Notes under the pieces: model-generated
What the model was told of the DNA's origin: nothing
The model's database searches: none
Seen by the model: the letters and a program-made list of their open reading frames with translations, nothing else
Assembly: GCF_023921125.1 (NCBI RefSeq)
Contig: NZ_CP099466.1
Span: 1,426,001 to 1,490,000, forward strand
Source of the DNA: Arthrobacter caoxuetaonis
GTDB lineage: Bacteria; Actinomycetota; Actinomycetes; Actinomycetales; Micrococcaceae
Direction: 5' to 3'
Length of the DNA: 64,000 nt
Position numbers and translations under genes: made by a program
Shown: in pieces, positions 1 through 64,000 of the stretch
How positions within the stretch are numbered: the first letter of the stretch is position 1
Layout of the letters: each line of letters begins with the position of its first letter

Positions 1-1002
1 GAGGAGGACGGCGGCACCGTCGGCTTCCTGCTCGGGATCATTCCCACGACCCTCCTGGCCTCGCTGACCGGGGAATCGATCCTGCAGACCCTCTTCGTGG
101 CACTGCTCGTTGGCTTTGCGCTGCAGAAGATGGGCAAGGGCGGAGCTCCGATCCTCAAGGCCATCGGGTACGTCCAGGTGCTGGTCTTCCGCATCCTGAT
201 GATGATCATGTGGCTGGCTCCGATCGGCGCCTTCGGAGCGATTGCCGCCGTCGTCGGCGAAACGGGCGTGCAGGCCATCGTGAGCATGGCGACCTTGATG
301 ATTGCCTTCTACCTGACCTGCGTGCTGTTCATCGCAGTGATCCTGGGCGGCCTGATGAAGATCGTGACCGGCTTCAATATCTTCAAGCTCATGCGTTACC
401 TGGGACGCGAATACCTGCTGATCTTCTCCACCTCGTCCTCCGAGGTGGCCCTGCCGCGGCTCATCGCGAAGATGGAGCACCTGGGTGTGTCCAAGCCCGT
501 GGTCGGCGTCACCGTTCCCACCGGCTATTCCTTCAACCTTGACGGCACGGCCATCTACCTGACGATGGCAGCCCTGTTTGTCGCCTCCGCCATGGGCAAG
601 CCGCTGGAACTCGGCGAGCAGATCTCCCTGCTGGTCTTCATGATCATTGCTTCCAAGGGTGCTGCGGGTGTTACCGGTGCAGGCCTCGCGACGCTGGCCG
701 GCGGCCTGCAGTCCCACCGCCCGGACCTGATCGAAGGCGTTGGCCTGATCGTGGGCATCGACAGGTTCATGTCTGAGGCCCGTGCACTGACCAACTTCAC
801 CGGCAACGCCGTGGCCACCGTGCTGATCGGAACCTGGACCAAGGAGATCGACAAGGAGCAGGTCCGCCGCGTCCTGGACAAGGAACTGCCCTTCGATGAA
901 GCGAGCATGAACGTCGATGCCGGTTCCGGTGAGCCGGAACCCACAGAGGTTTCCCGCGAGGTGGAAAGCTCCGTTCCGTCCACGGCCACGGGCCGCAGCT
1001 AG
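1..1002 (+). CDS. dctA: C4-dicarboxylate:cation symporter DctA (5' truncated by window)
   Basis: This is the last 333 residues of a dicarboxylate/amino acid:cation symporter (DAACS family), an inner-membrane protein taking up succinate, fumarate or malate with cations. The frame is open from base 1, so the N-terminus lies outside the window; family members are about 430-460 residues. Visible family marks are the serine-rich re-entrant loop FSTSSSEVALP near visible residue 142, the substrate/cation motif NLDGTAIY near 178, and GAAGVTGAG near 220. The last 40 residues form an acidic, soluble tail. A perfect hairpin terminator follows 26 bases after the stop. DctA is the best match, though other DAACS members share these motifs. 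Confidence 0.9.
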   Translation, partial: EEDGGTVGFLLGIIPTTLLASLTGESILQTLFVALLVGFALQKMGKGGAPILKAIGYVQVLVFRILMMIMWLAPIGAFGAIAAVVGETGVQAIVSMATLMIAFYLTCVLFIAVILGGLMKIVTGFNIFKLMRYLGREYLLIFSTSSSEVALPRLIAKMEHLGVSKPVVGVTVPTGYSFNLDGTAIYLTMAALFVASAMGKPLELGEQISLLVFMIIASKGAAGVTGAGLATLAGGLQSHRPDLIEGVGLIVGIDRFMSEARALTNFTGNAVATVLIGTWTKEIDKEQVRRVLDKELPFDEASMNVDAGSGEPEPTEVSREVESSVPSTATGRS

Positions 1003-1028
1003 TTTCACCAGGCTGCTCCGCCAGCCGG

Positions 1029-1063
1029 AAAGGGCGCTCCCGCATGCTGCGGGAGCGCCCTTT
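1029..1063. terminator. Rho-independent terminator after dctA
   Basis: A perfect 16-bp stem (1029-1044 with 1048-1063) closes a three-base TGC loop. The arms begin and end with AAA and TTT, so it can work in both directions, ending dctA and anything arriving from the minus strand. Confidence 0.85.
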
Positions 1064-1092
1064 CGTGTGTGTGCTGCCGGACGGCAGAGTGG

Positions 1093-1281
1093 TTAGGCGG
1101 GAGCCGGCGACGACGGCGCCGCGGCATCTTCGGGTTCCCTGCCGGCCAGGCGGTCCTCCCATGCCGCCATCACGTTAGTATCCGTGCGCGGGGTCAGGAG
1201 CGAGACGACGACGTAGCGTGGCCACGGACCCCGCCGCCATTGAGGCCGCTGCGCCGAAGCTCTGGGACAGGGATGAGTCAA
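1093..1281 (-). pseudogene. Possible remnant of a sodium:solute symporter C-terminus
   Basis: On the minus strand the frame ending at 1093 reads YVVVSLLTPRTDTNVMAAW and then an acidic, proline-rich tail to a stop. That is how the last helix and cytoplasmic tail of sodium:solute symporter (SSS) proteins look. Upstream of about 1215 this frame turns arginine-rich and protein-like character moves to another minus frame (about 1200-1430, around IPIDSSLSQSFGAAASMA). No start or ribosome binding site supports an intact gene. I read it as the eroded end of a gene convergent with dctA. Chance open frames in G+C-rich DNA are a real alternative. Confidence 0.3.
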
Positions 1282-1501
1282 TGGGGATGCCGGATTGTGT
1301 CCGGACCGTCACTTTCTCCCAGGCCGCTTCGACCGCCCGCCCAGGGTGAAGCCGGTGCCGGAAAACTGCGCTGACTTCGGTAATCCCTATCCGCGGGTGG
1401 TGATCCGCGGGGAGAATGAAGGGATCAGCTGAACAACCCGCCCTGGAGGGGCGGCCCCAGCAGGAGCTGCGCCCCGGGGCACAAGCCAAGGAGGGGTTAA
1501 G
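1282..1501. other. Gap without a convincing intact gene
   Basis: With the remnant before it, this forms a stretch of over 400 bases between the dctA terminator and the next gene. Short open frames exist on both strands but none has a credible start plus protein-like composition. The only clear functional signal is the Shine-Dalgarno AAGGAGGGG at 1488-1496 for the gene at 1502. Confidence 0.5.
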
Positions 1502-1882
1502 TTGCTGAAGGAACAGGACATCATGGCGGTGCTCCCGGCCAGGGACGTTGCCCGGGCAAGGGACTTCTACGGGAACGTTCTTGGCCTGGACCCGCCGCTG
1601 GTCATGGACGAGGAGAACCTGATTTACCGCAGTGGAAACGGAACCTCATTCCTCGTCTACAAAACCGACAATGCCGGGAGTGCAAAAAACACCCAGATGG
1701 GCTGGGAAAGCTCGGATATTGAAGGTGATGTGGCTGCCCTGCGGGAACGCGGAGTCGTGTTCGAGGAATACGATTTTCCGGGCGTGGAGACCTCGGATGG
1801 CATTGCCTCAACCCCCGTCGGGAAAGCTGCGTGGTTCTTGGACAGTGAGGGCAACATCCTGAACCTCTTCCAGCGCGCGTAG
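1502..1882 (+). CDS. VOC (glyoxalase/bleomycin-resistance fold) family protein
   Basis: A 126-residue protein with the paired beta-alpha-beta-beta-beta modules of the vicinal oxygen chelate superfamily. The first module opens with MAVLPARDVARARDFYGNV, the usual VLPVxDxxRAxxFY signature. The second ends with AWFLDSEGNILNLFQ, which resembles the FxDPDGNxxxL ending of family members. The start is TTG, chosen because AAGGAGGGG lies five bases upstream; an ATG at 1523 would shorten the protein by seven residues. It stands alone and is followed by a terminator. Family members include metal-dependent lyases, dioxygenases and antibiotic-binding proteins; the substrate cannot be told here. Confidence 0.8.
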   Translation: MLKEQDIMAVLPARDVARARDFYGNVLGLDPPLVMDEENLIYRSGNGTSFLVYKTDNAGSAKNTQMGWESSDIEGDVAALRERGVVFEEYDFPGVETSDGIASTPVGKAAWFLDSEGNILNLFQRA

Positions 1883-1962
1883 GGGTTCCCCGGCACTCAA
1901 TCAAACCCGCTCAATCACACCCGGAGGCACGGGCGGCCCCTGCGGCCGCACCAAGAGGGCAG

Positions 1963-1992
1963 AACGGTCCGTTTGAAACCAAACGGGCCGTT
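1963..1992 (+). terminator. Terminator after the VOC gene
   Basis: A 12-bp stem (1963-1974 with 1981-1992, one G-T wobble) closes a GAAACC loop and runs into TTTTC. Confidence 0.75.
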
Positions 1993-2092
1993 TTCGGCGT
2001 CATGCACCCAAGGTTCGAGTTAAGGTTGAGCGTCAAGGCTCGCTGGGCTACAGGGCACCGATTCGCGGGATAGCAGTTGCACAGTTGTAACC

Positions 2093-2120
2093 TTGGACAA
2101 GACAGCAGGACAGCTAGATA
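2093..2120 (+). promoter_or_regulatory. Promoter of the parA-scpAB operon
   Basis: A TTGGAC -35 box (2093-2098) lies 16 bases from a TAGATA -10 box (2115-2120). The GTG at 2128 begins seven bases after the -10 box, where transcription should start, so the parA message is probably leaderless. Confidence 0.5.
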
Positions 2121-2127
2121 CGGAAGC

Positions 2128-3039
2128 GTGGATTTATACGTGAGCAGCGAACAGGGTTCCACAACTCTGCAGGACGCAACGCAGGGCGCGGCCGATGAAG
2201 CCATGGGCCCCACGGGCCGTCCGCTGACGGAATTCCCCGAACCTCCGGTCCTGACATCCCACGGGCCCGCCCGCATCATCGCGATGGTCAACCAGAAGGG
2301 CGGCGTCGGCAAAACGACCTCGACCATCAATCTGGGTGCCGCACTCGCCGAAGCCGGCCGCAAGGTCCTGCTGGTCGACTTCGACCCGCAGGGCGCATTG
2401 TCCGCAGGCCTGGGAACCAACCCGCACGAGCTGGACGTCACCGTTTACAACGTCCTGATGGACCGCAAGGTCGACATCCGCGACGCGATCCAGGAAACGC
2501 ACGTCGAGAACATCGACCTGCTGCCCGCCAACATCGACCTCTCCGCTGCCGAGGTCCAACTGGTAAACGAGGTAGCCCGCGAACAGGTGCTCGAACGCGC
2601 CCTGCGCCGGGTCTCGGATGACTACGACGTCATTCTCATCGACTGCCAGCCCTCCCTGGGCCTGCTGACCGTCAACGCGCTTACCGCAGCCCACGGCGTC
2701 ATCATTCCGCTGATCTGCGAGTTCTTCGCCCTTCGCGCCGTCGCACTCCTGGTGGAAACCATCGAGAAGGTCCAGGACCGCCTCAACCCGGGCCTGCAGG
2801 TCGACGGCGTCCTGGCTACGATGTACGACGCGCGGACCCTCCACAGCCGGGAGGTCATCGGCCGCCTGGTCGAGGCCTTCGGCGACAAGGTTTTCGAGAC
2901 CGTCATCAAGCGCACGATTAAGTTCGCCGACGCCACCGTCGCCGCCGAGCCGATCACCTCCTACGCCGGCAACCACGCCGGTGCCGAATCCTACCGCCGT
3001 CTCGCCAAGGAACTGATTGCCCGCGGCGGCGCTCCCTAG
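2128..3039 (+). CDS. ParA/Soj family ATPase encoded with ScpAB
   Basis: A 303-residue deviant-Walker ATPase of the ParA/MinD group. KGGVGKTT (Walker A, residues 57-64) follows a 48-residue variable N-terminus. VDFDPQG is the A' motif near residue 90 and DVILIDCQPSLGLLT the Walker B region near 168. Such proteins bind DNA non-specifically as ATP dimers and move or load partner complexes. No parB lies nearby; scpA follows with overlapping ends, so a chromosome organisation role with SMC-ScpAB is inferred. GTG 2128 fits the promoter as a leaderless start; GTG 2140 and TTG 2077 are alternatives. This is not the oriC-proximal parA of a parAB pair. Confidence 0.85.
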   Translation: MDLYVSSEQGSTTLQDATQGAADEAMGPTGRPLTEFPEPPVLTSHGPARIIAMVNQKGGVGKTTSTINLGAALAEAGRKVLLVDFDPQGALSAGLGTNPHELDVTVYNVLMDRKVDIRDAIQETHVENIDLLPANIDLSAAEVQLVNEVAREQVLERALRRVSDDYDVILIDCQPSLGLLTVNALTAAHGVIIPLICEFFALRAVALLVETIEKVQDRLNPGLQVDGVLATMYDARTLHSREVIGRLVEAFGDKVFETVIKRTIKFADATVAAEPITSYAGNHAGAESYRRLAKELIARGGAP

Positions 3040-3922
3040 CCTGGCGGCGGACGCAGGTCCGGGCGACGCGGGGGAGCCGGAGGCAGCGGCCGGTGGATTC
3101 CAGGTCCGGCTGGAGAACTTCCGCGGACCCTTCGACGTCCTGCTGGGCCTGATCTCCAAGCACGAACTGGACATCACCGAGATTGCCCTGGCCACGGTCA
3201 CGGATGAATTCATTGCCTACATCCGCGCCCTCACGGAGTCCGGACAGGGATGGGCACTGGATGAAGCCAGCGAGTTCCTGGTCATTGCCGCCACCCTGCT
3301 GGACCTGAAGGCCGCAAAGCTGCTCCCGGCCGGAGACGTGGAGGACGACGAGGACATCGCCCTGCTCGAAGCACGGGACTTGCTCTTCGCCCGCCTGCTG
3401 CAGTACCGCGCCTTCAAGCAGATGGCTTCCCTGATGGGCACCCGCCTGGCCGAGGAAGGCCTGCGTTTTCCCCGTGACACAGCGCTTGAACCGCATCTGG
3501 CAGCCATGCTGCCGGAGCTGGCCTGGCGCAGCAGTCCGGAGGAATTCGCCGCCCTGGCGGTCAAGGCGCTGGAACCCAAGCCGGGTCCTCCGACGGAAGT
3601 GGGGCTTGCCCACCTCCACGCGCCTCGGGTGAGCGTCCGGGAACAGGCCCGGATCATCAGCGGCCGGCTGCAGGAGCGCAGTCCGCTCACGTTCAGTGAG
3701 CTCACCGCCGATGCCACTGCGCTGGAAACAGTTGCCCGGTTCCTGGCACTGCTTGAAATGTTCCGAGACGGCGTGCTGGCCTTCGACCAGCCCGAACCGC
3801 TGGGAGAGCTGCGGGTCGCCTGGACCGGCGCCGGCGACGGCGACGGCACAGCAGCCGGCTGGTCGGCAGAGGATCTGACCGAAGAATACGACGAGGAGAC
3901 CCATGCAGCGGCTCACCCCTGA
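3017..3922 (+). CDS. scpA: Segregation and condensation protein A (ScpA)
   Basis: A 301-residue kleisin subunit that bridges the SMC dimer heads in the bacterial condensin complex. The N-terminal SMC-neck-binding helices begin at VRLENFRGPFDVLLGLISK (about residue 31), the hallmark of ScpA. A central region follows, then a C-terminal winged helix near 215-265 (ERSPLTFSELTADATALET). The TTG start overlaps parA by 23 bases and the stop overlaps scpB by 20, indicating translational coupling. The last 30 residues are acidic. Family length is about 230-290, so it is slightly long at both ends. Confidence 0.93.
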   Translation: MPAAALPSLAADAGPGDAGEPEAAAGGFQVRLENFRGPFDVLLGLISKHELDITEIALATVTDEFIAYIRALTESGQGWALDEASEFLVIAATLLDLKAAKLLPAGDVEDDEDIALLEARDLLFARLLQYRAFKQMASLMGTRLAEEGLRFPRDTALEPHLAAMLPELAWRSSPEEFAALAVKALEPKPGPPTEVGLAHLHAPRVSVREQARIISGRLQERSPLTFSELTADATALETVARFLALLEMFRDGVLAFDQPEPLGELRVAWTGAGDGDGTAAGWSAEDLTEEYDEETHAAAHP

Positions 3923-4544
3923 GGACGCAGTCCCGGCAAGCGGCACCCTGGCGTCCCGTCCCGGCGGGGTCAAGGCCGCGGCCGAGGCGGTGCTGATGGT
4001 GATCAACGAACCCATCACGGCCGCGGAGCTGGCCGAAGCGCTCGGAGTGGAGCCGGCCGAAGCCGAACAAACGCTTGCCGATCTGCGCCAGGAGTATGAC
4101 GGCTATACTGGGGACGGACCCGTTGGCCCGTCTGCACCGCAACCGCGTGGATTCGAGCTCCGGGAAGTTGCAGGCGGCTGGCGCATCTACTCCCGTCCCG
4201 CCTTCGCCGACGTCGTTGGGCAGTTTGTACTCGAGGGACAAAGTGCCCGGCTTTCTCAGGCGGCGCTGGAGACTCTGGCGGTAATTGCCTACCGCCAGCC
4301 GGTGTCGCGGAGCAGGGTCTCTGCCATCCGTGGAGTCAATGTCGATTCCGTGGTCCGCACGCTGCTGCAGCGCGGGCTTGTCGCGGAATCCGGAACGGAA
4401 CCCGAAACCGGTTCGCTGCTCTACAGCACGACTCCGTACTTCCTGGAAAAGCTGGGGCTCGGCAGCTTGGAGGAGCTGCCGCAGATTGCTCCCCACCTGC
4501 CCGGGCTGGAAAACCTCGCAGAATTTGAAGAAACTACTTATTAA
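3903..4544 (+). CDS. scpB: Segregation and condensation protein B (ScpB)
   Basis: A 213-residue partner of ScpA. ScpB dimers of tandem winged-helix domains bind the ScpA kleisin and complete the SMC condensin complex. The first winged helix covers roughly residues 20-85 (EAVLMVINEPITAAELAEAL). The second carries the conserved AVIAYRQPVSRSRVSAIRGV near residue 125-144. The ATG start lies inside the end of scpA, so the two are coupled. The next gene follows after 24 bases, in line with the scpA-scpB-rluB order common in Gram-positive bacteria. Confidence 0.93.
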   Translation: MQRLTPEDAVPASGTLASRPGGVKAAAEAVLMVINEPITAAELAEALGVEPAEAEQTLADLRQEYDGYTGDGPVGPSAPQPRGFELREVAGGWRIYSRPAFADVVGQFVLEGQSARLSQAALETLAVIAYRQPVSRSRVSAIRGVNVDSVVRTLLQRGLVAESGTEPETGSLLYSTTPYFLEKLGLGSLEELPQIAPHLPGLENLAEFEETTY

Positions 4545-4568
4545 CCGCTACACCCGAAGGACTTCTCA

Positions 4569-5654
4569 ATGACACAGGCACCCCGTTCCGGATCAGGCCG
4601 CAACACCCCGCGCGGAGGCGGCGCCGAAGGCGGCCGCGGCTTCGGCAAGGGCTCCAAGCCGGCCGGCGGACGCACGGGGGGTCCCAAGTCCTCTTCCTCC
4701 GGCGCACCCAAATCCGGCGCCCCGAAGGCGGGCGGCTACAAGTCCGGCGCCCCGAAGTCGGGCGGTTTCAAGCCCGGCGGCCCCAAGACCGGCGCCCCGA
4801 AGGGCAAGGGCGGTTCCGAGCGTGCTTTCCGCAACGAGCGTTTCGGCAACAACCTGGGCCCGGTCACCAAGCGGACGCACACCCGCCGTCCGGGCAAGCC
4901 CGTAGTCTCCGACCACCACGATCCCGAGGGAATCCGCCTGCAGAAGGTCATGGCCAGCGCCGGCGTGGCGTCCCGCCGGGTGTGCGAGGAAATGATCCAG
5001 GAAGGCCGCGTAGAGGTCGACGGCGAGGTCGTCACGGAGCTCGGTGTCCGCGTCGATCCCAAGACGGTGTCCATCCATGTGGACGGCATGAGCCTGCAGC
5101 TGGATGACACCCAGAAGTACTACGTCTTCAATAAGCCCCGCGGCGTGATCTCCACCATGGAGGACCCCGAAGGCCGTCCCTGCATCAGCGATTACCTCAA
5201 GAGCACGAACAAGCACGAGCGGCTGTTCCATGTTGGGCGCCTGGACAACAACACCGAGGGCCTGCTGCTGCTGACCAACGACGGTGAGCTGGCCAACCGC
5301 CTCACGCACCCCTCCTACGAGGTTCCCAAGACCTACCTGGTCCAGGTGCGCGGTCCCATGGCCCACGGCGTCGGCGCCCAGATGCGCGAAGGCCTCGAAC
5401 TCGAGGACGGCTTCGCCAAGGTCGATTCCTTCCGCCTGGTGGACTCCACGCCCGGACACATCCTGGTCGAGGTTGTCCTGCACTCCGGCCGCAACCGCAT
5501 TGTCCGCCGGATGTTCGACGCCGTCGGCCACCCGGTGGAGCGCCTGGTGCGCACCCAGATGGGACCGATCCGCCTCAACGACCAGCGCCAGGGCAGCATC
5601 CGCGTCCTCGGCCGCCACGAAGTGGGCCACCTGCTGGCTTCCGTAGGGCTGTAG
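4569..5654 (+). CDS. rluB: 23S rRNA pseudouridine synthase, RluB family
   Basis: A 361-residue RsuA/RluB-type enzyme converting a uridine of 23S rRNA to pseudouridine. An S4 RNA-binding domain begins at RLQKVMASAGVASRRVCEEM (about residue 120). The catalytic domain has the signature GRLDNNTEGLLLLTNDG, whose Asp near residue 226 is the nucleophile. The C-terminal part contains SGRNRIVRRMF. The first 110 residues are a basic, low-complexity Gly/Pro/Lys/Ser tail absent from E. coli RluB, likely giving extra RNA affinity. It sits after scpB, as in many Gram-positive genomes. RluB is favoured over RsuA by context. Confidence 0.88.
   Translation: MTQAPRSGSGRNTPRGGGAEGGRGFGKGSKPAGGRTGGPKSSSSGAPKSGAPKAGGYKSGAPKSGGFKPGGPKTGAPKGKGGSERAFRNERFGNNLGPVTKRTHTRRPGKPVVSDHHDPEGIRLQKVMASAGVASRRVCEEMIQEGRVEVDGEVVTELGVRVDPKTVSIHVDGMSLQLDDTQKYYVFNKPRGVISTMEDPEGRPCISDYLKSTNKHERLFHVGRLDNNTEGLLLLTNDGELANRLTHPSYEVPKTYLVQVRGPMAHGVGAQMREGLELEDGFAKVDSFRLVDSTPGHILVEVVLHSGRNRIVRRMFDAVGHPVERLVRTQMGPIRLNDQRQGSIRVLGRHEVGHLLASVGL
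4700..4812 (+). repeat. Low-complexity SGAPK / GGxKxG repeat inside rluB
   Basis: Codons for SGAPKSGAPKAGGYKSGAPK and its continuation form imperfect tandem copies of a G-A-P-K unit, about residues 44-81. Both DNA and protein are repetitive, so copy number may vary between strains. Confidence 0.7.
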
Positions 5655-5657
5655 CCC

Positions 5658-6767
5658 GTGACGGTACTGGCCAACGGGGGTACACACCTGTCCGGACCGG
5701 TCCTGGTGATCGGCACCGGGCTGCTTGGTGCCAGCATCGGGCTGGGCCTGCGGGCCCGGGGCATCGACGTCGCACTTTCGGACATCTCTCCCTCCACCGA
5801 AGCAGTGGCACGGGACATCGGTGCCGGCCGCCGGCTTGCCGAAGCCGAGGCCGGATTCGCTCCCCAGCTCGTGGTCGTTGCCGCGCCGCCGGACGTTACC
5901 GCCTCCCTGGTGGCGCAGGCCCTGGAAGACTGGCCCTCCGCCGTCGTCGTGGACATTGCCAGCGTCAAGGCCGCCGTGCTTGCCGACCTGCAGGAATCCG
6001 GCGCCGACCTGTCCCGCTACGTGGGTACGCACCCGATGGCCGGGCGGGAGAAGTCCGGTCCGGTGGCAGCGCTGGGTGATCTTTTTATGTCGATGCCGTG
6101 GGTCATCTGCGCGGGGGAGCACAGCTCCCCGGACGCAGTGAAGGTGGCCGAAGCCCTCGCTATCGACCTCGGTGCCGTGGTGTCCCGGATGAGCGCGGAG
6201 GACCACGACCAGTCCGTAGCGTTGATTTCCCATCTGCCGCAGGTGATGTCCTCACTGGTGGCCAGCCGTCTGCAGGAGACTCCGCCGGCAGCCCTCGCGC
6301 TGGCGGGCAACGGGCTGCGTGACGTAACCCGGATCGCCGCGAGCGACCCCAAGCTCTGGGTGCAGATCCTCAGCGGCAACGCGCCGCGTCTGGTGAACAT
6401 CCTGCACGGCGTCCGCGAGGACCTGAACCGGCTCATCAACACGCTGGAAAACCCGACGGCCGACGGCGCGCGCCTGGACATGGCGCAGCTGATCTCCGAA
6501 GGCAATACCGGTCAGGCGCGGATTCCGGGCAAGCACGGCACCCCGCCGCAGTCCTTCGTCAGCTTCACCGTGCTGGTGGATGACACACCCGGCCAGATCG
6601 CGCGCCTGCTCACCGAAATCGGGGAGATCGGCGTCAACCTGGAAGACCTGCGCCTGGAGCATGCCTCCGGCCGCGAGGTGGGACGGGCCGAAATCTCGGT
6701 TCTTCCGAGCAAGATGCACGGGCTGGTCAGCGCACTGACCGCCCGCGGCTGGAAGGTAGTGGAGTGA
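5658..6767 (+). CDS. tyrA: Prephenate dehydrogenase with C-terminal ACT domain
   Basis: A 369-residue cytoplasmic enzyme that oxidatively decarboxylates prephenate to 4-hydroxyphenylpyruvate in tyrosine synthesis, using NAD(P). The Rossmann motif GTGLLGASIGLGL lies near residues 19-31. GTHPMAGREKSG (about 122-133) is the conserved prephenate-site segment. An ACT domain from about residue 294 (SFTVLVDDTPGQIARLL) suggests allosteric control by an amino acid, typically tyrosine. The GTG start lies three bases after rluB. The end overlaps cmk by four bases (GTGA). Neighbourhood with cmk and der is standard in Actinobacteria. Confidence 0.92.
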   Translation: MTVLANGGTHLSGPVLVIGTGLLGASIGLGLRARGIDVALSDISPSTEAVARDIGAGRRLAEAEAGFAPQLVVVAAPPDVTASLVAQALEDWPSAVVVDIASVKAAVLADLQESGADLSRYVGTHPMAGREKSGPVAALGDLFMSMPWVICAGEHSSPDAVKVAEALAIDLGAVVSRMSAEDHDQSVALISHLPQVMSSLVASRLQETPPAALALAGNGLRDVTRIAASDPKLWVQILSGNAPRLVNILHGVREDLNRLINTLENPTADGARLDMAQLISEGNTGQARIPGKHGTPPQSFVSFTVLVDDTPGQIARLLTEIGEIGVNLEDLRLEHASGREVGRAEISVLPSKMHGLVSALTARGWKVVE

Positions 6768-7465
6768 ACGCACAGCAGAACCCGGCACAGTTCCGGCTGG
6801 GCAAGCCGCTGGTGGTGGCGATCGACGGACCTTCGGGCTCGGGCAAGTCCAGCATCAGCCGGGAAGTTGCGCGCCGGCTGCGTGCCAACTACCTGGACAC
6901 CGGCGCCATGTACCGGGCAGTCACCATCGCCTGCATGCGGGCCGGCATCGACCTGACCGACGCCGTGGCCGTGGAAGCCGCCACCCGCAATGCGGACATT
7001 GAGCTGAGCACGTCACCGGACGCAGAATGGGTGCTCGTTGGGGGAGAGGACGTCACCCAGGCGATCCGTGAACCGGAGGTTTCCTCCAACGTCTCCGCCG
7101 TGGCCACCACCCTTGGTGCCCGGGCCGAGCTGGTGCGCCGCCAGCAGCAGCTGATTAAGGACTCCGGACTGCGGATCGTAGCCGAAGGACGGGACATCAC
7201 CACGGTGGTGGCTCCCACTGCCGAAGTCCGGATCCTGCTTACCGCGTCCGAGGAGGCACGCCTGCGCCGGCGCGGTGTGCAGCTGGGCGGCTCGCAGAGC
7301 GCCGCGGCGCTGCGCGAACAGGTCCTGACGCGCGACGTGAAGGATTCCACCGTGGTCAATTTCCAGCAGGCGGCCGACGGCGTGGTGACGGTCGATTCCT
7401 CCGACCTGGACTTCGAAGAAACGGTCCAGGCGGTCCTGGACGTGGTTTTCGCCAGTACGCACTAA
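6764..7465 (+). CDS. cmk: Cytidylate kinase
   Basis: A 233-residue (d)CMP kinase making CDP and dCDP from ATP, part of pyrimidine salvage and nucleotide supply. The P-loop GPSGSGKSS lies near residue 22-30. ANYLDTGAMYRAVT follows as the CMP-binding segment. AEGRDITTVVAPTAEVRILL is the conserved centre near 145-165. Length matches the bacterial Cmk family. The GTG start overlaps the tyrA stop, so the genes are translationally coupled. Confidence 0.94.
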   Translation: MNAQQNPAQFRLGKPLVVAIDGPSGSGKSSISREVARRLRANYLDTGAMYRAVTIACMRAGIDLTDAVAVEAATRNADIELSTSPDAEWVLVGGEDVTQAIREPEVSSNVSAVATTLGARAELVRRQQQLIKDSGLRIVAEGRDITTVVAPTAEVRILLTASEEARLRRRGVQLGGSQSAAALREQVLTRDVKDSTVVNFQQAADGVVTVDSSDLDFEETVQAVLDVVFASTH

Positions 7466-7483
7466 CCACGGGCTGCACGTGCT

Positions 7484-7512
7484 GCGCCGGGGTCCCAATG
7501 GGGTCCCGGCGC
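7484..7512 (+). terminator. Weak hairpin after cmk
   Basis: An 8-bp stem (GCGCCGGG 7484-7491 with CCCGGCGC 7505-7512) with a 13-base loop made of a near-duplicate GGGGTCCC unit. There is no T-run, so termination is only a suggestion. Confidence 0.3.
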
Positions 7513-7541
7513 CTTGCCGTGTTTCAATGGACTGGTGGCGG

Positions 7542-7558
7542 CACGGAATAATTCCGTG
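7542..7558. promoter_or_regulatory. Odd palindrome CACGGAATAATTCCGTG upstream of der
   Basis: Two perfect 8-bp arms flank a single A, 93 bases before the der start. It could be a protein-binding site or a tiny hairpin in the leader; no T-run follows and no regulator is linked. Confidence 0.3.
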
Positions 7559-7650
7559 TCCGGCCCCCAAAAAACTTACCCGGGCTGAACGTCCGGAGAC
7601 GGCCGGGCGCACCTGCGCTGACGGGCTCAACGGAAAGAAAGCAATAGTTT

Positions 7651-9189
7651 ATGAACGCCAACCCGACCTTTGACGGCGAAGAGTACATCCCGGCAGGCGA
7701 GGACCAGATCGACGAGCGCCTTGCCGCCCTTGACGACGACGAAGCCAACCTGCGCGCCGAAACCCTGCGCGCCGGGCTGTCCGACTATGAGCTCGACGAG
7801 GAAGACGCCGCACTGCTCTCAGGCGGCTTCGATGAGTTCGACGAAGATGCTCCGGTCCTGCTTGACCCGGTCGTTGCGATCGTCGGCCGTCCCAACGTCG
7901 GCAAGTCCACCCTGGTGAACCGTATCCTTGGCCGCCGCGAAGCCGTGGTGGAAGACACCCCCGGCGTCACCCGTGACCGCGTGTCCTACCCGGCGACCTG
8001 GAACGGCGTGAACTTCACACTCGTGGACACCGGCGGCTGGGAGCACGATGCCCGCGGTATCCACGCCCGCGTCGCTGATCAGGCAGAAATCGCCGTCGAC
8101 GTCGCTGACGCCGTGATGCTGGTGGTCGACGCGACCGTGGGCATCACCGCCACGGACGAAGCCGTGGTGCGCATGCTGCGCAGCAAGGGCAAGCCGGTCA
8201 TCGTCGTTGCCAACAAGGTCGATGACATCCAGAACGAAGCCGACGCTTCGGTGCTGTGGGGCCTGGGCTTCGGTGAGCCGTACCCCGTCTCGGCGCTGCA
8301 CGGCCGCGGCACCGGTGACATGCTCGACGCCGTCCTTGAGGTGCTGCCCGAGTACTCCGCCTACGGTGGACTGGAGTCCAGCGGCGGACCGCGCCGCATC
8401 GCGCTGATCGGCCGTCCGAACGTGGGCAAGTCCTCGCTGCTGAACAAGCTGGTTGGCAGCGAGCGTGTGGTCGTTGACGACACCGCCGGCACCACCCGTG
8501 ACCCCGTTGACGAACTGATCGAACTCGGCGGGCGCACTTGGCGATTCGTTGACACCGCAGGCATCCGCCGCCGCCAGCACATGGCCCAGGGCGCCGACTT
8601 TTACGCGTCCCTGCGCACGCAGGCCGCGCTCGAGAAGGCCGAGGTCGCCGTCGTGCTTCTGGCCGTCGACGAGGTCCTCTCCGAGCAGGATGTGCGCATC
8701 CTGCAGCTGGCGATCGACTCGGGCCGTGCACTGGTCCTGGCGTTCAACAAGTGGGACCTGCTCGACGACGAACGCCGCCGCTACCTGCAGATCGAAATCG
8801 AGCGGGACCTGGCCCACGTTGAGTGGGCGCCGAGCGTCAACATCTCCGCCAAGACCGGCTGGCACAAGGACAAGCTGGTTCCGGCCCTTGACCTGGCCCT
8901 GGAGAACTGGGACAAGCGCATTCCCACCGGCAAGCTCAATGCGTTCCTGGGCGAGCTCGTGGCCGCGCACCCGCACCCGGTGCGCGGCGGCAAGCAGCCC
9001 CGCATCCTCTTCGGCACGCAGGCCTCCTCGCGTCCGCCGAAGTTCGTCCTCTTCACCACCGGGTTCCTGGATCCGGGCTACCGCCGCTTCATCACCCGGC
9101 GCCTGCGTGAGACCTTCGGTTTCGAAGGCACGCCGATCGAGGTCTCCATGCGCGTCCGCGAGAAGCGCGGCAAGACCAGCAAACGCTAG
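7651..9189 (+). CDS. der: Ribosome assembly GTPase Der (EngA)
   Basis: A 512-residue double-GTPase needed for 50S subunit assembly. The first G domain has [19 protein letters not shown] near residue 78. The second has [19 protein letters not shown] near 254. NKVD and NKWD motifs give guanine specificity, and a KH-like RNA-binding domain ends the protein near 425-505. A strongly acidic extension of about 65 residues precedes G1; actinobacterial Der proteins often carry one. The ATG follows a purine-rich GGAAAGAAAG. A G+C-rich hairpin follows the stop. Confidence 0.95.
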
Positions 9190-9205
9190 CTCTTCCAGCA
9201 CGGCG

Positions 9206-9241
9206 GGCGGCCCCGGGGCCACTGTGAACCCCGGGGCCGCC
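9206..9241 (+). terminator. Hairpin after der
   Basis: A perfect 13-bp G+C stem (9206-9218 with 9229-9241) closes a 10-base loop 17 bases after the der stop. No T-run follows, as is common for actinobacterial terminators. Confidence 0.55.
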
Positions 9242-9326
9242 GCCGATGCGGGAAAAACGCTGGAGATGCTGTAGAGTATTTGAGTTGGTTCGGCCGGAAA
9301 CAAACCGGCTCAACGGATCAGCGGAA

Positions 9327-9400
<74 letters not shown>

Positions 9401-9405
9401 CAGAC

Positions 9406-9443
9406 AAAGCTCCGGCGGACAGTATGTCCGCCGGAGCTTTTTT
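9406..9443 (+). terminator. Terminator after tRNA-Pro
   Basis: A perfect 16-bp stem (9406-9421 with 9425-9440) closes a GTA loop and ends in a run of six T, a textbook intrinsic terminator. Confidence 0.9.
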
Positions 9444-9503
9444 GCGTCTGATGGATGCGCAGGGGCTGTTGGCGGGGAGATTAGTGGATACACCGTCCAT
9501 TTA

Positions 9504-9527
9504 GTGAATGATGTACCTATCGTTCAC
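9504..9527. promoter_or_regulatory. Inverted repeat operator candidate before the SDR gene
   Basis: GTGAATGAT (9504-9512) and ATCGTTCAC (9519-9527) form 9-bp arms with one mismatch around GTACCT, ending 21 bases before the ATG at 9549. Size and shape resemble TetR-type operators. No regulator gene adjoins it, so the repressor is encoded elsewhere if the site is real. Confidence 0.5.
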
Positions 9528-9548
9528 GGGCCCCGACAGGAGTACGGC

Positions 9549-10304
9549 ATGGCTGAAGGCAGCACCACTTCGGATTCCCAACCACGGACAGCACTTGTAA
9601 CCGGCGGATCGGGGGGTATAGGCCGAGCCATCGCCCGGCGTCTGTCCGCGGACGGATTCTCCGTGGCCGTTCACTATATGGGAAACGCCGACAAAGCCGC
9701 TGAAGTCGTCCGCGAAATCACCGGCACCGGTGGGCAGGCGATTGCCGTCAGCGGCGACGTCGCCGACGAAGCGGCCATGGTCCGGCTCTTTGACGAGGTG
9801 GAGGCTGCCTTCGGGGGCATCGACGTCGTTATTAACACCGCCGGCGTTATGGTCCTTTCGACGGTCGTGGACCTGGATTTGGATGAGCTGGACCGGATGC
9901 ACCGCACCAACATCCGCGGAAGCTTCGTGGTGTCCCAGCTCGCTGCGCAGCGGCTGCGCAGCGGCGGGGCGCTGGTGAACGTCTCAACCAGCCAGACCCG
10001 GATGCAACACCCAACCTACGCGCCCTACGCCGCCAGCAAAGCCGCCGTTGAGGCGCTCACCCCCGTCCTGGCACGGGAACTCCGCGGCCGTGACATCACC
10101 GTGAATGCGATAGCGCCCGGCCCAACAGCTACTCCGCTGTTTCTGAACGGAAAGGACCAGGAGGCCATCGACCGCCTGGCCCAGCTCGCTCCGCTTGAAC
10201 GGCTCGGCACTCCGGAGGACATCGCGGAAGTTGCGGCCTTCCTTGCCGGGCCCTCCCGCTGGATCAACGGGCAGGTCATCTATCCCAACGGCGGACTCGC
10301 CTGA
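9549..10304 (+). CDS. SDR family oxidoreductase (3-oxoacyl-ACP reductase-like)
   Basis: A 251-residue classical short-chain dehydrogenase. The NAD(P) site TGGSGGIGRAIAR lies near residue 18. NTAGVM is the NxAG variant near 97. The catalytic pair is intact in YAPYAASKAAVEAL (Tyr and Lys near 158-163). The C-terminus WINGQVIYPNGGLA matches the FabG-like group. The start was set at the ATG preceded by ACAGGAG; the frame runs on upstream through the tRNA, which cannot be coding. It is a single gene behind the inverted repeat at 9504. The substrate is unknown. Confidence 0.88.
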   Translation: MAEGSTTSDSQPRTALVTGGSGGIGRAIARRLSADGFSVAVHYMGNADKAAEVVREITGTGGQAIAVSGDVADEAAMVRLFDEVEAAFGGIDVVINTAGVMVLSTVVDLDLDELDRMHRTNIRGSFVVSQLAAQRLRSGGALVNVSTSQTRMQHPTYAPYAASKAAVEALTPVLARELRGRDITVNAIAPGPTATPLFLNGKDQEAIDRLAQLAPLERLGTPEDIAEVAAFLAGPSRWINGQVIYPNGGLA

Positions 10305-10315
10305 GCTGTGCCGGG

Positions 10316-10346
10316 TTGACCCTGTTCGGGGAACAGGGTGTTGGCT
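10316..10346 (+). promoter_or_regulatory. MerR-type promoter/operator, copy 1
   Basis: TTGACC (10316-10321) is followed by a 19-base spacer and TTGGCT as a weak -10. The spacer region holds the perfect dyad ACCCTGTTC/GAACAGGGT (10319-10327, 10331-10339). The long spacer with an internal dyad is the mark of MerR-activated promoters. Two near-identical copies lie at 14651-14729 beside a merR-family gene at 13178. As a hairpin it might instead terminate the SDR gene, but there is no T-run. Confidence 0.55.
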
Positions 10347-10372
10347 TAGCCCGCCGGGCAGAAACTCCTCTC

Positions 10373-10400
10373 GCTGCCGGTTGTCCGCACAAACGGCAGC
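10373..10400. other. Hairpin in the convergent gap, downstream of MerR-type promoter copy 1
   Basis: A 12-base arm pair (10373-10384 with 10389-10400, one mismatch) closes a CCGC loop. It lies between two convergent genes and about 20 bases past the expected start of transcription from the promoter at 10316. It may be a terminator for either gene or part of a small RNA. The only ATG frame here (37 codons from about 10412) has no ribosome binding site. Confidence 0.4.
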
Positions 10401-10536
10401 CGGGCCAGCTTCGATGTGGACGTCCGGCATCCGCCACCACACCGCTGCGCTGCCGATAGGACACCCACTCATAAACCCCAGCCAGCCACTGCCCGTGAAG
10501 CAGTGCACTAACACTAGCTTCCTCTAAGCGCCGGGG

Positions 10537-11667
10537 TCAGGCGGGCAGCAGGCTTGAGGTCAGGGTCCGGACAGCCTCCCTCCCGGCACGGTTCGCGCCA
10601 ACTGTCGACTGCGAGGGCCCGAATCCGATCAGGTGAACCCGCGGATCAGCAGCGGCCACCGTGCCATGGACCTCGATCCCGTCGCGTTCGTTGCGCAGCC
10701 GGAGCGGGTCAAGATGGCTCAGCGAAGCCTTGAACCCGGTGGCCCACAGGATCGCATCGACGCGGGTCAGCGATCCGTCGGCCTCCCGGATACCGTCCGG
10801 CTCGATGGCCGTGAACATCGGCCTCCGCTGCAGCGCTCCGCGCTCCTTCGCCGCCAGGGCATAGGGTGTCCACAGCAGTCCCGTGTAGGAGACCACGCTG
10901 CCGGTGGGGTTGCCGGCCTCCACATCGGCAGCCACCCGGGCTACCACGTCCTTCCCGACGTCCGGAGTGAACGGCTCGTCGCGGAAAACCGGTTCCCGCC
11001 GGGTGTACCAGAAGACCTCGGCCACCCGGGAAATCTCCTCCAGCTGCTGAATGGCGGAAATCCCGCCTCCGACGACGGCGACGCGTTTTCCGGCAAACTC
11101 CTTCAACGAGGCGTAGTCCCGGGTGTGGAGCTGGCGTCCGGCAAAGCTCTCCCGTCCCGGGTAGTCGGGCAGGGTGGGGTTGTCCCAGGTTCCGGTGGCG
11201 TTGATGACCGCCCGCGCGGTCCACGTCCCGGCGTCGGACTCTATGAGCAGTTCACCGTCGGGATCATCATCCGCGGGGGATACGGAAAGCACTTGCACGG
11301 GGCGCAGGATCGGAAGCTGCATGTGTTCCTCGAACGCTGTGAAGTAGGCAGGCACGGCGATGCGGGCCGGTGTGCCGGGGTCAGGAGGGCTCTGCCGGAA
11401 CCCCGGGAGGTCGAAGATGCCGTTGACGGTGGCCATGGTGAGGGATTCCCAGCGGTGCAGCCAGGCTCCGCCGGGAGCCGTTCCGGCGTCGAGCATCACG
11501 AAGCTTCTCTCGGCATCGCCGGCGGCCAGGGCGCTTGTGAAACCGCGCCGGCTCAGGTGGTAGCCGGCTGAAAGTCCTGCCTGGCCGGCACCGATGACAA
11601 CGACGCCGGCCCGGCGGACCGGGTGGTCCCGCGTATCGGTGCCGTGCTGCTGCGGAGCGGTATGCAT
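10537..11667 (-). CDS. FAD/NAD(P)-dependent monooxygenase-like oxidoreductase
   Basis: A 376-residue two-dinucleotide-domain flavoprotein like flavin-containing monooxygenases. The FAD motif GAGQAGLSAGYHL starts near residue 26. A second Rossmann site VVGGGISAIQQLEEI lies near 195-209. ATGFKAS near 310 and the closing segment VHLIGFGPSQSTVGANRAGR are typical of the group that includes the ArsO-type proteins. A good CAGGAGG precedes the ATG at 11667. It is probably transcribed alone; the divergent unit starts beyond marR. The substrate cannot be read from the sequence, and no arsenic genes are nearby. Confidence 0.82.
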   Translation of the reverse strand: MHTAPQQHGTDTRDHPVRRAGVVVIGAGQAGLSAGYHLSRRGFTSALAAGDAERSFVMLDAGTAPGGAWLHRWESLTMATVNGIFDLPGFRQSPPDPGTPARIAVPAYFTAFEEHMQLPILRPVQVLSVSPADDDPDGELLIESDAGTWTARAVINATGTWDNPTLPDYPGRESFAGRQLHTRDYASLKEFAGKRVAVVGGGISAIQQLEEISRVAEVFWYTRREPVFRDEPFTPDVGKDVVARVAADVEAGNPTGSVVSYTGLLWTPYALAAKERGALQRRPMFTAIEPDGIREADGSLTRVDAILWATGFKASLSHLDPLRLRNERDGIEVHGTVAAADPRVHLIGFGPSQSTVGANRAGREAVRTLTSSLLPA

Positions 11668-11758
11668 CCCGGGGCCTCCTGGGCTATGAGTATCACTGCG
11701 TAAATGCCTGGATGCATGGGTTCATTCCCTTCGTAGGGCTGCCGGGCTTCGGCAGCCG

Positions 11759-12232
11759 TCAGCGTGCCGGCATTCCTAAATGGGTGCGCAGTGCCGCAGC
11801 AGCGTCCTCCAAATTGGCGAGCTGCTCCGGCGTAAACGCGTCGATAAAGATCTCTTTGATGGCACCGAGGTGGGGGAGGGTGCTGCCCCGAAAGGCGCGG
11901 GCACCCTCGTCGGTAAGAACGACGAGTGAGCCGCGCGCATCCTCCGGGCTCGGTTCACGGCGCAGCAGGCCTCGTTTCTCCATTCGGCCCAGCTGGCCGG
12001 AGAGCCGGCTGCGCTCCCACTCCAGATGGGCGGCGAGCCGCGACGAACGCATAGCCTTCCCCTCTGCCTCGCTGAGGGCGAGCAAGACCCGGTAATCGCC
12101 GTCGGAAAGCTGGGAGTCCCGGCGCAGTCTGGACTCGATACGGGAGCGGGCGGTCTCGAAGGATTCGATATGCGCCCTCCAGACAGCGAATTCCACGCTT
12201 GTGGGCAGGTGCCGAGGCTTGGCCGCCTTCAT
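11759..12232 (-). CDS. MarR family transcriptional regulator
   Basis: A 157-residue winged-helix regulator. The wing and recognition helix are in LSDGDYRVLLALSEAEGKAM and RSSRLAAHLEWERSRLSGQL (residues about 44-85). The PEDARGSLVVLTDEGARAF stretch is the DxRxxxxxLTxxG mark of MarR proteins. Such dimers bind palindromes and leave DNA when they meet small phenolic ligands or oxidants. AGGAGG stands six bases before the ATG. Its promoter lies inside a 45-bp palindrome that also holds the promoter of the divergent GNAT gene, so it most likely represses both. Confidence 0.9.
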   Translation of the reverse strand: MKAAKPRHLPTSVEFAVWRAHIESFETARSRIESRLRRDSQLSDGDYRVLLALSEAEGKAMRSSRLAAHLEWERSRLSGQLGRMEKRGLLRREPSPEDARGSLVVLTDEGARAFRGSTLPHLGAIKEIFIDAFTPEQLANLEDAAAALRTHLGMPAR

Positions 12233-12246
12233 CAGAACCTCCTAAG

Positions 12247-12291
12247 TAGTTGACATGTGAATCATATCCGCGATGATTCATATGTCAACTA
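12247..12291. promoter_or_regulatory. 45-bp near-perfect palindrome with two divergent promoters
   Basis: TAGTTGACATGTGAATCAT (12247-12265) is the inverse of 12273-12291 but for one base, around a seven-base centre. Toward marR the site reads TTGACA (12288-12283), 16 bases, TATGAT (12266-12261), a near-consensus promoter. Toward the GNAT gene it reads TTGACA (12250-12255), 17 bases, ATGATT. The MarR protein is the obvious ligand. Confidence 0.85.
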
Positions 12292-12377
12292 CATTCCGAA
12301 GAGCTACCGCGTGCTGTGTTCTGGAACCGGTTTTCCCGGCCCGCAAACAGCAGCAGCCCGCAGCAAAGGACAGTCCC

Positions 12378-12758
12378 ATGACGCAGGAACTCACTGACAG
12401 CACCGGAGTATCAGTAACCGTCACCGTCGCACCAGCGGGGCTTTTGGGGGCCTACATTGTGTCCGTGGACGGAGTACATGCGGGAAGAGCCGACTTCATT
12501 GATCCTCCCGGGCCGGAGGATGAACGCATCGTTTTCCATACCGAGGTGGATGAACAGTTCGCAGGACGCGGCCTGGCCGGGCTGCTCCTTGGCGAGGTGC
12601 TCATGGATATCACCCGCCGGAATCTCACCCTTGTGCCCGTGTGCCCGTTGTTCGGGCGCCATTTGAAGAAACACGGCGACGAGTTCCGGGCCGGCGGCGG
12701 GATGTTCCGCCTGCCGAGACCCGCAGACTTCGCCGCAGTCACCAGGGCCGGTTCGTGA
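12378..12758 (+). CDS. GNAT-like N-acetyltransferase (YjdJ type)
   Basis: A 126-residue protein with the small GNAT fold of the YjdJ/GTLP group. PEDERIVFHTEVDEQFAGRG leads into the acetyl-CoA loop FAGRGLAGLLLGEVL (residues about 58-72). It ends with VPVCPLFGRHLKKHGDEF, where family members have the conserved P-x-C-x-F/Y-x2-x-x2-H segment. Start ATG 12378 was chosen for AAAGGA seven bases upstream; the frame also runs on toward the palindrome but lacks a ribosome site there. It is divergent from marR and shares its operator. The acceptor is unknown. Confidence 0.75.
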   Translation: MTQELTDSTGVSVTVTVAPAGLLGAYIVSVDGVHAGRADFIDPPGPEDERIVFHTEVDEQFAGRGLAGLLLGEVLMDITRRNLTLVPVCPLFGRHLKKHGDEFRAGGGMFRLPRPADFAAVTRAGS

Positions 12759-12810
12759 CCTGCGGTTCACGAACGTTCTTGAAGGAGGGCGAGCGGTAAA
12801 GCGTTCAGTC

Positions 12811-13135
12811 GTGCACGACTACCTGACGGAAGTGTGGGGTGCCCTGGCCGGGGACGACTCATATCCGCGAGTTCGTGGAAGGTGACATCGGCGAGAGCAG
12901 GGTGGTACTGGACTTTGCCCTGGTTTCCTCGCTCGACGACGTGGCACGGCGTATGCTCTTGGAACTCGCCAGAAGGCTCACGCTGGAGGGCCGCGGCGTC
13001 TATTTTGTGGATCCGGAATTGACCATTCCGGATCCTGACCGCGGCGACGGCATCCTGGTCCCCGTCATCGCGGATGCTGAACACGTCCTCCGAGGCGGTC
13101 CGGGAGGACAACCGGGTACCGCAGCGGCTCCGTAG
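12811..13135 (+). pseudogene. glsA: Glutaminase A remnant with C-terminal STAS domain (internal deletion)
   Basis: Two pieces of an actinobacterial glutaminase lie side by side in different frames. Frame 1 (from 12796, strongest from GTG 12811) reads VHDYLTEVWGALAGDDS, resembling the extreme N-terminus, where the family continues to YIPELA. Frame 2 (from about 12855) reads IREFVEGDIGESRVVLDFAL and on through a STAS-like domain to the stop at 13135. The whole catalytic domain, about 300 residues, is missing between them. A Shine-Dalgarno AAGGAGGG at 12782 remains, but the expected start codon is GTA at 12796. The family assignment is from memory of glutaminase-STAS fusions. Confidence 0.55.
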
Positions 13136-13177
13136 ACTCTCCTTTGGGGGAATCCCTGGGGCGGAAAGGAGCTTGAG

Positions 13178-13981
13178 ATGCCGTGGAGCACGCGTGAACT
13201 GGCTGACCTGGCGGGTACGACGGTGAACACCGTCCGCCACTACCACCGGCTGGGCCTCCTCGCGGAACCTGACCGCCGCTACAACGGCTACAAGCAGTAC
13301 GAGGTGCGGCATCTGGTGAGCCTGCTGCGTATCCGGCGGCTCGCCGTCCTGGGCATTCCGCTCTCACAAATGCGCGAAGTCAGCTCGGGAGGGGGAGGCA
13401 CCCCCGATGTGCTGCGGGACGTAGACGCCGAGCTCCAGCTGCGCATCGAGTCCCTGCAGGAAGCGCGCGCGCACATTGCCGCGATCCTCCAGCACCAGGC
13501 GCCGGCGGACGTGCCTGCAGGCTTCGAAGCCGTCGCCTCCCGCCTGTCGGAGAATGACCGCTCAATCGTCCACATCATGAGCCAGCTCTACGATGAAGAC
13601 GCGCTGGCGGACATTCGGGAAATGACTGCAGACGAGACCGATGACACCGGTCCGGACATCGACAACCTGCCCCCGGACGCCGATGAGCAGACCCGCGAGG
13701 AACTGGCCCGGAGGGTGGCGGCGATCATTGTGAAGCACCTCGCCGCGTATCCATGGCTGAGTGATCCTGCCGCCCACCTGCCCAGGGGAACCCAAATCAG
13801 CACCCAGGCGTTCGGGGATGCCCTGACCGAGCTCTACAACGAAGCACAGCTGGACGTACTCTTCCGCGCGAACGTGATGGCCGGCGAACTGCTCGCCAGC
13901 GTGCAGGATCACAGCGCTGCGCAGGAGCACATCGAGGTGCAGGATCAGCGCGCCGAAGGGCCTGGTGCCCGTACCAGCTAA
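13178..13981 (+). CDS. MerR family transcriptional regulator
   Basis: A 267-residue regulator. The MerR winged helix starts at once: TRELADLAGTTVNTVRHYHR (residues 4-23), then YNGYKQYEVRHLVSLLRIRR and LGIPLSQMREV. A dimerisation helix follows near 85-115. The 150-residue effector region is acidic, has no CxC metal motif, and does not match a ligand domain I know. AAAGGAG precedes the ATG. Three MerR-type promoters lie within 3 kb on each side, two of them in the next gap, so this is the likely controller. Its stop overlaps the convergent gene's stop. Confidence 0.88.
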   Translation: MPWSTRELADLAGTTVNTVRHYHRLGLLAEPDRRYNGYKQYEVRHLVSLLRIRRLAVLGIPLSQMREVSSGGGGTPDVLRDVDAELQLRIESLQEARAHIAAILQHQAPADVPAGFEAVASRLSENDRSIVHIMSQLYDEDALADIREMTADETDDTGPDIDNLPPDADEQTREELARRVAAIIVKHLAAYPWLSDPAAHLPRGTQISTQAFGDALTELYNEAQLDVLFRANVMAGELLASVQDHSAAQEHIEVQDQRAEGPGARTS

Positions 13982-14598
13982 CCGCCGTCGCTAAGGAGGC
14001 CTCCGTCCAGCAGCCAGTTATAGCGCAGCCTCAGTGCCCGCTCGGTGCTGGCGGCCACGCCCGCCAGGAAGAGCGATGTGTTAGCCCACGCTGGCAGTAA
14101 GAACGGGCTGGCAAACGTGCCGATGCTTTCCGCGACCGGCGGGATCGATGTGACCGACTCCAGAAGCTGCGGCACCCCGAGGACAAGGCTTACGAGGAGC
14201 ACTGTCGCGGACGCCAGCCCAAGGAGCCGGCTCAGAGCAGGCCGCGTTTGGTCCAGATGCGCACGCCGCCCCTCCGCCGAGGACATATCAGGGGTGAGCT
14301 GCTGCACGGTGCCGTCATGGGCTAGGTAGTCGGCCTGCCTCACGCCGTACATGCTCACAGCCACGCGGATGGTCCCTCCCGGGAGGGGAAAGCTGGCCGG
14401 AGGCTTGACGCGGGCCATCTGCAGGCCGTCGCGGTAGAGGTTCACGTACACCTCGTCATCTTCATCGCCTCCGTGCCGCACATCGACGGACCACGTCTCC
14501 GCCTGGTCCATGAGCCGAAGGTGGAACAGCGAACGGGAGAACGCCTGCCACCACCGGAAAGGCTGCAGCGCGGGGGCGCTGCCTGGTTTCACTTGCAT
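13978..14598 (-). CDS. Membrane protein of unknown function, MerR-promoter controlled
   Basis: A 206-residue protein I do not recognise. Residues 1-105 are soluble and beta-rich (WSVDVRHGGDEDDEVYVNLY then VSMYGVRQADYLAHDGTVQQ). Two hydrophobic segments follow, near 130-150 (SATVLLVSLVLGVPQLL) and 160-185, and a short basic end. The ATG at 14598 has GAAAGG upstream. The earlier ATG at 14652 falls inside the -10 region of the MerR-type promoter at 14651-14681 and so cannot be translated from it. It is divergent from the small multidrug export gene and shares its control region, suggesting a joint stress or efflux role. Confidence 0.65.
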   Translation of the reverse strand: MQVKPGSAPALQPFRWWQAFSRSLFHLRLMDQAETWSVDVRHGGDEDDEVYVNLYRDGLQMARVKPPASFPLPGGTIRVAVSMYGVRQADYLAHDGTVQQLTPDMSSAEGRRAHLDQTRPALSRLLGLASATVLLVSLVLGVPQLLESVTSIPPVAESIGTFASPFLLPAWANTSLFLAGVAASTERALRLRYNWLLDGGLLSDGG

Positions 14599-14650
14599 GT
14601 CCGGCCTTTCGAACCGTGTCCGCCCCGGATAGGCGGCCCTGGTTCGAACC

Positions 14651-14681
14651 ATCGGACACTATGTTCCCGGAACAGGGTCAA
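14651..14681 (-). promoter_or_regulatory. MerR-type promoter/operator, copy 2 (minus strand)
   Basis: Read on the minus strand, TTGACC (14681-14676) is followed by 19 bases and TCCGAT (14656-14651). The dyad CCTGTTCC/GGGAACA is slightly degenerate on its downstream side. It points at the membrane protein gene ending at 13978. Confidence 0.6.
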
Positions 14682-14698
14682 CCCCCGGAATATGGGGG

Positions 14699-14729
14699 TT
14701 GACCCTGTTCCGGGAACAGGGTTTCTACT
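14699..14729 (+). promoter_or_regulatory. MerR-type promoter/operator, copy 3
   Basis: TTGACC (14699-14704), a 19-base spacer and TCTACT (14724-14729) enclose the perfect dyad ACCCTGTTCC/GGGAACAGGGT. It lies back to back with copy 2 and drives the small multidrug export gene 52 bases on. Confidence 0.7.
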
Positions 14730-14780
14730 GTCTCCAACCCGAGGGACAGGCCCTCGGCGGGAAGACTAGGAACAGGACAG

Positions 14781-15341
14781 ATGAACCCCATCCAGGAACT
14801 CGTCCACAACTTTCAGGAGCTTCTAGGCCAGGTGCCTGAGTTCCTTCAACCCATTATTCTGATGCTCGCAGCGACCATCCCCTTCCTCGAAAATGAAGCC
14901 GGCGTGGTGATCGGCATCGTCGGCGGACTGAATCCCGTCCTTGCGGCCGTCGCGGCTGCTATCGGCAACTTTGCCAGCGTCCTGCTCGTGGTGATGCTTA
15001 CCTCCGGGGCGCGGACCGCCGTTACCAACCGCGTCGACGCCCGGGAGGCGGAAGCGGTCGCGGCAGGCGGCAGTGCAGCGACACTCGTCGCGGCCCGTCC
15101 TGCCCGACCGGAGTCAAAGGGACGCATCCGCTTCAAGCGGTGGCTTGTCCGCTTCGGTGTTCCCGGAGCAAGCATCCTGGGTCCGCTGGCCATCCCCACC
15201 CAGTTCACCGCGTCGATCCTTGTGGCCGGCGGTACCTCCCGCCGGTGGGTTCTGCTGTGGCAAGGCGTGGCGATTCTTCTCTGGACCACCATCTCAACCA
15301 TTCTCGTCTGGAGTGCGCTTAGGTTCGTCGTCGGGGTCTAG
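14781..15341 (+). CDS. Small multidrug export family membrane protein
   Basis: A 186-residue protein resembling the Sm_multidrug_ex family. Hydrophobic segments cover about residues 22-45 and 50-78. A charged, basic loop (about 80-122) follows, then the family-like RFGVPGASILGPLAIPTQFT near 125-145 and two more helices ending at residue 186. Despite the family name few members have a proven drug substrate. The start has GGAACAGGAC upstream. It is the direct target of MerR-type promoter copy 3, the type of arrangement in which MerR-family drug sensors switch on efflux. Confidence 0.75.
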   Translation: MNPIQELVHNFQELLGQVPEFLQPIILMLAATIPFLENEAGVVIGIVGGLNPVLAAVAAAIGNFASVLLVVMLTSGARTAVTNRVDAREAEAVAAGGSAATLVAARPARPESKGRIRFKRWLVRFGVPGASILGPLAIPTQFTASILVAGGTSRRWVLLWQGVAILLWTTISTILVWSALRFVVGV

Positions 15342-15779
15342 GAGCCCAGGGCCGCCATATCCCCGGCTACCGCGTCCATCCGTTCCTCGAACTGGTGTCC
15401 GCCGGTCTCGTGGCGGCGGATCACTGCATCGGGCAGCAGCCTTTCGTAACTGTCCAGGTGCTCGAAGGGAACCGTGCCGTCGTCGCGGCAGTGGTGCAGG
15501 AATACCGGCAGGCCAGGGGGCAGCGTGAAGTCCGCGGGCAGCGCATACTTGGCCTGCCAGTCCTCCTGCCCCCAGAACGGCGTGGCCAGCAGCACCATCC
15601 CCCGGGGCAGCGGTTCCGGGGCAGAAGCGGCAAGTCGCAGCAGCGCCATGGAAGAACGAAAGGAGTGGCCCACTATGACTGTTTCCTCTCCCATCGGCTC
15701 CAGGGAGTTCCCCGGCGATCGGCTGATCATCTCTCCACCCGCCTGCTCCGTGCAGGAAGAGAACCTCCACGGGTACCAC
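15338..15779 (-). pseudogene. Frameshifted and internally deleted RBBP9-like alpha/beta hydrolase
   Basis: Starting at GTG 15779 the minus strand reads VEVLFLHGAGGWRDDQPIAG, the usual N-terminus of small serine hydrolases of the RBBP9/YdeN type. After GEL the sense moves to another frame at EPMGEETVIVGHSFRSSMAL and continues to the stop at 15338, through RDDGTVPF (acid) and GGHQF (His). The roughly 35 residues normally between strand 1 and the nucleophile elbow are gone, and the elbow Gly after GHSF is Arg. The downstream frame alone gives 157 codons but lacks the oxyanion region. I call it inactive. Confidence 0.7.
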
Positions 15780-15981
15780 CTGCTTCCTGTGAGTCCGGGA
15801 TGTTCTTCCACTGTGCCGCAGCTGCCGGACCGGAAACAGATGGGACAAAATGGCCTGGTTCGGTTCCAGGCAGGGCTGCACGCGCCGATCCAGCTGACGG
15901 CGGGGATGCCGCACTGCTAGCGTTTCCCCACCGGCAGGAGTTCTCCGGCCGGTTTCCTCCCTGCACCAACAGGAGCCCAGG
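15780..15981. other. Gap between the decayed hydrolase and the SDR gene
   Basis: I see no gene here. The pseudogene's Shine-Dalgarno (AGGAAGC on the minus strand) lies just outside its start. The bases before 15982 hold ACAGGAG and CCAGG for the SDR gene. Confidence 0.4.
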
Positions 15982-16749
15982 ATGCCCGCAGAAACGCTGA
16001 ACGTGATCATCCACGGTGCCGGGGGAGCGATTGGCGGGGCCGTGGCACAGGAATTCGCCCGGCAGGGTGCGAAACTCTACCTCGCCGGCCACCGTGAACC
16101 ATCAGTGCATGCCACGGCCGAAAAGGTTCGGGCACTGGGAGCCGAAGTGCACGTCAGCGGCGGTGTGGATGCCTACAGTCCCGTGGAGGTGGATGCCCAC
16201 ACCAACGCGGTGGCGGACCTCGCCGGGCGGATCGATGTTCTGCTGAATGCCGTTGAGATTCCGCGGGTCCAGGGTATCCCGCTGCTGGAGATGGACGCTG
16301 ACGACGTCGTGGCTCCCGCCGCCGGATGGCTGCGCACCCAGTTCCTCACCGCACGGTCCGCGGCCCGGTACATGGTGCCCCAGGGCAGCGGAACCATCCT
16401 GATGCTTTCGGCGTCACCGGCGCGGCTTGCCCTTGCCGGAGTTGGCGGGTTCTCCGCCGCCTGCGCCGCGGTAGAGGGGCTGACGCGAACGCTCGCGGCG
16501 GAAACCGGTGCAGCCGGTGTCCGGACCGTGTGCCTGCGTCCGCACCGGATTCGCGAGACCATCGGGGCCACTCCAGACCTGCCCATGGAGCTGGAGGAGT
16601 TCACCCGCTTCCTTGAATCCCTCACCACCAGCGGCACCCTTCCCACACTCTGCGACGTGGCACGGGCCGCCGTCTTCCTTGCCGCCGGAGGAGCGGCCAG
16701 TATGAACGGCACGGTGCTGAACCTGACCGGCGGCATGAGCCCGGATTAG
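15982..16749 (+). CDS. SDR-fold protein lacking the catalytic Tyr and Lys
   Basis: A 255-residue short-chain dehydrogenase fold. The nucleotide loop is HGAGGAIGGAVAQEF (residues about 11-25) instead of TGxxxGxG. LNAVEIPR replaces NxAG. The serine of LMLSASPARLA is kept. Where YxxxK should stand the protein has GGFSAACAAVEGLTRTLAAE, so Tyr is Phe and Lys is Cys. The C-terminus MNGTVLNLTGGMSPD is normal. It is therefore probably not a classical dehydrogenase, yet the frame is intact and the fold well kept. The ATG follows CCCAGG. It is monocistronic; the role is unknown. Confidence 0.78.
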   Translation: MPAETLNVIIHGAGGAIGGAVAQEFARQGAKLYLAGHREPSVHATAEKVRALGAEVHVSGGVDAYSPVEVDAHTNAVADLAGRIDVLLNAVEIPRVQGIPLLEMDADDVVAPAAGWLRTQFLTARSAARYMVPQGSGTILMLSASPARLALAGVGGFSAACAAVEGLTRTLAAETGAAGVRTVCLRPHRIRETIGATPDLPMELEEFTRFLESLTTSGTLPTLCDVARAAVFLAAGGAASMNGTVLNLTGGMSPD

Positions 16750-16854
16750 GGTGAGTCCCCGGCACGGCCGCACATGGCGGGTGTCCTTGGTGCCTAAGGC
16801 GGCTTCCGGGCAGAACTGGTACCTTCGCAGGCAGATACCAACCTAGGAGCTGTC

Positions 16855-17931
16855 ATGGGTTCCCCGCTGTCCCGGACACGGAAGACCGCGCTGGCTGCCG
16901 CCGTCGTACTGGTGCTTTCCGGCTGCAGCGGCATTGGCGCTGACCAGCCCAGCCAGGCCGCGCCCACGGTCCCCATGGCCGGTCTTTCCGAACCGGAGAC
17001 GCTGACCACCGGTCTCCAGGCGCCGTGGTCCGTGGCGTTCCACGGAGACACCGCACTGGTCAACGAGCGGGACACCGGCCGGATCCTGGAACTGGATGCC
17101 GCAGGAAACCAGCGCGAAGCCGGCCTGATCGAGGCCGGCGGCGGTGGAGAGGGCGGCCTGCTGGGCCTGGCCGTGCAGGACGGCAACCTTTACAGCTACC
17201 TCACCACGGAAGACGGGAACCGGATTGAACGCCGCGAAATCACCGGCTCACCGGGTTCCCTGTCCCTCGCGGAACCCGAGACCATCCTGGAAGGCATTCC
17301 CTCCGGGCCCGTCCACAACGGAGGCAGGATCGCCTTCGGCCCGGACGGCATGCTCTACGCCACAGCGGGCGACGCCGGCAGCCGGGACAGCGCCCAGGAC
17401 ACCGGTTCGCTGGGCGGAAAGATCCTGCGGCTGATGCCCGACGGCAGCGCTCCCGCAGACAATCCGTTCCCGGGATCTCCGGTGTACAGCTACGGGCACC
17501 GAAACCCGCAGGGCATTGCCTGGGACGGTGATGGAACGCTCTATGCCAGCGAATTCGGACAGAACACCTGGGACGAACTGAATGTCATTGAACGAGGAGG
17601 AAACTATGGCTGGCCGGTCACCGAGGGGGTCGCGGACCGGGAGGGGTTCATCGACCCTGTGCAGCAGTGGGAGCCCGGTGCCGCCAGTCCCAGCGGCGTT
17701 GCGGTACTGGAGAACTCCCTGTTCATCGCCAACCTCCGGGGCGAACGCCTCCGGGAGGTGCCGCTGGACGATCTGGGCAGCGCCGTCGAACACGTCTCCG
17801 GCGAGGGCAGGCTTCGCGATGCAGTATCTGCGCCGGACGGCAGTCTCTGGGTCCTGACGGGCAACACGGACGGGCGGGGAAATCCGGGAGCGGAGGATGA
17901 CCGGATTTTGCGCCTGGAACTTCAACGCTGA
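16855..17931 (+). CDS. PQQ-dependent sugar dehydrogenase-like lipoprotein
   Basis: A 358-residue secreted beta-propeller of the glucose/sorbosone dehydrogenase group. A lipoprotein signal ends in VLVLSGCSG (Cys near residue 24). The propeller starts at GLQAPWSVAFHGD and has family blocks HNGGRIAFGPDGMLYATAGD (about residues 154-173) and SYGHRNPQGIAWDGDGTLY (about 210-228), then GGNYGWP. Enzymes of this type oxidise aldose sugars with PQQ; no PQQ genes are visible here, so cofactor supply is open. The ATG follows CTAGGAGC. It appears to be a single gene, and is the outer face of the membrane when lipidated. Confidence 0.85.
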   Translation: MGSPLSRTRKTALAAAVVLVLSGCSGIGADQPSQAAPTVPMAGLSEPETLTTGLQAPWSVAFHGDTALVNERDTGRILELDAAGNQREAGLIEAGGGGEGGLLGLAVQDGNLYSYLTTEDGNRIERREITGSPGSLSLAEPETILEGIPSGPVHNGGRIAFGPDGMLYATAGDAGSRDSAQDTGSLGGKILRLMPDGSAPADNPFPGSPVYSYGHRNPQGIAWDGDGTLYASEFGQNTWDELNVIERGGNYGWPVTEGVADREGFIDPVQQWEPGAASPSGVAVLENSLFIANLRGERLREVPLDDLGSAVEHVSGEGRLRDAVSAPDGSLWVLTGNTDGRGNPGAEDDRILRLELQR

Positions 17932-19497
<1,566 letters not shown>

Positions 19498-19547
19498 ATG
19501 GCCGGACAGCTGCCAGCGGCTGCCGGGAGGCGAAAGGAGAGCTAACA

Positions 19548-19931
19548 GTGGATGACGGCATACTCGCGTTTGGGATCTCCCTCAACGTTCCCGACCCGGG
19601 AGCCTCAGCTGGCTTCCTTACGGAGCACTTCGGTTTCCGTCCCGAAATGCAGGACGAGGGGTTCATTTCCCTGAAACATCCCGACGGCGGGCCGAACATC
19701 GTCTTCCTGCGCACCGGTCTCCCGACCTTCAAACCTGCAGAGATCGCAGGACGTGCCGGGGACGGCCTCCTGCTGGTGCTGGTAGTCGGGGACCTGGATG
19801 AGCGCCACGCGCATCTGGCTGCTGCCGGCGCCGACGTCGTTACCCCGCCGGAGACCGAGCCGTGGGGCGAACGCTATGCCCAGTACCGGGATCCGAACGG
19901 CCTGATCATCCAGCTCGTGCAGTGGGTCTGA
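19548..19931 (+). CDS. VOC family protein
   Basis: A 127-residue glyoxalase/bleomycin-resistance fold protein. It begins ILAFGISLNVPDPGASAGFL, the typical first module, and ends ERYAQYRDPNGLIIQLVQW, the DPxGxxxxL second module. A GAAAGGAGA stretch lies seven bases before the GTG. It follows the flavin monooxygenase and is probably co-transcribed, so it may act on or bind the same compound. No full set of metal ligands can be assigned with confidence. Confidence 0.8.
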   Translation: MDDGILAFGISLNVPDPGASAGFLTEHFGFRPEMQDEGFISLKHPDGGPNIVFLRTGLPTFKPAEIAGRAGDGLLLVLVVGDLDERHAHLAAAGADVVTPPETEPWGERYAQYRDPNGLIIQLVQWV

Positions 19932-19944
19932 CCGGACCGGGAGA

Positions 19945-20487
19945 CTAAGCCCCTGCCTTGATCTCGGCGCGCACACCACGCAGCCAGGACCGGCGGATGA
20001 TCCCGCTGCCGGCCCGGATCACCAGCCAGTACAGCTGGAACTGCAGGCGTGCCCGGCGGCCCAGGGGCAGCACCCGGGTCTCGGTGCTAAGGGTCTGCCC
20101 GTCCACCGAGAAGTTGATGGCAGCCTTGACCAGACCGGGTCCGCGAAGCGAGCGGAAACCTGAAACGGCGTCGTCCCCCAGTGCCGGAATCTCCCGCTGG
20201 CGCAGGCTCACAACGCCGCCAATAACCAGCTCGGCCGGGGAACGGTACAGGACCGTGTACGGTCCGGAGAGCAGCGCGGTGAGCACGCGCCCGTCTGCGG
20301 GGTAGCGCCGGGTGCCCAGCCCGACCATTCGCAGGATGCCGCGGAACACAGGCACCCTGTTCCAGGTCAGCTGTTCCACCACGTCCATCACATTGGCATC
20401 CGTGGCGGGAATCCGGAGCTGGTGCACCTCGCGGTGTTTCCAGTCCGGCATCGCCTGCTCCAGCACCGTCGGGGTGTTTTCAGCCAC
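19945..20487 (-). CDS. Conserved protein of unknown function (180 aa)
   Basis: I do not recognise this protein by name. It has no signal peptide or membrane segment. Features are an N-terminal block HREVHQLRIPATDANVMDVV, a central strand-rich region, and a striking end ARLQFQLYWLVIRAGSGIIR followed by RSWLRGVRAEIKAG. This pattern recalls uncharacterised SRPBCC-like (polyketide cyclase/START fold) actinobacterial proteins. It is convergent with the VOC gene and alone on its strand. Confidence 0.6.
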   Translation of the reverse strand: MAENTPTVLEQAMPDWKHREVHQLRIPATDANVMDVVEQLTWNRVPVFRGILRMVGLGTRRYPADGRVLTALLSGPYTVLYRSPAELVIGGVVSLRQREIPALGDDAVSGFRSLRGPGLVKAAINFSVDGQTLSTETRVLPLGRRARLQFQLYWLVIRAGSGIIRRSWLRGVRAEIKAGA

Positions 20488-20625
20488 CGCAGGCCCCTTT
20501 GTTCACCGGGATCAGGGTCAAAGCCCCTCTGTCCTTAACTTTTCCCCGTTCGCGGCCGTGCCACCAGTGCCGCCCGGGGAATCAGTTCCGGTGCCAGGTA
20601 TCCGGGGCTCCCGACACTTGCCGGC

Positions 20626-21717
20626 TTACTTCAGCCGGAACACCTCGACGATGTGCGGCGTATCGATCAGGGTGTGAGGGGCAAAGGCGTGGTACGCCCA
20701 GACATGGACCCAGGCATTGCCCGTCCTCAGTGTCAGGAAACTCTTGAGCATTCCCGGACCCAGGTATGTGAAGATGAGGAAAATGACCGACAGGACGGTG
20801 GATTCAGGGGACGTGAAGACTGCCCATGCGTCCCAGAAGTGTAGTCCGGCGTAGGTCAGCCCACCCAGCAGTACTGTGGCAACGGCCGAACCGGTGAGGC
20901 GCAGGATCCGGGGCAGCAGGATCGCGTAGATGAAAACCATCGCAGGGAGCACGGCGCCGGCCATATAGAGGAAGAAGGTCAGGGCAGCGCCGGGCAGGAG
21001 CTGATTCAGCGGCAAACCGAGGCTGGCTGGTTGCAGGTAAACGATCTGGAAACAGGTCTCCAGCCCCAGCACCACGAGGATCACCAGCAGATCGTTCCGC
21101 GGCGCTGTCGACTTCAATCCCAAGGCGGTGGCAGAGTAGCGGCGCCTGAAATACAGCAGGGGAATGACGGCGTAAACCACCAGGTTGTAGCCAGCCCAGG
21201 TCAGCACCTCGCCGGGAGCCAGCTGGTCATGTGTTCCGAATATGGTTCCGGCGAGGTGGAGGCCGAAAGGATGCCAGCCGAAGGCCTGGGCCAGGACGTA
21301 GCCGCCCACCATGCCAAGGAGCCCATAGCTGAACAGGCCAAGGGTCTCCCGCAGGGCCTGCCTGCGTTCAGGTGCCCGGGCCGCCAGGTTGGGGTCGGGC
21401 CGGTGGCGCGTCAGCAGGTACACCACTCCCATAAGCAGCAGGATCTGTGCCAGTGCAATGTTGACCTCGGCCAGGATCTCGAGGCTTGACTGGCCGGCAC
21501 GCGCTGGCCAGTCGAACGGCAGCCGGGAGGGGGAGGCAAGGACAACCCACAGGTTGGATGCGGCCCAGCCTGCGGCCGCTGCCCACAACCACCGGGACCG
21601 CAGCAGGCGGTGGGGTTGCCTTCTCCTGGGAGGTGCCGTTCCGGGCGTCTCGACGCGCAGGGGCTCAGCAGCTTCGGCGTTCGTGCGCGGGGAATTCTCT
21701 TCAGTGCCGTGATTCAT
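20626..21717 (-). CDS. Polytopic membrane protein, TetR controlled, possibly degenerate CPBP-like
   Basis: A 363-residue integral membrane protein. A polar, proline-rich N-terminus of about 45 residues is followed by nine or so hydrophobic segments. GGLTYAGLHFWDAW near residue 305 and VWAYHAFAPHTLIDT near 340-355 recall the His motifs of CPBP (CAAX-type) intramembrane proteases, but the EExxR motif is absent, so activity is doubtful. ATG 21717 has GGAGGAG two to three bases upstream; a start 19 codons earlier would lie in the operator. It is divergent from tetR with two TetR-like palindromes between them, so TetR most likely represses it. Confidence 0.65.
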   Translation of the reverse strand: MNHGTEENSPRTNAEAAEPLRVETPGTAPPRRRQPHRLLRSRWLWAAAAGWAASNLWVVLASPSRLPFDWPARAGQSSLEILAEVNIALAQILLLMGVVYLLTRHRPDPNLAARAPERRQALRETLGLFSYGLLGMVGGYVLAQAFGWHPFGLHLAGTIFGTHDQLAPGEVLTWAGYNLVVYAVIPLLYFRRRYSATALGLKSTAPRNDLLVILVVLGLETCFQIVYLQPASLGLPLNQLLPGAALTFFLYMAGAVLPAMVFIYAILLPRILRLTGSAVATVLLGGLTYAGLHFWDAWAVFTSPESTVLSVIFLIFTYLGPGMLKSFLTLRTGNAWVHVWAYHAFAPHTLIDTPHIVEVFRLK

Positions 21718-21740
21718 CGCTCCTCCAACAGGTGAGGATT

Positions 21741-21756
21741 TAGCACGCTCGTGATA
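21741..21756. promoter_or_regulatory. TetR operator candidate 1
   Basis: TAGCACGCTCGTGATA is an inverted repeat (TAGCAC/GTGATA, one mismatch) in the gap between the membrane protein gene and tetR. A second copy lies 28 bp away centre to centre. Confidence 0.65.
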
Positions 21757-21768
21757 TATACCATAGGC

Positions 21769-21784
21769 TAACACGGCTGTGCTA
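21769..21784. promoter_or_regulatory. TetR operator candidate 2, abutting the tetR -10 box
   Basis: TAACACGGCTGTGCTA is an inverted repeat of the same design as copy 1; the joint consensus is TARCACGNCYGTGMTA. It overlaps TATAAA (21783-21788), which sits six bases before the tetR ATG, so tetR is probably leaderless and autorepressed. Confidence 0.65.
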
Positions 21785-21794
21785 TAAAAGATCC

Positions 21795-22385
21795 ATGCCC
21801 AAGGTGGTCGATCGGGATCAACGTCGTCTGGAGCTGGCCCGAGCGGCTTGGCGGGTCATCCGGCGCGACGGCATCGAGCGCGCCTCAGTCCGGGAAGTGG
21901 CGCGGGAGGCAGGCCTCTCCACCGGATCTCTTCGGCACTACTTCGGCACTCAGTCGGAGCTGCTGATCTTTGCCATGCGCAATGTGATGGAGCAGGTTGA
22001 ACGCAGGGCTGCAGCTGTCCAGCGCCCGAACGATCCGCTGGCGGCGGCAAAGCTGGTGCTCGCGGAGCTCTTGCCCCTCGATGACGAACGACGGGCAGAA
22101 AATGAGGTCTGGGTGGCCTTTATGGCCCGCGCGATGGTGGACCCTCCGCTTGGGTCACTGCGCGACGAGGCCTACGACCGTCTCCGAGAAGCGTGTGCCC
22201 GGTGGGTCTCAGCACTTCTTCCCGGCGGCAGCGAGGCTCAGCTGCAGCTCGAATCAGAACGTTTGTTTGCCCTCATCGATGGGCTGGCACTCCATGCGGC
22301 CATGCGTCCGGCCAGTGCCACTGCCGCCCGCCTGTCCGCAGTGATGTTCCATCACCTGGAGCAGATCGCAGGCCGCCGGCACTGA
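21795..22385 (+). CDS. TetR/AcrR family transcriptional regulator
   Basis: A 196-residue repressor. The N-terminal helix-turn-helix covers RASVREVAREAGLSTGSLRH (residues about 29-48) and YFGTQSELLIFAM. The ligand-binding part resembles BetI-type C-termini (VWVAFMARAMVDPPLGSLRD and LFALIDGLALHAAMRP). No Shine-Dalgarno is present, but a TATAAA -10 box ends six bases before the ATG, implying a leaderless message. Two palindromes in the 77-base gap to the divergent membrane protein gene are its likely operators. Confidence 0.9.
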   Translation: MPKVVDRDQRRLELARAAWRVIRRDGIERASVREVAREAGLSTGSLRHYFGTQSELLIFAMRNVMEQVERRAAAVQRPNDPLAAAKLVLAELLPLDDERRAENEVWVAFMARAMVDPPLGSLRDEAYDRLREACARWVSALLPGGSEAQLQLESERLFALIDGLALHAAMRPASATAARLSAVMFHHLEQIAGRRH

Positions 22386-22416
22386 ACCGCTTGGTGGTTC
22401 CCGGGCTGCCCGGGAG

Positions 22417-24066
22417 TCAGTGCTGGTGCCCTGTGTCCGGGACCTCGGATTCCGGGTGCCCGCCGCCGTCGTCGTCCGGAGCCGCTCCCTGCCCGTGCCC
22501 GTCTCCGCCCTGTCCGCTACCGCCCTGTCCCGGGCCGGTGACCACAAACTGTCCCATCAGGCCCTGGTCCTCGTGGAGCAGCAGATGGCAGTGGAACATG
22601 TAGGGGGAGTCCGGATCGGCATAGTCCTCGAACCGCATGATCAGCCGGTAGGTGCGGTTCGGTTCCAGATACACGGTGTCCTTGCGTCCACGGAGCTCCG
22701 GTGGAGGGGCAGCGCCGTCAATGTCCAGTACCTGGAACTGGACGTCGTGCACGTGCCAGTTGTGCGGTACGCCATGGGTGTTGGTCACCTCCCAGATCTC
22801 CGTGCTGCCGAGTTCGGGGGCGGCGTCGATCCGGTTCATGTCCATGCTGCGTCCGTTGATCTGCCGGTCCTGGACCTCAAAGCTGCGGGTGACGGAGGCC
22901 TCGGATGCAACCGGCCCCGCGGCGCCGTCGCTCAGGCGCACGGGCAGCGGAGGGGAGGTCTGCAGCTGGTCGGCAGCGCGCAGAAGCAGGACATCGAACC
23001 GGTCACGGGCACCGAAAGCGGAGGGCACCAGGACATCGCCGAGGTCGGGCGGGAAGGACGTCAGCATGGTCTGCTCACCCGGGACCATCGGAACGACGAT
23101 CTCGGCGCGCTCGCCGGGGGAGAGACGCACACGGGTGGTTTGGAGCGGCTCAGCCAGCAATCCGCCGTCGGTGGCGATCTGGTCGAAGCGCCGGTCATCG
23201 TCGAAACCGAAGTCATAGGTGCGGGCGGTCGAACCGTTCAGCAGCCGCAGGCGCACGAGTTCAGTGCCCACCTCCTGTACCGCTCCGGCGACGCCGTTGG
23301 CCAGGACCGTATCTCCAAGCAGTCCCAGCTCGTTGCCCTGGGAATCCTGAACCAGTCCGCCCCCGCTGTCGAACCGCTTGTCCTGGACAATGACGGGAAT
23401 ATCGTCCTCTCCGTAGTCCTTAGGCAGGTCCAGCTGACGGGACCGTGCATCGTCGAGGATGAACATTCCGGCCAGCCCCCGGTAGACATGCTTCTCCGTC
23501 TGGCCGTGCGGATGCGGGTGGTACCAGAGTGTTGCAGCCTGCTGGTCGATTTGCCATTCCGGACGCCACGAGCCGCCGGGAGCAACGGGTTGATGCGGAC
23601 CGCCGTCCATGGCTGCGGGAAGATGCATGCCATGCCAGTGCACGGTGGTTGGTTCGGAGAGGGAGTTCCGGACCTCGACGGCGACCTGCTCGCCTTCCTC
23701 GGCGCGCAGCGTCGGTCCCAGCACATCACCGTTGAACCCCCACGTGGGGGTCTGGAGGCCGGGGACGAGTTCACTGGACCCTTCCTGAGCATCTAGCTGG
23801 AACACCCGCGTGCCGTCGACCACCTGGGAATCCGCGAGGGGCGGAATGGGCAGCCGGCGGTCGAAGGGGAACGTGGTCTGTTCCATGGGCTCAGTGGCAG
23901 GGACACACCCGGAGACGGCAAAGAGGGCCAGTATCGCGGCGATCAGGACCCGCCGCAGCGCGGTCCGGCGGGTCCGGCGGGATTCGGGCTGGGAGCTGGG
24001 TGAAGGGTCCATGCCCGAAACCGTAGGCTGCTGCCTCCCGGCGGGGAGTGGTGCGTGTGTCGACAT
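22417..24066 (-). CDS. Multicopper oxidase lipoprotein (CueO/laccase-like)
   Basis: A 549-residue three-cupredoxin multicopper oxidase. A lipoprotein signal (RRVLIAAILALFAVSGC) anchors it outside the membrane. All four copper blocks are present: HWHGMHLP (about residue 145), WYHPHPHG (about 187), HGVPHNWHVHD (about 440) and FHCHLLLHEDQGLM near 495, whose final Met is the usual axial type 1 ligand. The C-terminus is rich in Gly and His and may collect copper. Start ATG 24066 has GAGG upstream; ATG 24012 lacks one. It follows an SDR gene by 28 bases. Copper tolerance or phenol/bilirubin oxidation is likely; the substrate is not certain. Confidence 0.88.
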   Translation of the reverse strand: MSTHAPLPAGRQQPTVSGMDPSPSSQPESRRTRRTALRRVLIAAILALFAVSGCVPATEPMEQTTFPFDRRLPIPPLADSQVVDGTRVFQLDAQEGSSELVPGLQTPTWGFNGDVLGPTLRAEEGEQVAVEVRNSLSEPTTVHWHGMHLPAAMDGGPHQPVAPGGSWRPEWQIDQQAATLWYHPHPHGQTEKHVYRGLAGMFILDDARSRQLDLPKDYGEDDIPVIVQDKRFDSGGGLVQDSQGNELGLLGDTVLANGVAGAVQEVGTELVRLRLLNGSTARTYDFGFDDDRRFDQIATDGGLLAEPLQTTRVRLSPGERAEIVVPMVPGEQTMLTSFPPDLGDVLVPSAFGARDRFDVLLLRAADQLQTSPPLPVRLSDGAAGPVASEASVTRSFEVQDRQINGRSMDMNRIDAAPELGSTEIWEVTNTHGVPHNWHVHDVQFQVLDIDGAAPPPELRGRKDTVYLEPNRTYRLIMRFEDYADPDSPYMFHCHLLLHEDQGLMGQFVVTGPGQGGSGQGGDGHGQGAAPDDDGGGHPESEVPDTGHQH

Positions 24067-24094
24067 CCGTGTCGCCTCAGAGCGACTGAGGGGG

Positions 24095-24955
24095 TCACGC
24101 CTTGCGTTCGCGCATAAGGCGGCGGACCAGGCGCGCCCGCCACCTGGCGGGGAGGTCGGCGACTGCGGCGAGCAGCAGGGCGTCCCTGCCAACGAGCCGG
24201 CGCGGCGGCGGATGCGGAGAATCGAGGGTTCGAGTGATGAGGCGGGCAACATCTTCCACCGGAAGTGCTTGCCGGAATGCCTGACCGGAGCGCCGGAGAA
24301 CGGCAAGCAGTGCGCTCCGGTACAGGTCCGCCATTGCTTCCGGCATGCCCTCGAGCTGGGCCAGGGCACGCGCGCTGCTGTCCGTGAGGATGCCGGTGCG
24401 GACGGCGCCGGGCTCAAACAGGGTCACCGTTATGCCGCTGCCCGCCGTCTCAGCGCGCAGGGCATCGGTCAACGCAGCGAGCGCGGCCTTGCTGGCCGCG
24501 TAAGGGCCGCCAAAAGGCAGCGCGACCCGTCCCTGGCCGGCGCCGACGAAGACCAGGCTGCCCCTGGACTTACGCAGCAGGGGCAGTATCGCCCTGGCCA
24601 GCAGCACCGGCGCGAATGTGTTCACCTCGAACTGTTCCCGCAGCGCTTCTGCAGGGATTGCCTCCAGCGGGCCGGGAATGGCGATTCCGGCGCTGCTGAT
24701 GAACGCATCAAGGACAGGTTCCCTCCGAACCCGGTCCACGAGCGCCTGCAGGGACGAATTCCACCTGAGGTCTGCCTCGACGACTTCAACGCCCTGCAGG
24801 TCGTGGAGGGCTGAGCTGTCCTGTCCTGGCAGGGCGGTTGCCAGCACATGCCACTCCTGCCGGGAGAGCGCCTGGCAGACGGCCAGTCCAATGCCCGTGG
24901 CAGCACCGGTAACGAGGGCACGGCGGTGCGGGCGGGCGGGAGTGCTGCTGCGCAT
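24095..24955 (-). CDS. SDR family NAD(P)-dependent oxidoreductase
   Basis: A 286-residue short-chain dehydrogenase. The cofactor loop is TGAATGIGLAVCQAL (residues about 16-30), SSAGIA is the NAG equivalent near 87-92, and YAASKAALAALTDAL carries the catalytic Tyr and Lys near 153-157. The C-terminal 70 residues are a basic helical extension (PARWRARLVRRLMRERKA), common in SDR proteins acting on lipophilic or membrane-near substrates. It precedes the multicopper oxidase gene and is probably co-transcribed with it. Confidence 0.87.
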   Translation of the reverse strand: MRSSTPARPHRRALVTGAATGIGLAVCQALSRQEWHVLATALPGQDSSALHDLQGVEVVEADLRWNSSLQALVDRVRREPVLDAFISSAGIAIPGPLEAIPAEALREQFEVNTFAPVLLARAILPLLRKSRGSLVFVGAGQGRVALPFGGPYAASKAALAALTDALRAETAGSGITVTLFEPGAVRTGILTDSSARALAQLEGMPEAMADLYRSALLAVLRRSGQAFRQALPVEDVARLITRTLDSPHPPPRRLVGRDALLLAAVADLPARWRARLVRRLMRERKA

Positions 24956-25074
24956 GATGTTCCTTAGCCAGGCGGTGTACGCCGGGATGCTACGGCACAG
25001 GAGGGGAACACAGCTACAGAAACGGCACTGCCCCGGGCGCTCGCCGTCTGTTCCATCCCGGGCGGACCCGCAGC

Positions 25075-25719
25075 CTAATCGAGGATGCCGCCGTGCAGGG
25101 CCCGCAGCACAGCGTTTGTCCGGTCACGGGCGCCGAGCTTCAGCAGCAGTGCGGAGATGTGGTTCTTCACCGTTCCCTCTGCCAGGAAGAGAGCGGCAGC
25201 GATTTCCCGGTTGCTGAATCCTCCGGCGACAAGACGCAGCACATCCAGCTCCCGCGGGCTCAGTTCTTCAACCGGACCGGTTCCCGGTTCCACCGGCAGC
25301 CGGCCGGAACGTACCGCGCGCAGCAGCCGGTCAGTGATCGACGGCGCGATCAGCGTTCCGCCGCAGGCCAGGGTGGACACGGCCCGGGTCAGCTGCTCCA
25401 GTGTGACGTCCTTGAGCAGGTATCCGCGGGCGCCGGCTGCCAGCGCTTCAAGCAGCAGGTTGTCATCGTCGAACGTGGTCAGGACCAGCACAGGGACGCG
25501 GATGTCCGCAGCGGCCAATTCCCGCAGCGCCCACAGTCCGTCATAGCCCGGCATCCGCAGGTCAAGCAGTGCAACGTCCGGGATGGCGGCGGCAATCACC
25601 TCGACTGCCGCGCGTCCGTCACCCGCCTCGCCAACGACGGCGACGCCCGCCAGCTCCAGCAGGCTCCGGATGCCATGGCGGACCAGCACCTGGTCATCCA
25701 CCAGCACCACGCGGGTCAT
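25075..25719 (-). CDS. NarL/LuxR family response regulator
   Basis: A 214-residue response regulator. The receiver domain has acidic residues VDDQ at 8-11, phosphoacceptor Asp in DVALLDLRMPG near residue 56, Thr in VLVLTTFDDD, and Lys in YLLKDV near 106. The LuxR-type helix-turn-helix is ELSPRELDVLRLVAGGFSNR and onward (about 148-205). The ATG overlaps the end of the kinase gene by four bases, so the pair is co-translated. The divergent ABC exporter is the likely target, as in DesKR/LiaRS-like systems. Confidence 0.92.
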   Translation of the reverse strand: MTRVVLVDDQVLVRHGIRSLLELAGVAVVGEAGDGRAAVEVIAAAIPDVALLDLRMPGYDGLWALRELAAADIRVPVLVLTTFDDDNLLLEALAAGARGYLLKDVTLEQLTRAVSTLACGGTLIAPSITDRLLRAVRSGRLPVEPGTGPVEELSPRELDVLRLVAGGFSNREIAAALFLAEGTVKNHISALLLKLGARDRTNAVLRALHGGILD

Positions 25720-26816
25720 GAGGCCGGAACCCTGGCTGTGAGCCGGAACCCGCAGCTGCCGTCCAGCCCAACACTGCCGCCGAGGGCCTCAAAGCGTTCG
25801 CGCAGGCCACGCAGGCCGTTTCCGGGCTGCGGCATTCCTCCGCGCCCGTTGTCCACGGCTTCCAGGACTATGTCTGCGCCGTCGCGGGAAACCTTCACCC
25901 CGAGGGTGCTGGCACCGGAGTGCCGCAGGGTGTTGGTGGCGATTTCCTGCACCGCCCGGAGAAGGGCAGCAGCCTGCTCCTCATCCGGGTGGAGTCCCGG
26001 TTCTACCTCCACCTGCACTGTGAGGCCGGGAAGGTCCTGCACAACTTCAGCGAGCATGGCGTGCAGATCTGCTGTTTCCGTACGCAGCTCTCCCACAGTG
26101 GTTCGTACATCGGAAAGGAGCTCGCGGGCCACCCGGTTCGCCCGTTTCACATGCGGACGCGCCCCGGCGCCCTCGGTGTGCTGCGCGGTTTCCAGCTCCA
26201 AGGTCAGGACGGTGAGCTGATGGCCGATCAGGTCGTGCAGCTCGCGGGAAATCCGGAGCCGCTCGGCGGTCCTGACTGACTGCGCCAGCAGAAGCTGCGA
26301 GGCACGCAGGGCGACGTTGGTCTCGGCCAGTTCCCGGCGCATCCGTTCCCCGGCGATGATCGATGCGGAACTGAGGTGTGAGGCCAGCTGTATCAGCAGA
26401 TAAAACGCAAGAATGGCCGGCAGTCCCGGGGGCTGGCTGCCGGAAGCGCCCAGACTGACGGCCAGCACGGCGGTGTTGAGCCCGGTAAGCACCAGCCCGG
26501 CCCATATCGGAGCGGCGTAAGCGCTGACCGCGACCGTAACAACCAGGATCACGGGCAGCAGTCCCACTCCGGGAGCCGTCAGCACCGCCACCCAGCTCGC
26601 AGCGACCGCACCCGCGAGGGCGGCGTGCCCCGGCCTTGAACCGACGTACACAACGCCGGCTGCAAGCAGGCAGCACAGGAAAAGGATAAACACGGCGATC
26701 CACCAGATACGGGGGATCAGGGTCTCGGCGGCACCTACCGCCACGGGAAGGCCAACAGCAGCCGCCACCGCAAAGGTGACGATTCCCGAGTAATCCTGGG
26801 GCCCAAGCCGACGCAT
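25716..26816 (-). CDS. Sensor histidine kinase, HPK7 (NarX/DesK) type
   Basis: A 366-residue kinase with four to five membrane segments in residues 10-150 and almost no extracytoplasmic loop, so it likely senses the membrane. The phosphorylated His is in SRELHDLIGHQL (H194). The ATPase domain has NTLRHSGAS (N box) and DNGRGGMPQPGNGLRGLRER (G boxes) near 315-345. ATG 26816 has GTGAGGA upstream; an earlier ATG at 26867 would add 17 residues. It pairs with the response regulator and faces the ABC transporter across a short gap. Confidence 0.88.
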   Translation of the reverse strand: MRRLGPQDYSGIVTFAVAAAVGLPVAVGAAETLIPRIWWIAVFILFLCCLLAAGVVYVGSRPGHAALAGAVAASWVAVLTAPGVGLLPVILVVTVAVSAYAAPIWAGLVLTGLNTAVLAVSLGASGSQPPGLPAILAFYLLIQLASHLSSASIIAGERMRRELAETNVALRASQLLLAQSVRTAERLRISRELHDLIGHQLTVLTLELETAQHTEGAGARPHVKRANRVARELLSDVRTTVGELRTETADLHAMLAEVVQDLPGLTVQVEVEPGLHPDEEQAAALLRAVQEIATNTLRHSGASTLGVKVSRDGADIVLEAVDNGRGGMPQPGNGLRGLRERFEALGGSVGLDGSCGFRLTARVPAS

Positions 26817-26928
26817 GTTCCTCACCCTAGGGTTGGCGGACCTAAGCGGCAAGGTGCCAAAAGTCATGCCCGCTGGACCCGACGTTTAGCACCTGCGCGG
26901 CCGGGGCAGCGCTGCCTAGCCTCTAGGC

Positions 26929-27669
26929 ATGGATACTTCGCAACCGGCGGTCAGCGCCGTGAACCTCGCCAAGAGCTACCGCGGCAGGACGGTCGTGGAC
27001 GGAGTGAGCCTGCAGATCGGCCAGGGCGAGGTACTGGGCCTGCTGGGGGCCAACGGTGCCGGAAAAACCACCACGGTTGAAATGATCTCCGGCGTGCGCA
27101 GGCCCGACCGCGGCAGCGTCCGTGTCCTTGGGCTGGAACCGCGCGCCGACCGGGCGATGGTTCGCAGGATACTCGGTGTCCAGCTGCAGGAAAGCTGTCT
27201 GCACCACGCCCTGACCGTAGGTGAGCTCATCAACCTTTACCGCAGCTTCTATCCCCAGCCGCGGCCGGTCCCGGAACTGCTGGCCCTGGTGGGGCTGGAC
27301 GGGCACGAAAAAGCCAGGTTCGAGTCCCTCTCGGGCGGGCAGCAGCAACGGCTCTCCATTGCCCTGGCACTGGTTGGCCGGCCCAGGGCAGTGATCCTCG
27401 ACGAACTCACCACCGGCCTTGATCCCATGGCGCGGCGGCGCATGTGGTCCACGGTGGAGCAACTGCGCGGCGAAGGCGCCGCCGTCCTGCTGGTGACCCA
27501 CGCAATGCAGGAGGCAGAGGCACTGTGCGACCGCGTGGCAATGCTCGACGCCGGACGGATCGTCGCGGAGGGCACACCAGCCGGAGTCGCTGCAGCGGCG
27601 GGAGCAGGGAATCTCGAAGAGGCTTTCCTGGCCCTGACAGGCAAAACCGTTGGGGAAGAAGAGGAGTGA
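26929..27669 (+). CDS. ABC transporter ATP-binding protein
   Basis: A 246-residue ABC ATPase. Walker A is GANGAGKTTT (residues about 41-50), the Q loop is VQLQES, the signature is LSGGQQQRLSIALAL (about 132-146), Walker B is AVILDELTTGLDP with Glu after Asp, and the H loop is LLVTHAM. The DrrA/CcmA-type C-terminus fits drug, lipid or antibiotic export. The permease gene overlaps or abuts the stop. The divergent two-component system is the probable controller. Confidence 0.92.
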   Translation: MDTSQPAVSAVNLAKSYRGRTVVDGVSLQIGQGEVLGLLGANGAGKTTTVEMISGVRRPDRGSVRVLGLEPRADRAMVRRILGVQLQESCLHHALTVGELINLYRSFYPQPRPVPELLALVGLDGHEKARFESLSGGQQQRLSIALALVGRPRAVILDELTTGLDPMARRRMWSTVEQLRGEGAAVLLVTHAMQEAEALCDRVAMLDAGRIVAEGTPAGVAAAAGAGNLEEAFLALTGKTVGEEEE

Positions 27670-27671
27670 TG

Positions 27672-28448
27672 ATGAGTGCGCTGAGTTCACTGACTGGCGT
27701 CCGCGGCCCGGGGATGCGGTCCTGGCTGACCCTGATCGGCTGTGAAGCAAAGATGGTGGGACGAGACACCAGCGGATTGATCGTTCCAATCCTGCTGCCG
27801 CTGCTGATCCTGGTGGCGAGTGCGGGAGCCGCCGCCGGCGTGGTTGTGGAGAACGGGCGGACCGCCCTGGAGGTCTTCGTGCTGCCCCTGGTGATCACGA
27901 TCGTCACCGCGACAATCGGGATGATCAACATGCCCGGTTTCCTCGCTTATTACCGCCGCTCCGGCATCCTTCGCCGGCTCTCAGTTACGCCGGCATCCCC
28001 GGCCATGGTGCTGGCGGCCCAGGGAATCGTCGGTGTGCTCCAGGCGCTGCTTGGGATCGTCCTGGCCCTAATCGTGGCCATGACTTTTTTCGGTGCAGCG
28101 CTGCCGGCGAATCCGGGAACGGCCCTCGCCGTCTTCGCCTTATCTGTTGCCGCCTTGTACTCAGTGGGCCTGATGATCGCGTCCGTGGCGCCCACACCGA
28201 ACTCCGCCACGGCGATCGGTTTAGTGGTGTTCTTCATTCTCGGTGCCCTCGGCGGAATGTTCGGCGGGTTCAGCGCCCTGACCGGACCGCTGGAAGCCAT
28301 TGGCAGCGTGCTGCCGTTCGGTGCGTCAGTTCAAGCGCTGTCTGCGGCCTGGGCAGGCACCGCCGTGGCTCCGGCCGCAGTCGGAAGCCTGGCGCTGACC
28401 GCACTCCTTGGCAGCAGCGTCTCAGCCCTGCTCTTCCGGTGGCAATGA
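27672..28448 (+). CDS. ABC-2 type transporter permease
   Basis: A 258-residue permease with six membrane segments: about residues 37-60, 65-85, 110-135, 145-165, 175-195 and 230-250. YYRRSGILRRLSVTPASPA near 93-111 is the cytoplasmic loop that docks to the ATPase in ABC-2 exporters (DrrB/YhfK group). Two ATGs are possible (27669, overlapping the ATPase stop, and 27672); GAGGAG fits the second better. It exports an unknown hydrophobic compound together with the preceding ATPase. Confidence 0.88.
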   Translation: MSALSSLTGVRGPGMRSWLTLIGCEAKMVGRDTSGLIVPILLPLLILVASAGAAAGVVVENGRTALEVFVLPLVITIVTATIGMINMPGFLAYYRRSGILRRLSVTPASPAMVLAAQGIVGVLQALLGIVLALIVAMTFFGAALPANPGTALAVFALSVAALYSVGLMIASVAPTPNSATAIGLVVFFILGALGGMFGGFSALTGPLEAIGSVLPFGASVQALSAAWAGTAVAPAAVGSLALTALLGSSVSALLFRWQ

Positions 28449-28664
28449 CAAGGTGCGGTAATAAAGGCGCACGTCAGCACGCGAACGCACGTCCCAGACC
28501 AGGTGGGAAACCATGCACGGAAGAGAGTCCTGAATTCCCTGTGCCGCAGACGCCCCGCAGCAGGTAGGCTAAGACAGCCGGTAAGGCACGAACGGTAAGC
28601 GAGTGTACACATGGCCAGCCGCCGCAATGGCAGCATGGCCGGTTCTTTTTGGGGAGGAAACAGT

Positions 28665-29132
28665 ATGGCGGGCGAGGACTACAACGCCGAAAAATCGGAT
28701 CAGCGTGGCTTCACTGCGGAGGACACGACTTCGATCAGTCTTCCGCCGGCCTCGGACGCCACCTCGGTAGAGCCGAAGCTCAGCGCCGATGAGAGGGCAG
28801 CCGTGGCAGCCCTTCCTTCCGGATCCGCCCTGTTGATCGCCCACTCCGGCCCCAACGCCGGCGCGCGCTTCCTGCTGGACCAGGACGTCACCACGGCCGG
28901 GAGGCACCCCAATGCGGACGTTTTCCTGGACGACGTGACTGTCTCCCGGAAGCACGTTGAGTTCCGCCGGACTGCCGACGGCTTCCGGGTCGTTGACTCG
29001 ATGAGCCTCAACGGCACGTACGTCAACAACGACCGGGTGGACCAGCTGCTGCTGCGCACGGGGAACGAAGTCCAGATCGGCAAGTTCCGCCTCACCTTCT
29101 ACGCTGCACGCCCGGCTGCCGGCACGGCCTAA
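28665..29132 (+). CDS. garA: FHA domain protein, GarA/OdhI homologue
   Basis: A 155-residue phospho-switch protein. In mycobacteria and corynebacteria GarA/OdhI binds and inhibits 2-oxoglutarate dehydrogenase and controls glutamate dehydrogenase until a PknB/PknG-type kinase phosphorylates an N-terminal ETT motif. Here the N-terminal segment has TAEDTTSISLPP (about residues 19-30) in that place. The FHA domain carries GRHPNADVFLDDVTVSRKHV (about 73-92) and SLNGTYVN, the phosphothreonine site. GGGGAGGAAAC precedes ATG 28665. The order garA, merR, bifunctional nuclease, merR matches Rv1827-Rv1830 of M. tuberculosis. Confidence 0.88.
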   Translation: MAGEDYNAEKSDQRGFTAEDTTSISLPPASDATSVEPKLSADERAAVAALPSGSALLIAHSGPNAGARFLLDQDVTTAGRHPNADVFLDDVTVSRKHVEFRRTADGFRVVDSMSLNGTYVNNDRVDQLLLRTGNEVQIGKFRLTFYAARPAAGTA

Positions 29133-29144
29133 AGGCAGAATCGG

Positions 29145-29900
29145 ATGCCAGGACCAGAGTCCGCCCGGCGCGCCCTCGGCTCAGCCGCGGAGCGCGTGCG
29201 TCCGCGCGTTCTCAACATCGGCCAGGTCCTCGCTGACCTCAGCAGCGAGTTCCCCGGGATCAGCGCTTCCAAGATCCGTTTCCTCGAGGAAAAGGGGCTG
29301 GTGGCACCCCAGCGCACGTCCGCCGGGTACCGCAAGTACTCCGCCCAGGATGTTGAGCGCCTGCGGTTCGTGCTGGCCCTGCAGCGCGACCAGTACCTTC
29401 CCCTCAAAGTCATCAAGGACTACCTTGACGCGATCGACAGGGGAGAGCGTCCTGAGTCGCTCCCCGGCGGACTCAGTGTGGCACCCCGTGCAGTGTCCGA
29501 GCAGCTGGCGGAAGAACTGGCAGCCAGGACCCGGCCCCGGGTGCTGTCCTTCGATGAACTGGTGGCCGAGTCCGGCGCCTCTGCGGAGCTGGTCCGCAGC
29601 CTCATGAGTTTTGGTCTTATCAGTGCTTCGGACCAGCAGTATGATGAACACGCCCTGAAGGTCGCCAAGGCCTGCAGCCAGCTGGAAGCCCACGGGATCG
29701 AACCCAGGCACCTGAGGCCGTTCCGTGCTGCTGCAGACCGTGAACTGGGACTGGTGGAGCGGGTCATCGCGCCGGTAGCCTCACGCCGGGACGTCGCCTC
29801 GAAGGCGCGGGCCGCCGAGACGGCACGGGAGATCAGCGACCTCTGCCTGAATCTGCACAGTGCCCTGGTCAACGGGCAGATAGCCCGGATGGAGAGCTAA
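29145..29900 (+). CDS. ftsR: MerR family regulator, FtsR type
   Basis: A 251-residue homologue of M. tuberculosis Rv1828 and C. glutamicum FtsR, a MerR-like activator of ftsZ. The winged helix covers LNIGQVLADLSSEFPGISAS and KIRFLEEKGLVAPQRTSAGY (residues about 23-63), with KYSAQDVERLRFVLALQRDQ after. A second, ligand-free C-terminal domain (about 125-230) follows. AAAGGCAG precedes the ATG. It sits 12 bases after garA and five before the nuclease gene, a tight operon. Confidence 0.85.
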   Translation: MPGPESARRALGSAAERVRPRVLNIGQVLADLSSEFPGISASKIRFLEEKGLVAPQRTSAGYRKYSAQDVERLRFVLALQRDQYLPLKVIKDYLDAIDRGERPESLPGGLSVAPRAVSEQLAEELAARTRPRVLSFDELVAESGASAELVRSLMSFGLISASDQQYDEHALKVAKACSQLEAHGIEPRHLRPFRAAADRELGLVERVIAPVASRRDVASKARAAETAREISDLCLNLHSALVNGQIARMES

Positions 29901-29905
29901 AGCCC

Positions 29906-30403
29906 ATGCAGGAAGTCGAAGTAGTCGGCGTACGGATCGAACTGCCGTCCAACCAGCCCCTGGTACTCCTCAAGGAGCTCGAGGGGGACCGGCACCTGCC
30001 TATCTGGATTGGAGCTCCCGAAGCCAGCGCCATCGCCTTCGTGCAGCAGGGAATTGTTCCGCCCCGGCCCATGACGCATGACCTGATGGTCAGCGTGATC
30101 AAGGCCTTGAACCACCGGGTCACGGAAGTCCGGCTCGTGACCGTGGAGGACACCGTTTTCCATGCGGAACTGGTATTTGAAGACGGAACCCGGGTCAGTT
30201 CCCGTGCCTCGGATGCGATTGCCGTGGCGCTGCGGGTTCCCTGCCCGATCTTCTGCGCAGACACCGTGCTCGACGAAGCCGGCGTGCGGATCACGGAGTC
30301 CGACGCCGACGCCGACGAAGAAGACCAGGAGACCGCAGAGCAGGAGCTGCGGCAGTTCCGGGAGTTCCTTGCCGACGTCGAACCCGAGGATTTCGAGCGC
30401 TGA
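29906..30403 (+). CDS. Bifunctional nuclease family protein (DUF151)
   Basis: A 165-residue protein of the bifunctional nuclease (BFN/DUF151) family, like M. tuberculosis Rv1829. Conserved blocks are LKELEGDRHLPIWIGAPEAS (residues about 22-41), RPMTHDLM near 53, and VSSRASDAIAVALRVPCPIF near 97-116. The last 45 residues are very acidic. Plant relatives show RNase/DNase activity; the bacterial role is not settled. It lies between the FtsR gene and a second MerR gene. Confidence 0.9.
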   Translation: MQEVEVVGVRIELPSNQPLVLLKELEGDRHLPIWIGAPEASAIAFVQQGIVPPRPMTHDLMVSVIKALNHRVTEVRLVTVEDTVFHAELVFEDGTRVSSRASDAIAVALRVPCPIFCADTVLDEAGVRITESDADADEEDQETAEQELRQFREFLADVEPEDFER

Positions 30404-30437
30404 GGCGCCGACACGCACTCAAAAAAACAGGCGGCAT

Positions 30438-30473
30438 CTTTGACCTTGGACGTGCTCGGATCTAACGTCAAAG
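30438..30473 (+). promoter_or_regulatory. Promoter flanked by inverted repeat, before the second MerR gene
   Basis: TTGACC (30440-30445), 17 bases and TAACGT form a promoter. CTTTGAC (30438-30444) and GTCAAAG (30467-30473) are perfect inverted arms that cover both boxes, so a bound dimer would control it. Confidence 0.5.
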
Positions 30474-30512
30474 GCATAGAGTTCCCATTGCGCCAGTGGG
30501 GTACCACAGACA

Positions 30513-30534
30513 CACTAGTGAGAACAGGCTAGTG
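30513..30534. promoter_or_regulatory. Inverted repeat CACTAG/CTAGTG in the leader of the second MerR gene
   Basis: Perfect 6-bp arms (30513-30518, 30529-30534) are separated by ten bases. It may be a regulator site or an RNA hairpin in the leader. Confidence 0.4.
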
Positions 30535-30619
30535 CGGCCAGGTCCGGTAACAGGGCCGGTCTTCGTCCGGTGGCCTGCGGCGGCTGCCGATATTGCGGGA
30601 ACCATTACGAGGAGGAACA

Positions 30620-31210
30620 GTGAGTCTGAAAGGCGATGCCGGCGAACACCGCGCCGTTGCACCCGGAAAGACGCTGCCGGCCAGTGCCCAGGGACTGCTG
30701 TTTACCGAGGACCTCCCGGTGCTGGACGAAGACGCAGGCTACCGTGGTCCCACGGCCTGCAAGGCCGCCGGAATCACCTACCGCCAGCTGGACTACTGGG
30801 CTCGGACGGGCCTGGTTGAACCCGCCGTCCGCGGTGCTTCAGGTTCCGGCACGCAGAGGCTCTACAGCTTCCGCGACATCCTGGTCCTGAAGGTGGTCAA
30901 GCGCCTGCTGGACACGGGAGTATCACTGCAGCAGATCCGCACCGCTGTTGAACACCTGCGGGAGCGGGGCGTTGAAGACCTCGCCCAGATCACCCTGATG
31001 AGCGACGGCGCCAGCGTCTACGAGTGCACGTCGGCTGATGAAGTAATCGACCTGGTCCAGGGCGGGCAGGGCGTGTTTGGCATCGCCGTCGGCCGCGTGT
31101 GGCGTGAAGTCGAAGGAAGCCTGGCCCAGCTGCCCAGCGAGCATGCCGATGAGCATTCCTTCCCGGAAGACGAACTCAGCCGCAGGCGCGCAACGCGCAA
31201 AATCAGCTAG
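30620..31210 (+). CDS. MerR family regulator, Rv1830 type
   Basis: A 196-residue MerR-like regulator matching the M. tuberculosis Rv1830 position. GYRGPTACKAAGITYRQLDY (residues about 45-64) then WARTGLVEP and QRLYSFRDILVLKVVKRLLD form the winged helix. A region of about 70 residues follows with GASVYECTSADEVIDLVQGG, then an acidic-basic tail. GAGGAGGAACA precedes the GTG. Its own promoter at 30440 suggests separate control from garA-ftsR. The mycobacterial relatives are linked to growth and division control. Confidence 0.88.
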   Translation: MSLKGDAGEHRAVAPGKTLPASAQGLLFTEDLPVLDEDAGYRGPTACKAAGITYRQLDYWARTGLVEPAVRGASGSGTQRLYSFRDILVLKVVKRLLDTGVSLQQIRTAVEHLRERGVEDLAQITLMSDGASVYECTSADEVIDLVQGGQGVFGIAVGRVWREVEGSLAQLPSEHADEHSFPEDELSRRRATRKIS

Positions 31211-31224
31211 TCCCCAAGAACACC

Positions 31225-31259
31225 AAAGAGGCCGCCTCCGTCAGGAAGCGGCCTCTTTT
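31225..31259 (+). terminator. Terminator of the garA-merR cluster
   Basis: An 11-bp stem (31225-31235 with 31248-31258) closes a 12-base loop and ends TTTT. It also serves the convergent ParA gene. Confidence 0.8.
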
Positions 31260-31286
31260 GCGTGTTGGTGCCCGGCTGGGGAAGTG

Positions 31287-32126
31287 TCAGCTGGCCGGCC
31301 GGCGCATCACGCGGTTGCGGACGCTGCCGGTTTGGACAAGGTTCTTGAGCAAGGCGTCAAAAGTCGAGGCTGCCTGCTTGGCCGATTCGCCGGGCCAGTG
31401 GTGGACAGAGTGTGCCGCGCCCTGGATCTGCTGCCAGTTGGCGTGTTCGGCAATGTTCGGTTCCAGCAGCAGGCCGCCGAACATTTGCTTCATTTCCGCC
31501 AGCCGGAAAGTGTGCTCGTTCGAGGTGGGGCGCACCCGGTTCGCCACGATTCCGGCAGGAGCCAGGTTGGGGGCGAACTCGCGGCGGAAAAGGTCCAGGG
31601 CCCGCATGGTGCGTTCGGTGCCGGCCACGGAGAAGAGTCCGGGTTCGGCAACGAGCAGGACGCGGTTTGACGCCGTCCACGCGATGCGGGTCAGCCCGTT
31701 GAGTGACGGAGGGCAGTCGATGAGGACCAGCCCGTAGCCGTTGACCTTGCCGAGAAGGGTGGAGAGCCTCTTGAGGTCCCGCTTGCCGAGATCGGGCCGG
31801 TCGTAGATACCGGAATAGGCCGAACCCATTGCCACATCCAGGACGGGGGCCCGTTTCGAACCCTGATTGCGCTTCTTGGCTGTTTCCACCCATCCGCTGG
31901 GAACCACGTTCGCTGCGAGGTCCGCCCGGCGCGCATTGCGCAGCATGTCGCCGATGCCAAGGTTGTCTCCGGCCGATACCGCGAGGCCGGTCGTGGCATC
32001 CGCGTGCGGATCAAGGTCAACCACCAGGGTAGGGATGCCGGCGGCCAGTGCGGCTGAAGCCAGTCCCAAGGTCACGGAGGTCTTGCCGACGCCGCCTTTC
32101 AGGCTGCTGATGCTCACTACTTGCAC
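31287..32126 (-). CDS. Orphan ParA family ATPase
   Basis: A 279-residue ParA/Soj-type ATPase. KGGVGKTS (residues 10-17) is the deviant Walker A, VVDLDPHADATTGL the A' motif, and LVLIDCPPSLNGLTRIAW Walker B near 139-156. The 3' region is basic. No parB or plasmid replication gene is near, so it is likely a chromosomal positioning ATPase or regulator. GTG 32126 is chosen because TAGGTA (32144-32139) looks like a -10 box that would exclude the TTG at 32138. It is convergent with the second MerR gene and divergent from pyc. Confidence 0.85.
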   Translation of the reverse strand: MQVVSISSLKGGVGKTSVTLGLASAALAAGIPTLVVDLDPHADATTGLAVSAGDNLGIGDMLRNARRADLAANVVPSGWVETAKKRNQGSKRAPVLDVAMGSAYSGIYDRPDLGKRDLKRLSTLLGKVNGYGLVLIDCPPSLNGLTRIAWTASNRVLLVAEPGLFSVAGTERTMRALDLFRREFAPNLAPAGIVANRVRPTSNEHTFRLAEMKQMFGGLLLEPNIAEHANWQQIQGAAHSVHHWPGESAKQAASTFDALLKNLVQTGSVRNRVMRRPAS

Positions 32127-32270
32127 TTGTTGAACCAATACCTAACGTGTCGAGGGATCACGGGCGCCGGGTCCGTGCCAGGGAACCGTACTCATTCTAT
32201 GTGACGTGTGCGGGCAAGCCGGGCAGGCACGGTTTGCACATCTGCGTCCGGCACTGAATTATGCTCGATG

Positions 32271-32287
32271 TGACGTCCATTACGTCA
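32271..32287. promoter_or_regulatory. Inverted repeat TGACGT-N5-ACGTCA before pyc
   Basis: Perfect 6-bp arms lie 84 bases before the pyc start. ATGTGACGT occurs here (32268-32276) and again at 32199-32207, so two half or full sites lie between pyc and the divergent ParA gene. The ligand is unknown. Confidence 0.45.
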
Positions 32288-32370
32288 GCTTGCTGTTTTT
32301 GGTGCCCGCTCAGACACTGAAGGTTGATGCGGTCACTGGTTCCGTCCACTCGCAACGATGCAGGAGTGCA

Positions 32371-35300
32371 ATGTTCTCGAAGATTCTGGTTGCCAACCGC
32401 GGCGAAATCGCCATTCGCGCCTTCCGGGCGGCCTATGAGCTCGGCGCGAAGACGGTGGCGGTATTTCCGCATGAGGACCGTAACTCAATCCACCGCCAAA
32501 AGGCGGACGAGGCGTACCTGATCGGCAGCGAAGGACATCCCGTCCGTGCCTACCTCGACGTAGACGAAATCATCCGGGTTGCCCGGGAAGCCGGCTGCGA
32601 CGCCATCTATCCCGGATACGGCTTCCTGTCGGAGAACCCCCAGCTGGCACGTGCAGCCAAGGCTGCGGGCATCACCTTCATCGGTCCGGATGCGGACATC
32701 CTGGAGCTCGCCGGCCACAAGGTGCACGCCCTGAACGCCGCGCGGGAGGCGGGGATTCCGGTCCTGCGCTCCACTGCCCCCAGCTCAGACCCGGAGGAAC
32801 TCCTCGCCGAGGCCGAGGAGATCGGCTTCCCCATCTTCGTCAAAGCCGTGGCCGGCGGCGGCGGACGCGGCATGCGCCGGGTGGACACCGCCAGCGACCT
32901 GCCTGAAGCGCTGAACGCCGCCATGCGGGAGGCTGACACGGCCTTCGGCGACCCCACGGTCTTCCTGGAGCAGGCGGTGCTGCGCCCGCGTCACATCGAG
33001 GTGCAGATCCTTGCCGACGGCGAAGGCAACATTATCCATCTCTTCGAACGGGACTGCTCCCTCCAGCGCCGTCACCAGAAAGTCATTGAGATCGCTCCTG
33101 CTCCGAACCTCGACGAAGAGATCCGGCAGGCACTCTACCGGGACGCCGTGAAGTTCGCGAAGGCGCTGAAGTACGTCAACGCCGGCACCGTCGAGTTCCT
33201 GGTGGACACTGTCGGGGAACGCGCCGGACAGCACGTGTTCATCGAAATGAACCCCCGCATCCAGGTGGAGCACACCGTCACCGAGGAAATCACCGACGTC
33301 GACCTGGTGCAGTCCCAGATGCGCATTGCGGCGGGGGAGACCCTGGCGGATCTTGGCCTGGCCCAGGACGAACTGCGGATCCGCGGCGCGGCCCTGCAGT
33401 GCCGTATTACCACCGAGGATCCGGCTAACGGCTTCCGGCCCGACGTCGGCAAGATCAGCGCCTACCGTTCCGCCGGCGGCGCCGGTGTCCGGCTGGACGG
33501 CGGCACCGTGTACGCGGGCGCGGACATCAGCCCGCACTTTGATTCGATGCTGGTTAAGCTCACCTGCCGGGGGAGGACCTACCCCGCAGCGGTGAACCGT
33601 GCCCGCCGGGCGCTGGCTGAGTTCCGGATCCGAGGGGTTTCGAGCAACATTTCCTTCCTGCAGGCTGTCCTGGAAGATCCGGACTTTGTGGCCGGGGATG
33701 TCGCGACATCCTTCATCGAGGAACGGCCCGAACTGCTGAACGCCCGCGGACCCGCTGACCGCGGCACCAAGCTGCTGAACTGGCTCGCCGACGTCACCGT
33801 GCACAAGCCGCATGGAGAGCCCGACGCGCAGATCGATCCCCGGGAGAAGCTGCCGCAGGACCTGCCCGAGCTTAAGCCGGGCTCACGGCAGCGGCTGCAG
33901 GAGCTGGGCCCCGAGCGGTTCGCCGCGGAACTGCGTGCCCAGCAGGCCCTCGCGGTGACGGACACAACTTTCCGCGACGCGCACCAGTCCCTCCTCGCCA
34001 CGCGGGTACGCACCCGTGACCTGGTGGGTGCGGCACCCGCCGTGGCTGCCCTGACGCCGGAACTGCTGTCCGTGGAAGCCTGGGGCGGAGCTACCTACGA
34101 CGTTGCGCTCCGCTTCCTGGGCGAAGACCCCTGGGAGCGGCTGGACGCGCTGCGCCAGGCCCTCCCGAACATCTGCATCCAGATGCTGCTCCGCGGCCGG
34201 AACACGGTGGGCTATACGCCTTATCCCACGGAAGTCACCGATGCCTTCGTCGAGGAAGCCGCTGCCGCCGGGGTCGACATTTTCCGTATCTTCGACGCAC
34301 TGAATGACGTGGAGCAGATGGCGCCCGCCATTGCGGCCGTGCGCCGGACCGGAACCGCCGTCGCCGAGGTCGCCCTCTGCTACACCGCGGACATGATGGA
34401 TCCGGAGGAAAAGCTCTACACCCTGGACTATTACCTGGGTCTGGCCCAGAAGATGGTCGACGCCGGTGCCCACATCCTGGCAATCAAGGACATGGCCGGC
34501 CTGCTGCGTCCGGCGGCCGCCGCCAAGCTGGTTGCCGCACTGCGCGAACGCTTCGACCTGCCCGTCCACCTGCACACCCATGACACCGCAGGCGGCCAGC
34601 TGGCCACGCTCCTGGCCGCCGCCGAAGCCGGAGTCGATGCCGTGGACGTCGCCAGTGCCACGCTTGCCGGCACCACCAGCCAGCCCTCGGCGTCGTCGCT
34701 TGTCGCAGCCCTGGCCCACACCGAGCGGGACACCGGCCTCAGCCTGAAGGCGGTCAGCTCCCTGGAGCCGTACTGGGAAGCGGTCCGGCGGGTTTACGCA
34801 CCGTTCGAATCCGGACTTGCCGGTCCTACGGGGCGTGTCTACAGCCACGAAATCCCCGGCGGCCAGCTGTCGAACCTCCGCCAGCAGGCAATTGCGCTCG
34901 GCCTGGGCCAGCGGTTTGAAGCGATCGAGGACATGTACACGGCCGCGGACCGGATCCTGGGACGCCTGGTCAAGGTGACTCCCTCGTCCAAGGTGGTCGG
35001 GGACCTGGCCCTGCAGCTGGTGGGCGGGAACGTCTCTCCCGAAGACTTCGAGGAGAATCCGCAGAACTACGACATCCCGGATTCGGTGATCGGCTTCCTG
35101 AGCGGGGAACTGGGCGATCCGCCCGGAGGCTGGCCGGAACCCTTCCGCACCAAGGCGCTGCAGGGCCGCAAGCCCAAGCCCCGCCACGTGGAGCTCACCG
35201 AGGTAGATGAGCAGGGACTGGCCGGTGACTCCGCGACGCGCCGGGCCACCCTCAACCGTCTGCTCTTTGCGGGTCCCGCCCGCGAATTCGCCACTACGCG

Positions 35301-35769
35301 GGAGACCTTCGGGGACCTCTCGGTGCTGGATACCCGGGACTACCTGTACGGCCTTCGCCCCGGAGTGGAACACGTCGTCGAGCTGGAGAAGGGCGTACGG
35401 CTGATCGCAACGCTCGAAGCCGTGTCGGAACCGGATGACAAGGGCATGCGCACGGTCATGGCGACCTTGAACGGTCAGATGCGTCCGGTCATGGTGCGTG
35501 ACCGGAACGTCACCACGGACACGAAGGTGGCAGAGCGGGCCGATCCCTCGAAGCCGGGAGAGGTGGCGGCACCCTTCGCCGGCGCAGTGACGGTGACCGT
35601 TGAAGAAGGCGCTGACGTAGCGGCCGGGGAAACCGTTGCCACGATTGAAGCGATGAAGATGGAAGCCTCCATCACCGCCCCGGTCACCGGGAAGGTGAAG
35701 CGGCTGGCGGTCAGCGCCGTCCAGCAGGTTGACGGCGGGGACCTGCTGGTGGTGATCGAACCCAGCTAG
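32371..35769 (+). CDS. pyc: Pyruvate carboxylase
   Basis: An 1132-residue single-chain enzyme carboxylating pyruvate to oxaloacetate, the anaplerotic feed of the TCA cycle. Order: biotin carboxylase (residues 1-460; ATP loop KAVAGGGGRGMRRV near 152, EMNPRIQVEHTVTEE near 292), carboxyltransferase (about 530-1000; TDTTFRDAHQSLLATRVRTR near 530 and the metal/carbamyl-Lys region IKDMAGLL near 706), and biotin carrier (last 70 residues) with the biotinyl Lys in IEAMKMEASI. CAGGAG precedes ATG 32371; the frame's upstream extension is not protein-like. Length equals the family norm. Confidence 0.96.
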   Translation: MFSKILVANRGEIAIRAFRAAYELGAKTVAVFPHEDRNSIHRQKADEAYLIGSEGHPVRAYLDVDEIIRVAREAGCDAIYPGYGFLSENPQLARAAKAAGITFIGPDADILELAGHKVHALNAAREAGIPVLRSTAPSSDPEELLAEAEEIGFPIFVKAVAGGGGRGMRRVDTASDLPEALNAAMREADTAFGDPTVFLEQAVLRPRHIEVQILADGEGNIIHLFERDCSLQRRHQKVIEIAPAPNLDEEIRQALYRDAVKFAKALKYVNAGTVEFLVDTVGERAGQHVFIEMNPRIQVEHTVTEEITDVDLVQSQMRIAAGETLADLGLAQDELRIRGAALQCRITTEDPANGFRPDVGKISAYRSAGGAGVRLDGGTVYAGADISPHFDSMLVKLTCRGRTYPAAVNRARRALAEFRIRGVSSNISFLQAVLEDPDFVAGDVATSFIEERPELLNARGPADRGTKLLNWLADVTVHKPHGEPDAQIDPREKLPQDLPELKPGSRQRLQELGPERFAAELRAQQALAVTDTTFRDAHQSLLATRVRTRDLVGAAPAVAALTPELLSVEAWGGATYDVALRFLGEDPWERLDALRQALPNICIQMLLRGRNTVGYTPYPTEVTDAFVEEAAAAGVDIFRIFDALNDVEQMAPAIAAVRRTGTAVAEVALCYTADMMDPEEKLYTLDYYLGLAQKMVDAGAHILAIKDMAGLLRPAAAAKLVAALRERFDLPVHLHTHDTAGGQLATLLAAAEAGVDAVDVASATLAGTTSQPSASSLVAALAHTERDTGLSLKAVSSLEPYWEAVRRVYAPFESGLAGPTGRVYSHEIPGGQLSNLRQQAIALGLGQRFEAIEDMYTAADRILGRLVKVTPSSKVVGDLALQLVGGNVSPEDFEENPQNYDIPDSVIGFLSGELGDPPGGWPEPFRTKALQGRKPKPRHVELTEVDEQGLAGDSATRRATLNRLLFAGPAREFATTRETFGDLSVLDTRDYLYGLRPGVEHVVELEKGVRLIATLEAVSEPDDKGMRTVMATLNGQMRPVMVRDRNVTTDTKVAERADPSKPGEVAAPFAGAVTVTVEEGADVAAGETVATIEAMKMEASITAPVTGKVKRLAVSAVQQVDGGDLLVVIEPS

Positions 35770-35804
35770 CGTCCGGCCGCGGAGGAGGCCGGGGTCGGCG
35801 CCGA

Positions 35805-35816
35805 TAGACTGGAGAG
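35805..35816 (+). promoter_or_regulatory. -10 box of a probably leaderless mtr message
   Basis: TAGACT (35805-35810) ends six bases before the GTG start, so transcription and translation probably begin together. Confidence 0.4.
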
Positions 35817-37244
35817 GTGACTCATTACGACCTCGCCATCATCGGCTCCGGCTCCGGCAACTCTGTCATCACTCCCGAATGGGACGACCGGAAGGTAGCC
35901 GTCATTGACGGCGGGACCTTTGGAGGCACGTGCCTCAATGTGGGTTGCATTCCCACGAAAATGTTCGTGTATCCGGCGCAGCTGGCAGCCCAGGCCTCAG
36001 AAGCGGCCCGGCTCGGCGTCGATTCGCGGCTCGAAGGCGTCCGCTGGCGCGAGATCCGGGACCGGATTTTCGGCCGGATCGACTCGATCTCCGAGGGCGG
36101 GAAACGCTACCGGGACGAGGAGCTGGAGAACGTCACCCTGTACAGCGAGTTCGTCCGGTTTACGGGACCGCACCGCCTGGAGACAGCGTCCGGAGCCGAA
36201 ATCACAGCCGACCAGATCGTCATCGCCGCCGGATCGCGCCCCGTCCTTCCGGATATCCCCGGGATTGACCTGCCACAGGTACATACCTCCGACACCGTGA
36301 TGCGCGTCGAAGAACTGCCCGAACGGGTCCTCATCCTGGGCGGCGGCTACATCGCGGCCGAGTTTGGCTTCGTCTTTTCTGCGTTCGGCTCCCGCGTGAC
36401 CATGGCCGTCCGCTCCGGGGCCCTGCTGCGGGCCCAGGACGAAACCGTTTCGGAGCGTTTCACCGAGGCTGCCGCCGGCCAGTGGGATCTCCGGCTGAAC
36501 ACCACAGTCCAGTCCCTGGTGGAAAACCCCGACGGTTCCGTGCGGGCCATGCTGTCCGGACCCGCGGGCGCTTCAGCGCTCGACGTCGACCTGATCCTGG
36601 TGGCCACCGGACGCGTCCCCAATACCGACCGCCTGGACACGGCAGCTGCAGGCTTTGACTTGGAGCCGGACCGCCGCCTCGCCGTGGATGAGTACCAGCG
36701 GGTCCTGAGCCAGGGCGAGCCGGTGCCCGGCATCTGGGCGCTCGGTGATGTCAGCAGTGAGCACCAGCTCAAACACGTCGCCAACCTTGAGGCCCGCACG
36801 GTGACGCACAACCTGCTGCACCCGGATGACCTGCAGGCAGCCTCGCACCGCTTTGTTCCCGCAGCAGTCTTCAGCCATCCCCAGATCGCCTCGGTGGGCC
36901 TCACTGAAGTGCAGGCCAGGGCGTACGCCCTGGAGCACGGGATGGACCTGGTGATGGCAGTCCAGGAATACGGTTCGACGGCGTACGGCTGGGCCATGGA
37001 AGACGTCACGGGATTCGTGAAGCTGCTGGCGGACCGCACGTCCGGCCGGTTGCTGGGGGCCCACATCATGGGACATGAAGCCTCCATGCTGCTCCAGCCC
37101 CTGGTCCAGGCCATGGCCTTCGACCTGGACGCGTACACCATGGCCCGCGGACAGTACTGGATCCATCCGGCCCTGACTGAGGTAGTCGAGAATGCCCTGC
37201 TGTCACTGGGCACCGACCCGCAGGACACGGCTCTCCGGGCGTAG
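35817..37244 (+). CDS. mtr: Mycothione reductase
   Basis: A 475-residue flavoprotein disulfide reductase that regenerates mycothiol from mycothione with NADPH, the actinobacterial counterpart of glutathione reductase. The N-terminal FAD loop GSGSGNSVITPEW (residues about 10-22) and redox Cys pair GGTCLNVGCIPTKMFVYPAQ (about 37-56) are specific to this group. The NADPH loop ILGGGYIAAEFGFVFSAFGS lies near 172-191. The dimer-interface His is in YWIHPALTEVVENALLSLG. Start GTG 35817. Confidence 0.93.
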   Translation: MTHYDLAIIGSGSGNSVITPEWDDRKVAVIDGGTFGGTCLNVGCIPTKMFVYPAQLAAQASEAARLGVDSRLEGVRWREIRDRIFGRIDSISEGGKRYRDEELENVTLYSEFVRFTGPHRLETASGAEITADQIVIAAGSRPVLPDIPGIDLPQVHTSDTVMRVEELPERVLILGGGYIAAEFGFVFSAFGSRVTMAVRSGALLRAQDETVSERFTEAAAGQWDLRLNTTVQSLVENPDGSVRAMLSGPAGASALDVDLILVATGRVPNTDRLDTAAAGFDLEPDRRLAVDEYQRVLSQGEPVPGIWALGDVSSEHQLKHVANLEARTVTHNLLHPDDLQAASHRFVPAAVFSHPQIASVGLTEVQARAYALEHGMDLVMAVQEYGSTAYGWAMEDVTGFVKLLADRTSGRLLGAHIMGHEASMLLQPLVQAMAFDLDAYTMARGQYWIHPALTEVVENALLSLGTDPQDTALRA

Positions 37245-37266
37245 CGCGCAGAGTCCAGGAGCATAC

Positions 37267-37301
37267 AAACGGGAGCCCGGCACCTGGCCGGGCTCCCGTT
37301 T
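37267..37301. terminator. Terminator between convergent mtr and acyl-CoA synthetase genes
   Basis: A perfect 15-bp stem (37267-37281 with 37287-37301) closes ACCTG; arms end AAA/TTT, so it can serve both genes. Confidence 0.85.
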
Positions 37302-37320
37302 GTGGTTTAACCGTGTGCTG

Positions 37321-39129
37321 CTAGACGCGCTGGCCTGAATAGATGTCCTCGACGACGTCCGAGTAGTCCTTGAGGACCTGGGCCCGCTTGATCTTCAAGG
37401 AGGGAGTGAGGTGTCCGCTGGCTTCGGTGAAGTCGGTGGTCACCACGCGGAACACCTTGATTGCCTCGGCCTGTGAAACGGCCTTGTTGGCCCGGTCCAC
37501 CAGGGCCTGCAGCTCGTCCTGCAGTTTCTGGGACTGGGCTGCTTCAGCCACGCTCGTGCCGGTCGGCATGCCGTGCCGTTCCAGCCAGCCCGGAAGGGCT
37601 TCCTCATCGATGGTGATCAGGGCGGAGATGAACGGACGCTGGTCACCGACAACAACGCACTGGGAAACGATGGCGTCCGCGCGGATCGAGTCTTCGAGCA
37701 TGGCGGGTACAACGTTCTTGCCGCCGGCGGTCACGATGATTTCCTTCTTGCGGCCCGTGATCCTCAGGTACCCGTTGGAATCGAGCTGGCCGATGTCACC
37801 GGTGCGGAACCAGCCGTCTATGAAGTTGTCCTCCGTGAGGTCCGGCCGCTTGAAGTAGCCCTTCATGACGGAGACGCCCTTGGTGAGGATTTCGCCGTCG
37901 TCCGCAATCTTGACCGAGTTGCCCGGAAGCGGTGCGCCAACGGTGCCGATCTTGATCAGTTTCGGGGTGTTGACGCTGATGGGGGCCGTGGTCTCGGTCA
38001 GGCCGTAGCCTTCCAGCACCACTACGCCGATGCCGTGGAAGAAGTGGCCAAGCCGGTCTCCCAGGGGTGCTCCGCCGGAAATGGCGTACTTCACCCGTCC
38101 GCCCATGGCGGTGCGGATCTTGGTGTAGAGCAGCTTGTCGAAGAGGGCATGCCGCAGCTTCAGTCCGAGCGGGATCTTGCCCGTTTCCGCAGCCTTCGAC
38201 CACTCAATGGCGGTCTTGGCTCCGGCATGGAAGATCTTGCCCTTGCCGCCGTCTTCGGCCTTCAGCATGGAGGAGTTGTAGACCTTTTCGAAGACGCGCG
38301 GAACTACCAGCAGGAAGGTCGGCTTGTAGCTCTGCAGATCCGGGAGCAGGTTCTTGACGTCCGCCGTGTGTGCGACGGTGGAGCCGGCGGCCACTGCCAG
38401 CACCGAGATGAACCGGGCGAAGACGTGGGCCAGCGGCAGGAACATGATGGTCTGGGCGCCTTCTTTGGCGACCTCGGGAAGGGCCATGGTGGAGTTCCGG
38501 GAGAGCTCAACGAAGTTGCTGTGCGTGAGTTCGCAGCCCTTGGGCTTGCCCGTGGTTCCGGAGGTGTAGATGATCGTGGCGGTGTCTTCGAGGTTGGCCG
38601 CGGAACGCCGGGCTTCAAGTTCCTCGTCGGAGACGTCCTTACCGGCTTCCCGGAGCGTGTCGAGGCCGCCGCCGTCCATCTGCCACACATGCTTGACGCC
38701 GGAGAGATCTTCGTCGGCAGCAGCCTGGCGCACGATGTTCTCATGGCGGGCAGCTTCCACGACCACGCCGGCTGCCTCCGAGTCGCCGAGGATCCAGGCG
38801 ACCTGCGCGGGGGACGACGTTTCGTAGACCGGGACGGAAACGGCTCCGGCAAACCAGATGGCGAAGTCGACCAGGGTCCACTCGTAGCGGGTGCGGGCCA
38901 TGATGCCCACGCGGTCGCCGGCGCCGATGCCGGAAGCAATCAGCCCTTTGGCAATCTTGGAGACATCGGCAAGGAACTCCGTCGCGGTGATGTTCTGCCA
39001 GGTGTCACCGGTTGAGCGCACGGCGAAAAGAGCGGGATTGGACGGCTTGGCTGCCTGTTCCAGCAGCAGATCCGTAGTGTTCGTCTCCGGCGGTGATTCC
39101 ACCAGGACGGGAACGCTGTATTCGCGCAC
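37321..39129 (-). CDS. Long-chain acyl-CoA synthetase (FadD15-like, AMP-forming)
   Basis: A 602-residue ANL-superfamily ligase activating fatty acids to acyl-CoA through acyl-AMP. The P-loop-like motif is TIIYTSGTTGKPKGCELTHS (residues about 186-205). EGYGLTETTAPISVN is near 385, DGWFRTGDIGQLDSNGYLRI near 440-459 and RKKEIIVTAGGKNVVP near 463. The gene resembles M. tuberculosis FadD15 in sequence and in lying near aroG and an acyltransferase. AAGGAG precedes the GTG. An inverted repeat (39163-39194) covers its promoter. Confidence 0.92.
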   Translation of the reverse strand: MREYSVPVLVESPPETNTTDLLLEQAAKPSNPALFAVRSTGDTWQNITATEFLADVSKIAKGLIASGIGAGDRVGIMARTRYEWTLVDFAIWFAGAVSVPVYETSSPAQVAWILGDSEAAGVVVEAARHENIVRQAAADEDLSGVKHVWQMDGGGLDTLREAGKDVSDEELEARRSAANLEDTATIIYTSGTTGKPKGCELTHSNFVELSRNSTMALPEVAKEGAQTIMFLPLAHVFARFISVLAVAAGSTVAHTADVKNLLPDLQSYKPTFLLVVPRVFEKVYNSSMLKAEDGGKGKIFHAGAKTAIEWSKAAETGKIPLGLKLRHALFDKLLYTKIRTAMGGRVKYAISGGAPLGDRLGHFFHGIGVVVLEGYGLTETTAPISVNTPKLIKIGTVGAPLPGNSVKIADDGEILTKGVSVMKGYFKRPDLTEDNFIDGWFRTGDIGQLDSNGYLRITGRKKEIIVTAGGKNVVPAMLEDSIRADAIVSQCVVVGDQRPFISALITIDEEALPGWLERHGMPTGTSVAEAAQSQKLQDELQALVDRANKAVSQAEAIKVFRVVTTDFTEASGHLTPSLKIKRAQVLKDYSDVVEDIYSGQRV

Positions 39130-39162
39130 GATAGCTCCTTCGATATCTGTTCGGACGGCGGG

Positions 39163-39194
39163 ATGTGATCCCTACCCTATAACCTGGATCACAT
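39163..39194. promoter_or_regulatory. Inverted repeat ATGTGATCC-N14-GGATCACAT upstream of the acyl-CoA synthetase gene
   Basis: Perfect 9-bp arms (39163-39171, 39186-39194) flank a centre whose minus strand reads TATAGGGT, a plausible -10. The site lies 34 bases before the GTG of the ligase and also faces the glucokinase gene. A fatty-acid or carbon-source regulator could bind here. Confidence 0.55.
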
Positions 39195-39272
39195 TTTCGT
39201 ACTGGAGGGTAACTTGCGAAAGGATAACGGTTGGCCCGCAGAGGGTTGCGCTTTGCCTAGAATAGGTTTTTG

Positions 39273-40343
39273 ATGTCTCCCCTTAATCCAGCCCCCGTCC
39301 CCCCTTCCCCCGCAGCACGGTGGCCCCGGCGCCCTGCGGACCCGTTCCGGCCACGGCGGACGGTCCGGCTTTCCAGTCCCATGCGGCGGCGCGGACTGGC
39401 GATCGGGATCGACATCGGGGGAACAAAAGTCGCTGCCGGACTGGTTGACTCAAGCGGCCGGGTGCTGGCTGAGGTCCGCCGTTCCACTCCGGGGCAGGAC
39501 CCGCGTGAGGTCGAACAGGTCATTGTCGAACTCGTCCATGAACTCTCCCGCGACAAGCACGTGTGGTCGGTGGGCATCGGCGCGGCCGGCTGGATGGACC
39601 TGGCCGGCAGCACTGTCCTCTTCAGTCCGCATCTGGCCTGGCGCAACGAACCGCTGCAGCAGAACCTGGAGCGGCTGCTGAAGCGGCGGGTGTATCTGGC
39701 CAATGACGCCGACGGCGCGGCCTGGGCCGAGTGGCGCTTTGGTGCCGGGGTGGGCGAGAGCCGGCTGGTCTGCATCACGCTCGGTACCGGAATCGGCGGC
39801 GCCATGATCATGGACGGGCGGCTGGAACGCGGCCGCTTTGGGGTGGCGGGGGAGTTCGGCCACCAGATCATCATGCCGCAGGGCCAGCGGTGCGAATGCG
39901 GCAACCGGGGCTGCTGGGAGCAGTACGCTTCCGGGAACGCGCTGGGCCGGGAGGCCCGGGAACTCGCTGCCGCAAATTCTCCGGTAGCCCAGGAACTGCT
40001 GCGGAGCGTCGAAGGCCGGATTCCCGATATCACCGGTGCAGTCGTGACACACCTGGCGCTGGAGGGTGACCGGACCGCCATCGAGCTTGTCGGTGAGGTG
40101 GGCGAGTGGCTCGGACTCGGCCTGGCCAACCTGGCGGCAGCCCTGGACCCCGGAATGTTTGTTATCGGCGGCGGTCTCAGTTCCGCCGGTGAACTGCTGC
40201 TGGAACCCGCCCGCCGAGCGTATTCACGCAACCTGACGGGCAGGGGGTTCCGTCCCGAAGCGAGAATCGAGCAGGCGGCCCTGGGCCCTGCCGCCGGCAT
40301 GATCGGCGCCGCTGACCTGTCCCGGGTTGCTGCCCGGCACTGA
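39273..40343 (+). CDS. ROK family glucokinase
   Basis: A 356-residue ROK kinase phosphorylating glucose. After a 40-residue basic, proline-rich N-terminus come AIGIDIGGTKVAAGLVDSSG (ATP phosphate loop) and AANDADGAAW-like sugar-site residues (YLANDADGAAWAEWRFGAG near 145). LGTGIGGAMIMDG follows, then the ROK zinc motif CECGNRGCWEQYASG near 208. A TAGAAT -10 box (39258-39263) lies nine bases before ATG 39273 (TTG 39270 is also open), so the message is nearly leaderless. An internal ATG at 39381 just before GIDIGGTK is an alternative. Glucose specificity is inferred from length and motif. Confidence 0.85.
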   Translation: MSPLNPAPVPPSPAARWPRRPADPFRPRRTVRLSSPMRRRGLAIGIDIGGTKVAAGLVDSSGRVLAEVRRSTPGQDPREVEQVIVELVHELSRDKHVWSVGIGAAGWMDLAGSTVLFSPHLAWRNEPLQQNLERLLKRRVYLANDADGAAWAEWRFGAGVGESRLVCITLGTGIGGAMIMDGRLERGRFGVAGEFGHQIIMPQGQRCECGNRGCWEQYASGNALGREARELAAANSPVAQELLRSVEGRIPDITGAVVTHLALEGDRTAIELVGEVGEWLGLGLANLAAALDPGMFVIGGGLSSAGELLLEPARRAYSRNLTGRGFRPEARIEQAALGPAAGMIGAADLSRVAARH

Positions 40344-40358
40344 GGTTCCCTGCCGCGG

Positions 40359-40898
40359 TTATACGGCAGCGCCGTCGTCGTCCTCATCCCGGTTCTGCGG
40401 CAGGCGGAACAGGAGATAGCCGGAGGAGGCGATGAAGATGGTGACGATTCCCAGGACTACCGGCAGCGGGGCGCTCCGCCAGAACATGGCGAAGAGCAGA
40501 AGCATCAGCGGCCCGCCTGCGGCGCCAAGCCAGGCCAGGATGACCAGCGGTTCACCGCTGCCCAGGGGAGGCGGCTCCTCGGGGATGAAGCGGCCGTCGG
40601 ACTCGTCGTCGGCCGGCGAGTAGTCGCGCGGGCCTGGTTCCGGGGGCTGGGTCCTGTGCAGAGGCTGGTTCTCGAATATTGCCCGGGTGCGTTCGGCAGG
40701 CGTCCGGGGGTCCGCAGCGCCGCTGTCCTCCGGAGACGCCGGAGCCGGTCCCGCAGCAGGCTTTCCAGTTTCCCGGCCGGGTGCCCCGTCGCCGTCACCC
40801 CGCGGGTCGGCGTCGGGAGTCTCCTGGAGACGTGCCACCAGATCCAGCCACGTGGCCTCGTCGGTGGAATCATTGCGGTCCGGTTCGCGGTCGCTCAT
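40359..40898 (-). CDS. Hypothetical membrane-anchored acidic protein
   Basis: A 179-residue protein of unknown function. Residues 1-110 are polar, acidic and proline-rich, apparently disordered. Two hydrophobic segments follow, LVILAWLGAAGGPLMLLLFA and PVVLGIVTIFIASSGYLLF, then a tail RLPQNRDEDDDGAAV. The ATG overlaps the esterase stop by four bases (ATGA), so it is translationally coupled to it. No family recognised. Confidence 0.75.
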   Translation of the reverse strand: MSDREPDRNDSTDEATWLDLVARLQETPDADPRGDGDGAPGRETGKPAAGPAPASPEDSGAADPRTPAERTRAIFENQPLHRTQPPEPGPRDYSPADDESDGRFIPEEPPPLGSGEPLVILAWLGAAGGPLMLLLFAMFWRSAPLPVVLGIVTIFIASSGYLLFRLPQNRDEDDDGAAV

Positions 40899-41653
40899 GC
40901 CGGCGTACCTGCACTCAACCGTTGGATGAATTCGTGGGAACGGGCAAAGATCAGCGGCGCGTCGTGGTCCATGGTCGCCACATGGTAGCTGTTGGGGAGG
41001 GGGACAACTTCCAGCTCGCGACACAACCGCCGGAGCACATCCATGCTCGACTCGGGGACCACCGGGTCAACGGCAGAGCGGAAAGCGATGACCGGGGCGC
41101 TGAGAAGGGGCAGGAGGTCCGTGGTGTCCTTGAAGAGCTTCAGCACTTCGGCGACGGCGCCTACAGGCGTGCGTGAGTACGCGCCTTCGTCCTGTCCCTG
41201 GAGCTTGATGTTGTTCCCAATCGCGGGAACTGAGGGCAAAACGTACTTGAGCAGGTGCGCATAGCGGGCCCGCGGGTCCGCCACGGTGAGTCCGGGGTTT
41301 ACGACGGCGACACCGGCAACCGGCTGCTTCGCTGCCAACCGCAGAGCCAGGGTTCCGCCCATTGAGAGGCCGGCCGCAAAAACCCTCTCGGTACGGCCGG
41401 CGAGTTCGGTGTACGCATCTTCATAACCCCGGTACCAGTGCTCCCAGGGCGTGCGTGCCAGATCCTGCCAGGTCGTCCCGTGGCCGGGAAGCAAAGGGAG
41501 GCTGACCGCATAGCCGGCGTCCGCGAGGTACCGGGCCCAGCCCAGAAGGCTCATGGTCGACCCGGTGAAGCCATGGCTGAGCAGTACGCCGGTGGAGGCG
41601 TTCGGGCCACTGCCGGGGCTCGAAAAGGGAGCCGGAGGCGCGGAGAAAGTCAT
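40895..41653 (-). CDS. Alpha/beta hydrolase (carboxylesterase/monoacylglycerol lipase-like)
   Basis: A 252-residue serine hydrolase. VLLSHGFTGSTMSLLGWARY (residues about 23-42) holds the oxyanion HGF motif. GLSMGG has the nucleophile Ser near 97. Asp in FRSAVDPVVP near 204 and His in SYHVATMDHD near 233 complete the triad. It resembles Est30 of Geobacillus and monoacylglycerol lipases, acting on short to medium acyl esters. The ATG follows ATTGACTC without a clear Shine-Dalgarno. It heads a two-gene unit with the acidic membrane protein. Confidence 0.88.
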   Translation of the reverse strand: MTFSAPPAPFSSPGSGPNASTGVLLSHGFTGSTMSLLGWARYLADAGYAVSLPLLPGHGTTWQDLARTPWEHWYRGYEDAYTELAGRTERVFAAGLSMGGTLALRLAAKQPVAGVAVVNPGLTVADPRARYAHLLKYVLPSVPAIGNNIKLQGQDEGAYSRTPVGAVAEVLKLFKDTTDLLPLLSAPVIAFRSAVDPVVPESSMDVLRRLCRELEVVPLPNSYHVATMDHDAPLIFARSHEFIQRLSAGTPA

Positions 41654-41817
41654 GAGTCAATAGTTGCATTTAGCCGCCGATTTTCCACCCCGAGGGAAAC
41701 AAAGTCTCCGTCCGTGCCGCGGCAGAAACTTTGCCCTGCCGCCGGGGCGCATAGAGTAGTACCTAGGGGAGCCAAACAGGTTCCCCGCATTGTTTGTCCG
41801 ACGGGAGAGCTGGCCGC

Positions 41818-42738
41818 GTGTTCTATTGGGTGATGAAGACGATTTTCATCGGACCGGTGGTGAATCTTCTGTTCCGGCCGTGGGTCAAAGGCATGGATAA
41901 CGTGCCGACCACAGGGCCGGCGATCCTCGTGAGCAACCACCTCTCGTTTTCCGATTCGATCTTCCTCCCGCTGGCGGTTCCCCGGCCCGTCAGCTTCCTG
42001 GCCAAGTCGGAGTACTTCACCGGACGCGGCCTCAAAGGCAAGCTCACGGCCGCTTTCTTCCGTTTGACCAACCAGCTGCCGATCGACCGTTCCGGCGGGG
42101 CGGCTTCTGAAGCAGCGCTGCGGGCGGGCGTCAAGGTCCTGGAATCAGGGAACCTGCTGGGCATCTATCCCGAGGGGACACGCAGCCCTGACGGACGGCT
42201 GTACCGCGGCAAGACCGGCGTGGCCAAGATGGCGCTCCAGACCGGTGTTCCGGTGATTCCGGTAGCCATGATCGGGACGGACAAGGTCCAGCCCATCGGA
42301 CGGCGCATCCCCAACATCCGGCGTATCGGAATCATCGTCGGTGAGCCGCTGGACTTTTCGCGTTACGCCGGACTGGAAAACGACCGCTTCGTACAGCGCT
42401 CGGTTACTGACGAGATCATGTACGAACTGATGCGTCTTTCGGGACAGGAATACGTAGACGTATATGCCAGCACCGTAAAGGACAAGATGTCCGCGGCGCG
42501 CAAGATGTCCAAGGCAGCGGAGAACCGCAGTGCTGCGGTCCGGCTCCCTCAATCCGAGTCGCCCGAGCCCGGCGTCGGACCTTCCGCCGGCCGACGCGGC
42601 GGCCATAAGGAACCGGGCGAAATCACGGTGATCGGCGCCCCGGGAACGGCCGCGCCCAAGGAACCGGCCGCAGGCCAGGACCGGGCCGGTTCAGCGACTG
42701 ACGCTGAAGGACAGCAGGAGACTCCGCACAGCGCCTAG
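41818..42738 (+). CDS. 1-acyl-sn-glycerol-3-phosphate acyltransferase (PlsC family)
   Basis: A 306-residue membrane-associated acyltransferase making phosphatidic acid or a related lipid. SNHLSFSDSIFLPL (residues about 40-53) holds the HX4D catalytic motif. GIYPEGTRSPDGRLYRG (about 118-134) is the glycerophosphate-binding EGTR motif. VPVIPVAMIG is the third block. The C-terminal 75 residues are a polar, disordered tail. GTG 41818 has GGGAGAG upstream. M. tuberculosis Rv2182c lies in the matching neighbourhood. Confidence 0.88.
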   Translation: MFYWVMKTIFIGPVVNLLFRPWVKGMDNVPTTGPAILVSNHLSFSDSIFLPLAVPRPVSFLAKSEYFTGRGLKGKLTAAFFRLTNQLPIDRSGGAASEAALRAGVKVLESGNLLGIYPEGTRSPDGRLYRGKTGVAKMALQTGVPVIPVAMIGTDKVQPIGRRIPNIRRIGIIVGEPLDFSRYAGLENDRFVQRSVTDEIMYELMRLSGQEYVDVYASTVKDKMSAARKMSKAAENRSAAVRLPQSESPEPGVGPSAGRRGGHKEPGEITVIGAPGTAAPKEPAAGQDRAGSATDAEGQQETPHSA

Positions 42739-42824
42739 TGCCGGGCGGGCCGGCGGCCGGTGTGAAGTACGTAACAGGACGCATTGGATCGCCGGGTTGG
42801 TCCGGCTGGACGTAGGCTTTAATC

Positions 42825-44213
42825 GTGAGCCAAAAACGTGCTGAACTCGATCCCAGTTTCCCGCCATCTTCCGGTGCAGCCGTCTACCCTGGACTCGATG
42901 ACTGGCGGGACCTTCCTGTCTCCCAGCAACCGGTCTGGCATGACGATCCCGGTTATGAGGCCGCCGTCGCGGAACTGTCGATGGTTCCGCCGCTCGTTTT
43001 TGCCGGCGAAGTGGACATTCTCCGTGACCGGCTGGCACAGGCCGCCCAGGGCAAAGCCTTCCTGCTCCAGGGCGGGGACTGCGCCGAGACGTTCGAAGCC
43101 GCCACTGCCGACAAGATCAGCGCCCGCGTGCGCACCATCCTGCAGATGTCCGTGGTGCTCACCTACGGTGCCTCGCTGCCCGTGATCAAAATGGGCCGCA
43201 TGGCCGGACAGTTTGCGAAGCCCCGCTCCTCGAACGAGGAAACCCGCAACGGCGTGACTCTTCCGGCCTACCGCGGGGACATGGTCAACGGCTTCGAATT
43301 CACTCCCGAGTCGCGGCGGCACGACCCGGCACGCATGGTCCGGGCCTACCACACCTCCGCTTCCACGCTAAACCTGATCCGCGCCTTCACGCAGGGTGGT
43401 TTTGCAGACCTGCGCCTGGTGCATCACTGGAACCGCGGCTTCACTGCCAACCCCGCCCATTCACGCTACGAATCCCTGGCCCGGGACATTGACCGGGCAG
43501 TGCGTTTCATGGACGTCTGCGGCGCGGACTTCGAGGCGCTGAAACGGGTGGAATTCTTCGCGAGCCACGAAGCCCTTCTCCTGGACTACGAGCGCGCGCT
43601 GACCCGGATCGACTCCCGCACCGGGTATCCCTACGACACCTCCGCGCATTTCCTCTGGATCGGTGAGCGGACGCGGAACCTCGATTCCGCCCACGTTGAT
43701 TTCCTGTCCCGCGTCCGCAACCCCATCGGCGTAAAGCTCGGCCCGAACACCACCCCGGAAGATGCCCTGGCGCTGATCGAGAAGCTGGACCCCAACCGGG
43801 AACCCGGACGCCTGACTTTCATCACCCGGATGGGTGCGCAGAACATCCGCACGAAGCTGCCGAACCTGGTGGAAAAAGTCACGGCCTCCGGTGCCCAGGT
43901 CCTGTGGGTCACGGATCCTATGCACGGAAACACGGTGACGTCTCCCAACGGGTACAAGACGCGCAATTTCGACGATGTCATGGACGAGGTTCGCGGATTC
44001 TTTGAGGTGCACAACTCCCTGGGCACCTTCCCCGGCGGCCTGCACGTGGAAATGACCGGCGACGACGTCGCCGAGTGCCTGGGCGGTGCCGACCCCGTGG
44101 ACCAGGAGGCCTTCGTGGAAGGCTACGAGTCGGTCTGCGACCCGCGGCTGAACCACATGCAGTCCCTGGAGATGGCTTTCCTGGTCGCGGGTGCGCTGGC
44201 TGAAAAGAGCTAG
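42825..44213 (+). CDS. aroG: 3-deoxy-7-phosphoheptulonate synthase, class II
   Basis: A 462-residue class II DAHP synthase condensing phosphoenolpyruvate and erythrose 4-phosphate, the first step of the shikimate pathway. Conserved blocks are FLLQGGDCAETFEAATADKI (residues about 77-96, metal Cys), PVIKMGRMAGQFAKPRSS (about 120-137), GRLTFITRMGAQNIRTKLP and WVTDPMHGNTVTSPNGYKTR (about 361-380). TAGGCT ends six bases before the GTG, suggesting a leaderless message. It corresponds to M. tuberculosis Rv2178c. The stop overlaps that of the convergent kinase gene. Confidence 0.95.
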   Translation: MSQKRAELDPSFPPSSGAAVYPGLDDWRDLPVSQQPVWHDDPGYEAAVAELSMVPPLVFAGEVDILRDRLAQAAQGKAFLLQGGDCAETFEAATADKISARVRTILQMSVVLTYGASLPVIKMGRMAGQFAKPRSSNEETRNGVTLPAYRGDMVNGFEFTPESRRHDPARMVRAYHTSASTLNLIRAFTQGGFADLRLVHHWNRGFTANPAHSRYESLARDIDRAVRFMDVCGADFEALKRVEFFASHEALLLDYERALTRIDSRTGYPYDTSAHFLWIGERTRNLDSAHVDFLSRVRNPIGVKLGPNTTPEDALALIEKLDPNREPGRLTFITRMGAQNIRTKLPNLVEKVTASGAQVLWVTDPMHGNTVTSPNGYKTRNFDDVMDEVRGFFEVHNSLGTFPGGLHVEMTGDDVAECLGGADPVDQEAFVEGYESVCDPRLNHMQSLEMAFLVAGALAEKS

Positions 44214-46300
44214 ACGACCGTCAAGGTGATGACCGCGCCTTCGGGCGCGGTCCCGCCGGACGGATCCTGCGCGCGGACGGTTCCAAAGAAGCCGCCCAGG
44301 ATTTCGTTGACCTGCACTTCGAAGCCGAGGTCTTCCAGCTCCTTGCGTGCGGTGTCTGCCTGTTTCCCCACGTAGCTGGGGACCTGGACCATCCGCGGAC
44401 CGTCCGAGATGGTCAGCGTGACCGTCCCGCCGCGCTCCAGCAGTCCGCCCTCAGGGGACTGGACGGCCACGGAGCCTTTGGCGATGTCACGGCTGTTGAC
44501 CCGCTCCGGCTCGACGGCGGCTTCCAGGCCGGCGGCTTCGATGCGCTTGACTGCCTCGTCCTGGGAAAGTCCTGCCACCGCTGGAACCTCGACGGGCGCC
44601 GGACCCTTCGAGACCGTGAGGTCCACAGGGGTTCCGCGGCGAAGCTCCGCATCGGCGGCCGGAACCTGGGCAAGAACTTGCCCAGCCGGGATGTCCTCGC
44701 TGAATTCCTCGGTGACTGTTCCGACGCCGAGCCCGGCATCCGTGAGCTGCTCCCCGGCGTCTTCCTGGGTCCGCTGGATGACGTTCGGTACGGCAAAGAG
44801 CTCCGGGCCGCGGGAAACGAGCAGTGTCACCGGCTGAAACCGGCGGATCTCCTCAGCGGCACCGGGTTCGGTGCCGATTGCCAGTCCGGCGGCCACCACC
44901 TCGTCATACACCTCGTCCGTGGTGTACCTCAGTCCTTCTTCCCCGAGGCGTGCGCCGGCGGCCTCCACCGACGTGTTGGAAACATCGGGGACGGCTACCA
45001 GGGCTCCGGGCCCCGCCCCGAAGAACCAGCCGGCGAAGGCAGCGGCGGCAACCAGCAGCGTCAGCAGCAGTGCCAGCAGTACTCCGCGCCTGCGCGGACG
45101 TCCTGAGCGAAGCGAAACCTCGGGGCGCTGGGCATCCCTGCTGGACTGTTTCTGGCGCGCCTTGAAGTCCCTGCGCGCCTGCCGCCGCCCCGCCCGGGGC
45201 GAAACATAGTCCTCGTCTCCCTCGTCGTCATAGCCGGCGTCCTGGTCCTGTTCCTGGTGCCCCGCTGTGGAAAGGACCGTCGTGGCGTTGTCGGCGCGCT
45301 GGAGTATTTCAGTGGCGTTGGGTTCGGTCCGTCCCACGGCTTCGGTGCGGCGGAGAACCTCCGTGGCGCCGGACGGCGGACGGACCACGGTGGTGGCATC
45401 GGTCTGTCCGGGCAGCTGCGGCGCCGTGGTCCCGGGTGCGTGGAAGTCGAGTTGTTCGTCGGTGAGGGAGGTGCGGATATGCCGCAGTTCCCCCAGCAGG
45501 GCACTGCCGTCCACCGGACGTTCTTCCGGATCCTGGGCCGTGCACCACTGGACCAGTTCGTCGAGGTCCTGGGCAAGGCCGGGGCAGAGGGCAGACGGAG
45601 CCGGCACGGTCGAGTGGACATGGGCAAAGGCCACTTGGATGGGGACCTCACCGGTGAAGGGCTGCACGCCGGTAAGCATTTCGTACAGCATGATGCCGGC
45701 CGAGTAGATGTCGCTGCGGGCGTCCGCCCCGGCCCCGGTGACGAGCTCCGGCGCCAGGTAGGCCACAGTGCCGACCAGGGTTCCGGTATTCGTGCTGGTG
45801 GTGACGGCCCGGGCCAGGCCGAAGTCGGCGATCTTGATCGCTCCGCTGCCCGCCAGCAGCACGTTTTCGGGCTTGACGTCGCGGTGCACCAAACCAGCTT
45901 CGTGCGCTGCAGCCAATCCGTCGACCACCGCGTCCATCATGGCCAGCGCCAGCCGCGGCGTGAGGACAGTGCGCTCGTTCAGCACATCACGCAGTGTCCG
46001 GCCCGGGACATATTCCATGACCAGATAGGCAAGCGAACCCTCAATGCCCTGGTCCAGTACGCCAACGACATGGGGGTGGGAGAGCCTGGCCGCAGACTTC
46101 GCTTCCCGCTCGAACCTGTCCAGGAATCCGCGGTCGGCCGCGAGGTGGGGATAGAGGACCTTCAGCGCCACGTCCCGGTCCAGGCGTGTGTCAGTGGCGA
46201 GGTAGACCGTGGACATGCCGCCGCGGGCAATGCGGGAGCGCACCTGGTAGCGGCCATCTACCAAGGTCTCCAGAAGTGGGTCATTCACGGGCTCATGCAC
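44210..46300 (-). CDS. Ser/Thr protein kinase with four PASTA domains
   Basis: A 696-residue Hanks-type receptor kinase. Kinase domain residues 18-275: RGGMSTVYLA, catalytic Lys in VALKVL (K47), HRDVKPEN (D141), DFG at 159-161, SDIYSAGIMLYEMLTG. A disordered linker precedes one membrane helix near 408-430. Four extracellular PASTA domains follow (about 433-500, 501-568, 569-636, 637-696), which bind peptidoglycan or muropeptides. It resembles PknB/StkP but sits where mycobacteria carry PknL, next to the Rv2175c homologue, aroG and a polyprenyl synthase. GarA and cell-wall or division proteins are likely substrates. Confidence 0.93.
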   Translation of the reverse strand: MHEPVNDPLLETLVDGRYQVRSRIARGGMSTVYLATDTRLDRDVALKVLYPHLAADRGFLDRFEREAKSAARLSHPHVVGVLDQGIEGSLAYLVMEYVPGRTLRDVLNERTVLTPRLALAMMDAVVDGLAAAHEAGLVHRDVKPENVLLAGSGAIKIADFGLARAVTTSTNTGTLVGTVAYLAPELVTGAGADARSDIYSAGIMLYEMLTGVQPFTGEVPIQVAFAHVHSTVPAPSALCPGLAQDLDELVQWCTAQDPEERPVDGSALLGELRHIRTSLTDEQLDFHAPGTTAPQLPGQTDATTVVRPPSGATEVLRRTEAVGRTEPNATEILQRADNATTVLSTAGHQEQDQDAGYDDEGDEDYVSPRAGRRQARRDFKARQKQSSRDAQRPEVSLRSGRPRRRGVLLALLLTLLVAAAAFAGWFFGAGPGALVAVPDVSNTSVEAAGARLGEEGLRYTTDEVYDEVVAAGLAIGTEPGAAEEIRRFQPVTLLVSRGPELFAVPNVIQRTQEDAGEQLTDAGLGVGTVTEEFSEDIPAGQVLAQVPAADAELRRGTPVDLTVSKGPAPVEVPAVAGLSQDEAVKRIEAAGLEAAVEPERVNSRDIAKGSVAVQSPEGGLLERGGTVTLTISDGPRMVQVPSYVGKQADTARKELEDLGFEVQVNEILGGFFGTVRAQDPSGGTAPEGAVITLTVV

Positions 46301-46320
46301 CCTTTGATCCTATAAGCGGA

Positions 46321-46365
46321 AGCGGGCAGGAGACGGATCGACACCCGATCCGCCTCCTGCCCGCT
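46321..46365 (-). terminator. Long hairpin between the transglycosylase and kinase genes
   Basis: A 20-bp stem with one A-C mismatch (46321-46340 with 46346-46365) closes a five-base loop right after the transglycosylase gene. It has no strong T-run but is very stable. Confidence 0.7.
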
Positions 46366-46378
46366 GGTGTGGTGGAGC

Positions 46379-47782
46379 CTAGAAAGTGGCCCGGTGCGCC
46401 AGCACGGAGGCTACGTAACGCTCCGTATCGGGGTACATGCCCTGGGTCGTTACCGAGTACTGGCCCTGGTAGTAGGAGGCAATCGCTACCTCAAGGCTCG
46501 GGCTGGTGCGGACCAGTGCACGGATGATGGCGACGCCGGCCGTGACGTTGTCCTGCGGGTCCAGCAGGTTCAGCTGGCGGCCCACAAGGTCCGAAGCCCA
46601 CTCGCCGGAGGAGGGAATGACCTGCATGGTTCCGATGGCGTTGGCGGGGGAGACGGCACGCTGGTCGAACCCGGACTCCTGCAGGGCGAATGCCTGGGCC
46701 AGTGCCGGATCCACGCCCATGGAAGCGGCGGTCTCGGCAACCAGCTGCTGCATCTGGGCACGGGAAGGAACATTCATCCCGTTCAGTGCCTGCTTGTTGA
46801 GGTTGGCGTTGGCCACAACGTGCTGCGGGTAGGTGTAGTGCAGGAACGTGCTTGGCACCAGGTCGGTCGGAGCCTCGGCCGGCGCGGCGGGTGCTGCGGG
46901 TGCGGCGGGGGTGGCCAGGGTGGTGACGCCGGATCCGGAACCCAGGGCAATGCTCTGGCCGGGCCGGATAACGGAGGTCATGCTCAGGTTGTTTGCCTCA
47001 AGTACTGACTTCAGCGACACGCCATGCTTGGCTGCAATGGCCCCGAGGGTGTCGCCGGGGACGACGGTGTAGCTTCCGGCCGCCTCAGGGGCAGCGGCCG
47101 GCGCTGCGGGTGCCGGTGCAGCGGGCGCGGGAGCGCTCGACGCCGTGGTGACCGGGGCATCCGATCCCGAACCGACGGAGATCTTCTGTCCCGGGTGAAT
47201 GATCGAGGACATGCCCAGGTTGTTCTGCTCCAGCACCGATGCCAGGGAGACGCCGTGCTTTGCGGCAATGGCGCTGAGTGTGTCGCCCGGAACCACGGTA
47301 TAGGTGCCGGTGGCCGGAGCAGGTGCTGCGGAAGATGCCGCAGGGGCTTCCGGAGCCTTCGCGGATCCGGTGAGGACCAGTTCCTTGCCGGCGTAGATGA
47401 TCGAGCTCAGCTGAAGGTTGTTGATGCGCAGGAGTTCATTCATATCCAGCCCGTAGCGGGCGGCAATCGAGCTGACCGTGTCGCCGGGCGCGATCCGGTG
47501 CTTCTCCGGAACCGCAGACTCGGCTGCAACGGTGGCGGGGACCTGAGCGGCCAGCTGGGCTGCGGGAATGGACCCTCCCGCAGGGAAGTTCTTCTTGGCC
47601 TGCAGCGGCATCTGGGGGAACAGCGCCTTAGCCGGAGCCTGGGGCGCTGCTTCTGCCGGCTCGGCAAGGGCGAGGGAAGACATCATGACGGCAGGAATCG
47701 CTGCCGTAGTGACAGCGACGCTCAGTTTGCGGGGCATGCCCGCGGAGGCGGAACGCACCCGCGGTTTGGGCTGCACGGTCAT
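46379..47782 (-). CDS. LysM lytic transglycosylase (three LysM plus SLT domain)
   Basis: A 467-residue secreted cell-wall enzyme. A signal peptide (about residues 1-45, MMSSLALAEPAEA) is followed by three LysM domains (IAPGDTVSSIAARYGLDM, then VVPGDTLSAIAAKHGVSL and VVPGDTLGAIAAKHGVSL), separated by Ala/Pro linkers. A C-terminal transglycosylase domain from about residue 335 has the catalytic Glu in FALQESGFDQRAVSPANAIG and GTMQVIPSSG. It cleaves the glycan strand to 1,6-anhydro-muropeptides. ATG 47782 has GAGGAAA upstream; ATG 47800 lacks a ribosome site. The PASTA kinase next to it could respond to its products. Confidence 0.87.
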   Translation of the reverse strand: MTVQPKPRVRSASAGMPRKLSVAVTTAAIPAVMMSSLALAEPAEAAPQAPAKALFPQMPLQAKKNFPAGGSIPAAQLAAQVPATVAAESAVPEKHRIAPGDTVSSIAARYGLDMNELLRINNLQLSSIIYAGKELVLTGSAKAPEAPAASSAAPAPATGTYTVVPGDTLSAIAAKHGVSLASVLEQNNLGMSSIIHPGQKISVGSGSDAPVTTASSAPAPAAPAPAAPAAAPEAAGSYTVVPGDTLGAIAAKHGVSLKSVLEANNLSMTSVIRPGQSIALGSGSGVTTLATPAAPAAPAAPAEAPTDLVPSTFLHYTYPQHVVANANLNKQALNGMNVPSRAQMQQLVAETAASMGVDPALAQAFALQESGFDQRAVSPANAIGTMQVIPSSGEWASDLVGRQLNLLDPQDNVTAGVAIIRALVRTSPSLEVAIASYYQGQYSVTTQGMYPDTERYVASVLAHRATF

Positions 47783-48005
47783 AACGTGTTGTTTCCTCAT
47801 CTGTAAGCGTTGCGGCCTCTACCGCAATCCGTGTGACAAAAAACAAGTAGAGATACGAGTGTTACACATGTGAATAGTGTGACTAATGAGAATTTACACG
47901 AGAATGTGCATTCTGCAATACCAAGTAGCGACTTAGGGGCTGCCGGTGCCCCTGCTGGCAGTGCCGACTGGCTTGGTCCGTGTAATACGTGGCAACCTTG
48001 GGAAC
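47783..48005. other. Divergent control region of the LysM and Rv2175c-like genes
   Basis: A notably A+T-rich gap. GTGTTAC (about 47857) and GTGTGAC (about 47875) form an imperfect direct repeat around the palindrome CACATGTG. Sites of this kind resemble response-regulator repeats at actinobacterial cell-wall hydrolase genes, but I cannot assign a regulator. I see no conserved c-di-AMP riboswitch core. Confidence 0.3.
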
Positions 48006-48359
48006 GTGAATGAACTCGAGGAACTGGTTTCCGACTGGCTGACCCTGCCCGATGTGGCTGAACAATTGGATCTATCAATCAGCAAGGTGCACAGCCTGCT
48101 GGAAGAACGTGCGCTCCTGGCCGTGAGGCTCGGGGAGCGGAAGATACGCAGCGTGCCTGCCGCGTTTATTAACGACGGCGCGATCCTCGACAGCCTCAAG
48201 GGGACAATCTCGGTGCTGACTGACGCCGGGTTTACCGATGAGGAAATGATCCGCTGGCTCTTTACAGCGGATGAGACCCTGCCGGGCCGGCCCGTGGATG
48301 CGTTGAAGGAAGGGCGCAAGACCGAGATTCGGCGCCGCGCCCAGGCACTGGCCTGGTAG
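48006..48359 (+). CDS. Rv2175c-like winged-helix DNA-binding protein
   Basis: A 117-residue homologue of M. tuberculosis Rv2175c, a DNA-binding protein phosphorylated by the neighbouring kinase PknL, which abolishes its DNA binding. The N-terminal helix-turn-helix is WLTLPDVAEQLDLSISKVHS (residues about 10-29). The C-terminal half has GTISVLTDAGFTDEEMIRWL and ends in basic RRRAQALAW. GTG 48006 was chosen because the protein then begins VNELEELVSDWL, matching the short family form. Its gene faces the polyprenyl synthase gene and lies near the PASTA kinase. Confidence 0.82.
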   Translation: MNELEELVSDWLTLPDVAEQLDLSISKVHSLLEERALLAVRLGERKIRSVPAAFINDGAILDSLKGTISVLTDAGFTDEEMIRWLFTADETLPGRPVDALKEGRKTEIRRRAQALAW

Positions 48360-48369
48360 GAAGCTTTTC

Positions 48370-49488
48370 CTAGGCCGTCCTGGTGACGGCTGCATGCGCC
48401 AGGGAGCCCAGCGCCGAGCGGGTCGTTTCATCCACTGCCAGTTTGGCCAGTGTATTGAAGGCCTGCTCGGTATGCTCGGCGATCAGCGCCTCCGTCGTGG
48501 CCAGCGCACCGCTGTCCGCAATAACCCCGCGGAGTGAGGCCACTGCGTCGTCGTCCAGGTCGGGCCGTCCCAGCGCGGCCGTGATCTCCTGCCGGGCAGC
48601 CGCAGAACCCGAGCTGAGCGCATAGGCGATCAGCACGGTGCGCTTGCCTTCGCGCAGGTCATCGCCTGCAGGCTTCCCGGTAAGTGCCGGGTCCCCGAAC
48701 ACCCCCAGCACGTCGTCGCGCAGCTGGAAGGCTTCCCCCAGGGGAAGCGAGAACTCCGAATAGGAGGCCAGGAGCTCCTCGGATGCTCCTGCCAGTGCTC
48801 CTCCGATGGCCAGCGGGTGTTCGATGCTGTATTTTGCCGACTTGTAGCGCAGGATATTCCGGGCCCGCACCACGGCACGCTCGGGCTCATGCCCGGGACC
48901 CACCACTTCTTCCAGGATGTCCAGGTACTGTCCCGCCATGACCTCGGTACGCATGCGGTTGAATACCGCCCGGGCCCGCGTATCGTAACCGGCACGCGCG
49001 CCCACCGAGGTGAAAGCCTCCTCGCTCAGGGACAGGCAAAGGTCCCCGGCGAGGATTGCTGCCGAGGAACCGAAGTGCGTCCCGTCCAGGAACCAGGCGG
49101 CCTCCGCATGCCGGTTGCTGAAGTGGCGGTGGACGCTCGGTGCCCCGCGGCGGGTATCCGAGCGGTCAATGATGTCGTCATGGATCAGCGCGGCGCTCTG
49201 GAAAAGCTCCAGGGCGACCCCGGCGCGAACCGGGGCAAGCCCGTGCGCTTCGCCTCCGGCGCCCCGCCAGCCCCAGTAGTTCAGGAGTGCCCGGAGCCGC
49301 TTGCCGCCCTGGGCCAGGGCATGGACCGCACTGAGCAGGGGAACGGATTCTTCCGAGACCTCCAGCAGGACCTCCCGCTGCCGGCCCAGGAAATCCTCCA
49401 GGTCGGAAGAGAGGCGTGCCCGGTAGCTTGCCTGTTCCCGGGCCGCCGGGTCCGCATCCGATGCTGCGTTCACGGGTGCCTGGCTCAT
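48370..49488 (-). CDS. idsA: Polyprenyl diphosphate synthase (geranylgeranyl type)
   Basis: A 372-residue trans-isoprenyl diphosphate synthase. The first Asp-rich motif is in AALIHDDIIDRSDTRRGAPS (residues about 94-113) and the second is LRDDVLGVFGD near 256-266. KSAKYSIEHPLAIGG is the conserved lysine region. It makes C20 or longer prenyl diphosphates for carotenoids, quinones or cell-wall lipids. Position beside the Rv2175c-like gene equals that of idsA2 in M. tuberculosis. Product chain length cannot be set by eye. Confidence 0.9.
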   Translation of the reverse strand: MSQAPVNAASDADPAAREQASYRARLSSDLEDFLGRQREVLLEVSEESVPLLSAVHALAQGGKRLRALLNYWGWRGAGGEAHGLAPVRAGVALELFQSAALIHDDIIDRSDTRRGAPSVHRHFSNRHAEAAWFLDGTHFGSSAAILAGDLCLSLSEEAFTSVGARAGYDTRARAVFNRMRTEVMAGQYLDILEEVVGPGHEPERAVVRARNILRYKSAKYSIEHPLAIGGALAGASEELLASYSEFSLPLGEAFQLRDDVLGVFGDPALTGKPAGDDLREGKRTVLIAYALSSGSAAARQEITAALGRPDLDDDAVASLRGVIADSGALATTEALIAEHTEQAFNTLAKLAVDETTRSALGSLAHAAVTRTA

Positions 49489-49497
49489 GATGCTGTC

Positions 49498-50016
49498 CTA
49501 CTCTGCGGTCGCGGGAAGCACATTGGCCCCGACGGTGTAGACGGATTCACCGTCGCGCGTCACGACCGACACGTTGACGGTTTCGGTTTCTTCTCCAGTG
49601 GTGCGGGCCAGGTCCTTGGTGGGGGTTGAGTCCACGGACTCGCCTTCGAGTGCGGTGAATCCCTTCGCCTCGAAGTGGGCAACATAGAAGGAGATAATTT
49701 CCTCCGGGGCAGCCGTCGACGTCGCTGTGAGCGAGGCAGTCAGCAGCTCGCTGTCTTCGGCAAAGCTCGACGCCGTGGCTTCGGAGCCTGCATAGAGCGG
49801 AAGAAGGGCTTCGGGGAAGCCTTCCGCGATGGCCGGAGTCTCGGATGGTGCGGCGGCGGGTGACGCCGTGGTGGCCGGCGCAGCGGAGGAGGAGGCAGAG
49901 CTGGAGCTCTGTGTAGCCGACGGAGTGGATCCCGGCGATGTTCCGTCTCCGGAACCGCATCCGGCGACAGCCGCCAAAACGGCAGCACTGCAGGCGAGGG
50001 CAAGGAGTTTCTTCAT
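49498..50016 (-). CDS. Putative lipoprotein of unknown function
   Basis: A 172-residue secreted protein. The signal MKKLLALACSAAVLAAVAGC ends in a lipobox (VAGC, lipidated Cys at 20). A Ser/Ala/Thr/Pro-rich linker covers residues 21-60. A folded domain near 65-170 has EEIISFYVAHFEAKGF and VNVSVVTRDGESVYTVGANV, a pattern seen in uncharacterised actinobacterial lipoproteins. ATG 50016 is preferred to 50028 on spacing. It ends nine bases before idsA starts, so the two may be co-transcribed. Confidence 0.75.
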   Translation of the reverse strand: MKKLLALACSAAVLAAVAGCGSGDGTSPGSTPSATQSSSSASSSAAPATTASPAAAPSETPAIAEGFPEALLPLYAGSEATASSFAEDSELLTASLTATSTAAPEEIISFYVAHFEAKGFTALEGESVDSTPTKDLARTTGEETETVNVSVVTRDGESVYTVGANVLPATAE

Positions 50017-50101
50017 GAGAATCCGCATCGACGAAGGGTCAGGGCCTGTTTCCAGTCTAGGTGACCGGCAAGGAGGCCCCGGTGGTGTCTACGATGAAGA
50101 C

Positions 50102-51334
50102 GTGGGAACAGAGCCGGAAGCAGTTCAGGCACACCGCGACTGCACCATCATGCACGTGGATATGGATGCCTTCTACGTCTCCGTCGAGCTGCTCCGGCGC
50201 CCGGACCTTGTTGGTGTTCCGGTCATCGTCGGCGGTCTCGGCGGACGGTCGGTCGTGCTCTCAGCTTCCTATGAGGCCCGGCGGTACGGGGTGCGCTCTG
50301 CCATGCCCATGGCCACGGCCCGCCGCCTGTGTCCCCAGGCGCAGGTCCTCGAGCCGCACCAGGACGTCTACCGCCGCGTCTCCGCGCGGCTGATGGAGAT
50401 CTTCGAATCCATCACACCGCTGGTCGAACCCCTCAGTGTGGACGAGGCGTTCCTGGACATAGCCGGTTCCATGCGGCGTCTCGGACCGCCGCGTACGATC
50501 GGCGAACTCATCAGGACGCGGGTCCGCACGGAACTTGGCATCACGGCAAGCGTAGGGATCGCCTCGACAAAGTTCGTTGCCAAGATAGCCTCCACGCGTT
50601 CCAAGCCGGACGGGCTGCTGCTGGTTCCCAAGGACGGGACCATTTCCTTCCTGCATGCCCTCGACGTGTCAGCGCTGTGGGGCGTCGGCGCCAAGACCCG
50701 GGAAGCACTGGCCCGGGTGGGCATTTCGACCGTGGCCGACGTCGCGAACACGCCCCCGGCAGTCCTCCAGCGTCTCCTGGGTGCAACGGGCCTGCACGTC
50801 CATGAGCTGTCCTGGGGGCGCGACCCGCGCGCCGTGACACCCGTCCGCGTAGAGAAGAGCATTGGCGCTGAGGAGACATTCGCGACCGACGTCGATGACG
50901 ACGAGGCCCTGGAAACCGAACTCCTCAGGCTGGCGCACCGCACCGCCGCCCGGATGCGCAGCGCAGGCCTGCAGTGCCGTTCCGTGTCGCTGAAGCTGCG
51001 CTACGCGGATTTCTCCACGCTCACCCGCACCCGCACGCTTGCCGAACCTGTCGACAGTGCACAGCTGCTCTACGAGGCGGTCCGGGGCCTGCTTGCCGGA
51101 CTGGGCCGGCGTCCCATGAGCGTCCGCCTGGTGGGGCTGAGGGCTGAGCACCTGGAGTCTGCAGAAGGCGCGGCGCAGCAACTGACCCTGGATGGCAGGG
51201 ACGACAACTGGCGCTCCGCGGAAGACGCACTGGACCGGATCAACCGTCGCTTTGGAAACGGCGGGATCATGCCTGCGCGGCTGCTGCGCCCGGAGAACCA
51301 GGAGACCAGGCGTACCGGGGACAAGCATGCGTAG
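50102..51334 (+). CDS. dinB: DNA polymerase IV (Y family)
   Basis: A 410-residue translesion polymerase without proofreading. The catalytic acids are in IMHVDMDAFYVSVELLRRPD (residues about 17-36) and SVDEAFLDIAGS near 115. Fingers and palm follow, then a helix-hairpin-helix region LHALDVSALWGVGAKTREAL near 185-205 and the little-finger domain. The tail lacks a clear QxxLF clamp motif, though QQLTLDG near 364 could serve. Start GTG 50102; no ATG fits. No LexA box is visible upstream, so SOS control is not supported here. Confidence 0.9.
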   Translation: MGTEPEAVQAHRDCTIMHVDMDAFYVSVELLRRPDLVGVPVIVGGLGGRSVVLSASYEARRYGVRSAMPMATARRLCPQAQVLEPHQDVYRRVSARLMEIFESITPLVEPLSVDEAFLDIAGSMRRLGPPRTIGELIRTRVRTELGITASVGIASTKFVAKIASTRSKPDGLLLVPKDGTISFLHALDVSALWGVGAKTREALARVGISTVADVANTPPAVLQRLLGATGLHVHELSWGRDPRAVTPVRVEKSIGAEETFATDVDDDEALETELLRLAHRTAARMRSAGLQCRSVSLKLRYADFSTLTRTRTLAEPVDSAQLLYEAVRGLLAGLGRRPMSVRLVGLRAEHLESAEGAAQQLTLDGRDDNWRSAEDALDRINRRFGNGGIMPARLLRPENQETRRTGDKHA

Positions 51335-51472
51335 GCGCGGCTTTCCCCCGGCCCGAATGCAATCTATCCTTGTCCTAAGTGCAGATCAGCGTCGAAACCT
51401 CCGCGGGAACCACCACCACGCCGGGTTCGTTGCTAGGTTTACAGGGCACATTTGGATCCCAAGGAGACAGTA

Positions 51473-51856
51473 ATGGCACTCTCAGAACACGAGCAGCGCT
51501 TGCTTGACCAGCTGGAGCAGCAATTACACGCCGAAGACCCGAAATTCGCCAACTCCATGGCGTCATCGGGCGGCCGTGGAGTGTCGACCCGGCGCATCGT
51601 GCTGGGCGCGCTCGTGGCAGTCGCGGGAATAGCAGTACTGATCCTGGGGATATCACTGCAGAGTCCGTTCAACATCCTGGTCGGCATCCTCGGATTCGTC
51701 GTCATGGGTGCCGGCATGTACTACGCGACCACCAAGGGCAAAAAGGCCGAGTCGACGCCGGTTCCTACAGGAAGAAAAGAACGTGAAGCTGCTCCGCGCG
51801 GGTTCATGAGCAATCTCGAGAACAAATGGGACGAGCGCAAGCGGGACCAGCCCTAG
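51473..51856 (+). CDS. DUF3040 family membrane protein
   Basis: A 127-residue small membrane protein found in Actinobacteria. The family opening MALSEHEQRLLDQLEQQLHA is followed by two membrane segments (about residues 43-62 and 68-87) and a basic tail. AAGGAGA precedes the ATG by seven bases. It lies just before the division cluster, as in many relatives, but ends in its own terminator. Function is unknown; a link to cell-envelope growth is only suggested by place. Confidence 0.88.
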   Translation: MALSEHEQRLLDQLEQQLHAEDPKFANSMASSGGRGVSTRRIVLGALVAVAGIAVLILGISLQSPFNILVGILGFVVMGAGMYYATTKGKKAESTPVPTGRKEREAAPRGFMSNLENKWDERKRDQP

Positions 51857-51894
51857 GGGCCCCACTTTCCTCCCCAAGGTTCCACAAGGACCGG

Positions 51895-51923
51895 AAAAGA
51901 CCCGCTGAGGCGGGTCTTTTTTT
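51895..51923 (+). terminator. Terminator before the division cluster
   Basis: An 11-bp stem (51895-51905 with 51910-51920) with a TGAG loop runs into a total of seven T. It isolates mraZ from upstream transcription. Confidence 0.9.
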
Positions 51924-52036
51924 GTGTCCAGGGTCCGGCGGCCGCCGTTTCCCTCCACCGGGTCTCCCCGCCCGGCATCCCTCGGCAGTGCTGGGAACCC
52001 GGGGTGCGACGCGCCCAAAAACGTTATCGAATTGCG

Positions 52037-52068
52037 TTGACTGTGGAGGGAAGTGGAGTAAAGTGGGG
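52037..52068 (+). promoter_or_regulatory. mraZ promoter with three MraZ boxes
   Basis: TTGACT (52037-52042), 16 bases and TAAAGT (52059-52064) form the promoter. GTGGAG, GTGGAG and GTGGGG stand at 52043, 52053 and 52063, exactly 10 bp apart, the repeated-box design bound by MraZ rings in other bacteria. Binding would cover the -10 box, so autorepression is expected. Confidence 0.8.
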
Positions 52069-52131
52069 GGCGTAAGAGGGTAGGGGCAGTGCAGGAGGGG
52101 ACAATCTCCCGAATCGGACAGGTGGTGGCTG

Positions 52132-52563
52132 GTGTTCCTCGGAACTCATTCACCGCGCCTGGACGAGAAGGGCAGGCTCATCCTTCCCGCCAAGTTCCGT
52201 GACGAGCTGGCCGACGGGCTGGTTCTGACGCGGGGCCAGGAACGCTGTATCTACGTCTTCAGCCAGAAAGAGTTCGAAAAGGTCCACGAGCAGATGAGGC
52301 AGGCACCCCTGTCTTCACGCCAGGCCCGTGACTACATTCGCGTTTTCCTGTCTGGAGCCTCAGACGAAGTTCCGGACAAGCAGGGACGGGTCACCATTCC
52401 GCCGGCCCTGCGCTCGTATGCCGGGCTCGGTCGTGAACTCGCCGTCATTGGCGCTGGCACCCGGGCCGAGATCTGGGACGCCGCAGCATGGCAGGAGTAC
52501 CTGGAGGAGAAGGAAAACGCATTCTCGGAGACGGATGAAGACGCGTTTCCCGGATTCCTCTGA
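52132..52563 (+). CDS. mraZ: Transcriptional regulator MraZ
   Basis: A 143-residue AbrB-like protein with two MraZ half-domains. The first is [20 protein letters not shown] (residues 2-21) with the DxxGR core, and the second is [20 protein letters not shown] near 80-99. Octamers bind the repeats upstream and repress the mra/dcw operon. GTG start after AGGTGG. It is the first gene of the cluster; a 204-base gap without a gene separates it from rsmH. Confidence 0.95.
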
Positions 52564-52767
52564 CCGTTGCACAGCAGGAAAATAAGTACAGCACCACCAA
52601 GGAAGACCCAGACCGGGAAGCCGGCGGGATCTTGAACGAGATCTCCAGCCGCCCCGCGGAGTCCTCCTGGCTCACCTTCCCCGGAGCCAGGCTGACAACG
52701 TGAGGCGCGGATGGGGATCTGGTCCAAGAACCCGCCGCATCCTGCCAGCAGCGGAAGGAGAGACCAC

Positions 52768-53766
52768 ATGACTGAAGAACGACCCACGGAAGACCGGCAT
52801 ATCCCGGTCCTGCGTGACCGCTGCATCAACCTCCTGGCTCCCGCTATCGAAGCGGCGGAAGCCGCGGGCCGCACCGCCGTCGTCGTTGATGCCACCTTGG
52901 GCATGGGTGGACACACCGAGTCCATGCTGGAGCGCTTCCCCAAGCTCCATGTCATCGGCATTGACCGCGACCAGCAGGCCCTTGCGCTGGCAGGGGAGCG
53001 CCTTGCCGCCTACCAGGACCGCACTGACCTGGTCCACGCGGTCTATGACGAAATCGCCGACGTTGTCGAGGACCTTGGCTTCGCTTCAATCGACGGGGCA
53101 CTGTTCGACCTCGGCGTGTCTTCCATGCAGCTTGACGAGCGTGACCGCGGATTTGCCTATTCATATGACGCGCCTCTGGACATGCGGATGGACACCAGCC
53201 GCGGCCGCACCGCTGCGGAAATCGTCAATACCTATGGCGAAGCGGAACTGGTCTCGATCATCCGCCGCTGGGGCGAGGAAAAGTTCGCGGGCCGCATCGC
53301 GTCCGCCATCGTTGCAGCACGGGCAAAGCAGCCTTTCACCACGACCGGCGAACTGGTCGAGGCGATCCGCTCCGTCGTCCCCGCTGCGGCAGCGCGCACC
53401 GGCGGGCATCCTGCCAAGCGCACCTTCCAGGCGCTGCGCATCGAGGTCAACGAGGAACTGGACGTCCTTGAACGCGCCATTCCTTCTGCGTTGTCCGTCC
53501 TGGGTGTTGGCGGGCGCATCGTCGTGATGTCCTACCACTCGCTGGAGGACCGCATTGTCAAAGACATTTTCGCAGCCGGCTCACGGTCCTCAGCTCCCAA
53601 GGGATTCCCCGTGGAGCTTGAGGAGCACAAAGCCCAGCTGAAGCGGCTGACCAAGGGGACAGAGGTTCCCACGGAGCAGGAAATTGCAGAGAACCCGCGG
53701 GCGGCTTCGGCCAAGCTGCGGGCTGTTGAACGGATTCGCGCAACCATGGATGGGGCACGGTCATGA
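52768..53766 (+). CDS. rsmH: 16S rRNA (cytosine1402-N4)-methyltransferase
   Basis: A 332-residue SAM-dependent enzyme methylating C1402 of 16S rRNA near the P site. [20 protein letters not shown] opens the protein. [15 protein letters not shown] (residues about 38-52) is the SAM loop. [20 protein letters not shown] (about 110-129) and [16 protein letters not shown] (about 254-269) are RsmH marks. GGAAGGAGAG precedes ATG 52768. The stop overlaps ftsL (ATGA). Confidence 0.95.
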
Positions 53767-54446
53767 CCGAACGCACAGGCCGGCGGCGTCCGGCCATGCC
53801 GCTGCAGGCGGTCCAGGGCAACCTGGCACGGAAGGTCCAGTGGGAAGCTCCGCAGCCGGAAGCCCCCGCTCCGCGCCGCCGTACTCCGCTGGCACTGGTG
53901 CCGGCCGCAGCCCGCCGACGCCGGGTTCCGGTAGCAGCCCTGTGCTTTGCCGCGCTGGCCGTGGGTCTGGCAGCCGTGCTGGTGCTGAACATCTCCGTCT
54001 CCAGCGGCCAGTACCAGCTGGTGCAGCTGCAGAACCAGCGCACCGAGCTGGCGCAGAAGAACGAGGCACTGACCCAGCAGGTCGAGAACCACATGGCACC
54101 CCAGGTGCTGGCGGCTGCCGCGTCCGACCTCGGCATGGTTGTTTCACCCTCGTTCGGTACTATCGACCTGCAGACGCTGGCAGTGGACGGAAGCCCTGAA
54201 CCGGCCAAGGACGGCGCCAGGCCCGAGTCGCTTCTGGGTCTGCCGCAGGTGCTGACCCAGCCGGTGACACCGGCCCAGCCTGCTGCGGCTGAACCGGAGA
54301 AGAATGTCCGGGCGGCCGAGGAGAAGGCAGATAACATCCCTGCTGCAGCTGAGTCCGCCGAGGAAGCGGTCCCGGCTCCGGCGCCTGCGGAAGAAGACCT
54401 AAACGGCGGCACCATACCGGCGCCAAGCCAGAGAAGCGGCCAGTAG
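53763..54446 (+). CDS. ftsL: FtsL-like divisome protein
   Basis: A 227-residue bitopic protein at the ftsL position. A basic N-terminal cytoplasmic part (1-55) is followed by one membrane helix ([19 protein letters not shown], about 58-76). A short coiled coil comes next, with [20 protein letters not shown] near 86-105. The last 90 residues are Ala/Pro/Glu-rich and unlike most FtsL proteins, which are about 100-150 long. FtsL with FtsB scaffolds and activates FtsQLB-FtsWI at the septum. Overlaps rsmH by four bases. Confidence 0.85.
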
Positions 54447-54473
54447 CCCACTTACCACCTACGAGGAAACGTT

Positions 54474-56264
54474 GTGGCAAAAGCACAGACTCCGGCCCCG
54501 GAGGACCACAGGGTGTCCCTCGTCAGCCGGCGGCTCCGCGCCGGCATGATCATTGCGCTGGCTCTGCTCATGGTCCTCGGCGTCCGCCTCTTCCAGGTCC
54601 AGGGCCTGGATCCCGGGGGTATGGCCGACGCCGCTGTCGCCAACCGGCTGGTAACAGTCGGGGTTCCGGCCCTTCGCGGCGGAATCCTTGACGCGAACGG
54701 CAATTACCTGGCACGCAGCGTCGAACGTTTCGACATAGTGGTGGACCAGCGGCTTTCCCTTGCCTACGACGAGGAGGAGTACCAGCGCCGGACTCCTGAA
54801 GGGGATTGGGAGGACGTCACCTTCGACGAAGCTTTCCGTGAACTCTCCGCCATCCTGGGCCAGGACGCCGCCACCCTGCGGGGTTCGATCCTGGGTGAGA
54901 AGGGATTCAACTTCGTTGCCAAGACCGTAACCCCCGAAGTGCGGGACAAAGTCCTTGCCGTCAAGTTCCCCGGTGTCTACGCGGACCGGACCACCCTGAG
55001 GACCTACCCCTCCGGTGCCGTCGCAGGTTCAATCGTCGGCTTCCTCGGCACGGAAGGTCCCCAGGAGGGCCTGGAACTCACCCAGGACGGGATCCTGGCA
55101 GGCAAAGCCGGAAGCAAGACCTACGAAATCGGCGGCGACGGCATCCGGATTCCGTATGCGACCCATGAGGACGAACCCGTTCAGGACGGTGAGTCGATCA
55201 AGCTCACCATTGACCAGGACCTGCAGTGGTTCTCCCAGCAGGCCATTGCTGCCCAGGTCCGGGACTACAACGCGGACTGGGGCAACGTCGTCGTGGTGGA
55301 AGTAGAGACCGGCAACGTGATCGCCATGGCCGAATCCACCACCGTCGATCCGAACAACCCGGGCGCCACGGAGGCCGAGTCCCGCAAGGCCCGTTCCGTC
55401 ACGGACTTCTTCGAACCGGGTTCCACGACCAAGGTCATCACCATGGCAGCAGCCATCGAAGAGGGCCTCATCACCCCCACCTCGCAGTTCAAGATTGACT
55501 CCACGTACACGATCGACGGACAGACCTTCAAAGATGCCTTCGACCACGGAACGGTGCAGATGACTGCGTCCGGCATTCTGGCGAAGTCCATGAACACCGG
55601 AACCGTCATGGTCGGGCAGCAGCTCACACCGCAGCAGCGCTACGACTGGCTCCGCAAGTTCGGGATCGGCACCGCACTGAATACCGGGCTCAACGGTGAG
55701 ACACCGGGCCTGCTGCCCAAGCCGGAGAACTGGGACACCCGCCAGCAGTACACCGTCCTGTTTGGGCAGGGCCTGACCCAGACAGCACTGCACACGGCAA
55801 TGGTGTACCAGACCATCGCCAACGACGGCGTCCGGCTGCCGCCGCGGCTGGTGGATTCGCGGATAGACGCCGAAGGCGTGGAGCATCCCGTGGAACGCGG
55901 CTCCGGAACCCGGGTGGTCTCCGAGAAGACTGCCGCCGAGGTCCAGCGCATGCTGGAAACCGTCACGGTGGAAGGCTCCGGTGCCTCCGGTGCGCTGGAG
56001 AAGTACCGGGTGGGTGCCAAGACCGGAACGGCAGAGGCCCCCGGGCCCAACGGAGGTTACGACGGCTACACGGTCTCCTATGCTGGAATTGCACCAATGG
56101 ATGACCCGAAGTACGTCGCGGTGGTAACCCTGCAGCGGCCCAAGGGCGACCTTTTCTACATTGAACCCGGCAAGACTTTCCAGAAGGTCATGGAACAGGT
56201 CCTGACAACCAACAACGTCGCTCCCTCCACCGGGGAGCCGGATATCTACCCCATCGAGTACTAA
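54474..56264 (+). CDS. ftsI: Division penicillin-binding protein FtsI (PBP3)
   Basis: A 596-residue class B transpeptidase cross-linking septal peptidoglycan. One membrane helix near residues 22-42 anchors it. The dimerisation domain includes VPALRGGILDANGNYLARSV (about 62-81). The transpeptidase domain has the active Ser in FEPGSTTKV (about 311-319), SMN near 373 and KTGTAE near 519. The GTG start follows ACGAGGAA. It works with FtsW, encoded later in the same operon. Confidence 0.95.
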   Translation: MAKAQTPAPEDHRVSLVSRRLRAGMIIALALLMVLGVRLFQVQGLDPGGMADAAVANRLVTVGVPALRGGILDANGNYLARSVERFDIVVDQRLSLAYDEEEYQRRTPEGDWEDVTFDEAFRELSAILGQDAATLRGSILGEKGFNFVAKTVTPEVRDKVLAVKFPGVYADRTTLRTYPSGAVAGSIVGFLGTEGPQEGLELTQDGILAGKAGSKTYEIGGDGIRIPYATHEDEPVQDGESIKLTIDQDLQWFSQQAIAAQVRDYNADWGNVVVVEVETGNVIAMAESTTVDPNNPGATEAESRKARSVTDFFEPGSTTKVITMAAAIEEGLITPTSQFKIDSTYTIDGQTFKDAFDHGTVQMTASGILAKSMNTGTVMVGQQLTPQQRYDWLRKFGIGTALNTGLNGETPGLLPKPENWDTRQQYTVLFGQGLTQTALHTAMVYQTIANDGVRLPPRLVDSRIDAEGVEHPVERGSGTRVVSEKTAAEVQRMLETVTVEGSGASGALEKYRVGAKTGTAEAPGPNGGYDGYTVSYAGIAPMDDPKYVAVVTLQRPKGDLFYIEPGKTFQKVMEQVLTTNNVAPSTGEPDIYPIEY

Positions 56265-56280
56265 AAGCTGGAGCAGTGCA

Positions 56281-57906
56281 GTGCCACAAAGCAAAATTCA
56301 GCGCGCCGGAAACGGCATGCGCCCTGAGCGGGTCAGTCCGGTCACCCTGGGCGATGCCGCGGCAGCGCTTCCCCCGGGTGCGCCGGCCATCACGGCTGCG
56401 CCCGGAACGGGCACTGAGGCCTGGGGCACCAGGGTCACCGGGATCAGCATCAATTCCCGCGAGATTGCCCCGGGGGACCTCTACCTCGCCTTGCCCGGTG
56501 CCCGCCACCACGGTGCGGCTTTCGCCTCGAAGGCGGCCGTTGCCGGCGCCGCTGCCGTCCTGACGGACCCCGCCGGGCTCTCCCAGCTGGGCAAGTCCGG
56601 GTTGCCGGTCTTTGTGGCTGAGGATATCCGGCGGCTGGTCGGCCCGTTGTCCGCGGCGGTGTTCAACAGCCAGCCCCGGGACGGATCCGCGCCGGTGCTC
56701 TTCGGCGTCACGGGAACCAACGGCAAGACCACCACTACGTACTTCATCAACTCACTGCTCCAGGCACTCGGCCAGAGAACCGGCCTGATCGGAACCATCG
56801 AGATCCTGGCCGGAGGCGAAGCCATCCCCAGCGTCCTGACCACGCCGGAGTCCCCGCAGGTCCATGGCCTGCTGGCCCTGATGCGTGAGCGGAAGCTGGA
56901 TGCCGCCGCCATGGAGGTCTCCTCCCATGCCATTTCCTACCGCAGGGTGGACGGCGTGGTCTTCGACGTCGCCGGCTTTACCAACCTCACCCAGGACCAC
57001 CTGGACCTTCACGGGTCCATGGAGGACTACTTCGACGCCAAAGCCGCCCTCTTCCATGCTGACCGGTGCAGGCGCGCCGTGGTCACTGTCGACGACGGCT
57101 GGGGCCGCCAAATGGCGGCCGCTGCGGGGGAGCGCGGGGTGACCCTGCTGACCACCGGAGAGGCAGGCAGCGCCGACTGGCAGGTCCGCGGGATAACGCG
57201 CGAGGGGCTGGGACATGCCTTCGAGCTCGTGCCGGCGGAGGGCAAGCCGCTGCGGGTCCGCACCGGATTGCCCGGTGCCTTCAACGTCTCCAACGCCGCG
57301 CTGGCGCTGACCATGGTCCTCCAAACGGGAATCCCGGCCGAAACGATGCAGCGCGTGCTGGACGAGCATGATCCGTTCACCGTTGAGGTTCCCGGGCGCA
57401 TGCAGCTCATCAGCGAGGCACCGGCGTCCATTGTGGACTTTGCCCACAACCCTGACGCGCTCACCCGCACGCTGGAATCCGTGCGGCGCCCCCAGGGCCG
57501 CGTGATCGTGGTCTTTGGTGCCACCGGTGAACGCGACCAGACCAAGCGCCCCCTGATGGGAGCCATAGCCGCCCGCCTGGCCGACGTGGTGATTGTCACG
57601 GACGACGACCCCCACGACGAGGATGAAGCCGCGATTCGGGCCGATGTCCTGCGGGGTGCGCGCGGTGCAGCGGAGACTGGCCAGGGACGGTGCGAAGTCC
57701 TTGAGGTTGCGCCGCGTGCCGCCGCCATTGCCCGCGCCGTAGAGCTTGCCCGCCCGGAAGACACCGTGCTGGTGGCCGGCCGCGGCCACGAGGTCTGGCA
57801 GGAAGTCAAGGGAGTGAACCTGGCCCTGGATGACAGGGTGGAACTGCGCACTGCACTGGAAACTGCCGGATTCACGGTGCTTTCCGGGGACGGGGTAGAG
57901 TCCTAA
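56281..57906 (+). CDS. murE: UDP-MurNAc-tripeptide synthetase MurE (L-lysine-type motif)
   Basis: A 541-residue Mur ligase adding the third amino acid to UDP-MurNAc-L-Ala-D-Glu. The ATP loop is [14 protein letters not shown] (residues about 141-154). The carbamylated-Lys region and DFAHNPDALTRTLESV near 383-398 follow. Where meso-diaminopimelate enzymes have DNPR this protein reads VTDDDPHDEDEAAIR, so Asn is Asp and Arg is His; that speaks for L-lysine, the diamino acid of Arthrobacter walls. Start GTG 56281 after a GGAG. Specificity is inference from the motif. Confidence 0.92.
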   Translation: MPQSKIQRAGNGMRPERVSPVTLGDAAAALPPGAPAITAAPGTGTEAWGTRVTGISINSREIAPGDLYLALPGARHHGAAFASKAAVAGAAAVLTDPAGLSQLGKSGLPVFVAEDIRRLVGPLSAAVFNSQPRDGSAPVLFGVTGTNGKTTTTYFINSLLQALGQRTGLIGTIEILAGGEAIPSVLTTPESPQVHGLLALMRERKLDAAAMEVSSHAISYRRVDGVVFDVAGFTNLTQDHLDLHGSMEDYFDAKAALFHADRCRRAVVTVDDGWGRQMAAAAGERGVTLLTTGEAGSADWQVRGITREGLGHAFELVPAEGKPLRVRTGLPGAFNVSNAALALTMVLQTGIPAETMQRVLDEHDPFTVEVPGRMQLISEAPASIVDFAHNPDALTRTLESVRRPQGRVIVVFGATGERDQTKRPLMGAIAARLADVVIVTDDDPHDEDEAAIRADVLRGARGAAETGQGRCEVLEVAPRAAAIARAVELARPEDTVLVAGRGHEVWQEVKGVNLALDDRVELRTALETAGFTVLSGDGVES

Positions 57907-57912
57907 TTCGTC

Positions 57913-59409
57913 ATGATTGAACTTAATGCAGCCGAAATAGCGGCAATCACGGGCGGTGAGCTGGTGGGGGCCGCAGCGGCCGACCCTTCCATTCCAGTGA
58001 CATCAGCCACGACCGACTCCCGCGAGGTGACAGCCGGATCGCTGTTCATTGCCAAACCCGGAGAATTCTCCGACGGACACCGTTTTGTGGGCCGGGCGTT
58101 CGAATCCGGTGCCACGCTGGCGCTGACGGAACGTCCGGTAACTGACGGCGACGGCACAGTCCATCCCGCCGTCGTGGTACCCGACGCAGTGCTCGCCATG
58201 GGCGCCCTTGCCGCGGAAATCGTCCGCCGGCTGCGTGCCGACGGACCGCTCACGGTCATTGGCATTACCGGCTCGGCCGGCAAGACCACCACGAAGGACC
58301 TGCTCGCCGGCCTGCTGCGCGCACACGGCGAGACCGTGGCTCCGGTGGGCTCCTACAACGGTGAAGTCGGCGTGCCGCTGACGATTTTTTCGGCCGGGTA
58401 CGGCACCCGCTACCTCGTAGTGGAGATGGGTGCCACCGGCGTCGGGCACATCACCTACCTGGCGGATATGGTCCGCCCGGACATTGGCGTCGTGCTCTGC
58501 GTGGGCAGCGCCCACGCCGGCGAGTTCGGCGGGGTGGAGAACATCGCCCGTGCCAAGGGCGAACTGGCTGAGGCCGTTCCTCCCGGCGGGACAGTCGTGC
58601 TCAACGGCGACGACATCCGCGTTGCCGCCATGGACAAGCGCACCACAGCCGACGTCCTGCTCTTCACCTCTTCCACCGACCAGCTCCCCGGGAACCACAG
58701 GGAGCTGCGTGCGGTTGACGCAGAAACCGATTCCCAGGGCCGCCCGGTCTTCACCCTGCGGTTCCCGAACGGGGAGGAACACAGGGTGGAATCAGGCCTG
58801 ATCGGTGCCCACCACACGGCCAACCTGCTTGCCGCTGCCGGCGCTGCTTTTGCCGCCGGGATCGCGCCGGCGGACATCGCCGCCGGCCTCTCCGGGCAAA
58901 AGGCTGCCAGCCGCTGGCGGATGGAACGCACCGACCGGCCCGACGGCGTCACAGTGATCAACGACGCCTACAACGCCAACCCTGAGTCCATGCGTGCCGC
59001 ACTGCGCACGCTGGCCGAACTGGGCCAGGGGCACCGCACCTGGGCTGTCCTCGGCGAAATGCTCGAACTCGGGGCCGACTCGGTGACCGAACACGACGCG
59101 ATCGGCCGCTACGCCGTCCGCCTGAACATCTCCAAACTGATCGTCGTCGGAACCGGCGCCCGTGCCCTGCACACCGGCGCCGTCATGGAGGGGTCGTGGG
59201 GCGACGAATCACAGTTCGTCCAGACTCCCGAAGAAGCGCAGGCCATTCTTGAAGCGTCGCTCCAACCCGGCGACGTCGTCCTCTTTAAGTCTTCCAACGG
59301 AGCCGGACTGCGGTTCCTCGGAGATCGGATTGCCTTGAAAACCCCACTCGAAACTGCTGCCGCCACGGAGCTGTCCGCCGAGAACGCCACGCGGGGTGAG
59401 AACAAGTGA
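57913..59409 (+). CDS. murF: UDP-MurNAc-pentapeptide synthetase MurF
   Basis: A 498-residue ligase that joins D-Ala-D-Ala to the UDP-MurNAc-tripeptide, the last cytoplasmic peptide step. The N-terminal domain has [20 protein letters not shown] (residues about 34-53). The ATP loop is [20 protein letters not shown] (about 116-135). [11 protein letters not shown] and [17 protein letters not shown] near 350-366 are MurF marks. ATG 57913 is six bases after murE. It overlaps mraY by four bases. Confidence 0.95.
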
Positions 59410-60512
59410 TTTCCCTCCTGATCGGGTCTTCCCTGGGGCTGGTCCTGGCTTTTGCCGGAACCCCGCTGTTCATCCGTTTCCTGGTCCGCAAGGGCTACGG
59501 ACAGTTCGTCCGTGATGATGGCCCGACGTCGCACCACACCAAGCGCGGTACGCCCACCATGGGCGGGGCGGTAATCGTCGCTTCCGTTGTGGCCTCCTAC
59601 TTCATCACCCATCTCATCAGCAATGCCATCAACCCCACCGGCTTCGGCCCGTCGGCGTCCGGCCTGCTGGTGCTGTTCCTGATGGTGGGAATGGGCCTGG
59701 TCGGCTTCATTGACGACTACACCAAGATTTCCCGGCAGCGCTCCCTGGGCCTGAACGCAAAAGCCAAGATCACGCTGCAGGGACTGGTGGGCGTGGTTTT
59801 CGCAGTCCTGGCACTGCAGTTCCCCGATGAGCGCGGCCTCACCCCGGCGTCGACGAACATTTCCTTTGTCCGCGACACTGCGATCGACCTGGCATTCGCC
59901 GGAACCATCATTGGCGCGATTCTCTTCATCCTCTGGTCCAGCGTGATCATCACCGGTGCCACGAACGGCGTGAACCTGGCCGATGGCCTGGACGGGCTCG
60001 CCGCCGGTGCCTCGGTGCTGGTATTCGGTGCCTATTTCCTGATCGGCATCTGGCAGTCCAACCAGAGCTGCTTTGGCGCCGCGGCCGACAGCGGTGTCTG
60101 TTATGAGGTCCGTGACCCGCTGGACCTGGCGCTCCTGGCCGGCGCCCTGGCGGGAGCCCTCATCGGGTTCCTCTGGTGGAACACCTCTCCGGCGAAGATC
60201 TTCATGGGCGACACCGGATCCCTGGCCCTGGGCGGCGCCATCGCAGCGTTCGCCATCCTCTCCCGGACCGAACTGCTTCTGGTGATCCTCGCCGGCCTGT
60301 TCGTGATCATCTCCGCCTCAGTCATCATCCAGGTGGGATACTTCAAGCTGAGCGGCGGCAAACGGGTGTTCAAGATGGCACCGCTCCAGCACCACTTCGA
60401 ACTCAAGGGCTGGGCAGAGGTGACCGTGGTGGTCCGCTTCTGGATCATCGGCGGGCTGTGCGTCGCCCTTGCCCTCGGACTCTTCTACGCCGATTGGGTG
60501 GCCGGACAATGA
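59406..60512 (+). CDS. mraY: Phospho-MurNAc-pentapeptide translocase MraY
   Basis: A 368-residue membrane enzyme with about ten helices that moves phospho-MurNAc-pentapeptide to undecaprenyl phosphate, giving lipid [19 protein letters not shown] (residues about 38-55) and the catalytic-Asp segment [17 protein letters not shown] (about 100-116) are present. [14 protein letters not shown] near 190-203 and the final [12 protein letters not shown] complete the family marks. The GTG start overlaps the murF end and the stop overlaps murD. Confidence 0.96.
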
Positions 60513-62050
60513 GCGATGCCTACACCGACACCCCGCGGCTGGCGTCCCTGACCACGTGGGACTCGGACTGGCGCGGCCTGCGGGTCGTCGTCACCGGAAT
60601 CGGACTGTCCGGGTTTTCCGCTGCCGATACCCTCATCGAACTCGGTGCCCGGGTAGTAGTGGTGGACGGCCAGGATTCGGAAGAGACCCGCGCCAAGGCC
60701 GACACCCTGAGAATCGTCGGGGCCGCCTCCGTCCTCCTGGGAGCCGATGCTGCTGCCGCGCTGCCCCTGGTTGACGGCGAGCAGCCCGAACTCGTGGTGA
60801 CTTCACCGGGCTTCAGCCCGGAGCATCCGGTCCTGGCGCAGGCCGCGGCTGCGGGCATCCCCGTCTGGGGTGACGTCGAACTGGCCTGGCGGGTCCGGAT
60901 CCGCGAAGGCAGGCCCACCGCACCCTGGCTGGCGATCACCGGGACCAACGGGAAAACGACCACGGTGTCGATGACCGAAAGCATGCTCCTGGCTGCCGGT
61001 CTCCGCGCAGTTGCCGCCGGCAACGTCGGGACCCCGATCCTGGATGCGATCCGTGATCCGCAGGGCTGGGACGTCATCGCCGTCGAACTCTCCAGCTTCC
61101 AGCTGCACTGGACCCACACAATGTCACCCCTTGCCAGCGTGTGCCTGAACATCGCCGAGGACCATGTGGACTGGCACGGCGGCTACGACGGGTATCGGGC
61201 TGCCAAGGCCAAAGTCTACGAAAACACGCAGGTAGCCTGCATCTACAACGCCGAACAGGCCGAGACCGAACACATGGTCGAGGAAGCGGACGTGGTGGAA
61301 GGCTGCCGGGCCATTGGCTTCACCACCGGCATGCCGGCCATCAGCATGCTCGGCATCGTGGAAGGCCTGCTCGTGGACCGCGCCTTCATTGAACAGCGCC
61401 GCGACTCCGCTGCAGAGCTGGCCTCCCTTGATGACCTGGGTGACCGCGCACCGCGGCATCTGGCCGCCAACGCCCTCGCGGCAGCGGCACTGGTGCGCGC
61501 ATTCGGCGTGGAGCCCGTCGCAGTGCGGGACGGTCTGCGCAACTATGCTCCGGGCGGCCACCGGATCGAACCCGTAGCCAAGCTGAACGACATCCTCTGG
61601 GTCAACGATTCCAAGGCGACCAATCCGCACGCGGCAGCGGCTTCGCTGGCTGCCTTTCCGTCCGTGGTCTGGATCGCAGGCGGGCTGTCCAAGGGCGTCA
61701 CTTATGACGATCTGGTGCAGGCCCACGCCCCGCGCCTGCGCGCCGTCGTGCTGATCGGAACCGATTCCAGCGAGCTGCGCGGCGCATTGACCCGACACGC
61801 CCCGGATGTCCCGGTAATCGAGGCAGCGGCGGCGGACACTGGAGGGGAAATCCCGTCCACGGGCGAAGCGGTCATGGTGCAAGCCGTCACGGCTGCTGCT
61901 GCTGCGGCGGAGCCCGGGGACACGGTCCTGATGGCGCCGGCGTCGGCGTCAATGGACCAGTTCCGCTCCTACGCCCACCGGGGCGAGGCATTTATTGAAG
62001 CTGTCCGCGGATACGTGGAAGGGCAGGCGCAGACCACCGAGGAGCCGTAG
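60509..62050 (+). CDS. murD: UDP-MurNAc-L-alanine:D-glutamate ligase MurD
   Basis: A 513-residue ligase adding D-Glu to UDP-MurNAc-L-Ala. [20 protein letters not shown] (residues about 30-49) forms the UDP-binding Rossmann part. [20 protein letters not shown] (about 142-161) is the ATP loop. [20 protein letters not shown] and [20 protein letters not shown] near 364-383 follow. ATG 60509 overlaps the mraY stop (ATGA). ftsW starts directly at the base after the stop. Confidence 0.95.
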
Positions 62051-63403
62051 ATGGTGACCACGCCCACGGGCAAGGCGCGAAAGCCGGCAGCGCGGAAGCG
62101 TCCGGCAGGAGCAGGCGCCCAGAGAACCCCGGCCAGGACACCTGGAGCGCGCACCGGGGGGCAGGCGGCACCGAACGCGGTGCCTGCGCGGCAGAAGCCA
62201 GGGAAGTCCTCCCCGGGCGGCCTGAAGCTGCGGGAGCGCTGGGAAGCCTTCATGGTCCTGCTGGAGGGCAGCGGTTCCCAGGCGACCGGATCCAGCTACT
62301 ACATGATCCTCGGTTCGACCCTGGGACTCACCGTCATTGGACTCATGATGGTCCTCTCCGCCTCTTCCGTCGAAGCCATAGCGAATGCGGCAGGGTCCGG
62401 AGCGAACGTCGCAAACACCTTCGACCTGTTCGTCAAGCAGCTGGGCTTCGCAGCCCTCGGTGTCTTCGCCATGGTCCTGTTCTCAAAGTTCGGACCGCGT
62501 TTTTACCGCGTCATGGCATGGCCGGCGCTCATCCTGGCAGTTTTCCTGCTGGTGCTGGTGCTGGTCATCGGCGAGGAAGTGAACGGCAACAAGAACTGGC
62601 TGACGTTCGGTCCGGTGACCGGACAGCCCTCGGAAGCCGCCAAGCTGGCCATGGCCATGTGGCTGGCGATGGTTCTTGCCCGCAAGAAGGGCCTGATTGC
62701 CAAGCCCATCCATGCGCTGGTCCCGGCAGTGCCCGGAGCCGGAATCCTGATCGGACTGGTCTTGCTGGGGCATGACCTCGGTACCGTGATCATCATGGGC
62801 CTGATCATGCTGGCGGCCCTTTTCTTTGCGGGCGTCCGCCTGAAGATCCTGTTCCTGCTCGGAGCCGCCGCCGGCGTGCTGGCAGCCGTAATGTCCGCGT
62901 TCAGCGGCAACCGCACCAGCCGCATCAGCGCCTGGCTGCAGCTGGACTGCTCCGGCGGGCTCTGCGACCAGGCCAACGCCGGAATGTATGCACTGGCTTC
63001 CGGCGGGTGGCTGGGGCTGGGGATCGGCCAGAGCCGGCAGAAATGGAACTGGATTCCCGAGGCGCACAACGACTTCATTTTCGCCATCATCGGCGAGGAG
63101 TTCGGGCTGCTCGGCACGCTGGTGGTGCTCGTTCTTTTCGGTATCCTTGCAGTGGCCACGGTGCGCGTCACCATGCGCCATACCCAGCCGTTCATCCGAA
63201 TAGTCTGCGGCTGCATCCTGGTGTGGATCATTGGCCAGGCTGCCGTAAACATCGCCATGGTCACCGGCCTGCTTCCGGTGATCGGTGTGCCGCTGCCCTT
63301 CATTTCCTACGGCGGATCCTCGCTGACGTTCACCCTGGCCGCCGTCGGCGTCCTCTTGTCCTTTGCCCGCACCATCCCTGAAAGGGAACCCGCAGCTACA
63401 TGA
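62051..63403 (+). CDS. ftsW: Septal peptidoglycan glycosyltransferase FtsW
   Basis: A 450-residue SEDS protein polymerising lipid II at the septum with FtsI. A basic, Ala/Pro-rich cytoplasmic extension of about 70 residues precedes ten membrane helices. [20 protein letters not shown] (residues about 186-205) and the FtsW/RodA/SpoVE mark with [20 protein letters not shown] near 410-429 are clear. The loop [20 protein letters not shown] near 337-356 is also diagnostic. FtsW is chosen over RodA by its place between murD and murG. Confidence 0.95.
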
Positions 63404-64000
63404 CGCAGTCCCCACTTTCCGCAGTCCTCGCCGGAGGCGGCACGGCCGGGCACATCAGCCCGCTGCTGGCGATCGCCGACGCCGTTCGACGCGAGCGTCC
63501 CGATGCCCGCATCAAAGTCGTGGGAACCTCCGCCGGCATGGAAACACGCCTGGTTCCGGCTGCCGGCTATGATCTCGCGGTGATCGACCGGGTACCCATG
63601 CCGCGCAGGCCCAGCGGTGACCTTGCGAGGCTTCCGGCACGGCTGGCACGCGCCGTACGGCAGGCGGGCGACATCCTGGACGAGGCGGGGGCCGACGTCG
63701 TTGTGGGCGTTGGCGGATACGTCTCCACGCCGGTGTACCTCGCCGCCCGGAAACGCAAGGTGCCGATCGTTGTGCATGAAGCGAACGCACGGCCCGGCCT
63801 GGCGAACCGTGTCGGCGCCCGGAATGCCGCAGTAGTGGGCGTTGCCTTCGAAGAGACCAAGCTCCCCGGAGCCCGCTGGGTCGGCATGCCGATGCGCCGG
63901 GAAATCTCCCAGCTGGACCGCGCGGCATCCCGGTCCTCCGCCCGTGCGGCCCTGGGCCTGGAACAGGACCTGCCAACCCTCGTCGTTACGGGAGGCTCTT
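63400..64000 (+). CDS. murG: MurG N-acetylglucosaminyltransferase (3' truncated by window)
   Basis: The first 200 residues of MurG, the peripheral membrane enzyme adding GlcNAc to lipid I to give lipid [22 protein letters not shown] (residues 8-27) is the first G loop. [20 protein letters not shown] near 101-120 and [20 protein letters not shown] near 124-143 are conserved acceptor-site blocks. The ATG overlaps the ftsW stop (ATGA). The window ends in the linker to the UDP-GlcNAc domain (VVTGGS), whose typical length would add about 170 residues. Confidence 0.95.

Follow-up and report, generated by a model that had tools for sequence, protein, structure and literature searches.

The window, as we call the whole 64 kb stretch of DNA analysed here, holds what is in all likelihood a small regulon, in which a MerR-type regulator would bind dyad operators and activate two divergent membrane protein genes through promoters with a 19 bp spacer, with one further copy of the site left over (Table 1). 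The merR gene, the membrane protein gene and the export-like gene lie where the sequence-only reading of this DNA had placed them.

Table 1. Predicted operator-promoter copies, genes and a possible gene relic in the window. Scores are from the refined site profile.
Feature	Positions	Strand	Description
Copy 1	10316-10347	+	TTGACC-19-TTGGCT, 39.5 bits, no intact gene downstream
Possible relic of a second membrane protein gene copy	10359-10430	+	Behind copy 1, profile match with E 0.06
MerR-type regulator, 267 aa	13178-13981	+	MerR winged HTH at residues 5-68, then an effector domain of ~140 residues
Membrane protein of unknown family, 206 aa	13978-14598	-	Start ~52 nt past copy 2
Copy 2	14650-14681	-	TTGACC-19-TCCGAT, 44.3 bits, right half imperfect
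Copy 3	14699-14730	+	TTGACC-19-TCTACT, 49.8 bits
Small export-like membrane protein, 186 aa	14781-15341	+	Family with weak matches to Sm_multidrug_ex (Pfam: PF06695)

The host is a soil bacterium with a genome of 3.93 Mb. Throughout this genome, TTGACCCTGTTCNNNGAACAGGGT with up to three mismatches occurs at three places, all inside the window, and the reversed pattern occurs at none, which bears out the three promoter copies reported earlier. Each copy fits a MerR-type promoter with TTGACC as the -35 box, a 19 bp spacer and a 21 bp dyad, ACCSTGT-N7-ACASGGT, so that the long spacer with a central dyad is present in all three. The dyad itself is perfect in copies 1 and 3, but copy 2 has GAACATAGT as its right half, with two mismatches, and the earlier claim of a dyad in every copy therefore stands for two copies and in part for the other. 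Beyond the three copies nothing in the 64 kb window scored 0 or more with the refined profile, which was built from 13 seed sites including copies 2 and 3 and excluding copy 1; the same scan found no site belonging to the window merR gene itself.

Across the family the centre of the dyad lies 8 bp past the last base of the -35 box. For 151 of the 152 sites that were identified by their first 24 positions, the best -10 box lay at a spacer of 19 bp, a count that is partly circular because the -10 profile was itself built from sites with 19 bp spacers. By sequence, the dyad operator is thus placed within a 19 bp spacer between the -35 and -10 boxes as in the MerR family, whose published promoters have spacers of 19-20 bp with the dyad inside, according to passages of PMC9909328 and PMC7722741. 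A variant of the operator with TGC/GCA cores is found on a Streptomyces plasmid.

The site is nearly restricted to genomes with the regulator. In a set of 99 genomes, the strict 31-base site was detected in 11 (the host included), all of which belong to the 16 with a merR homologue (E<=1e-20), and in none of the 83 without one. Conservation of the dyad in genomes lacking merR had been named in the sequence-only reading as grounds for giving up the regulon, and what persists there is the right half of the site, in ten genomes without a regulator, so that this half may serve another purpose. In an Arthrobacter clade of the export gene that is unlinked to merR, none of the 14 members examined retains the TTGACC half. 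Among 393 genomes of the class, the strict site occurs in seven (again counting the host), six of which are among the 41 with a match to the regulator profile (E<=1e-40); in the seventh (G295), the dyad departs from the type. The other 35 of these 41 genomes have no strict site; more distant members must therefore rely on different operators.

We fetched 80 named actinobacterial merR loci out of 445 relatives counted, and the regulator is conserved in these 80. A profile scan detected sites in 76 of them, or in 69 of 73 once the seven loci from which seed sites were taken are set aside, and the reversed-profile control gave no sites in the merR loci. In the first scan, no site reached 12 bits in the other four loci (L106, L109, L123 and L128).

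Copies 2 and 3 very probably drive the two membrane protein genes next to them, as had been proposed, since such sites precede the same gene families in relatives. The export-like protein is the most common product of the first gene behind the 152 sites (40 of 152), followed by MerR-type regulators (19 of 152), and the other first genes encode hydrolases, GPP34-type proteins and homologues of the window membrane protein (6 of 152). The cluster sizes depend on how the downstream open reading frame is chosen, and these counts come from a later, less simple choice; an earlier, simpler one gave 34 export proteins, 24 in a cluster mixed with the membrane protein, 18 MerR-type regulators and 13 + 12 hydrolases. 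A site of the copy 3 type is kept upstream of the same export-like gene in relatives, and the homologous membrane protein gene is preceded by a site in Arthrobacter sp. Edens01 (L066) and A. citreus (L067).

PF06695 is hit at E<=0.1 by 15 of the 34 aligned members of the export-like family (best 1.3e-5), MauE by four, and VTT and DoxX by two each; the window protein itself matches none of these four. The product of the other gene has one strong hydrophobic stretch at residues 120-152. For 13 members of its family Pfam gave no match below E 0.01, nor did NCBIfam yield a family.

The regulator is the only protein of its own genome that matches the profile of the actinobacterial MerR subfamily (E<=1e-40). 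Its N-terminus is a MerR winged HTH, with 38.8 bits for PF00376 (cut-off 28.2) and 38.9 bits for PF13411 (cut-off 21.6). The effector region, described earlier as unfamiliar, has remained so: comparison with Pfam, NCBIfam and PDB sequences gave no credible match to a known effector domain. Single weak Pfam matches do occur among the effector domains; HEAT_2, for example, is hit in four of the 24 (best E 0.0024). In NCBIfam the regulator stays under every cut-off, the best score being 39.5 bits against an equivalog cut-off of 150.85 for metal-sensing MerR subfamilies (MerR, CueR, CadR-PbrR, ZntR). TipAS gave no Pfam match at the sequence level in the window protein or in the 24 effector domains, though the folds may yet be alike, and similarity to TipA is confined to residues 3-101. 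There is no cysteine in the window regulator and none in 54 of 76 aligned sequences, and CxC or CxxC occurs in none of the 76, in agreement with the earlier observation that a CxC metal motif is missing. We rejected metal or redox sensing because cysteines are absent. We also rejected a phage origin, with no homologue detected at E<=1e-10 among 50,697 phage records.

The window regulator resembles the MerR-family multidrug regulators BmrR, Mta and TipA in its winged HTH, long C-terminal effector domain and want of a cysteine sensor, and in having a promoter with a 19 bp spacer and a membrane protein target. It differs from them in an effector domain without a credible match in Pfam or among solved sequences, and its type of system has many single-gene targets in relatives; the operators of BmrR and TipA also differ in sequence from the dyad described here. 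SoxR promoters share the 19 bp spacer and the -35 box, but the SoxR dyad differs, and the window regulator has no cysteine for an iron-sulphur cluster. The metal regulators CueR, CadR-PbrR and MerR are similar in the HTH, and the sites of CueR and CadR-PbrR likewise have a 21 bp dyad, its centre separated from the -35 box by 7 bp (in passages of PMC5045206). Unlike these metal regulators, the window protein lacks cysteines and the CxC/CxxC motifs, scores under the NCBIfam cut-offs and has a far longer effector part.

Copy 1 had been counted as a promoter unit of the regulon, which calls for an amendment: no intact gene lies downstream, and the copy sits within ~200 extra bases, a strain-specific insert that is missing from three near relatives in which the neighbouring genes are the same. 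Most likely it is a leftover operator whose gene was lost. The stretch behind it gave no match below E 0.15 to any of the site-controlled proteins. The membrane protein family was chosen after that wider search, and 10359-10430 is the best match in the window to its profile outside the true gene (E 0.06, 1547 six-frame pieces), which is suggestive only of a relic of such a gene. We consider it unlikely that copy 1 works instead as the promoter of a small or antisense RNA that runs over the 3' end of the flavin monooxygenase gene (10537-11667, minus strand). The score of copy 1 and the T at both fixed -10 positions would suit a promoter, and it points at this convergent gene, whose end is 190 bp off; yet the three relatives have the same two genes without this stretch between them, a search of 28 other genomes matched nothing in it below E 0.01 beyond the operator part, and the possible relic follows, while Rfam reported only a tRNA (9327-9400) between 9000 and 16000 and no RNA family at copy 1. 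It is more doubtful still that copy 1 is the terminator hairpin of the dehydrogenase gene and resembles an operator by chance. Although it starts 12 bp past the end of that gene (10304) and folds into a 9 bp hairpin, it fits 21 of 21 fixed operator letters, including a TTGACC for which a hairpin has no use. There is no T run behind the copy, and the three relatives lack it.

As to the mechanism, we infer both that the regulator binds the dyads and that it activates, instead of only repressing. The dyads would belong to another transcription factor, with the merR gene a passive neighbour, only against long odds: site and regulator co-occur over the 99 genomes, 19 sites stand before a MerR-type gene, and the 19 bp spacer is typical of MerR promoters. 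Some regulators of the same profile, the more distant ones, do lack the strict site, and in 23 genomes with 74 strict sites altogether, 35 of the sites are over 10 kb away from a regulator, including 13 on contigs that have no regulator; the other 39 lie within 10 kb, against 0.65 expected, in genomes that were picked from merR loci and nearly all have sites. That the regulator only represses, with the ligand relieving repression and no activation by DNA distortion, is also very improbable. HspR, a MerR-type protein, is a named repressor in NCBIfam, but a fixed 19 bp spacer (151 of 152, partly circular) would be useless to a plain repressor, and a passage of PMC7722741 treats such a spacer as a mark of distortion-activated promoters.

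In the activation mechanism that we prefer, a dimer of the regulator would bind the dyad between the -35 box and the -10 box and, without ligand, should keep the promoter inactive. Kinking and untwisting of the spacer by the ligand-bound dimer should then open both boxes to RNA polymerase, and induction would turn on the divergent export-like and membrane protein genes. The inducer may be a small organic compound, perhaps membrane-active or of the ester type, instead of a metal or redox signal. The content of the regulon is little guide to the ligand.

The description as a compact regulon suits this genome, with its three sites, but not the family, as some relatives have islands of 18-23 such promoters in 32-59 kb. 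Divergent site pairs are helically phased, a post hoc result in that the phasing was noticed before it was tested, and one of seven later pairs (60 bp) is out of phase. We tentatively propose, at somewhat less than even confidence, that the window is the minimal form of an undescribed actinobacterial system, composed of an operator-promoter that acts as a portable one-gene module and a MerR subfamily whose effector domain is new. Elsewhere islands of about 20 promoters would surround one or several paralogous regulators, divergent modules would be spaced at whole helical turns so that two dimers share a face of the DNA, and the gain and loss of modules would leave relic operators like copy 1.

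Among the matches listed in a literature search, which lay mostly outside the subscription literature, there was no paper on this regulator or operator, and the six papers with TTGACCCTGTTC are, by title and the start of the abstract, not on bacterial regulation. Plasmid relatives are annotated merely as 'MerR family' and 'hypothetical'.

For a widespread group of Actinobacteria, these results supply a regulator with its likely targets and an operator code, and the inducer becomes findable. Islands in which many genes each stand under their own MerR-type promoter would be an unusual way to build a large response, and the hydrolases, exporters and membrane proteins encoded there under one kind of promoter would allow a guess at the ligand.

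The three promoter units lie where the sequence-only reading had placed them (see the table), and with up to three mismatches they are the only matches to TTGACCCTGTTCNNNGAACAGGGT in the whole 3.93-Mb genome, where the reversed pattern gave none. In copy 2 the right half of the dyad is imperfect. The short dyad alone (2-base centre, 3 mismatches) matches widely, 57 times per strand compared with 28 in the control, which makes both the -35 box and a 3-base centre important.

A 32-bp site profile was seeded with 13 sites from the window genome and relatives, including copies 2 and 3 and not copy 1, and 80 named loci fetched via the regulator alignment were scanned. At a cut-off of at least 12 bits, the first profile found 158 sites in 76 of the 80 loci and none in their reversed sequences. 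Seven loci (L066-L070, L075 and L097) belong to seed-giving genomes; excluding these leaves sites in 69 of 73, the loci without a site being L106, L109, L123 and L128. In the refined profile (164 sites in 77 loci, consensus TTGACCCTGTTCCGGGAACACGGTGTCTACTG) the letters vary least in TTGAC, TGT, ACA and at two T positions within the -10 box; its symmetry maximum at position 14 gives a 21-bp dyad, ACCSTGT-N7-ACASGGT. Among sites chosen on the first 24 positions only, the best -10 box stood at a 19-bp spacer in 151 of 152, a partly circular count since the -10 profile was derived from 19-bp sites. PMC5045206 describes the same geometry for CueR and CadR-PbrR sites.

Site and regulator are found together. 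Among 99 genomes (98 relatives plus the window's own), a regulator homologue (E<=1e-20) occurs in 16 and the strict 31-base site in 11. The sequence-only reading had named the dyad in genomes lacking this merR gene as counter-evidence; all 11 genomes with the strict site are among the 16 (one-sided Fisher p = 3.5e-11, the relatives not being independent). Four of the other five regulator holders (G014, G017, G022, G059) carry looser sites in fetched loci. Class-wide, among 393 genomes including the window's own, the strict site is present in seven and the regulator profile matches 41 at E<=1e-40; six of the seven are among the 41 (p = 5.9e-6), and in the seventh, G295, the dyad core differs. 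Since the strict site is absent from 35 of the 41, the operator is used by only part of the wider regulator family. On a Streptomyces anulatus plasmid, a regulator occurs together with hydrolases, a GPP34 gene and two paired sites whose cores are TGC/GCA. Twenty-three genomes picked out of the 80 loci contain 74 strict sites, of which 39 are no more than 10 kb from a regulator (0.65 expected) and 13 are on contigs without one. Taken at the level of sequence, the site architecture and the linkage with the regulator are well supported. A related yet distinct dyad, TTGACCTTGTCAC...GTGACA, was seen in three genomes and perhaps belongs to another MerR regulator.

Sites and genes in the window, and positions in other genomes
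Feature	Position	Sites of at least 24 bits	First genes of units with own site
Copy 1 (+)	10316-10347
Copy 2 (-)	14650-14681
Copy 3 (+)	14699-14730
Regulator gene (+)	13178-13981
Membrane-protein gene (-)	13978-14598
Export-like gene (+)	14781-15341
tRNA gene	9327-9400
Flavin monooxygenase gene	10537-11667
Stretch like a decayed operator	12317-12335
Acetyltransferase gene	start 12378
Distinct dyad	G295:C12:380153
Distinct dyad	G497:C34:67423
Distinct dyad	G509:C11:44228
MerR protein matching in the HTH part	G491:C54:8883-9215
MerR protein matching in the HTH part	G495:C8 near 162335
MerR protein matching in the HTH part	G539:C39 near 267531
Island, Actinoplanes solisilvae	G482:C49:8000-80000	23 in 59 kb	19/41
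Island, Microbacterium sp. SA39	G539:C39:262000-321999	21 in 57 kb	13/45
Island, Labedella endophytica	G495:C8:150000-187000	18 in 32 kb	14/24

Targets were counted behind the 157 sites of at least 24 bits in the 80 loci, by site, so that two may share one gene. A plausible gene follows within 300 nt behind 152 of them (median 48 nt). First genes were grouped by BLAST and, except for the window's own, named from one Pfam-tested member each. The export-like protein leads with 40 of the 152 sites, followed by a MerR-type gene (19), a secreted TAP-like hydrolase (14), GPP34 (12), two groups of alpha/beta hydrolases (9 and 4), homologues of the window's membrane protein (6), an ABC ATPase (5), DUF4260 (4) and an Rce1-like protease (3), with others, a beta-lactamase-family protein among them, seen once each. 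By tblastn, the export-like protein is in 40 of the 80 loci and the membrane protein in 12. This recurrence makes the genes flanking copies 2 and 3 repeated targets rather than accidents of the window. To the eye, the sequence TGTTCTGGAACCGGTTTTC is like a decayed operator; it lies 5' of an acetyltransferase gene whose relatives in Isoptericola, Microbacterium and Actinoplanes have the operator.

Pattern searches found sites clustered in further genomes. The three islands in the table (loci L193-L201) lie around this regulator family, and their reversed controls contain no sites; the genomes were selected for clusters, their species had also contributed loci to the profile refinement, and gene calls were simple and rough.

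Copy 1 has no intact gene behind it. Between the dehydrogenase stop codon and a common anchor point within the monooxygenase gene, the interval is 264 bp in the window compared with 51, 52 and 69 bp in Arthrobacter sp. Edens01, A. citreus and A. koreensis, where it lacks the operator. Outside the operator part, the copy 1 stretch had no match below E 0.01 among the matches listed in 28 other genomes. Against the proteins found behind sites it gave nothing below E 0.15, the second and fifth of the five best matches both being the membrane protein, over the same residues of it. A profile of that family, built after this search had pointed to it and run against 1547 six-frame pieces of the window, had its best match outside the true gene immediately after copy 1, in the same orientation (E 0.06, profile positions 21-44). 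Copy 1 may thus be a relic operator followed by part of a gene, a reading that is suggestive only. The dehydrogenase gene is itself preceded by a tRNA gene, and the flavin monooxygenase is similar to the ArsO family (289 bits, not reaching the cut-off of 425 bits).

One Arthrobacter clade of export genes is without merR linkage. None of the 14 members examined, 11 from regulator-free genomes and three from genomes with the regulator elsewhere, has the full site upstream. The right half is kept in 10 of the 11 (L015, L017-L023, L028 and L029; 12.4-27.3 bits, in every case more than any of 200 shuffled versions of that region), together with the -10 box and with the TTGACC half gone; neither half was found in L024, the eleventh, nor in the other three. 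Because the nine strongest members are close relatives, this loss represents few events, perhaps one.

The spacing of divergent pairs was compared in 25 cases (window 14650-14730 and 24 others), leaving out two that were mirror images of loci already counted. Dyad centres are 44, 52-54, 64-66 or 106-110 bp apart in 18, and 36, 73, 99, 119, 143, 148 and 152 bp apart in the rest. The distances cluster at whole helical turns, a phasing noticed first and tested afterwards: for pairs up to 125 bp (n = 22), R is 0.72 at 10.8 bp, as high in none of 4000 random sets, and for pairs up to 90 bp (n = 16) p is about 0.001, or 0.0025-0.006 after dropping two related pairs. The window pair, at 44 bp, is two turns shorter than its Edens01 counterpart at 66 bp. 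Seven later pairs (31, 54, 54, 54, 60, 74 and 85 bp) gave a directed p of 0.019 at 10.8 bp, with the 60-bp pair out of phase and one 54-bp pair relying on a weak site without TTGACC.

The regulator carries a MerR HTH in its N-terminal part and, on the features testable, belongs to the MerR family, as proposed; it falls in neither the metal-sensing groups nor the TipA group. The reported lack of a CxC metal motif extends to any cysteine. Its effector region (about 140 residues) is as unfamiliar as first described, with no credible match in Pfam (24 members tested) or among PDB sequences, where a tail fibre came closest at E 0.094. Three MerR proteins elsewhere match the family over about 110 residues, in the HTH part only; two of them, in G495 (125 aa) and G539 (111 aa), each have their own operator and neighbour a gene that, judged by eye, is like a luciferase-type oxidoreductase.

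Following the MerR mechanism in excerpts of published work (PMC7722741, PMC9909328), a regulator dimer would sit within the long spacer and keep the promoter closed, and a ligand would make it realign the -35 and -10 boxes. The window system would very probably work like a multidrug-type MerR switch.
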